Below, in pieces: positions 1 through 37,074 of a DNA stretch of 37,074 nucleotides. This stretch comes from Alphaproteobacteria bacterium (GTDB taxonomy: Bacteria > Pseudomonadota > Alphaproteobacteria > Puniceispirillales > Puniceispirillaceae): NCBI GenBank assembly GCA_011524805.1, contig WTJO01000038.1, forward strand, positions 1 to 37,074, in the 5' to 3' direction. The translations under genes were made by a program, and so were the position numbers. How positions within the stretch are numbered: position 1 is the stretch's first letter; each line of letters starts with the position of its first letter. Below the pieces are notes generated by a model, which had not been told where the DNA came from, made no database searches, and saw only the letters and a list, made by a program, of their open reading frames with translations.

Positions 1-872
1 GATAATACCAGATAGGTGGCTGGCGGCGCGCCATGCGATTCCTGTCCGGACTGGATTTTCGCCAGAAAATCCCCCTTTACCGCAATATCAAGAAAGGCGC
101 CATCTGTAGCATAGGACACGGCCACAACCCACGGCAGAACCAGCGCACACATCCAGATAAGCCCGCGCCCCCAATATAGATATTTCAGCCAGCCAAATTT
201 GCGATCTGCAATAACCAGCCCTGCCAGTGTGACAATCGCCACCCCCGGCCCGACAGGACCTTTGAGCAATATAGATATGGCTAGCGCTGTCCAGAAGCCA
301 AACCAGTGTCGTGGCGGCAGCTCAACATCTCTGTCACGATAGATGCGCCATAACATGAATTGCTGAAAAATAATCACTGCCAGCAGAACAGAATCTGTCT
401 TGGCAAGATGAGCTTCTGCCAGAATAAGGGGCGAGCTGACCAGAAGGGCGGCAGCGATAAAACCCTGCAGGCGGGCATGCCGCCCCTCCCACAGGCTGGC
501 AGTAAAATGATAGACAAGAAACAGGCTGGCCACCAGCCCGATAAGGCTGGGCAGACGGTAGCTGGCAATCCTGTCTTCACCAAATATCGCCGCAGAGGCA
601 GATTGTAGCCAGTAAATCGCAATCGGCTTTTTGGCTCTGATCTCATCCATAAAATAGGGGGTAACCAGATCGCCACTTTCAAGCATCTGCTTGCTTGCCT
701 GCGCAAATCTGGCCTCGTCCCTGTCCATCACCCCAAGCGTCTGGTGGCCTGTCAGCACTGCCAGAATGATCACAATAACAATCGCCCACAGACCTGCTTT
801 GCTGGCCGCGATACGCGCTATCAGCTGGTGCCATGTTGGTGGCGATGATTGTGGGTCTGTCTGGTCTGTCAC
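1..872 (-). CDS. ArnT/PMT-family glycosyltransferase (GT39-like membrane protein), C-terminus beyond left edge
   Basis: My minus-strand translation from a GTG at 872 is open to the window edge: (V/M)TDQTDPQSSPPTWHQLIARIAASKAGLWAIVIVIILAVLTGHQTLGVMDRDEARFAQASKQMLESGDLVTPYFMDEIRAKKPIAIYWLQ. The DRDEARFAQASKQML motif and hydrophobic segments are typical of ArnT-like transferases. Not in the ORF track, presumably because it is open-ended. Confidence 0.8.
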   Translation of the reverse strand, partial: MTDQTDPQSSPPTWHQLIARIAASKAGLWAIVIVIILAVLTGHQTLGVMDRDEARFAQASKQMLESGDLVTPYFMDEIRAKKPIAIYWLQSASAAIFGEDRIASYRLPSLIGLVASLFLVYHFTASLWEGRHARLQGFIAAALLVSSPLILAEAHLAKTDSVLLAVIIFQQFMLWRIYRDRDVELPPRHWFGFWTALAISILLKGPVGPGVAIVTLAGLVIADRKFGWLKYLYWGRGLIWMCALVLPWVVAVSYATDGAFLDIAVKGDFLAKIQSGQESHGAPPATYLVL

Positions 873-943
873 AATAAGGTTCCTTGAGGCGCGGGGCGCT
901 TAATTCCTTCTATCTGGATATGGCCGGCTTTGCCAGCCTGTTT

Positions 944-1013
944 GGCCAGTATGACCAGTTTGCAATTGCCATAGCCAGTAAAAGCTATAGACTGGCCTGT
1001 GGCTATTCAGGCC
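944..1013 (+). promoter_or_regulatory. Candidate structured leader upstream of the MATE gene
   Basis: Overlapping inverted repeats: ATAGC(971-975)/GCTAT(984-988); GCCAGT(974-979)/ACTGGC(991-996); GGCCAGT(944-950)/ACTGGCC(991-997); ATAGCCA(971-977)/TGGCTAT(1000-1006); GGCCTG(994-999)/CAGGCC(1008-1013). Confidence 0.3.
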
Positions 1014-1046
1014 TGATTCACAGTTATTAAAGGTGAATATCATATC

Positions 1047-2393
1047 ATGCAACAGGCAGATAGGCTTATCAGCTATCACCATATCTGGCGGCTAAGCTGG
1101 CCGATTATCCTGTCAAACATGACCTTTCCTCTGGTGGGGGCGGTCGGGGTCGCGATGATGGGGCATCTACCTGACCCTGCCTATGTGGGCGGTGTCGGGC
1201 TTGGCACGCTTGTCTTTAACGTGATTTATCTTGCTTTTAGCTTTCTGCGGATGGGTACCACAGGCTTTGCCTCTCAGGCCTTTGGGCGCAAGGATACGGC
1301 CGAGCTTGGTGCGATTTTACTGCGCTCTATGATGATTGCGGGGCTGATGGGGCTGGTGATTATCCTGCTTCAATATCCGCTTATCGCCACTGCCAGCCAT
1401 CTGCTACAGGCATCTGCCGAAACTGAAATGCTGATGACACGCTATATGGCAATTAGAATATATGATGTACCAGCCTCATTGCTGAATCTGGCGATTCTTG
1501 GCTGGCTGTTCGGCCAGCAGCAGATGAAGCTATGTATGCTGCATCTGGTATTTGTGAATCTGCTAAATGCATCTCTGGCTGCCTTTTTTGTGCTTGGCAT
1601 GAATATGACGATTGAGGGGGTGGCACTGGCTTCTATTGTAGCGCAATATTCGGGGCTGGCGCTGTTCGGGGTGATCCTGACAACGCGGCGGGCAGATTTA
1701 TCTCTGTCAGGCCTGCCATCAAAAGCCAGACTCACAGATACCGCTAAATGGCGTGCCTTGTGGCAGATTGCACGTGATTTGTCGCTTCGCACCCTGATGA
1801 TCTGGGCTGTTGAGGCGCTGATGCTGTCAAAAGCGGCCATGATGGGCGATCTGTCACTTGCCAGCATCCAGATTGTGCTGACCATGTTCGCCTTTATTGC
1901 CTTCGGACTTGACGGTATTGCCCATGCCACAGAAGCGCTGGTCGGCGCTTTTATCGGACGGCAGGATCCGGCGCGGCTAAAACAGCTGGTCTGGCGCAGT
2001 ATTGTAATGTCTGCGTTATTATCTGGGATTGTATCGATTGTGGTGCTGCTGGCGCAGCCAGCCATCCTGTCTGTGATGACCAGCCAGCCCGCCCTGATAG
2101 AGTCAGTATCTGCAGTCTGGTGGTGGGTTGTGCTGATTCCGCCAGCCTCATTTCTGGCCTTTTTGATGGATGGCGTATTTGTTGGCGCCTCGCAGGGCAG
2201 AAAAATGCGGGACACAACTATTATCTCGGCCATGATATGTTTTGTGATTATCTGGTTTGGCGCAGGCTGGGGGCTTGACGCATTGCTTGCCGGCTTTATT
2301 GTCTATCTTATTGCAAGAGGAGTGTTGCTCAGCCTGTATATGAACAGCGTCATTGCAACTGCAACACCGCAACAACAGCAAGCAGGACGTTGA
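1047..2393 (+). CDS. MATE family efflux transporter (DinF/NorM-like)
   Basis: 448 aa, about 12 hydrophobic segments, N-terminal 'HHIWRLSWPIILSNMTFPLVGAVGVAMMGHL' typical of MATE proteins. Confidence 0.88.
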   Translation: MQQADRLISYHHIWRLSWPIILSNMTFPLVGAVGVAMMGHLPDPAYVGGVGLGTLVFNVIYLAFSFLRMGTTGFASQAFGRKDTAELGAILLRSMMIAGLMGLVIILLQYPLIATASHLLQASAETEMLMTRYMAIRIYDVPASLLNLAILGWLFGQQQMKLCMLHLVFVNLLNASLAAFFVLGMNMTIEGVALASIVAQYSGLALFGVILTTRRADLSLSGLPSKARLTDTAKWRALWQIARDLSLRTLMIWAVEALMLSKAAMMGDLSLASIQIVLTMFAFIAFGLDGIAHATEALVGAFIGRQDPARLKQLVWRSIVMSALLSGIVSIVVLLAQPAILSVMTSQPALIESVSAVWWWVVLIPPASFLAFLMDGVFVGASQGRKMRDTTIISAMICFVIIWFGAGWGLDALLAGFIVYLIARGVLLSLYMNSVIATATPQQQQAGR

Positions 2394-2397
2394 ACTT

Positions 2398-3816
2398 ATG
2401 AACGCATTAACAGACTATCTGCGATTTGATAACGGGCTGGCAGAATCGACAGCACCGGATGAAACTATCTATCCGTTGATGATTGTATCTCAGGCAGAAT
2501 ATGACAGCTTTGCAGACAGCCTTCTGCCGCACCAGCAGGACTGGCTGAACCTGCATGGCAGTAAGGGCAAATCAGGCTCAATATTCACCCTGCCCGATGC
2601 CCAAGGCCAGCTTGCCATGGGGGTAGTCATTACCGGCAGGACACCACAATGGGACAGCGCCAAAGCAGCGCGGACATTGCCAGCCTGCACCTTTCTTGCC
2701 AATACAGACTTTGCCGGCAGTGCCGCATTATCCGATATCCAGCTTGGCTGGGGGCTGGCACAATATGAATTTGCGCCCCATAAGAAAGAAGGTGGCTTAC
2801 GGGCACGGCTAACGCTGGCAGAAGGCGCCTTCGATAAAAATGTTGATGCACAATTGCTGGGCATTTTTCTATGCCGCGAGATGATCAACCAGCCTGCCAA
2901 TATCATGACACCGCAAGGCATAGAAGATATTTGCCAGATTGTTGCTGATAGCCTGTCGGCAGACTGCACCGTAACCAAAGGCGCAGAACTGGAAACCTAT
3001 GGTCCTGCTGTGCATGTGGTCGGGCGTGCCGCAGAAATCCCGCCACGCATTATCGATATGCGCTGGGGTGATGATGGCCCGCTTATCACGCTGGTAGGTA
3101 AAGGTGTGTGCTTTGATAGTGGCGGGCTGGATATCAAACCGTCACGCGGCATGGAGATAATGAAAAAAGATATGGGCGGGGCTGCCCATGTATTGGGGCT
3201 AGCGGTTGCGCTGATGGCATCAGGACAGAAAATCAGGCTGAGGGTGCTGATAGGGGCAGCTGAAAATGCCATTTCGGAAAAGGCCATGCGGCCGCTAGAT
3301 GTGATAAAGACAGCCGCCGGCATTGATGTTGAAGTTGGCAATACAGATGCCGAAGGCAGGCTGATTCTGGCTGATCTGCTTCATCACGCAATAGAAGATA
3401 AAAATGGCAGGCCAGATTATCTGCTAGATTTTGCCACTCTGACAGGCGCAGCACGCATCGCGCTTGGCACCGAATGTCCGGCGCTATTTGCCAATCATCA
3501 GACCATGGCACAGGCATTTGTTGCGCAGGGTTTCAAGATAGATGACCCGCTTTGGCATATGCCGTTGCTGGATAGGTATGACCCGCAGCTAGATACCGGT
3601 CAGGCAGGGCTGTCAAGCACCGGTCCGTCTGGCTATGGCGGTGCGATTACCGCGGCGCTATTTTTGCGGCGCTTTACAGGCCGAAAGGTAAATTGGGGGC
3701 ATATTGACGTGATGGCATGGAATCTGTCCTCAAAGCCCGGACGGCCAAAAGGTGGCGAGGCGATGGGGCTGCGGGCAGCCTATCATCTGATTGTCTCTGG
3801 CGGATATACACAATAA
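2398..3816 (+). CDS. Leucyl aminopeptidase family protein (M17)
   Basis: 'LVGKGVCFDSGGLDIKPSRGMEIMKKDMGGAAHV' and 'NTDAEGRLILADLL' are M17 metal-binding motifs. ATG at 2398 (MNALTDYLRF) preferred over the track's TTG at 2353. Confidence 0.92.
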   Translation: MNALTDYLRFDNGLAESTAPDETIYPLMIVSQAEYDSFADSLLPHQQDWLNLHGSKGKSGSIFTLPDAQGQLAMGVVITGRTPQWDSAKAARTLPACTFLANTDFAGSAALSDIQLGWGLAQYEFAPHKKEGGLRARLTLAEGAFDKNVDAQLLGIFLCREMINQPANIMTPQGIEDICQIVADSLSADCTVTKGAELETYGPAVHVVGRAAEIPPRIIDMRWGDDGPLITLVGKGVCFDSGGLDIKPSRGMEIMKKDMGGAAHVLGLAVALMASGQKIRLRVLIGAAENAISEKAMRPLDVIKTAAGIDVEVGNTDAEGRLILADLLHHAIEDKNGRPDYLLDFATLTGAARIALGTECPALFANHQTMAQAFVAQGFKIDDPLWHMPLLDRYDPQLDTGQAGLSSTGPSGYGGAITAALFLRRFTGRKVNWGHIDVMAWNLSSKPGRPKGGEAMGLRAAYHLIVSGGYTQ

Positions 3817-3846
3817 GTGAGGTAGATAGCGCGATGTTTACAAACG

Positions 3847-3891
3847 CCTAATATCCACGCGCCCAATATCCACGCACCTAATATCCACGCA
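3847..3891. repeat. Three tandem copies of a 15-bp unit at the 3' end of the hydroxyacid dehydrogenase gene
   Basis: cctaatatccacgcg / cccaatatccacgca / cctaatatccacgca, contiguous. On the minus strand the first copy encodes the terminal VRGY plus stop. Confidence 0.9.
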
Positions 3892-4828
3892 CTAGATCAA
3901 CCAGATTTTCAGGTCTCTTGCCTGCCAGTACAGATGTGATGGCCGAAGCAACCTGACGGGCGGCTGTTTCAGGGTTGGTCTGGGCAGCTACGTGCGGCCA
4001 GATGGTGATATTTGGCTCGTCCCAGAAAGGGTGGCTATCTGGCAGAGGCTCAACCGCAAAAACATCCAGAGCTGCACCACCAAGCTGGCCAGAACGAATC
4101 GCGGCAAGCAAATCAGCTTCCACTACCTGTTTGCCGCGCCCGCCATTAATAAATAGCGCACCTGTGGGCATAGAATTAAATATCTCAGCAGAAAACAGGC
4201 CTTCTGTCTCAGGGGTCAGAGGCAATATACAGACATGACAACGGCATGTTTGTGTAAGCTGGCGAAAGCCGTCACTGCCATGATAGGCGGTTATCTGACT
4301 GCCAAAATCGCGCTTTGTGCGTGACCAGCCATGTACATCAAAGCCAAGGCCGGCAAGCTGGCTGGCTATCACCTGTCCGATAGCACCCATTCCATAGACC
4401 GCCACAGGCAGGTCTGCGGTCTCTATCTGCGGGCGCTGGATAAAGGCTTTTTCTGCACGATAGGCACGGTATAGTCGGCCTTCACGGTAATGATCAAGTA
4501 TATTCAGAATAACCCACTGGCTTAGCGCATGTGACATATTGGGATCAACCAGCCTGACAATATGCGCAGATTTTGGCAAATCAGGCTCACGCATCAGATG
4601 GTCTACCCCCTGCCCCAGCGAGATGATCAGCTTTAGTGCGGATAGCTGTGCCAGCCTGCCTGTCGGCGGTGACCAGACAAGCGCAATCTGTGCCTGCTCA
4701 GCTGCCGCATCCAATAATCCGACCATCCGGAATGTACCAAGCAGAGGGGTCAGCAATGCCTGCCATCTCTCCTGTCTTGTGGTATCAGGGCTAGCATCAT
4801 AATAGGCAATGACCAGTTCAGAAGACAT
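3878..4828 (-). CDS. D-2-hydroxyacid dehydrogenase (glyoxylate/hydroxypyruvate reductase A-like)
   Basis: 'VAVYGMGAIGQVIASQLAGLGFDVHGWSRT' NAD-binding motif; 'FINGGRGKQVVEADLLAAIRSGQLGGAALDVFAVEPLP' signature. Confidence 0.9.
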   Translation of the reverse strand: MSSELVIAYYDASPDTTRQERWQALLTPLLGTFRMVGLLDAAAEQAQIALVWSPPTGRLAQLSALKLIISLGQGVDHLMREPDLPKSAHIVRLVDPNMSHALSQWVILNILDHYREGRLYRAYRAEKAFIQRPQIETADLPVAVYGMGAIGQVIASQLAGLGFDVHGWSRTKRDFGSQITAYHGSDGFRQLTQTCRCHVCILPLTPETEGLFSAEIFNSMPTGALFINGGRGKQVVEADLLAAIRSGQLGGAALDVFAVEPLPDSHPFWDEPNITIWPHVAAQTNPETAARQVASAITSVLAGKRPENLVDLVRGY

Positions 4829-4860
4829 GCGTGTCTGTCCTTTTAGACATATGGAGCGGA

Positions 4861-5664
4861 TTAGCTGTTGATAATATCAAGTGCCTGCTGATGAAGTTCG
4901 GCTGTTGCAGCGGCAAGGATACTGCCATCATTATCCAGTGTAACAGGCCTGCCTGACCAGTCAGTGACAGTCGTGCCAGCCCCATTTAGCACCGCCACAA
5001 GTGCCATCATATCATGCGGAGCAAGCTGATGTTCCATCACAATATCAAGATGACCAGCCCCAAGTAGGGCATAATTATAGCAATCACCACCATAATGACG
5101 GCCTGCGGCCTGGGTTGACAGCCTGTCAAACAGTTTTAGCCCGTCTGGCGAAAATGCATCTGGTGAGGTGGTCGCAATATGCGCCTGTTCAATCGAGGTC
5201 ACATTCGAGCTATTGATCTGCTGTGTCTTTCCAGCGCTAACCAGCACCGCGCCATCAGCCCCTCCAAGATAGGCTTCATCCAGCATCGGCATATCTATCA
5301 GCCCTGCCACCGCCTGCCCGTTATCAACAAAGGCGACCAGCGTGCCAAAGATGGGCCTGCCCACAACAAAAGCGCGGGTGCCGTCAATCGGGTCTATCAC
5401 CCAGCAATATCGGCTGTTGGCTTCGCCGCCCTGTTCTTCGCCGATAATATCACAAGCCATATCAGGGGATGAAAAGGCCGATGTGATCGCCTGTCGTATC
5501 TCTGCTTCGACCAGCTTGTCTGCTATCGTAACGGGGCTGTTATCTGATTTCAGATCAACCTTGAAATGCTGTCTGAAATAGCGCGCAACAACAGGGCGGG
5601 TAATTGCAGGCAGCTCTGCAAGTAATGCTTCTGCCTGTGAAATTACCTGCGCGTTGCCATCCAT
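4861..5664 (-). CDS. Inositol monophosphatase family protein, likely histidinol-phosphatase (HisN type)
   Basis: 'IGEEQG', 'WVIDPIDGTRAFVVGRPIFGTLVA' and 'DMMALVAVLNGAGTTVTDWSG' match IMPase-family motifs. Confidence 0.85.
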   Translation of the reverse strand: MDGNAQVISQAEALLAELPAITRPVVARYFRQHFKVDLKSDNSPVTIADKLVEAEIRQAITSAFSSPDMACDIIGEEQGGEANSRYCWVIDPIDGTRAFVVGRPIFGTLVAFVDNGQAVAGLIDMPMLDEAYLGGADGAVLVSAGKTQQINSSNVTSIEQAHIATTSPDAFSPDGLKLFDRLSTQAAGRHYGGDCYNYALLGAGHLDIVMEHQLAPHDMMALVAVLNGAGTTVTDWSGRPVTLDNDGSILAAATAELHQQALDIINS

Positions 5665-5691
5665 TATCCGGCCTTTCCGGCAAAAACAGGC

Positions 5692-6258
5692 TTACTGGAT
5701 TTCAGCTGCGATTTCAGCATCGGTTGGCAATGGTGCCGGACTATCTGCCGTGCTTCTAAGATAGGCGATCATATTGGCTCTATCTTTCGGCTTTTTGAAG
5801 CCGGCAAAATTCATCTTGGTGCCGCTGATATAGGCTTTTGGCTTATATAAGAAAGCATTGAGAGACACATAGTCCCAGACGCCGCCAAAATCAGCAAGTG
5901 CCTGTGAATAGCCAAACCCGTCAGCACCGCCCTTATCTGCATTTACGATATTCCATAAGGCAGGGCCTGTTTTATTGGCACCACCCTTTTCAAACACATG
6001 ACAGGCTGTACATTTCTTGGCCAGCTTCTGTCCTGCGGCAAGATCTGCACTTGCCAGCAATGCCAGCACAGGTTCAGGCCCTGCAGGTGCCGCCGCAGAC
6101 GCAACAACCGTACCTGTTTCAGGAACTTCGATAGGATAGGCATTTTGTGCCAGCTCGGTATGTGGCACCAGCACTTCTGAGAGCTTATAGCCTCCCATGG
6201 CCAATAGCGCTGCCAGCAAAAATCCGGCTGCAATTTTGTTAAATCTTAGTTCGTCCAT
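5692..6258 (-). CDS. Membrane-anchored class I cytochrome c (CycM/c-552-like)
   Basis: N-terminal TM 'MDELRFNKIAAGFLLAALLAMGGYKL', heme motif 'CTACHVFEKGGANKTGPALW', distal Met in 'GTKMNFAGFKKPKDRANMIAYLR'. Start chosen at 6258. Confidence 0.88.
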   Translation of the reverse strand: MDELRFNKIAAGFLLAALLAMGGYKLSEVLVPHTELAQNAYPIEVPETGTVVASAAAPAGPEPVLALLASADLAAGQKLAKKCTACHVFEKGGANKTGPALWNIVNADKGGADGFGYSQALADFGGVWDYVSLNAFLYKPKAYISGTKMNFAGFKKPKDRANMIAYLRSTADSPAPLPTDAEIAAEIQ

Positions 6259-6532
6259 AACTTTATCCCCCGAATGTCCCGTGCGCTGAACAAAGACTGT
6301 TCTACTGACATATCTGCCACAAACTGATGCGTGCTTCAAGCGGTGAGCGTTCGCGCTTGGCAGTCAGACACCTGAAACAGCAAATATTATGATGCTTTTT
6401 AACGCAAATAGACACACCTCTCAAGCCCTCAATCCCCTGTAATCTCATGATTATCACAATTCTGTGGCTTTTCCTTTGCGTCATCTGCCAAATTGTGAAA
6501 AAACAGACCAGAGGCTAGCTAAGAGAGAGACG

Positions 6533-7258
6533 ATGCTCACCATCATTCCGGCGCGTATGAAAGCAACCAGACTGCCAGACAAGCCAATGGCAGATATTGC
6601 CGGCAAACCTATGATTATACGGGTCTGGGAACAGGCAATGAAAGCCGATTTGGGGCCTGTTCTGGTGGCAACAGATAGCACAGATGTTATCTCGGCCATT
6701 GAAGCGGCAGGCGGCAGGGCAGTGATGACCACCCCTGATCTGCCCTCTGGTTCTGACAGGGTATATGAGGCATTATGCCACATCGATCCTGAAGGCAGGC
6801 ATGACCGGATCATCAATCTTCAGGGCGATCTGCCAGAACTGGCGCCATCCTATCTGCATAAGCTGGCCGAGATGCTGGCAGATGACAGATGGGACATAAC
6901 CACACTGGTTGCCCCTGCTACCGAAGATGAGGCAAAAAAGCCGCAAATCGTAAAGGCGGCAATCGCATGGCCAGACGGCGATATAATGGCGGCTGGACGC
7001 GCGCTATATTTTAGCCGCGCCATGATACCGGATGGCACTGCGCCATATTACCACCATATCGGGCTATATGGCTGGCGGCGTGAGGCGCTTGGCCGATTTG
7101 TATCACTTCCTGCCTCGCCACTGGAGCTGTCTGAAAAACTTGAGCAGTTGCGTGTCCTTGAGCATGATATGACAATCGGTGTAGGATATGTTGATCATGC
7201 ACCGGGCGGGATAGACACACAGGATGATCTGGATGCGGTGAGGCGGCGGCTGGCATGA
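6533..7258 (+). CDS. kdsB: 3-deoxy-manno-octulosonate cytidylyltransferase
   Basis: 'MLTIIPARMKATRLPDKPMADIAGKPMIIRVWEQAM', 'NLQGDLPELAP', 'YHHIGLYGWRREAL', 'LEQLRVLEHDMTIGV' are KdsB features. Confidence 0.93.
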   Translation: MLTIIPARMKATRLPDKPMADIAGKPMIIRVWEQAMKADLGPVLVATDSTDVISAIEAAGGRAVMTTPDLPSGSDRVYEALCHIDPEGRHDRIINLQGDLPELAPSYLHKLAEMLADDRWDITTLVAPATEDEAKKPQIVKAAIAWPDGDIMAAGRALYFSRAMIPDGTAPYYHHIGLYGWRREALGRFVSLPASPLELSEKLEQLRVLEHDMTIGVGYVDHAPGGIDTQDDLDAVRRRLA

Positions 7259-7309
7259 CATTAAGCTGGCCTGAGATAAGACGATATCAAAAAATAGTGA
7301 AGATATAAG

Positions 7310-8173
7310 ATGAGCAAAAATAATTCGACGTCGAAAATAGCCTTTCAGGGCGTTCAGGGTGCCTATTCGCATATTGCCTGTATGGCTGTCTGTCCAGAGC
7401 ATGAACCGCTGGCAAAATCGCGCTTTTCAGGGATGATTTCCGCTGTTCAGGAAAAACAGGCAGATATGGCTATGGTGCCTGTTGAAAATTCTACCGCAGG
7501 GCGGGTCTCTGACATTCATCATATCCTGCCTGAATCAGGCCTGCATATTATTGGTGAGCATTTCCAGCCAGTAGAACATAGGCTGCTTGGTATCAAAGGC
7601 GCGCGCCTTGAAGATATTACAGAAGTGCATAGCCATGAGCAGGGGCTGGCACAATGCCGCAAAACGCTGGCAACGCTGAATATAAAGCCTGTTATCCATC
7701 CTGATACGGCCGGCGCGGCAAAAGATGTGGCCGCACGTCAGGATAAATCGGTCGGCGCAATAGCCTCATCCCTTGCGGCCGATATTTACGGGCTGGATGT
7801 GCTGAAACAGGACATTAATGATGAAGGCGCAAACACCACACGGTTTTTGCTGATGGCACGTGAGGCCGAATGGCCTCAATCGACAGAAATACCTGCCATG
7901 ACAACGATGATCTTCAGAGTGCGGTCTGTGCCGGCGGTGCTGTATAAGGCGCTTGGCGGGTTTGCAACAAACGGTATTAACCTGACCAAACTGGAATCCT
8001 ATATGATAGGCAGTAATTTTGAGGCTGCCCAGTTCTATATTGACTGTGAAGGCCATATTGACTCAGAGCCCATGAAACAGGCGCTTGAAGAGCTGAAATT
8101 CTATTGTGTTGAAGATGGCATCCAGATTATGGGCTGTTATCCTGCCAGTCCGGCAAGAAACTCTGCCCGCTAG
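7310..8173 (+). CDS. pheA: Prephenate dehydratase
   Basis: 'IAFQGVQGAYSHIA', 'VPVENSTAGRVSDIHHILPES', 'NTTRFLLM', and an ACT-domain region with 'INLTKLESYMIGSNFEAAQFYIDCEGH'. Confidence 0.93.
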   Translation: MSKNNSTSKIAFQGVQGAYSHIACMAVCPEHEPLAKSRFSGMISAVQEKQADMAMVPVENSTAGRVSDIHHILPESGLHIIGEHFQPVEHRLLGIKGARLEDITEVHSHEQGLAQCRKTLATLNIKPVIHPDTAGAAKDVAARQDKSVGAIASSLAADIYGLDVLKQDINDEGANTTRFLLMAREAEWPQSTEIPAMTTMIFRVRSVPAVLYKALGGFATNGINLTKLESYMIGSNFEAAQFYIDCEGHIDSEPMKQALEELKFYCVEDGIQIMGCYPASPARNSAR

Positions 8174-8185
8174 GGTGAAAAACGC

Positions 8186-8215
8186 TTGTCTGCACCTCTG
8201 CAAACCGCATATACT
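8186..8215 (+). promoter_or_regulatory. Candidate sigma-70 promoter for SRP RNA
   Basis: TTGTCT (8186-8191), 18 nt, TATACT (8210-8215), placing a start at about 8222, the 5' base of the SRP RNA terminal stem. Confidence 0.5.
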
Positions 8216-8221
8216 GCGTCT

Positions 8222-8313
8222 TGGAAGGTTGGGCGGACGATGACCCTTGCTTACCCGGGCCAGATCCGAAAGGAAGCAGCCAGAGTATGGACACGCGGGT
8301 CGTCCAGCCTTTC
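8222..8313 (+). ncRNA. ffs: Signal recognition particle RNA (small bacterial 4.5S type)
   Basis: Core 'GGGCCAGATCCGAAAGGAAGCAGCC' matches the SRP RNA domain IV signature; 5' 'GGAAGGTTGGGCGGACGA..CCC' can pair with 3' 'GGGTCGTCCAGCCTTTC'. Adjacent to dnaX, a common alphaproteobacterial arrangement. Confidence 0.9.
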
Positions 8314-8433
8314 ATATGACCCTGCCCTATCGTAACCTGAATATATGACAGTGGCAGGTGAATATATGTTCAGCCATCATAGCATCAGATAACATCTGCC
8401 AGTTCCGGTGCTCTGATAACAGGGTATCTATTG

Positions 8434-10278
8434 ATGCAGCCACCTTCTGAAAATGCCGCACAGGAAGATACAGCCTATCGGGTGCTGGCCCGAAAATACA
8501 GGCCAGACAGTTTTTCGCGTCTGATTGGCCAGCAGGCGCTTGTCACCACCCTGACAAATGCCATCAAGATGGGGCGGATTGCCCATGCCTTTATGCTGAC
8601 AGGGGTGCGCGGTATTGGCAAAACATCAACCGCCCGGCTGATCGCAAAGGGGCTGAACTGCACAGGCAACACAGATGAAACCGGCGCACGCGAGGTTGAA
8701 CCCTGTAATATATGCGAATCCTGTATTGATATCGCCAATGGACGTCATATTGACGTGATGGAAATGGATGCGGCCAGCAAAACAGGGGTCAATGATGTAC
8801 GTGACATTATTGAAGGTGCGGCGTATCGGGCAGTGTCTGCACGCTATAAAATCTACATTATTGACGAAGTGCATATGCTGTCTGACAGTGCCTTTAATGC
8901 CTTGCTGAAAACGCTGGAAGAACCGCCTGAAAATGTGAAATTCATCCTTGCCACAACCGAAATCCGCAAAGTGCCTGCGACTATCCTGTCTAGGTGCCAG
9001 CGCTTTGATCTGAGGCGGGTGAAAACTGATGAGCTTGCCACCCATCTTGGCAGCATCGCCGAGGCTGAGACAATTTCGGCCGAACCTGCCGCGCTGAAAG
9101 CAATTGCCCGCGCCGCAGAAGGCTCTGTGCGTGATGCGCTATCCATGCTTGATCAGGCAGCTGCGATGAGCGCCGATAACATAACCGAACAGGCTGTCAC
9201 CGATATGCTTGGACAGGCAGGCGCAGAACAGGTAATTGCGATTTTAACAGCCTGTCTTGAAGGGCGCCCCGATGAGGCATTAGCGCAGTTCGAAAAAGCA
9301 GATAGTCAGGGGGCAGAACCCGAAATTATTCTGGCAGATATGCTTGAGATGATCCATCAGGCAAGCCTGATGGCCTCAGGTGCCAGTATCGAAGATGTAT
9401 CAGATGCAGTACGTGATGCTGTGGGGGCACTGGCAGGACAGGGTATTGCTCGGCTAGGGCGGGCATGGCAGCTATTGCTGGCTGGCCATGCAGAATTGCG
9501 AAATGCACCTCAGGCACGTTCTGCCGCTCAGATGGTGCTTATCAGACTTGCCCATATCGCACCACTGCCAACACCGGCTGAAATTATCCGCAAATTGCCA
9601 GAGGCACAAAAACAGACGCAAACACAATCTAGTCCTCAGGCAAATCCTCAGGCAACACCTCAGGCACAACCTGAAGCACAGGCGCAAAATCAGGCAGAAT
9701 CTGAGGCTACACGCTTGCCAGAAGCGCCAGAACCACAAGAACAAGCAGCGCCTAAGCCAGATATAGAAGAGATGCCGCCTGAAGCATCTGCCAGCCTGCC
9801 TGCCCAGCCAGACACAGCGCCAGCAGAAGCCTCACCAGAGCTTCAGCCAGAAGAAAAGCCAGATGAGAATATGGCGCCGATGCCTGATACGCTGGAAGCG
9901 ATCACTGATCTGTGTGAGGCGCAGGGCGAATTTATCATGGCCTCGTTTATCAGGCGGCACATGCGCCCTGTACTGGTAGAGGCTGGCAGAATTGATGTCC
10001 AGCTTACACAGGATGCAGATGACAGGATGCTAGCGAATCTTGCAAAATCGCTCGGCGGCTGGACAGGACGGCAATGGCTAATTTCGCTAAAACATGAAGG
10101 CGGAATGCCTACTATTGAAGAAGCGCAGGCACAGGCACAACAGGCCATATTTGACAAAGCGGCAACAGAGCCTCTGGTGGGGGCTGTGCTTGACACCTTC
10201 CCGTCGGCCAAAATAAGCGCGGTAAATGAAAATACGGGTACACAGGCGCAAGATGCTGGCGAACAGCAGAAAGGATAG
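8434..10278 (+). CDS. dnaX: DNA polymerase III subunits gamma/tau
   Basis: 'YRVLARKYRPDSFSRLIGQQALVTTLTNAI', 'GVRGIGKTSTARLIAKGLNC', 'IYIIDEVHMLSDSAFNALLKTLEEPPENVKFILATTE'. Confidence 0.97.
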   Translation: MQPPSENAAQEDTAYRVLARKYRPDSFSRLIGQQALVTTLTNAIKMGRIAHAFMLTGVRGIGKTSTARLIAKGLNCTGNTDETGAREVEPCNICESCIDIANGRHIDVMEMDAASKTGVNDVRDIIEGAAYRAVSARYKIYIIDEVHMLSDSAFNALLKTLEEPPENVKFILATTEIRKVPATILSRCQRFDLRRVKTDELATHLGSIAEAETISAEPAALKAIARAAEGSVRDALSMLDQAAAMSADNITEQAVTDMLGQAGAEQVIAILTACLEGRPDEALAQFEKADSQGAEPEIILADMLEMIHQASLMASGASIEDVSDAVRDAVGALAGQGIARLGRAWQLLLAGHAELRNAPQARSAAQMVLIRLAHIAPLPTPAEIIRKLPEAQKQTQTQSSPQANPQATPQAQPEAQAQNQAESEATRLPEAPEPQEQAAPKPDIEEMPPEASASLPAQPDTAPAEASPELQPEEKPDENMAPMPDTLEAITDLCEAQGEFIMASFIRRHMRPVLVEAGRIDVQLTQDADDRMLANLAKSLGGWTGRQWLISLKHEGGMPTIEEAQAQAQQAIFDKAATEPLVGAVLDTFPSAKISAVNENTGTQAQDAGEQQKG

Positions 10279-10284
10279 CCTATC

Positions 10285-10611
10285 ATGATGAAAAATCTTG
10301 GCGGCATGATGAAAAAAATGCAGGAAGTTCAGGCACGTCTGGAAGCATTGAACACAGAGATGGAAAGCCGCATATTTTCAGCTTCGGTCGGGGGTGGAGC
10401 CGTAACAGTCAATCTGACAGGCAAGGGCCGTATTGACAGCATTAAGATTGCACCAGAACTTTGCCAGAAAGATGAAGTCGAAACGCTGGAAGAACTGGTC
10501 GCGCTGGCAGTTAATACTGCCAAATCAGAGGCCGAGATTGCGCATAAACAGGCACTGGAAGAGATTACCGGCGGCATGCCATTGCCGCCCGGCCTGTCTT
10601 TGCCCTTTTAG
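10285..10611 (+). CDS. ybaB: YbaB/EbfC family nucleoid-associated protein
   Basis: 'MMKNLGGMMKKMQEVQARLEALNTEMES..SVGGGAVTVNLTGKGRIDSIKI', C-terminal 'GGMPLPPGLSLPF'. Confidence 0.95.
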   Translation: MMKNLGGMMKKMQEVQARLEALNTEMESRIFSASVGGGAVTVNLTGKGRIDSIKIAPELCQKDEVETLEELVALAVNTAKSEAEIAHKQALEEITGGMPLPPGLSLPF

Positions 10612-10680
10612 TCTGAGCGCACTATCTTATTTCCCATAGATATAGATATTACTGCCAGTCTCAAACAGGCCAGATAAAAA

Positions 10681-11328
10681 ATGCCAGATACACCGCTAGA
10701 TTTACTGATCAAACGACTTGCACGTCTGCCGGGGCTGGGGCCGCGATCTGCCAGCAGGGCGGCCTTATATCTGATTAAGCATAAAGAACAGCTGATGTTA
10801 CCACTGGCACAGGCGCTTGAAGATGCGGCGCATAATATGCGTGCATGCGCAGAATGTGGCAATCTGGACAGCACCGATATCTGCCATATCTGCACAGACC
10901 ATCGCCGTGATGCCAGACGGCTATGTGTTATTGAAGATGTCTCCGATTTATGGGCGATTGAACGTGCTGGCATCTTCACAGGCCGCTATCACATTCTTGG
11001 CGGCACCCTAAGCGCTATTGATGGCAGAGGCCCTGAAGAGCTGGGGATAGACAGGCTGGTGCGCCGTGCTACTGCTCTGACATCACCGAATAGCCGGCCA
11101 GATAATTCCAACCCGTCAGAGATATCAGAGGTGGCTGGGGGCGAGGTGATCCTTGCCACCTCTGCCACAGTAGATGGCCAGACAACTGCGCATTATATTG
11201 CTGAAAGGCTGGCCGGATTGCCACTCACACTGAGCAGACTGGCACATGGCGTGCCTGTCGGGGGCGAGCTGAACTATCTGGATGATGGCACATTGGCACA
11301 GGCGATGCGGGCACGACAGCCACTTTAG
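10681..11328 (+). CDS. recR: Recombination mediator protein RecR
   Basis: '[23 protein letters not shown]', Cys zinc motif '[22 protein letters not shown]', Toprim '[41 protein letters not shown]'. Confidence 0.97.
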
Positions 11329-11419
11329 CATTTTTCTACCTTTTTTTCGCTATTTTCTCTATGTTGCCTGCTTAAGAAGTATCTGCTTCGGTATTACCTG
11401 CCAGCGATATAGTTTCGGG

Positions 11420-12583
11420 CTATTCATCTGCCGCTTTTTCGCCGCCAGATAGCTCATCTGCAAGTGTATCTTCAGAAATCTGGGGCGGCATGATGCTGTC
11501 TGTATCCTCTGTCAGTTCTGCTGGTTTATCATCAACATCATAATTCTGGATACGCTTGCCGCGCGAATTGATTTTCGAGGTTGAGATTTTGATATCGTGG
11601 ACATCTTTGACTGCCAGACTGAAGTGCCTGTCCAGTTTTTCAACCCGCGTGCCAAGCCGCATCACATCATCTGTCAGCAGGCCAATCTCTTTCTGGATAA
11701 GGGCTGTCTGTTCACGCATGCGCGCATCACGTAATACCGCCCGTACCGTATTCAGAGTGGCCATCATGGTGGTTGGCGAAACTATCCAGACGCGTGCAGC
11801 ATAGGATTTATCCACAATATCCCGCATATGGGCATGCAATTCTGCATAAATCGCCTCAGAGGGCAGAAACAGACAGGCTGAATCAGATGTCTCGCCTGCA
11901 ATGATATATTTTTCATGGATATCTTTTACATGTTTCAGAATATCCGCCCCAAGCTGCTTGCGTTCTGCCAGCCTGTCCGCCTCGGAACCTGCCTGTTGCA
12001 TTCTGTGCCAAGCCTCAAGCGGGAATTTTGCATCTATCACAATATCCCCCGGTGGATTTGGCAGTTTCAGCAGACAGTCAGCACGCTTGCCATTACTAAG
12101 CTGAACCTGAAATTCATAGGCATCTGGCGGCAGGACATTACGTACCAGATTTTCCAGCTGCACCTCGCCAAATGCGCCTCTATCCGTCTTATTTGCCAGA
12201 ATATTATGTAGCTGGACTACCTGTCCTGTAAGCTGTTCTATCTGGGTATTTGCAGCATCTATTACCGCCAGCCTTTCAGCCAGCTTGTTCAGATTCTCAT
12301 GGGTCTTCTCGGAATGCTGATGTAGCTGTCTGCCCATCCGCTCATTCATTGTTGCCAGCGATTCTTCCAGCCTCTTTGACAGTGCTGCCATCTGCTCTGC
12401 CTGCGCCGAGGCCTGCGTGCCAGCCTGAAGGGTTATCTGTTCAAGCTGGCCCTTTAATGACAGCATATCATCTGGTGGCGCAGCGTCAGGATGCGCGCTA
12501 CGTGATTTCAGCACCAGCACAATAAGTACAATAATCGCCAGCAACACCACACCAAAGCCTGCAAGCACTATTGTCATCTGCAT
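11420..12583 (-). CDS. rmuC: DNA recombination protein RmuC
   Basis: N-terminal TM and coiled coil, then 'RGAFGEVQLENLVRNVLPPDAYEFQVQLSNGKRADCLLKLPNPPGDIVIDAKFPLEAWHRM' and 'IVSPTTMMATLNTVRAV'. Confidence 0.94.
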   Translation of the reverse strand: MQMTIVLAGFGVVLLAIIVLIVLVLKSRSAHPDAAPPDDMLSLKGQLEQITLQAGTQASAQAEQMAALSKRLEESLATMNERMGRQLHQHSEKTHENLNKLAERLAVIDAANTQIEQLTGQVVQLHNILANKTDRGAFGEVQLENLVRNVLPPDAYEFQVQLSNGKRADCLLKLPNPPGDIVIDAKFPLEAWHRMQQAGSEADRLAERKQLGADILKHVKDIHEKYIIAGETSDSACLFLPSEAIYAELHAHMRDIVDKSYAARVWIVSPTTMMATLNTVRAVLRDARMREQTALIQKEIGLLTDDVMRLGTRVEKLDRHFSLAVKDVHDIKISTSKINSRGKRIQNYDVDDKPAELTEDTDSIMPPQISEDTLADELSGGEKAADE

Positions 12584-12810
12584 ATTGCGTTCCTTTCCTG
12601 CCAGTCGGCATCAAGACAATGTCTGACCAGTCCGGCCTTTTGCTGCATCTCAGGACTTGCAGATTGACGCTGTTATGGTCATATTGACTGCATAGTCTAG
12701 CATGGCAGAAAAAAAATGTAAGGCCGGTAAGAAATATATGCCAGCTAAATGATGGGGCAGCCCGCCCACTGGCCTGAATCATACGCATCTGTAACAGCAG
12801 AGGATACATT

Positions 12811-13320
12811 ATGACTGTTCACAAGATTGTTCTTCTGGCCGACCCTGTTCTCAGGCAGAAAGCGGCGCCTGTCGAACAGGTAGATGACGAGATTCGCCAG
12901 TTGATGGAAGATATGGTCGAGACCATGTATGATGCGGTGGGTATCGGGCTTGCCGCGCCGCAAATCGGGATTTCTAAGCGGCTGATTGTGATGGATTGCG
13001 CCAAAGATGATACCTCGCCAGAAATCTGGAAAATGATTAATCCCGAAATTATCAGCAGGTCCGAAGAAACCACAAAAATGGAAGAAGGCTGTCTGTCTAT
13101 TCCGGGCTATAATGGCGATGTGACGCGCCCTGCCGAGGTAGAGGTGCGCTATATGGATATAGACGGTACTGCTCAGCAGATGACAGCAACAGGCCTGCTT
13201 GCCGCCTGTGTCCAGCATGAAATTGATCATCTGGACGGCGTGTTATTTATTGATTATCTCTCGCGGCTAAAGCGGGATATGATGTTGCGTAAAATCGCCA
13301 AAGACCCTGCATTCAAATAG
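12811..13320 (+). CDS. def: Peptide deformylase
   Basis: 'GIGLAAPQIG', 'EEGCLSIPG', 'QHEIDHLDGVLFIDYLS', the three deformylase motifs. Confidence 0.97.
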   Translation: MTVHKIVLLADPVLRQKAAPVEQVDDEIRQLMEDMVETMYDAVGIGLAAPQIGISKRLIVMDCAKDDTSPEIWKMINPEIISRSEETTKMEEGCLSIPGYNGDVTRPAEVEVRYMDIDGTAQQMTATGLLAACVQHEIDHLDGVLFIDYLSRLKRDMMLRKIAKDPAFK

Positions 13321-13353
13321 GCTGTGTGCCGAACAGACACAAAAGAGTTTATC

Positions 13354-14319
13354 ATGAGCCGCACTGCACGACTTGTCTTTATGGGTAGTCCCGAATTTGC
13401 CCTGCCCAGTCTTGAGGCGCTGGCAGGTGCCCATGATATACGCGCTGTCTTTACCCAGCCGCCACGCCGCAAGGGCAGAGGCATGAAGCTTGAGCCAACG
13501 CCGATAGGTGCATATGCAGAACAGCATGGCATCGCCTGTTTCAGCCCGCAAAAGCTGACACCCGCAGAGCATGCGGAATTGCTGGCCAGCTATGAGGCGG
13601 ATATGTTTATTGTGGTTGCCTATGGCCAGATATTATCACGTCAGATATTGGATATTCCGGCGCTTGGCTGTGTTAATGCCCATGCCTCTATATTGCCAAG
13701 ATGGCGCGGTGCCGCCCCTATCCAGCGCGCTATTCAGGCAGGCGACACCATAACAGGCATTACCGCCATGATGATGGCAGAAGGGCTGGATACAGGCCCA
13801 ATGCTGAATAGAGCAAAGATTGAGATTAGCCCTGATATGACAGCCTCAATTCTGCATGACAGGCTGGCAGAAATGGCGGCCACAACCCTGCTAGATGCGG
13901 TTGACAGCCTGATGGCAGGCACTGCCACGCCAGAAACGCAGGATGAAGCGCAAGCCTGTTATGCAGCAAAAATTCAAAAAGATGAAGCCGCACTTTCTCT
14001 GGCAGGTGATGCGCACAGCCTAAGCTGTCATATCAGAGCCTTTAGCCCCTTCCCCGGCGCCTATATCCGGACAGTCTCGGGCAGGCTAAAACTGCTTCAT
14101 GCCAGCGTTGCAGAGCATACTGAAGCTGCCTGTGAAGGCCAGTTTCTGGGATGTGATAATGAGGGGCGGATGCTGATTGGCTGCGGGGATGGCGTGCTGG
14201 CCATCAGCCATGTACAGCTGGCAGGCAAAAGCCGGATGGGCGCAGCAGAGTTTCTTAATGGGCAGAGCTGGCAGACAGGCCAGCAGATTACCCTGCCGCC
14301 AGACAGTCACGGAGAATAG
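13354..14319 (+). CDS. fmt: Methionyl-tRNA formyltransferase
   Basis: 'LVFMGSPEFALPSLEAL', 'VVAYGQILSRQILDIPALGCVNAHASILPRWRGAAPIQRAIQAGDTITGITAMMM'. Start moved from 13324 to ATG 13354. Confidence 0.96.
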   Translation: MSRTARLVFMGSPEFALPSLEALAGAHDIRAVFTQPPRRKGRGMKLEPTPIGAYAEQHGIACFSPQKLTPAEHAELLASYEADMFIVVAYGQILSRQILDIPALGCVNAHASILPRWRGAAPIQRAIQAGDTITGITAMMMAEGLDTGPMLNRAKIEISPDMTASILHDRLAEMAATTLLDAVDSLMAGTATPETQDEAQACYAAKIQKDEAALSLAGDAHSLSCHIRAFSPFPGAYIRTVSGRLKLLHASVAEHTEAACEGQFLGCDNEGRMLIGCGDGVLAISHVQLAGKSRMGAAEFLNGQSWQTGQQITLPPDSHGE

Positions 14320-14322
14320 CAG

Positions 14323-15084
14323 ATGGCTGAGGCGTTGACGCGCTATCTGATCAGGATTGAATATGACGGCACCGGACTGGTGGGCTGGCAGCGTCAGGAT
14401 AATGGCCCGTCCGTTCAGCAATTTCTGGAAGAGGCAGCCGAAAAATTAACTGGCCAGCCTACGGCTATTCAGGGATCTGGCAGAACTGATTCAGGGGTGC
14501 ATGCGCTGGGGCAGGCTGCCCATCTTGACGTGCCAGCCCACCTTGATAAACGGGCTGTGATGCGGGGGCTGAATGCCTGGCTTCGCTCAGACCAGATAGC
14601 GGTATTATCCGCTGAACAGGTTGGTGATGAATTCAACGCCCGTTTTGATGCGATAGAGCGCCGCTATCTATACCGGATTCTGGACAGGCCCGTTCCGTCC
14701 GCAATTAACAGACACAGGCTATGGCATCACAAGGTGCCACTAGATGAAACTGCTATGCATCAGGCTGCACAGCATCTTGTGGGCAGGCATGATTTTACCA
14801 GCTTTCGGGCCACACAATGTCAGGCCAACAGCCCTGTGCGCACAGTTGATGCGCTAACTGTAAGCCGTGAGGGGGATGAAATTCACATTATCGCCATTGC
14901 CCGCTCATTCCTGCATCACCAGATACGCAATTTTGCAGGCTCGCTATCTCTGGTGGGACGCGGTAAATGGACAGAATCTGATCTGAAAGCCGCCCTTGAG
15001 GCATGTGATAGATCGGCAGCGGGGCAGACCGCGCCTGCACATGGTCTGTATCTGACAGACATTCTCTATCCTGAACAGAAATGA
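14323..15084 (+). CDS. truA: tRNA pseudouridine(38-40) synthase TruA
   Basis: 'RIEYDGTGLVGWQRQDNGPSVQQFLEEA', 'GSGRTDSGVHALGQAAHLD', 'FNARFDAIERRYLYRI', 'FLHHQIRNFAGSL'. Confidence 0.96.
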   Translation: MAEALTRYLIRIEYDGTGLVGWQRQDNGPSVQQFLEEAAEKLTGQPTAIQGSGRTDSGVHALGQAAHLDVPAHLDKRAVMRGLNAWLRSDQIAVLSAEQVGDEFNARFDAIERRYLYRILDRPVPSAINRHRLWHHKVPLDETAMHQAAQHLVGRHDFTSFRATQCQANSPVRTVDALTVSREGDEIHIIAIARSFLHHQIRNFAGSLSLVGRGKWTESDLKAALEACDRSAAGQTAPAHGLYLTDILYPEQK

Positions 15085-15098
15085 CGTGACCTGTCTGC

Positions 15099-17771
15099 CT
15101 AGCTTTTGGCTTTTGCCCTGATGCTTGCCTGTGCAGCTGCAAGCCGGGCAACTGGCACGCGGAAGGGTGAGCAGCTGACATAATCAAGCCCCAGCGTCTC
15201 ACAGAAATTCACCGATTTCGGATCGCCGCCATGCTCGCCACAAATCCCCAGCTTGATATCAGGACGGCTCTGTCTGCCCTTATCTGTGCCAATCCGCATC
15301 AGGCTGCCAACTCCCTCCTCGTCAATAGAGACGAACGGGTCAATAGGATAGATCTCCTGTGCCTGATAATCATGCATGAAACTGCCTGCATCATCACGGC
15401 TGATTCCAAGAGTTGTCTGGGTAAGGTCATTCGTGCCAAATGAGAAGAAGGCAGCATGTTCGGCAAGTGCATCTGCACATAAGGCAGCGCGTGGCAATTC
15501 AACCATGGTACCTACCATATATTCAAGCGTTATAGAGGTTGCCTCTGCTACCTCGGCGGCCACCCTGTCAATAATCGCCTTGCAGATTTCAAGCTCGCGT
15601 GATGTGGCAGCAAGCGGGATCATAATCTCGGGAATAGGGGCGCTATCCTGTCTTGCCACTTCGCTGGCCGCCTCAAAAATGGCACGTGCCTGCATCTCGC
15701 AAATTTCGGGATAGGAGACCGCAAGCCGGCACCCTCTATGACCAAGCATCGGGTTCGATTCTTCCAGCTTCAATTTGCGCTGGCGCGCAGTTGAAACAGC
15801 TACGCCAATAGCTTCGGCTACCTCTTCCAGCTCGCTATCTGTATGAGGCAGAAATTCATGTAACGGCGGATCAAGCAGTCTGATGGTCACGGGCAGGCCG
15901 GACATGATCGAAAATAGCTCGATAAAATCCTGTCTCTGCATCGGCAATAGCAACTCAAGGGCGGCACGCCGGCCGGCCTCGTCTGCGGCCATGATCATCT
16001 GGCGCATTGCCACTATTCTATCCTGATCAAAGAACATATGCTCGGTACGGCATAGCCCGATACCTTTGGCACCAAATTCACGTGCCACACGCGCATCATT
16101 CGGGGTTTCTGCATTGGCACGTACTGCCATTCTGCGATATTTATCAGCCCATCCCATAACGGTTTCAAATGCACCCGACAGGTTGGGCTGAACCATAGCC
16201 ACCTGTCCTGAATAAACCTCGCCGGCACTGCCATCAATGGTAATAACATCGCCAGCCTGAAGCTGCTGCTCGCCAAGATAGACAATGCCAGCATCAAAAT
16301 CTATCCGCACATCTGAAGCGCCCGATACGCATGGCCTGCCCATACCCCGCGCAACCACCGCCGCATGGCTGGTCATCCCGCCACGGGCTGTCAGAATACC
16401 GGCGGCGGCATGCATGCCATGAATATCTTCAGGACTTGTTTCAACCCGTACCAGAATAACCTTATCGCCCTGATTGGCGCGTTTTTCAGCTTCATCTGCT
16501 GTAAGCACAATCATACCGCTAGCCGCCCCGGGGGAGGCTGGCAGGCCGCGGGCTATCAGCTCTCTTGTTGCATCTGGATCAAGGGTGGGATGGAGAAGCT
16601 GGTCCAGACTTTCAGGGGCAATCCGGTCAAGCGCCTCGGATTCTGTGATCAATTTTTCTTCTGCCATCTGCACAGCGATATTAAGCGCCGCTTCGGCAGT
16701 GCGTTTTCCGCTTCTGGTCTGAAGCATATATAATTTATTCTGCTGGACAGTAAATTCCAGATCCTGCATATCGCCATAATGGCGTTCCAGCCTGTGGCGC
16801 ACATCATCAAGCTGGGCAAATACCTCAGGCATAGCCTCTTCAAGCGACAACGCATCATGCCCGCCCTGTTGTTTTGCCTCAAGGGTGAGCGGCAGAGGTG
16901 TTCTGATACCAGCGACCACATCTTCGCCTTGCGCATTAATCAGATATTCCCCATAAAACTGGTTCTCGCCTGTTGCCGGATTACGGGTAAACGCAACGCC
17001 TGTCGCGCAATCATCGCCCATATTGCCAAAGACCATTGCCTGAACATTCACAGCGGTACCCCATGATGCCGGAATATCATTTAGCCTGCGATAGGTAATG
17101 GCACGCTGATTCATCCAGCTTGCAAATACCGCGCTGATAGCGCCCCATAGCTGGGTGTTCGGGTCTTGCGGGAACGGCTCGCCTGTTTCATCCAGTACAA
17201 TCTGCTTAAAGCTGGCAACAAGCGCTTTGAGATCATCTGCTGTCAGGTCTGTATCGCTGACAACGTCTTTATCCATTTTCATATCATCCAGCGTATCTTC
17301 GAACAGGCCATGATCAACTTCAAGCACAACATCGCCATACATCTGGATAAAGCGGCGATAGCTATCATAGGCAAAGCGTGCATCACCACTTTGCGTGGCC
17401 AGCCCGTCACAGCTTTCATCTGTTAGACCCAGATTAAGTACTGTATCCATCATCCCCGGCATAGATGCCCGCGCGCCTGAGCGCACTGACAGCAAAAGCG
17501 GATTGTCCGCCGAGCCAAATTGCCGCCCTGTTTCTGTTTCAATCTGCGCAAGAGCTGACTGGATTTGCTGTGTCAGGATATCAGGATAGCTATGATCATT
17601 ATCATAATAATAGGTGCATAATTCGGTTGTAATGGTAAAGCCGGGGGGCACAGGCAGACCGATTGACGACATCTCTGCCAGATTAGCGCCCTTGCCGCCA
17701 AGCAAATTCCGCTGGCTTGCATCCCCGTCACATTGTGTTGCCCCAAATGAATAGACCCACTGTGTCATCAC
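15099..17771 (-). CDS. ppdK: Pyruvate, phosphate dikinase
   Basis: 890 aa: 'LLGGKGANLAEMSSIGLPVPPGFTITTE', 'GGMTSHAAVVARGMGRPCVSG', 'GLCRTEHMFF', 'FFSFGTNDLTQTTLGISRDDAGSF', 'GICGEHGGDPKSVNFCETLGLDYVSCSPFRVPVARLAAAQ'. Confidence 0.96.
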   Translation of the reverse strand: MMTQWVYSFGATQCDGDASQRNLLGGKGANLAEMSSIGLPVPPGFTITTELCTYYYDNDHSYPDILTQQIQSALAQIETETGRQFGSADNPLLLSVRSGARASMPGMMDTVLNLGLTDESCDGLATQSGDARFAYDSYRRFIQMYGDVVLEVDHGLFEDTLDDMKMDKDVVSDTDLTADDLKALVASFKQIVLDETGEPFPQDPNTQLWGAISAVFASWMNQRAITYRRLNDIPASWGTAVNVQAMVFGNMGDDCATGVAFTRNPATGENQFYGEYLINAQGEDVVAGIRTPLPLTLEAKQQGGHDALSLEEAMPEVFAQLDDVRHRLERHYGDMQDLEFTVQQNKLYMLQTRSGKRTAEAALNIAVQMAEEKLITESEALDRIAPESLDQLLHPTLDPDATRELIARGLPASPGAASGMIVLTADEAEKRANQGDKVILVRVETSPEDIHGMHAAAGILTARGGMTSHAAVVARGMGRPCVSGASDVRIDFDAGIVYLGEQQLQAGDVITIDGSAGEVYSGQVAMVQPNLSGAFETVMGWADKYRRMAVRANAETPNDARVAREFGAKGIGLCRTEHMFFDQDRIVAMRQMIMAADEAGRRAALELLLPMQRQDFIELFSIMSGLPVTIRLLDPPLHEFLPHTDSELEEVAEAIGVAVSTARQRKLKLEESNPMLGHRGCRLAVSYPEICEMQARAIFEAASEVARQDSAPIPEIMIPLAATSRELEICKAIIDRVAAEVAEATSITLEYMVGTMVELPRAALCADALAEHAAFFSFGTNDLTQTTLGISRDDAGSFMHDYQAQEIYPIDPFVSIDEEGVGSLMRIGTDKGRQSRPDIKLGICGEHGGDPKSVNFCETLGLDYVSCSPFRVPVARLAAAQASIRAKAKS

Positions 17772-17818
17772 ATTCTACCTTTTCTTCAGCTCGCCATATA
17801 GCTGGCTAGCACCTGTTA

Positions 17819-19882
17819 TTAACGTGTTATTTCCACCTGACCAAAATCTGCAATACAGTCAAATTTTGATTGCACTTCTGACAGTAAACTAAGGCGATTT
17901 GTTCTAATGTCAGCCCTGTCATCATTTACAATTACATCGTCAAAAAAGCTGTCAATGGCCGGCTGTAATGCCGATAGCGATTCTAGCTGGCTGGCCAGTA
18001 ATTGCGCATCGCCATCCTGATAGCCGGCAATTGCCTCAATTGCTGCAAACAGGTTTTTTTCAGCCTCAGCTTCAAAATATTCAGGCCTTACTGCGTCTAT
18101 GCTGTCTGTGCCAGTAGATGCCAGAATTGAGCTGATACGCCGATAGCCTGCCAGCAAGGCCATGCCTGCGTCTGTGTTAAGATAGTTTTGCAAGGCAGAG
18201 GCAAGCCGCATCTGCCAGCGCATATCGGCCAGCCTGTCCCTGTTGCCGGCCAGCACCGCATCTGCAACATCATGTGATATCTGTTTATCTCGCAGGCTGA
18301 TTTTCAGCCTGTCCTGCATGAAGGGCGCCAGATCCCCATCCAGCCTGTCAAACCCGTACAGGTTCGCAGCCTCGGCACATATAACCTGAAGGTCGATATC
18401 AAGATCAGCTTCATCTATCATCCTCAGGATCCCAAGCGCGGCGCGGCGAAGCGCATAGGGGTCACGCGAGCCTGTGGGCTTTGCTCCGATGCCGAAAAAC
18501 CCGACCAGCGTATCTATCTTATCTGCAAGCGCGACTGCTAGTCCGGCAGGCGTCTGCGGGATATCATCAGCCGGACCTTGCGGGCGATAATGGGTTGATA
18601 TGGCATCAGAAATGGCGCTATCTTCTGCGTGATAGGCAGCATAATATCCGCCCATAATGCCTTGTAATTCGGGAAATTCGCCTACCATGCCTGTTACCAG
18701 GTCAGCTTTGGCAAGCAACGCTGCACGGCTGGCAATATCGGCGTCTGCCTTACAGGCCGGGGCTAGCGCCTTTGCCAGTTTTGCAATTCTGTCTGCCTTC
18801 CGCCTGACTGAACCAAGCCCTTCATAAAAGGTGACATTGACCAGATTTTCCAGATAGCTATCTAGCGGTTCTGATTTATCCTGTTCCCAGAAAAAGGCTG
18901 CATCAGACAGGCGTGCCCGTAACACCCGCTCATTGCCTGTTCTGATTAAATCGGCAGTATTATCTTCTTTTCTGCGATTTGCCACTGTCACGAAAAATGG
19001 CGCCGCACCATCCCCGTCAGCATCGCGCAGGGCAAAGAATTTCTGATGCACTTTCATTGAGGTGATCAGCACTTCAGAAGGCAGACTCATAAACTTGTCA
19101 TCAATGCGCCCGCAAATTGCCTGTGGCCATTCAACCAGCCCGCAAATCTCGTCAAGCAGGCCGGCATCAGATACCAGCGAAAGTCCCTGTTCTGCGGCAC
19201 ATTCATCAAGCTGGCGCTGTATCTCGTCTTTACGCGTCTGATGACATACAATTACCGACTGCGCGTTCATATCTGCAAGATAGCTGTCAAAATCTGTTAT
19301 TTTCACAGGCGTGTCTGCATAAAAAGGGTGGCCTTCAACCGCCGTGACATAAGGTAATGACTGGCTGTCTGATAATGCCAGCTCACCTGCTACCGGCATG
19401 CCGTCAATCGAGGCCGCAACGCTTTTCAATGGCCGCACCCAGCTAATGCTGGTATCTGCCCATCTCTGGCTTTTTGGCCATGGGAATTTTTCAATTACAT
19501 TCTGGATAAGGCCGGCTACACACGCCTCAAGCACGGCTCCGCTGACAGTGCTGACAGCAAAATAAAATTCGCCCTTATCAGTGGTGCGCACCTCAAGCGC
19601 ATCACGTGACAGACCTGCTGACTGGCAGAAGCCGTCTATCGCCTGTTCGGGGGCTGAGCTACGCGGCCCTCTTTTTTCTTCTACCCTGTCTTCAAGCCTG
19701 TCTGCCAGCCCGCCTATTTCAATCGCCATATGGCGCGGGCTGATAGCTGATCTTGTGGATTCCGGCGTGAAACCAAACTCTGTCAGGCCAGATACCAGCC
19801 CGCTTTCAAGCGCTGTAATAGCTGCCTGTTGCATACGGGCAGGGATTTCTTCACATGAAATTTCAACAAATAATACCGCCAT
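17819..19882 (-). CDS. glyS: Glycine--tRNA ligase beta subunit
   Basis: 'LFVEISCEEIPARMQ', 'EKRGPRSSAP', 'FPWPKSQRWADTSISWVRPL', 'ADKIDTLVGFFGIGAKPTGSRDPYALRRAALGILRMI'. Confidence 0.97.
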   Translation of the reverse strand: MAVLFVEISCEEIPARMQQAAITALESGLVSGLTEFGFTPESTRSAISPRHMAIEIGGLADRLEDRVEEKRGPRSSAPEQAIDGFCQSAGLSRDALEVRTTDKGEFYFAVSTVSGAVLEACVAGLIQNVIEKFPWPKSQRWADTSISWVRPLKSVAASIDGMPVAGELALSDSQSLPYVTAVEGHPFYADTPVKITDFDSYLADMNAQSVIVCHQTRKDEIQRQLDECAAEQGLSLVSDAGLLDEICGLVEWPQAICGRIDDKFMSLPSEVLITSMKVHQKFFALRDADGDGAAPFFVTVANRRKEDNTADLIRTGNERVLRARLSDAAFFWEQDKSEPLDSYLENLVNVTFYEGLGSVRRKADRIAKLAKALAPACKADADIASRAALLAKADLVTGMVGEFPELQGIMGGYYAAYHAEDSAISDAISTHYRPQGPADDIPQTPAGLAVALADKIDTLVGFFGIGAKPTGSRDPYALRRAALGILRMIDEADLDIDLQVICAEAANLYGFDRLDGDLAPFMQDRLKISLRDKQISHDVADAVLAGNRDRLADMRWQMRLASALQNYLNTDAGMALLAGYRRISSILASTGTDSIDAVRPEYFEAEAEKNLFAAIEAIAGYQDGDAQLLASQLESLSALQPAIDSFFDDVIVNDDRADIRTNRLSLLSEVQSKFDCIADFGQVEITR

Positions 19883-20772
19883 CAGCCCGCCGCCTCCTGT
19901 GAGGCCGCATCAGGGGCAACCCATGCCTCGCAACAGCCTTTTGCCAATGTGCGCACACGGCCGATATAGCTCTGGCGTTCGGTAACAGAAATGACCCCTC
20001 TGGCATCAAGCAGATTAAACAGATGGCTTGCCTTCATACATTGGTCATAGGCAGGCAGCGCCCTACCAGATGTCAGCAATATCTGGCATTCCTTTTCTGC
20101 ATCTTCAAAATGGCGGAACAGCATATCTGTTGAGGCAATCTCAAAATTCCAGCCTGAAAATTCAACCTCGGCACGCTGGAAAATATCGCCATAGCTTTTG
20201 CCGCCCTTATCGGCAGGCACGCCATCCCAGTCAAGCTCATACACATTATCAATGCCCTGAATAAACATCGCCATCCGTTCAAGCCCGTAGGTCAGCTCTA
20301 GCGGCACAGGGTTACATTCAATCCCGCCTACCTGCTGAAAATAGGTAAATTGCGAAATTTCCATACCGTCACACCAGACCTCCCAGCCAAGCCCCCACGC
20401 CCCAAGCGTTGGTGATTCCCAGTCATCTTCGACAAACCGAATATCATGTGCCTTTACATCCAGCCCGATAGCCTCTAACGAGCCAAGATATAATGCCTGA
20501 CTATCGGCAGGGGATGGCTTCATGATGGTCTGGAACTGGTAATAATGCTGTAACCTGTTCGGATTTTCGCCATAACGTCCATCTGTTGGCCGCCGTGATG
20601 GCTGGACATAGGCAGCATTCCAGATTCTGTCAGGGCCAAGCGCACGCAAAGTGGTTGCCGGATGAAAGGTGCCTGCGCCAACCTCCATATCATAGGGCTG
20701 GAGTATCACACAGCCCTTATCTGCCCAGTAGCGTTGCAGGTTTAGAATAATTGACTGAAAATCTGTTTTCAT
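19882..20772 (-). CDS. glyQ: Glycine--tRNA ligase alpha subunit
   Basis: '[77 protein letters not shown]'. Confidence 0.98.
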
Positions 20773-20872
20773 GAAAGGCTAGCCGCGTTAGGAGCAGAGC
20801 GAACCCGGCTCATGAGGATAAAGATACATCCCGCCCCCAAACAAGAATATCGTAACGGGCAGATTTTGCGGC

Positions 20873-20902
20873 ATAATAACAAAAACACCCACCGATAATC
20901 AA
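20873..20902 (-). promoter_or_regulatory. Candidate promoter for glyQS
   Basis: Minus strand TTGATT (20902-20897), 18 nt, TATTAT (20878-20873), about 100 bp upstream of the glyQ start. Confidence 0.35.
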
Positions 20903-20937
20903 TGGTTATTCGTATCAACCCTGAACTGCCCGCCTGT

Positions 20938-21153
20938 TTAATTCTTACGGACTGGACAGTCTGGCTTCTCGCATCCCTCAGCAGATACAAAGGCATTGCA
21001 CTGGCTACATTCAATCGTATCTACCGGCCTGTCTGGCGCGCCCGTATCCTGTCTGTCTGTGCTGGCGGCACGGCGACGTTCAATCAGCCTGAATAATGTC
21101 CAGACAAGAACGATAATGCCGCCAATTAATATTAATTTTGGAAATGAAATCAT
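20938..21153 (-). CDS. Small membrane-anchored protein with C-terminal Cys motif (PP0621-like)
   Basis: 'MISFPKLILIGGIIVLVWTLFRLIERRRAAS...VDTIECSQCNAFVSAEGCEKPDCPVRKN': one TM plus C-x2-C...C-x4-C. Confidence 0.7.
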   Translation of the reverse strand: MISFPKLILIGGIIVLVWTLFRLIERRRAASTDRQDTGAPDRPVDTIECSQCNAFVSAEGCEKPDCPVRKN

Positions 21154-21155
21154 GT

Positions 21156-22010
21156 TTACAGCCCATAGCGTTGCCACAAGGACAACTCGATCGCCTTTGC
21201 CGCCGCATCATCAACCGCACTGTCATAAGAAAGCAGCCTGCCCATCCGTGCAGACAGCCCAAACGGCATAAAGCCTTTTTTCTGGGCGATAGTCACAATC
21301 TGCAGCTTTTCACCAAAGCGCGCCTCAAGCACCTCACGCATCAGCCCGACCCCGTCAATCAGCCCAAGCTGATGGGCTGTCTCGCCAGTCCAGAATTTAC
21401 CGCTGAAAATTTCATCTTCATCACCTGCCAGCCGGCTGCCTCTGCGGCTTTTGACATGATCGATAAAACGCTGGTGAATCTGGTTCTGAAGCTGTTTTAG
21501 ATAGGCGATATCATCCGGATTTTCAGCGCGGAACGGATCAAGCATGGATTTTGACTTGCCAGACGTGTAGACCCGCCGCTCAACCCCAAGCTTCTCAAGC
21601 AGTTCAGGAAAGCCAAAGCCGGCAGAGATTACCCCGATAGAGCCCACAACAGACACAGAAGAGGCATAAATTTCATCTGCGGCAGCAGCTATCCAGTATC
21701 CGCCGGAAGCAGCCACATCTTCACAGAATGCCAGCACAGGCACATCATGTTTCAGGGCAAGCTGGCGGATATAGCTGCCAATTAGCTCTGACTGGACAGG
21801 CGAGCCACCGGGCGAGTTAATAATCAGCACAACCGCCTTGATGCCGGACATGGAAAATGCCTTTTTCAGACTATCTTCGGTTGCCTGCAGGCTAAGCCGC
21901 CCACGTGCAGGGCTGGCAGAGGCTGCAATAATGCCTGACAGCCTGACCACGCTCACCACAGGCGCGCCTTTTCGCCAGAAAAGTAATTTGGACAATAGCC
22001 TGCGCATCAT
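21156..22010 (-). CDS. S49 family peptidase (SppA/SohB-like)
   Basis: 'VVLIINSPGGSPVQSELIGSYIRQLA', 'PVLAFCEDVAASGGYWIAAAADEIYASSVSVVGSIGVI', 'YTSGKSKSMLDPF'. Confidence 0.92.
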   Translation of the reverse strand: MMRRLLSKLLFWRKGAPVVSVVRLSGIIAASASPARGRLSLQATEDSLKKAFSMSGIKAVVLIINSPGGSPVQSELIGSYIRQLALKHDVPVLAFCEDVAASGGYWIAAAADEIYASSVSVVGSIGVISAGFGFPELLEKLGVERRVYTSGKSKSMLDPFRAENPDDIAYLKQLQNQIHQRFIDHVKSRRGSRLAGDEDEIFSGKFWTGETAHQLGLIDGVGLMREVLEARFGEKLQIVTIAQKKGFMPFGLSARMGRLLSYDSAVDDAAAKAIELSLWQRYGL

Positions 22011-22132
22011 CGCCTCTACATCAACAGTGTTTTCATTACTCTTCCATCACTGCCAGATTATAGGTTCTTTATCAAGTAATCGCACTGCCCAAATGGCCTT
22101 ATCAGACTAAAAATACAGCTTAAGGGTATATA

Positions 22133-22945
22133 TCAGCGCGTCAGATGGCGTGTTGCCGGATGGGTAAGCATCAACGGAGCGCCTGTCATAATCTTGCGAG
22201 CCTCTTCTGTCTGCCCGCCACCAGCATGATGCAATACCAGCCCTGACAATAACGCCATAGCGCCTTTGACCTGTTTTCTGGCCGTGATAATGACACGGGT
22301 GGCCGGACTGCCATGGGTCGAGTATAGCGGGAAGACCAGTGCTTCTCCTGCCCCGTAAATTCGCAACGCCGCCAGCATTTCATCTGTTCTGTCTGCGCGG
22401 ATGATCATGCTCAGCCTGCCTTTGGGTTTTAACGCCCATAATGCAGATGAGACCCAGCCATCCAGCGTGCTGCCATCGCCATAATGGGCAAGCGTGCGCC
22501 GCCGCGAGGTTGCGGGCTTGTCATGGGGATGATGAAAGGGCGGGTTTGAAAATACCTGATCAAAACTGGCTTTGAGGATTACCGGCATGTTCTGCACATC
22601 GCCTGAGATTACCCTGCCATTTTCAGCATGGCCATTTTGCGCCAGATTATCTTCTGCCAGCTTTGCGCACAGGCTGTCTTTTTCAATCAGGGTTATCTGA
22701 CTATCTTGATAGCGATGCAGTACCGACAGGCTGACCGCCCCGACACCTGCGCCCATATCAAGGCATCTGCCAGCCGAATTACCAGATGAGTTGCCGGCGC
22801 GCAGGTTACTAGCCGAAATTGCCGCGCCAAGCATCACCGCATCAGTACCCACCCGATAGCCATCTAGCGGCTGGTGGATGGCAATCTGGCCGTCCAGAAA
22901 GCTGTCATCGGTAATTGCCGGCGGGTCTGTGCTGTCAGTCATCAT
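22133..22945 (-). CDS. TrmN6-like tRNA1(Val) adenine-N6 methyltransferase
   Basis: 'CLDMGAGVGAVSLSVLHR' SAM motif; 'FDQVFSNPPFHHPHDKPATSRRRTLAHYGDGSTLDGWVSSALWALKPKGRLSMIIRAD' with the NPPF catalytic motif. Confidence 0.88.
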   Translation of the reverse strand: MMTDSTDPPAITDDSFLDGQIAIHQPLDGYRVGTDAVMLGAAISASNLRAGNSSGNSAGRCLDMGAGVGAVSLSVLHRYQDSQITLIEKDSLCAKLAEDNLAQNGHAENGRVISGDVQNMPVILKASFDQVFSNPPFHHPHDKPATSRRRTLAHYGDGSTLDGWVSSALWALKPKGRLSMIIRADRTDEMLAALRIYGAGEALVFPLYSTHGSPATRVIITARKQVKGAMALLSGLVLHHAGGGQTEEARKIMTGAPLMLTHPATRHLTR

Positions 22946-23150
22946 AAAATTCCGAGCTGTCTTTGAGCAGATTGACAGCCGCCACATAATAGCCGTCCGG
23001 TACCATCAGCCGCCGCGGAAACGCGCCTATCCCTGCCTCAAGCGCCGAGATATGCGCATCAAACACGGTATGGGGAATATCCGCACCGGACAGAATCGAC
23101 TGTAGATAGGTCAGCCGCACGGGGTTTGTTGTCTTGACAATGCACTGCAT
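22935..23150 (-). CDS. DUF2007-like putative signal-transducing protein
   Basis: 'MQCIVKTTNPVRLTYLQSILSGADIPHTVFDAHISALEAGIGAFPRRLMVPDGYYVAAVNLL', compact DUF2007 profile; overlaps the downstream methyltransferase start. Confidence 0.75.
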   Translation of the reverse strand: MQCIVKTTNPVRLTYLQSILSGADIPHTVFDAHISALEAGIGAFPRRLMVPDGYYVAAVNLLKDSSEFYDD

Positions 23151-23294
23151 AATGGCAAACAGTATGCCGCAAAGCACACAGATAGGAAATCACAATTTAT
23201 ACAGACCCCGAAACTGGCATTTTTTAGGCTTGATAAGCATAGCTATTCGGCTTAAGTGAATGACAGGAACACGCTTTTTTTTGAGACAGAGATA

Positions 23295-24305
23295 ATGTCC
23301 GAGACACAGATTGCCAGTCTTGACAGGCTAACACAGGCACTTGCAGATGAAATGCCGGAGGTAAACCAGATTATTCTGGCACGGATGGAGTCCGAAGTGC
23401 CGTTAATACCCCAGCTTGCAGGCCATCTGATAGCCGCAGGCGGGAAGCGGCTTCGCCCGCTTATTACGCTGGCAGGCGCCCAGCTGGCAATGGCACAGAA
23501 TAATATCACGGTGATGCCACAGGCGGCACGCTATCTGGCGGCGGCGGTGGAATTTATCCATAATGCCACCTTGCTACATGATGATGTGATAGATAAGTCT
23601 GATCAGCGGCGGGGCAGACAGACAGCCAATGCATTGTGGGGCAATGAGGCATCTGTGCTGGTAGGGGATTTTCTGTTTGCGCGTGCATTTGAGCTGATGG
23701 TCGAAACAGACGATATTCAGGTGCTTCAATTGCTGGCATCTGCGTCTGCGCGCATCACTGAGGGCGAGGTCAAACAGATGACTGTACAAAATGCGCCAGA
23801 CAGTTCAATCGACGATTATATGTCTGTAATTACCGGCAAGACAGCGATATTATTTGCCGCCGCCGCCCATGCTGGCGGGCGAACCGCACAGGCAGATACA
23901 CCGCTTCGCGATGCATTGCATGCCTATGGGCTGGCATTGGGGCGGGCATTCCAGATTTGTGATGATGCGCTTGATTACGTAAGCGATGCGCAGAAAATGG
24001 GGAAGAATGCAGGAGATGATTTTTATGAAGGCAAAATCACCCTGCCCGTGATTTTTGCCTATCAGGGGGGAGATGCAGACGAGCGCGCCTTTTTTGACCG
24101 CACGCTAGCTCAAAGCGATATTCAGGAAGGCGATCTTCATCACGCAATAGAGATTATCAACCGCCATCAGGGCATTGAACGCGCCCTTGATATGGCAGAT
24201 GAATTTGTAGAACAGGCAATTGCCGCGCTGGATATCGCGCCCGATGGCGAGATGAAACAGGCGCTGATTGAGGCAGCACGGTTTTCAGCCCGCCGCCCCA
24301 GCTAG
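23295..24305 (+). CDS. Polyprenyl (octa/decaprenyl) diphosphate synthase
   Basis: 'GGKRLRPLITLAGAQL', first Asp-rich motif 'LLHDDVIDKSDQRRGRQTANALWGNEASVLVGDFLFARAFELM', second motif 'GRAFQICDDALDYVSDAQKMGKNAGDDFYEGKITLPVIFAY'. Confidence 0.95.
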   Translation: MSETQIASLDRLTQALADEMPEVNQIILARMESEVPLIPQLAGHLIAAGGKRLRPLITLAGAQLAMAQNNITVMPQAARYLAAAVEFIHNATLLHDDVIDKSDQRRGRQTANALWGNEASVLVGDFLFARAFELMVETDDIQVLQLLASASARITEGEVKQMTVQNAPDSSIDDYMSVITGKTAILFAAAAHAGGRTAQADTPLRDALHAYGLALGRAFQICDDALDYVSDAQKMGKNAGDDFYEGKITLPVIFAYQGGDADERAFFDRTLAQSDIQEGDLHHAIEIINRHQGIERALDMADEFVEQAIAALDIAPDGEMKQALIEAARFSARRPS

Positions 24306-24333
24306 ATGTGAGGTTACGCATTCACAGAACATC

Positions 24334-24563
24334 TCAGGCCGTTGTGCCTTTCAGCTTGTCAAAACTTCTGATGCCCGCCATGCCGAGCAGTGCAAGCAAT
24401 AGCTCAAATAGAATATCCTGAGGCAATTCTGGCACCGCCATTTCAATACCGGCGGCAGAGAATAGGCCTGTAAGCAGAGGCTGGCCGACAAACATCCAGC
24501 CTATACCCGCAGAATTGGCCGCCAGCCTGCAACAAATAAAAAACGATGCGCCGCCTCAATCTG
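24334..24563 (-). pseudogene. Degenerate phage/GTA-type 3TM holin remnant, frame disrupted
   Basis: Minus frame A (about 24560-24501): 'QIEAAHRFLFVAGWRPILRV*'. Minus frame B (to stop 24334-24336): 'SAGIGWMFVGQPLLTGLFSAAGIEMAVPELPQDILFELLLALLGMAGIRSFDKLKGTTA*'. Together they resemble the FVAGWRP...GWxFxxxPLL...LLGMLGLxGxRTxxKxKG layout of 3TM holins, split by a frameshift near 24511-24516. Confidence 0.6.
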
Positions 24564-25148
24564 GTTGATGCCTATCTGCATCAATATATCTATCGAGGCA
24601 CGCCGAAAACCCTGCCGGAAAATCTGCGCTACCACCTAGCTACGCTTCTGGGCATTCATGAATCCGAATTACGCGAAACAGCACAGGATATTGCTATCCC
24701 TGATGCAGTATTTCTGCCGTGGCTGGATATTGATATCAGCGCCGGCCATGGCAGTATATCTGATGATCTGGCAGAAGCTGGGGATAGCTGGGTGTTTGAC
24801 AGGCAATTTTTGCAGCAAATAAGCCATGCAGATATATCTGCATTACGGATGCTGTCTGTGAAGGGGGATTCCATGTCGCCTGTACTGGAAGATGGCGATA
24901 TGATTTTGATAGATCTGAACGACACACAGCCCAGCCCGCCCGGAATTTTCGTGCTGTTTGACGGCGTCGGGCTGATGACAAAATCAGTTGAGCTTATCCC
25001 GCATTCTACCGCAGGTCAGGTCAGGATTGCGCCTGCAAACCCGCATTATTCTGCCTATCAGCGCTCATATGATGATATCCGGATTGTCGGGCGTGTTATC
25101 TGGTTTAGCCGGCGGCTGGTACGTTCGGGCGCATCACGGCATTTCTAG
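24546..25148 (+). CDS. S24 peptidase-fold repressor-like protein (LexA/CI C-terminal type), N-terminal HTH apparently incomplete
   Basis: 'VKGDSMSPVLEDGDMILIDLN' and 'GVGLMTKSVELIP' match S24 Ser/Lys motifs; 'DAYLHQYIYRGTPKTLPENLRYHLATLLGIHESEL' resembles the distal half of an XRE-type HTH. In-frame stop at 24537-24539. Confidence 0.82.
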   Translation: MRRLNLVDAYLHQYIYRGTPKTLPENLRYHLATLLGIHESELRETAQDIAIPDAVFLPWLDIDISAGHGSISDDLAEAGDSWVFDRQFLQQISHADISALRMLSVKGDSMSPVLEDGDMILIDLNDTQPSPPGIFVLFDGVGLMTKSVELIPHSTAGQVRIAPANPHYSAYQRSYDDIRIVGRVIWFSRRLVRSGASRHF

Positions 25149-25166
25149 GCTTAGCCAGAATATCGT

Positions 25167-25199
25167 GCTGTACATAGGCGGATTTGGCTATGTACCAGC
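25167..25199. promoter_or_regulatory. Dyad / stem-loop between the S24 gene and the methyltransferase gene
   Basis: GTACATAG (25170-25177), 10 nt, CTATGTAC (25188-25195); extends to GCTG-TACATAG / CTATGTA-(C)-CAGC with one bulge. Confidence 0.4.
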
Positions 25200-25272
25200 A
25201 CCATTGAGCAGACAGGAACAGCGCGTAATTACAGGCTGTTACACTGGCTCGAAGCTGTGCTATATCTAACCT

Positions 25273-26646
25273 ATGTCTGGTTCATCCTATCGCCGAAAAT
25301 CTGGAAATCGTGGCCGCAGAGCAGAGCAAAAACTGCCGCGCAACAGCCCGCCTATAACGGTGCATATCGACAGGATAGGCGGTGGTGGTGACGGCATTGG
25401 CGAGGCTGAGATAACGCTGAATTATCAGCCGGAAATGCGCCGTGTTTTCGTTCCGAACACGCTAGCTGGCGAGCAGGTGACAGTTCAGCCAGTCCATATT
25501 ACCTCACAAGGCATCAAAGCAGAGCTTGTTGAGCTTATTACCGCCTCACCAATGCGCACCACTCCTGCCTGCGAGATAGCCTTTAGCTGTGGCGGCTGTC
25601 AGTTACAGCATCTTTCTGAGGATAGTTACCGTGACTGGAAAACAGACCAGCTAGTCTCGCTATGCCGAAAATCAGGTCTAGCACCAAACAGGGTGGAGCC
25701 TGCCTTTTTTGCACCAGAAGCAGATAGACGGCGCGCCCGTTTTGCCTTCCAGAATACCGCCTCAGGTCTTGTGCTTGGCTTTTTTGCGCGTCAGTCACAT
25801 CATATTCTTGGCCTTGATAGCTGCGTGATATTACGGCCTGATCTGAAGGCCATATTGCCAGCATTGCAGACATGGCTGGAAAATGGCCTGCCAGCCGGAA
25901 GCAGAGGCAGCATACAGGTCAATATGGCAGATGAAGGTGCAGATATTCTGCTGGTAACAGAGGCAGGATTTAGCACAGATACGCTATCATCTCTTAGCGC
26001 AACAGCCCATCAGACAAAGGCAACGCGGATTTCAACTGCCACATCTGACCAGCCTGTGCCTGTACCTATCTTTGTTGCTGCCGCCCCGCATCTGTCAGAT
26101 ATTGGGCTGCCAACAGCGATTCCTGCTGGCTGTTTTCTGCAATCTAGCCAGAGCGCCGAAGCCGAAATGCAACAGCATATCCGTGATGCGCTAGCAGGAT
26201 ATAACAGGATTGTGGATTTATTTTGCGGGGTGGGCACATTTTCAGCCCCGCTATTATCTGCATCCAGACAAATATTCGCAGCAGATAATGACGAGATGGC
26301 TGTTGCTGCCTATCGTCAGGCCGCACATAATAAGGGGCTGGCACAATCGCTTAGCGTTGGCACTCGCAATCTGTCTGAGGCACCGATACGCGCAGATGAG
26401 CTGGCAGGATATCAGGCAGCGATTATTGACCCGCCACGTTCAGGTGCTGCTGCACAAATGCCGCATATCAACGCCTCGGCGCTGGAACTGGTTGTGATGG
26501 TATCTTGTAACCCGCATAGCCTGTTTAAGGATATTCAGCATCTATGTGATGGCGGGTTTGAATTTGACAGTCTGAAACTGATTGACCAGTTTGTCTGGTC
26601 AACCCATTGTGAAGCGATTGCCATTTTGCGCCGCCCACACAGATAG
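25273..26646 (+). CDS. TrmA/RumA-type class I SAM-dependent RNA m5U methyltransferase (RlmD-like)
   Basis: TRAM-like N-terminus, Cys cluster 'CEIAFSCGGCQLQH', 'DLFCGVGTFSAPLL', 'AIIDPPRSGA', 'VVMVSCNPHSLFKDI'. Confidence 0.9.
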   Translation: MSGSSYRRKSGNRGRRAEQKLPRNSPPITVHIDRIGGGGDGIGEAEITLNYQPEMRRVFVPNTLAGEQVTVQPVHITSQGIKAELVELITASPMRTTPACEIAFSCGGCQLQHLSEDSYRDWKTDQLVSLCRKSGLAPNRVEPAFFAPEADRRRARFAFQNTASGLVLGFFARQSHHILGLDSCVILRPDLKAILPALQTWLENGLPAGSRGSIQVNMADEGADILLVTEAGFSTDTLSSLSATAHQTKATRISTATSDQPVPVPIFVAAAPHLSDIGLPTAIPAGCFLQSSQSAEAEMQQHIRDALAGYNRIVDLFCGVGTFSAPLLSASRQIFAADNDEMAVAAYRQAAHNKGLAQSLSVGTRNLSEAPIRADELAGYQAAIIDPPRSGAAAQMPHINASALELVVMVSCNPHSLFKDIQHLCDGGFEFDSLKLIDQFVWSTHCEAIAILRRPHR

Positions 26647-26663
26647 CAGCGAGATATCCTGAT

Positions 26664-26918
26664 ATGAAGAAATATTCTGTTTCTCTTCACGGCCATCCTA
26701 CTTCAATCTCGCTGGAACCAGTATTCTGGGATGTGTTGGGTCAGATTGCCCGTCATAACAGGCAGTCTGTGGCCAGCCTGATACGCCAGATAGATGATAG
26801 CCGCATCAGTAATGCTGGTGCCGGCCTGTCCAGTGCTATCAGACTATTTGTGCTGAGGACAGTGATAGCGGCATCACAGGACGGAAATGGCTATTTTGTG
26901 ATAAAGGATGACGAATAG
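26664..26918 (+). CDS. Ribbon-helix-helix domain protein (RHH_4-like)
   Basis: 'YSVSLHGHPTSISLEPVFWDVLGQIARHNRQSVASLIRQIDDSRISNAGAGLSSAIRLFVLRTV'. Confidence 0.82.
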   Translation: MKKYSVSLHGHPTSISLEPVFWDVLGQIARHNRQSVASLIRQIDDSRISNAGAGLSSAIRLFVLRTVIAASQDGNGYFVIKDDE

Positions 26919-26996
26919 ACAGAAATCTGTCTTTCTACGGCTTTGTATTTTATAAGCTGATGCAGGCACAGGAAATACAGACAGGCGAGGCAGAAC

Positions 26997-27761
26997 ATGC
27001 ATATAGGCATTTTGCAAACAGGCAAGATAAATGCATCTATTCAGGATGAATTTAACTCCTATCCTGACATGTTCGAAACCCTGCTAGACGGGAACCCGCA
27101 TCACTTCTCTTTTACCACCTTTGATGTAACTGCCTCTATTCTGCCTGACAGTCCAGATATATGTGATGGCTATATCATCACTGGCTCATCTGCGGGCGTT
27201 TATGAAGATCATATCTGGCTTGAACCGTTATTCAGCTTTATCCGCGCCTGTTCAGGCCAACATCTGCCGATGGTTGGTATCTGTTTTGGCCATCAGGCAA
27301 TCGCCCATGCGCTTGGCGGCACAGTGGTCAAATTCCACGATGGCTGGGGAGTCGGAAACAGGCAGATGACACTGCATAATGCAGACCAGCTAGGCACTAT
27401 TATTGACCAGCAAATAGATGACAGTTCCTTTAGCCTGCCCTATTTTCATCAGGATCAGGTTACAGCCCTGCCAGAAGGCGCCACACTTACTGCCAGCAAT
27501 GGCTTTTGCCAGATTGGCGGCTTTATCATGGACACTCATATTCTGTGCTTTCAGGGGCATCCTGAATTTTCGTCACGCTATTGTAAAGCCCTTCTGGAGG
27601 TCAGGCGGGAGTCAATTGGCAATAGCCGCACAGACAAGGCGCATGCATCTCTGCCAAACGGCAATGACAGACAGAAAATAGGCAGCTGGATTTCCCATTT
27701 TTTTGCTAGCCATTCCGGCCAGTCCGGCCATGTCGGCCATGCCTGCAACACTACCAGCTAG
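26997..27761 (+). CDS. Class I glutamine amidotransferase domain protein
   Basis: 'DGYIITGSSAGVYEDHIWLEPLFSFIR', catalytic 'MVGICFGHQAIAHALGGTV', 'CFQGHPEF' His-x-Glu motif. Confidence 0.9.
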   Translation: MHIGILQTGKINASIQDEFNSYPDMFETLLDGNPHHFSFTTFDVTASILPDSPDICDGYIITGSSAGVYEDHIWLEPLFSFIRACSGQHLPMVGICFGHQAIAHALGGTVVKFHDGWGVGNRQMTLHNADQLGTIIDQQIDDSSFSLPYFHQDQVTALPEGATLTASNGFCQIGGFIMDTHILCFQGHPEFSSRYCKALLEVRRESIGNSRTDKAHASLPNGNDRQKIGSWISHFFASHSGQSGHVGHACNTTS

Positions 27762-27798
27762 ATACAGCAATCGCACCAGAACAGGGGAAGGCTGAGAT

Positions 27799-29805
27799 AT
27801 GGCATTAATTATAGGACTGGATACAGGCGGTACATTCACAGATGCCGCGTTGCTGGATACTGGCACACATCAGGTGCTTGCCACGGCAAAATCGCTTACC
27901 ACACGCGATAATCTTGCTATCGGGGTGAGTGATGCAATGCGCCAGATACTTGGCCAGTGGGTTGGCAAGCCAGATGATATCGGTCTGGTCAGCCTGTCTA
28001 CCACCCTTGCGACCAATGCCGTAGTTGAGGGCATAGGCGGGGCAGTGGGGCTTGTGCTTATCGGCTTTGATGAAGATATTCTGTCACGCGCCAGCCTTGC
28101 CTCTGCGCTTGGCTCTGATCCTGTTATCCACATCGCTGGCGGACATAAGACAGATGGCAAGCCGCAATCAAAGCTGGATACAGCAGGGCTGGCAGAACAG
28201 GCACAAAATTTGGCTGGCCGTGTATCCAGCTTTGCTGTTGCCGGCCATTTTGCCACCCGCAACCCCGAACATGAAGAAGCAGCACGCCAGATACTCACCG
28301 AACATACTGGCCTGCCGGTGACCTGTTCATCTGAACTGTCAAGCGCCTTGGGCGGACCCAGACGCGCATTAACAGCGCTTCTGAATGCCAGACTTATCGG
28401 TCTGCTTGACCAGCTCATTACAGCAACTGACCACACAATGGCATCACTCAGCCTTAACTGTCCATTGATGGTCGTCAAAGGAGATGGCTCGCTATTGAAG
28501 GCAGATATTGCCCGCATGCGGCCGGTCGAGACTGTGCTGTCAGGCCCTGCCGCCAGTCTGGCCGGTGCGGCATTTCTGGCCAATGAGCCAGACGGGATGG
28601 TTTCCGATATTGGCGGCACCACAACAGACATCGCCTTGCTGGAAGCTGGCATGCCGCGATTAAGCGAACAAGGCGCTACGGTAGGCGGCTGGCAGACAAT
28701 GGTTGAAGCAGCGCGTATCAGAACCAGCGGTCTAGGCGGCGATTCAGAAGTCAGATGGCGGGTGAAAGACAGCCCTTCCCCGCTTACTCTGGGGCCAAGA
28801 CGGGCTGTACCGCTTAGCCTGCTTGCAACCCAACATCCCGAGATTAAAACCCAGCTTGAGCATCAGCTGACACAGGCAATAGCGCTACCATCTGATGGTA
28901 AATTTATCTTGCCGGTAATGCCCGATGGTATCCCTGACTGGCTTAGCCGGTCTGAGAAAAAACTTGCCGAACAGGCAAGCAACTCGCCCTATATCGCACT
29001 GGCAGATATTGCCACAACTCAGGTTGCGCTTGGGGCAATTGACAGGCTTATTGCCAAAGGGCTGGTGATGCAGGCCTCGTTCACACCGACAGATGCTGTG
29101 CATATTCTTGGGAAATTTTCAGAATTTGACACAGAGGCGGCGGTGATGGGCGGCAGGTTGCTGGCACGCCAGAAAACAGCCAAGGGCACAGAACTGGCTA
29201 AAGATGAAACAGCCCTTGCACATGCTGTCTGCGAGGCACTGATTGCCCAGTCTGCAATTGCGCTTATGGATGCTGCTTTTGCCGAAGATGGCAAGGCTGA
29301 ACATGTTGTCTCATCTTCTTCACTGCTGTCAGACCAGCTACGTTACGGCGGTGATGATGCAGATATTGGCCTGTTATCTATCCGGCTGTCCACCCCGCTC
29401 ATTGCACTTGGCGCTTCATCTAGTACACATTATCCGGCAATCGCCGACAGGCTGCAGACCCAGCTTGTTAACCCGCCTCATGCAGATGTTGCCGGTGCCG
29501 TAGGGGCGGCAGCTGGGGCGGTAAGGCAGAGATTTGTGGTAATTGTCACCCAGCCTCAGGATGGCTGCTTCAGGATCCACCTGCCAGACGGGCCTCAGGA
29601 TGTAACAGATCAGGCTACTGCCCTTAGTCAGGCACGCACAAAATCTGCAGAACTGGCAGAGATGCGCGCCCGCACCGCAGGTGCAAAAGACATATCTGTC
29701 CAGATTGACGAGGTAATTGATGAAATTGACCTTGGCAATAACAAGACGTTATTTCTGCAGGCACGTTTCACAGCACAGGCAATAGGTCTGCCATCAGCTG
29801 GCTAG
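27799..29805 (+). CDS. Hydantoinase/oxoprolinase family protein (HyuA-like)
   Basis: 'LIIGLDTGGTFTDAALLD', 'VSLSTTLATNAVVEGIGGAVGLVLIGFD', 'VLSGPAASLAGAAFLA', 'MVSDIGGTTTDIALLEAG'. Confidence 0.9.
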   Translation: MALIIGLDTGGTFTDAALLDTGTHQVLATAKSLTTRDNLAIGVSDAMRQILGQWVGKPDDIGLVSLSTTLATNAVVEGIGGAVGLVLIGFDEDILSRASLASALGSDPVIHIAGGHKTDGKPQSKLDTAGLAEQAQNLAGRVSSFAVAGHFATRNPEHEEAARQILTEHTGLPVTCSSELSSALGGPRRALTALLNARLIGLLDQLITATDHTMASLSLNCPLMVVKGDGSLLKADIARMRPVETVLSGPAASLAGAAFLANEPDGMVSDIGGTTTDIALLEAGMPRLSEQGATVGGWQTMVEAARIRTSGLGGDSEVRWRVKDSPSPLTLGPRRAVPLSLLATQHPEIKTQLEHQLTQAIALPSDGKFILPVMPDGIPDWLSRSEKKLAEQASNSPYIALADIATTQVALGAIDRLIAKGLVMQASFTPTDAVHILGKFSEFDTEAAVMGGRLLARQKTAKGTELAKDETALAHAVCEALIAQSAIALMDAAFAEDGKAEHVVSSSSLLSDQLRYGGDDADIGLLSIRLSTPLIALGASSSTHYPAIADRLQTQLVNPPHADVAGAVGAAAGAVRQRFVVIVTQPQDGCFRIHLPDGPQDVTDQATALSQARTKSAELAEMRARTAGAKDISVQIDEVIDEIDLGNNKTLFLQARFTAQAIGLPSAG

Positions 29806-29854
29806 TCTGTGATAGCTCAGCCACGCTAGCCAGAGATAAAAATGAAAAGAAAGA

Positions 29855-29931
29855 TGGTGGGCCCGGCAGGACTCGAACCTGCAACAACACGGTTATGAGC
29901 CGTGGGTTCTAACCAATTGAACTACAGGCCC
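29855..29931 (-). tRNA. tRNA with CAU anticodon (tRNA-Met or tRNA-Ile2), CCA encoded
   Basis: Minus strand GGGCCTG-TA-GTTC-AATTGGTTA-GAAC-C-CACGG-CTCATAA-CCGTG-TTGTT-GCAGG-TTCGAGT-CCTGC-CGGGCCC-ACCA folds as a 77-nt cloverleaf. Confidence 0.95.
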
Positions 29932-30075
29932 CACATTACGCCCCATATCAAGATAGCATCCCTTACAGGATGTATGAAACTTCTGCCATGGGTAGAACAC
30001 ATAATACCATTTGTCCAGCACCATTTTTCGCCACAGGGCAGGAATTTTCAGCCCATAGCCGGCGTGCCGGAATAT

Positions 30076-32067
30076 CTAGTGTTCAAGAAAGCTGCGTAAT
30101 TTGCGTGAACGTGACGGATGTTTCAGCTTGCGCAATGCTTTTGCTTCAATCTGTCTAATGCGTTCGCGTGTTACGGAAAACTGCTGCCCGACTTCCTCTA
30201 GCGTATGGTCTGTATTCATCCCGATACCAAAGCGCATCCGCAACACACGCTCCTCTCTGGGAGTGAGGCTGGACAGCACGCGGGTTGTTGTTTCACGCAG
30301 ATTAGAATGGATGGCTGCATCAAGTGGCTGCACAGCATTTTTATCTTCGATAAAATCACCAAGCTGGCTATCTTCTTCATCACCTATCGGCGTTTCAAGC
30401 GAGATAGGTTCTTTTGCAATTTTCAGCACCTTGCGCACCTTGTCCAGCGGCATTGACAGCTTTTCTGCCAGCTCTTCAGGTGTAGGTTCTCTGCCAATTT
30501 CATGAAGCATATGACGTGATGTACGCACCAGCTTGTTAATGGTCTCAATCATATGCACAGGAATACGGATAGTGCGTGCCTGATCGGCAATCGATCTGGT
30601 AATGGCCTGTCTTATCCACCATGTTGCATAGGTTGAGAATTTATAGCCGCGCCGATATTCAAATTTATCAACAGCTTTCATCAGCCCGATATTACCTTCC
30701 TGAATCAGATCAAGAAATTGCAGGCCGCGATTTGTGTATTTTTTGGCAATCGAGATAACCAGACGCAGATTAGCTTCTACCATTTCCTTTTTGGCACGTG
30801 CCGCTTCACGCTGGCCACGTTGCACAACCTGGATAATGTCCCTGAATTCGGGAATGCTTAGACCGGAATCTTCGGCAACAAGCTGCATTTTATCCACAAT
30901 CGCCCTGATCTCTTTTTTATTATCTGTGCTGAATTTCTGCCATGCTTTGCTCGGTGCTTCCAGCTTCGGCCAGTTTGACTGTGTTTCACTGCCATACCAG
31001 TTCGAAATGAAATCAGAGCGCGAAATACCAGATGACAGGGCAAGGCGCATCATCTCGCCATCTAGCGTGACCACAATTTTATATAGCTCGGCCATCTGGC
31101 CATTTAGCGATTCAAGCCTGTTTGTATTCAAAAATACATTTTGCATTTCTTCGGTAAGCTTGATTTTGAAAGCTAGCAATTCTGCTTCCTGCGCAGGTTT
31201 CAGCTCTTTGCCTTTCTGGCTGAGGGCAACTTTTTTGTCCTGAAGCACAACATATTTGCCAAATAATTTACTGATAACCTTAATTTGTGACATTACATCA
31301 TCAAATACACTCGCTTCCATGGCAGCAAGAGACAGGTTCATCTCGTCCTGATCATCATCACCGGACTCATCACCTTCTGCATCATCATCTGTGTCTGTCT
31401 CAGCCTCATCTTCTGAATCTGCATCATCATCATCATCTTGTTCTGCATCATCATCATTGGCTACCACACCGGCAATACCATCAGGCCGGCTTGCCGGCAG
31501 AGCAGAGTTATCTTCAACAGGCACGCCATTCAGCTTGATATAGGTCAGGTCAAGATCGATAATATCACGCAATGGCAGGGCATTATCCTGAACTTTGTCA
31601 GCCCATTCCAGCACGGCATTTATAGCAAGCGGACATTCGCAAATGCCGCCTATCATCATCTCGCGTCCTGCTTCTATCCGCTTGGCAATCGCTATCTCGC
31701 CCTCTCGTGACAGCAGCTCAACAGAGCCCATCTCGCGCAGATACATGCGCACAGGGTCATCTGAATTGCTGACATCATCACTAACATTGCCAGATGACTG
31801 AGTATCTTCATTTTCATTTGCTGTTTCAACTTCTTCAGCAGCCTCGACAACAGATACACCCATCTGGTCAAGTGAAGACATTACATCTTCTATCTGCTCG
31901 GACGACAGCTCATCCTGAGGCAGCGCTTCATTCAGCTCGTCATGGGTGACAAAGCCACGTTCCTTGCCTTTTTTGATAAGCTGTTTGATCGCCGTATTTT
32001 TGGTATCCAGAATAGGGGCGTCAGACGCCTGTTCTGACGATTCCTTTGCTTTGGGTTTGCGCGCCAT
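30076..32067 (-). CDS. rpoD: RNA polymerase primary sigma factor RpoD (sigma-70)
   Basis: '[29 protein letters not shown]', '[58 protein letters not shown]', '[41 protein letters not shown]'. Confidence 0.98.
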
Positions 32068-32154
32068 ATTTTATCCCCTCGCGGTATTCATAGCCGTTAC
32101 GACACTGCCTGCTGTAATGTTATCAAATCGCCACTATTTACATCAGGCACATGC

Positions 32155-33819
32155 TTAGCCAGCACGTCCTAATAATTCAGCCAGCATATCGCCTGCTTTA
32201 TCTGATGACATCCTGTCCAATGGCATGCCGAATCTTGCTATCATATCTGCACTGAACAGGTCATCTAGTATATTTGTATATTCTAACCTTTCTAAATGAT
32301 GCCTAATTGCCTCCGCGTCAAGGTCAGGATCGGCGATCATTTGCGAAATCAGCACATTTTTTAGCTCTTCCAGCCTTTCATCCTCTATCTGGATAGCCAC
32401 AACAGGCTCAACATGCAGTGCCAGATGCTCTGGAAAGGCGATCAAAAGCGCCAGAATAGCCTTATGCCGGATGATTCTGCCTGTCTGCGGACGGGCAGGT
32501 GACTTTCCTGTTGGCCTATAGTCTAAACGTCCTCCCGGCCGGCGATAGCTATCACGCATTGTACCGATTCGGAATTCAATATCATCCAGAAAGGCAGAGC
32601 GTGTCTGATTATGGGCAATTGTGCGTCCTATCTGGCGAATATCATCCCAGAATGCCGCCCGCTGGGTGGGCGAGCTATCTGGTCTGTCCACCCCGAATTC
32701 TCGGAGTTTCTGCATCCAGAGCATATCTATCAGGCTAACCGCCCCTGCCAGCACCCGTGCAAATCCGTCTGCGCCTTCCGATTTCAGCAGATCATCAGGA
32801 TCCTGCCCCTCTGCCATCAGCGCAAATCTGACATTCCGCCCCGGCTCAAGCAAAGGCAGAATCCGCTCTAATGCCCGCATGGCGGCTTTCTGTCCGGCAG
32901 AATCGCCATCAAAACATAGTACAGGCTCTTTATGCAATTTCCAGACAAGCTGAATTTGCTGTTCTGTCATGGCTGTACCTAGCGGAGCAAGCGCACCTGC
33001 TACACCGCTTGCAGATACCGCAATCACATCCATATAGCCTTCGACAATCACCAGCGGCAGGCCCTTGCGTACCCGTGCACGTGCCTGAGACCAGCCATAC
33101 ACAACTGACCCTTTGGTAAAGCTGGGCCCGTCTGGCGAATTTAGATATTTTGGCTGGGCATCACCCATCGCACGCGCGCCAAAGGCAATGACCTGACCCT
33201 GTCTGTTTTCTATTGGAAACATTATCCTGTTGCGAAAGTAGTCATAGACAGAGCCATCGCGTTCAGACCGGCCAGTCACCCCCAGCCTTTGCATTAGTTC
33301 AGCCGGAAATTCACGTTGCTGAAGGCTGGCATACAGGCCTGAGCGCGGCGCAAATCCAATTCTGAATTCCTGACGCATCTCGGCGCTTAGACCCCGATTT
33401 TCCAGATATTCACGCGCCATCTCTCCGTCTGGCTGGTCAAGCTGTCGCTGATAGAAATTTGCGGCCACCTCCAGCAAATCAAGTGCTGTGCGGCGGCGCT
33501 GGGCTGCCTCCTTATCCACAGGCTCATTTTGTGGCATCTCCATGCCGGCAAGTGAGGCAAGCTGTTTTACCGCCTCGATAAATTCAAGCCCCTCACTTTC
33601 ACGCAGAAAGCTGATCGCATCGCCATTCGCATTACATCCAAAGCAATGATAAAAGCCTTCAGCATCATTTACATAAAAAGACGGCGTTTTTTCATTATGA
33701 AAAGGGCATAGCCCATTCATCCGGTTTGCCTTGCGCACCAGCTTGACCCGCTTGCCGACAATATCGGATAGCGAGATGCGCCCCAGCATTTCTTCGATAA
33801 ATTCAGGTGTTACAGCCAC
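32155..33819 (-). CDS. dnaG: DNA primase
   Basis: Zn finger 'GLCPFHNEKTPSFYVNDAEGFYHCFGCNANGDAISFL', 'GRVIAFGARAMGD'-type region ('GQVIAFGARAMGDAQPKYLNSPDGPSFTKG'), Toprim 'VIVEGYMDVIAVSASGVAGALAPLGTAMTEQQIQL'. Confidence 0.97.
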   Translation of the reverse strand: MAVTPEFIEEMLGRISLSDIVGKRVKLVRKANRMNGLCPFHNEKTPSFYVNDAEGFYHCFGCNANGDAISFLRESEGLEFIEAVKQLASLAGMEMPQNEPVDKEAAQRRRTALDLLEVAANFYQRQLDQPDGEMAREYLENRGLSAEMRQEFRIGFAPRSGLYASLQQREFPAELMQRLGVTGRSERDGSVYDYFRNRIMFPIENRQGQVIAFGARAMGDAQPKYLNSPDGPSFTKGSVVYGWSQARARVRKGLPLVIVEGYMDVIAVSASGVAGALAPLGTAMTEQQIQLVWKLHKEPVLCFDGDSAGQKAAMRALERILPLLEPGRNVRFALMAEGQDPDDLLKSEGADGFARVLAGAVSLIDMLWMQKLREFGVDRPDSSPTQRAAFWDDIRQIGRTIAHNQTRSAFLDDIEFRIGTMRDSYRRPGGRLDYRPTGKSPARPQTGRIIRHKAILALLIAFPEHLALHVEPVVAIQIEDERLEELKNVLISQMIADPDLDAEAIRHHLERLEYTNILDDLFSADMIARFGMPLDRMSSDKAGDMLAELLGRAG

Positions 33820-33970
33820 CGCGCCAGCCCCGCTTTACTATCAAGGAACATGTCTGTGCCGGCGCGCCAGCTCATATAGACATGCTGGCAGGTGCCAGAA
33901 TCCCCATTTGGGATCACGCGAGCAGACAGACAGTCCGACTGGACAGCTATCTTGCGCAATGGCCAGCCCA

Positions 33971-34429
33971 TCAACTCTCTAACAGCGCTTTTTTGACAAG
34001 CTGGCTTGCCATTGAAAAATCCATCTGGCCTGCAAAATGTGTTTTCAGATAATTCATCACCTTGCCCATATCTTTGACAGAAGATGAGCCTGTTTCATCA
34101 AGAGCTGTTTTAATCGCTGTCTCGACCGCAGCTTCATCTAGCTGTTCAGGTAGAAATTGCTGGATGATGGTAATTTCCTGCTGTTCTGCTTCTGCCAGTT
34201 CAGGCCGGTTGCCTTCAACATATAATTTTGCAGATTCAGCACGCTGTTTGATCATGGTCTGAAGCAATGACAGAATTTCATCATCTGAAATGCCATCTGC
34301 ATTATCCTGACTGCGGGCAGCAATGTCCCGATCCTTCAGGGCAGCGGAAATAAGCCGGATAGTCGCAAGGGCTTTCTGATCCTTTGACTTCAACGCCTCT
34401 TTCATCGCCTGTGAAATTCTGTCTCGCAT
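33971..34429 (-). CDS. yqeY: GatB/YqeY domain protein
   Basis: 'MRDRISQAMKEALKSKDQKALATIRLISAALKDRDIAAR', 'IIQQFLPEQLDEAAVETAIKTALDETGSSSVKDMGKVMNYLK'. Confidence 0.94.
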   Translation of the reverse strand: MRDRISQAMKEALKSKDQKALATIRLISAALKDRDIAARSQDNADGISDDEILSLLQTMIKQRAESAKLYVEGNRPELAEAEQQEITIIQQFLPEQLDEAAVETAIKTALDETGSSSVKDMGKVMNYLKTHFAGQMDFSMASQLVKKALLES

Positions 34430-34621
34430 ATTGTCAACTCACTTATGATGTATTGATAACTCTGTTATCTCTCCAGATAGAAACAGGCGTAAAAAATAAA
34501 CCAAGATGCTATCAGGTGCAAGTCAAGACTTGACCAAAGCGGATCGCTGTCGTAGATAGGTGTAATTTTTGCGCGCTCATGCCAGCAAGCCTGCAAATCA
34601 GGCGGAAGGTTGCTAGAAAAA

Positions 34622-34652
34622 TATGTTCAAAAATGCGCTGTTTTTGAATATG
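34622..34652 (+). promoter_or_regulatory. Stem-loop in the carA leader
   Basis: TTCAAAAA (34626-34633), loop TGCGCTG, TTTTTGAA (34641-34648); RNA stem can extend by G-U, U-A, A-U, U-G pairs to 34622/34652. Confidence 0.4.
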
Positions 34653-34707
34653 TGCAGCCTTGCTGTTCTCGCGCCAGACCAGTGATACATGATGGAAGGC
34701 AGTGAAC

Positions 34708-35898
34708 ATGACAAACATGACCGCTTCGACTGCGCCTCATTCTTTTTTTTCAGAACCTTTGCAACCAACTGCCGTGCTTGTGCTTGAAGATGGCACCGCA
34801 TTTTATGGTCAGGGCTTCGGAGCTGAAAAAACGAATGTTGGCGAAGTATGTTTTAACACGTCAATGACAGGCTATCAGGAAATCATGACAGACCCGTCAT
34901 ATGCTGGCCAGATAATTACCTTCACCTTCCCGCATATTGGCAATATCGGCACCAATTCGGCAGATATAGAAACAGACAGGCCGGCATCGCTTGGCATGAT
35001 TGTCAGAAATCCTGTTACTGCCCCGTCAAACTGGCGGTCGGATACGCCACTTGAGACATGGCTGGCAGCACATAATCTGCCCGGCATTTCAGGCATTGAT
35101 ACCAGAGCCCTGACCCGTCACATCAGAGATAATGGCGCACCAAAGGGCGTTCTGTGCCATGACAAGTCAGGCCAGTTTGATATTGAGGCGCTGACCAGCA
35201 TGGCAAAAGGCTGGCCAGGGCTGAAGGGGATGGATCTTGCTAGCGATGTATCAACTTCCCGCCCACGCGACTGGCAGTCTGCCAGCTATGATCTGTCAAC
35301 TTCTGCTGCGCCTGAGAAAACAGGTGCGCATAATGTCATCGCCATAGATTTTGGCTGCAAGCAGAATATCCTGAGATGTCTTGTTGATGCAGGATGCAAT
35401 GTTGAGCTTGTACCGGCCACAACCCCTGCTGACGAGATATTGGCACGTAATCCGGACGGTATCTTCCTTGCAAACGGGCCGGGCGACCCTGCCGCTACGG
35501 CTGAATATGCTGTGCCTGAGCTTCGCAAGCTGATAGATGCAAACATCCCCATCTTCGGGATTTGCATTGGCCATCAGCTTCTGGCGCTGGCCTTTGGCGG
35601 CACAACAAGCAAGATGGAACGCGGCCATCGCGGCGCAAATCATCCGGTGCGTGATCTGCAAACAGGTAAAATTGAGATTACCAGCCAGAATCACGGCTTT
35701 ATGGTTGCAGAAGACTCGCTGCCTGATGACGTAGACGTAACACATCTATCCCTGTTTGACGGGTCTGTTGAGGGGCTGCGACATAAAACAAAGCCTGTAT
35801 TTAGCGTCCAGTATCATCCTGAATCATCTCCCGGGCCGCATGATTCACGTCATCTGTTCACCAGATTCACTGATATGATAGCTGCCCATAAATCCTAA
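34708..35898 (+). CDS. carA: Carbamoyl-phosphate synthase small subunit
   Basis: '[63 protein letters not shown]', '[19 protein letters not shown]', '[14 protein letters not shown]'. ATG 34708 has GGAAGG 8 nt upstream; the track start 34702 is GTG. Confidence 0.97.
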
Positions 35899-35954
35899 AC
35901 AGACAGTATTATCTGGCCAAACCGCTTCACAGTCACAAAGGAAACAACCTGCCC

Positions 35955-37074
35955 ATGCCTCGCCGTTCTGACATTTCCTCTATTATGATTATTGGTGCCG
36001 GTCCCATTATTATCGGACAGGCCTGCGAATTTGACTATTCGGGTGCGCAGGCATGTAAGGCACTAAGAGAAGAAGGCTATCGGGTCATTCTGGTAAATTC
36101 CAATCCGGCAACGATTATGACAGACCCCGGTATGGCAGATGCAACCTATATTGAGCCAATCACCCCTGAGATTGTCGCCCGCATTATTGAAAAGGAACGC
36201 CCCGATGCGCTATTGCCGACCATGGGCGGGCAGACAGCGCTAAACACTGCATTGGCACTGTTCAATGACGGGGTGCTTGATAAATTTGATGTTGAGCTAA
36301 TTGGTGCAAAACCTGATGCGATTGCCAAGGCTGAAGACAGGGCATTATTCAGAGATGCGATGGATTCTATCGGGCTTGAATCGGCACGCTCACGCACGGT
36401 AAATTCTTTCGAAGATGCGATTAAGGCGCTAGATATTGTTGGCCTGCCAGCCATTATCCGCCCGTCATTCACGCTTGGCGGCGAAGGCGGCGGTGTCGCC
36501 TATAACCGCGAAGAGTTTGAATCAATTGTTGCAGACGGGCTTCGGTTATCGCCTGTCTCTGAAATTCTGATCGAAGAATCCCTGCTTGGCTGGAAAGAAT
36601 TTGAGATGGAAGTTGTCAGAGATCATGCTGACAACTGTATCATTGTCTGTTCGATTGAAAATGTTGACCCGATGGGGGTGCATACCGGCGATTCGATAAC
36701 AGTTGCGCCTGCTCTTACCCTGACAGACAAGGAATATCAGGCATTGCGTGATGCCTCTATCGCCGTGCTTCGCGAGATTGGTGTAGATACGGGCGGCTCG
36801 AACGTGCAATTTGCGATGAGCCCAGATAATGGGCGTATTATCGTGATTGAAATGAATCCGCGTGTAAGCAGGTCCTCTGCTCTGGCGTCAAAGGCAACCG
36901 GATTTCCTATTGCCAAAATAGCAGCAAAGCTGGCTGTCGGCTATCGGCTGGATGAGCTGGATAATGACATTACAGGCGTAACGCCTGCCAGCTTTGAGCC
37001 TACCATTGACTATATCGTGACCAAAATTCCCCGCTTTACCTTCGAGAAATTTCAGGGCTCACCTGCCGAGCTAT
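35955..37074 (+). CDS. carB: Carbamoyl-phosphate synthase large subunit, truncated by right window edge
   Basis: My translation from ATG 35955: '[78 protein letters not shown]', open to the window end. Confidence 0.96.

Follow-up and report, generated by a model that had tools for sequence, protein, structure and literature searches.

Genes and gene remnants at the locus

The window, the whole stretch of 37,074 nucleotides that was analysed, is part of a 46 kb contig (C40) in a draft genome of 2.11 Mb that comprises 276 contigs and is 97% complete. This genome is the only one sampled from its genus, and both lesions described below are seen in one strain. A search for a congener or further strain yielded none, and two loci picked up at 39% were of no help. 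Between an ispB-like and an rlmD-like housekeeping gene, which identify the same locus across relatives, the window carries the remnants of two phage-type genes on opposite strands (Table 1).

Table 1. Features between and including the two flanking genes, in window coordinates
Feature	Position	Strand	Evidence
Polyprenyl diphosphate synthase (ispB-like), left flank	23298..24305	+	PF00348, E 6e-71; conserved in relatives
Holin remnant, C-terminal piece (G009 residues 85-140)	24334..24507 (match 24507-24340)	-	tblastn, 59% identity, E 1e-11
Internal holin loss, net 16 nt, frame-shifting	24508..24512	-	5 nt versus 7 codons (21 nt) in G009
Holin remnant, middle piece (G009 residues 59-77), other frame	24513..24569	-	53% identity
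Fusion point of large deletion, antisense holin joined to S24	24543..24569, best estimate 24567	.	start of S24 homology
First seven codons of the S24 ORF, MRRLNLV, without S24 homology	24546..24566	+	antisense to holin piece
S24 (LexA/cI-like) repressor remnant	24567..25148	+	PF00717, E 8e-12; phrog_4 repressor, E 8e-24; alignment
RlmD/TrmA-like class I SAM RNA methyltransferase, right flank	25273..26646	+	PF05958, E 1e-11; conserved

Two minus-strand frames both match a single 3TM holin of 141 aa from the relative G009, which substantiates the proposal of an earlier note, made from the sequence without database searches, that one holin is split here between adjacent frames. The C-terminal frame, which contains SAGIGWMFVGQPLL and ends with GIRSFDKLKGTTA before a stop codon, reaches an E value of 3e-17 in a genome-wide search, and the ATG-started ORF within it (24334-24495, 53 aa) translates as MFVGQPLLTGLFSAAGIEMAVPELPQDILFELLLALLGMAGIRSFDKLKGTTA. 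The middle piece, whose frame contains INQIEAAHRFLFVAGWRPIL, is certain to about 24543 and possible up to 24569. Neither piece's score was equalled in dinucleotide shuffles (0/2000 each). The antisense string INQIEAAHR, considered as proof that holin extends to 24569, was not significant when taken alone, 582 of 2000 shuffles being as good. The short spacer between the pieces agrees with the deletion of about 16 nt that had been suggested; its edges are uncertain by 1-2 codons, and the genome-wide alignment gives 24513.

The membership of this holin in PF11351 (GTA_holin_3TM), also proposed in the note, failed in the direct search but held through homologs. Across the broken frames of the window the profile scores 14.7 bits, under the curated cut-off of 24.8 bits, while homologous holins from the same locus pass it (33.0 bits in G009, 25.1 bits in G023); because they do, the window piece is taken, by homology, to be a relic of a PF11351 family member. 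The 53-aa ORF alone yielded nothing useful against Pfam or NCBIfam because it is too short. With residues 1-58 and 78-84 missing and the frame broken, an intact three-TM holin is absent, and the remaining piece would be unable to make one.

On the plus strand, the S24 ORF (24546-25148) starts after an in-frame TAA at 24537, as originally read. It retains the HTH from the recognition helix onward, the A-G motif and the Ser-Lys peptidase domain, with the Ser (GDSM), the Lys (MTKS) and the A-G site preserved in the alignment. The suspected lack of the first HTH helices is borne out: helices 1-2 are absent relative to the S24 proteins that G005, G001, G018, G012, G002 and G008 encode at this locus, and the protein alignment begins at DAYLHQY, within the recognition helix. 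Against G001, G005, G002 and G012, in all of which the HTH is intact, nucleotide homology starts at 24566-24570. An extension of S24 upstream past the 24537 stop, derived from a profile alignment, was rejected, since 527-914 of 1000 shuffles were as good. The MRRLNLV codons are probably antisense holin, and the start codon of the ORF is probably accidental, its ATG supplied by antisense holin through the deletion. The C-terminal part is open for about 194 codons, and its rate of change does not exceed that of ispB, with distance ratios near 1.0; the corresponding ratio for the stop-ridden S24 copy of G017 is about 1.7.

The locus in related genomes

A complete cluster of about 17-18 kb is present in four genomes of the order (G005, G010, G025 and G031), between the same flanks or beside ispB. 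The genome of G005 is a single contig of 2,753,527 bp, in which about 18 kb separates the two flanks. There, an S24 gene is divergent from an operon encoding DUF6362, TerS, TerL (Terminase_6), a DUF4055 portal, a P22-like coat, a head-tail adaptor, a minor tail protein, tail gpM/L/K/I/J-like proteins, a porin, a 3TM holin and a phage lysozyme. The other three clusters follow the same gene order, apart from some replacement at their lysis end: the interval of G025 and G031 holds a predicted M15 peptidase, and no lysozyme match was found in it. The coat matches P22_CoatProtein (PF11651, E 3e-9) and phrog_283, and no Pfam model of the HK97 capsid matched in the complete element.

Several further features of these clusters were observed. 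Within the cluster, the gpJ-like gene and the lysis genes are separated by a Porin_4 gene (L058 16408-17484, with weak matches in L074 and L075), and the gpK-like protein carries JAB and NlpC/P60 domains, as in lambda K (L058 11030-11902). The PF11351 holin of G025 is located elsewhere in its genome, at G025:C1:1012154-1012507, and G034 likewise has PF11351 holins away from the ispB locus (G034:C219 and C171); these perhaps represent moved lysis genes or other prophages.

Other relatives retain the element in part. G001 possesses lysozyme, holin, coat, portal, terL, terS, DUF6362 and S24, and the tail is absent. G018, G012, G011, G002, G008 and G021 keep only edge genes, in various sets of lysozyme, DUF6362, terS and S24. 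G009 and G023 share the arrangement ispB, holin (-), lysozyme (-), an N-truncated S24 remnant and rlmD, the holin of G023 being divided between two frames, and in G013, G024 and G017 the S24 gene is truncated or stop-ridden. In G004, 32 holin residues (107-138) lie 9 bp from 30 S24 residues (158-187), which is a separate and even shorter version. In G006 and G020 the site is empty, the flanks lying 49 and 70 bp apart. The same spot in relatives thus supplies the longer genes that were expected, a longer holin in G009 and G023 and a longer S24 in G005, G001, G012 and G018. Four states are found in four genomes of one genus (G001, G018, G011 and G024), so the losses are repeated and partly recent. 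Overall, terL is present in 9 of the 136 genomes of the order. The survivors are the edges of the element adjoining the two housekeeping genes, as would be expected where internal deletions are free and the flanks are under selection.

Family f4 (L077-L081: G027, G030, G033, G036 and G039) has only an S24-type gene between ispB and rlmD. Its product, of 216-227 aa, has a well conserved HTH and is missing the catalytic Ser-Lys pair; the host may have retained it as a repressor for a role of its own once the element was gone, and it would be non-cleavable like RogA.

Nature and origin of the intact element

In an intact element, S24 would repress the divergent operon. Where the A-G site and the Ser-Lys pair are kept, as in G005, G001 and G012, DNA damage would trigger self-cleavage, and with it the production of particles and lysis through holin and endolysin. 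The intact element would then work as an S24-repressed particle-and-lysis module, probably DNA-damage inducible in those copies. Such a module could not operate in the window, where particle genes and endolysin are missing, the holin is broken and what remains of S24 has an incomplete HTH.

The head, packaging, lambda-type tail and lysis genes and the S24 repressor could also be those of an ordinary temperate prophage, no longer mobile; the locus would then be a prophage graveyard rather than the seat of a GTA. This proposition is evenly poised. Several observations weigh against it. The element occupies the same site in two host families, and the six TerLs of the order group as a single clade (100/99) on a long stem, apart from phage and other alphaproteobacterial TerLs, with a best phage identity of 46% for TerL (36.5% for the coat). 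The five-gene element tree is congruent with the host families, separating f1 (99.5/99) and f2 (100/100) with G512 and G242 outside. Moreover, the four complete copies, for which the larger unassigned ORFs were listed and ten proteins scanned, showed no recognisable integrase or replication gene. Vertical inheritance is indicated by the fixed locus in two families together with the trees, which comprise six genomes. A domesticated, vertically inherited element fits the fixed locus, the family-level congruence and the lack of recognised mobility genes.

GTAs are defined as caudoviricete-derived, endogenised elements that co-diversify with their hosts, package mostly random host DNA, cannot package their whole own genome and deliver DNA (PMC9662315). 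Intact relatives of the window locus encode caudoviricete-derived particle proteins, namely terL, portal, coat, adaptor, tail, holin and lysozyme. It is conceivable, though less likely than not, that the intact locus would be a functional GTA that arose independently of RcGTA and BaGTA and that all of the SAR116 order generally carried in the past. Its repeated, independent loss in streamlined lineages would then be recorded by the window and its relatives, with family f4 keeping only a repressor whose HTH is preserved and whose catalytic residues are gone. What the genomes suggest is an old, fixed-site phage- or GTA-like element, apparently vertically inherited and eroding repeatedly in the SAR116-type (Puniceispirillales) lineage.

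Related clusters were also encountered in further genomes. G242 (L104-L105), from another family of the class, carries an S24-DUF6362-terS-terL-portal-coat cluster near an rlmD-like gene, and the element of the ispB/rlmD locus may be older than the order because of it. G512 (L102-L103), likewise placed in another family of the class, has the same gene order. In G302 (G302:C1:1652000-1691000; L100-L101), a P22-like coat and a DUF4055 portal are followed by tail ORFs of DUF2460, DUF2163 and NlpC types that resemble RcGTA g12-g15 by eye, a possible hybrid of RcGTA-like and P22-coat cluster kinds.

Probable formation of the scar

The junction in the window is very probably the scar of an old phage-derived element that once lay between ispB and the rlmD-like gene. 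The two fragments abut at about 24567, between flanks shared with relatives that have longer genes, which upholds the idea that a deletion fused a holin to a divergent repressor; the fusion is placed within a short interval (Table 1) because holin is certain only to about 24543 and S24 homology runs from 24566-24570. In the ancestral element, the S24 repressor would have been transcribed towards rlmD, and the divergent packaging-head-tail operon would have ended with holin and endolysin beside ispB. One deletion, most likely at about 24567, took out everything between the interior of the holin's 5' half and the S24 recognition helix, together with the endolysin and whatever structural genes remained. 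A second, small lesion, at that time or earlier, broke the holin frame. The S24 ORF of today would start at a chance ATG from antisense holin, and its product would be a peptidase domain without a complete HTH.

The account in the earlier note is refined on two points. The loss of both 5' parts is confirmed, yet the holin frameshift is a separate lesion and not part of the fusion deletion. The loss also extends beyond the 5' ends of an adjoining pair to everything that lay between them: the endolysin and, where the element is complete, the entire set of head and tail genes. Searches of the rest of this 97% complete genome turned up no terL, no coat and no further holin of the same type. In itself, the scar is an ordinary product of decay.

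The short S24 ORF could instead encode a working protein kept by selection, a peptidase or dimerisation domain that does not bind DNA and acts by modulating another LexA/S24 protein. Its open codons, the retained Ser, Lys and A-G site and the absence of acceleration relative to ispB are compatible with such a role, and the C-terminal half is kept longest in other relatives too (G009, G013 and G024). Even so, this role is unlikely: the start codon falls in non-S24 sequence, the corresponding open frame of G009 has no Met ahead of the catalytic Ser, and S24 is eroded to residue 154 of 200 in G023 and to 158 in G004, as expected if the rlmD neighbour alone spares its 3' end. A rate near that of ispB fits recent truncation and would also fit retained peptidase function; recent truncation is favoured because the start codon appears accidental and the comparable stubs of G023 and G004 have eroded further. 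Lacking a complete HTH, the stub most likely represses nothing any more.

With 276 contigs in the draft and a single strain to represent the genus, the junction and the frameshift could in principle both stem from an assembly error, either a mis-join or the collapse of an element. Such an artefact is highly improbable given that the junction lies inside a 46 kb contig, that the lost genes do not turn up in any other part of this genome and that independent scars of like kind occupy the same place in relatives, including the one-contig genome G013.

Comparison with known systems and significance

The intact element resembles RcGTA and RcGTA-like type I GTAs (Rhodogtaviriformidae; PMC9662315) in being an endogenous, apparently vertically inherited caudoviricete head-tail cluster of Alphaproteobacteria, and in possessing a Terminase_6-type TerL and a 3TM holin of the family that Pfam names for GTA release. 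It differs from RcGTA, which has an HK97-type capsid, in its P22-like coat (PF11651), DUF4055 portal and lambda M/L/K/I/J-like tail tip; all its genes also lie together at a single locus, the repressor included and the lysis genes in most cases. If a GTA, it would be a type distinct from RcGTA.

A second comparison is RogA of Caulobacter, a LexA-like HTH-S24 protein without catalytic residues that represses a GTA through the activators gafYZ (PMC9632790). By its published description (PMC9632790), RogA shares the order of HTH and LexA/cI-like S24 domains with the proteins described here; it lacks catalytic residues, whereas the S24 proteins of the window and G005 retain Ser and Lys, and it acts on gafYZ, while the S24 gene of the SAR116 element is arranged head-to-head with its structural genes. 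Prophage remnants in decay generally likewise show internal deletions and frameshifts that spare edge genes, but the locus differs from them in its fixed position in two host families, its graded, independent scars and its distinct TerL lineage.

No prior description of this element was found in the open-access literature searched, and the scar in the window leads to a phage-like element that holds a fixed site, is distributed across an abundant marine order and apparently has not been described. Seen at a single locus in complete, partial, minimal and empty form, it offers a natural series on the keeping or losing of GTA-like elements in streamlined ocean bacteria. At least one complete copy lies in a finished, single-contig genome that may belong to a cultured strain, which would make particle production directly testable.
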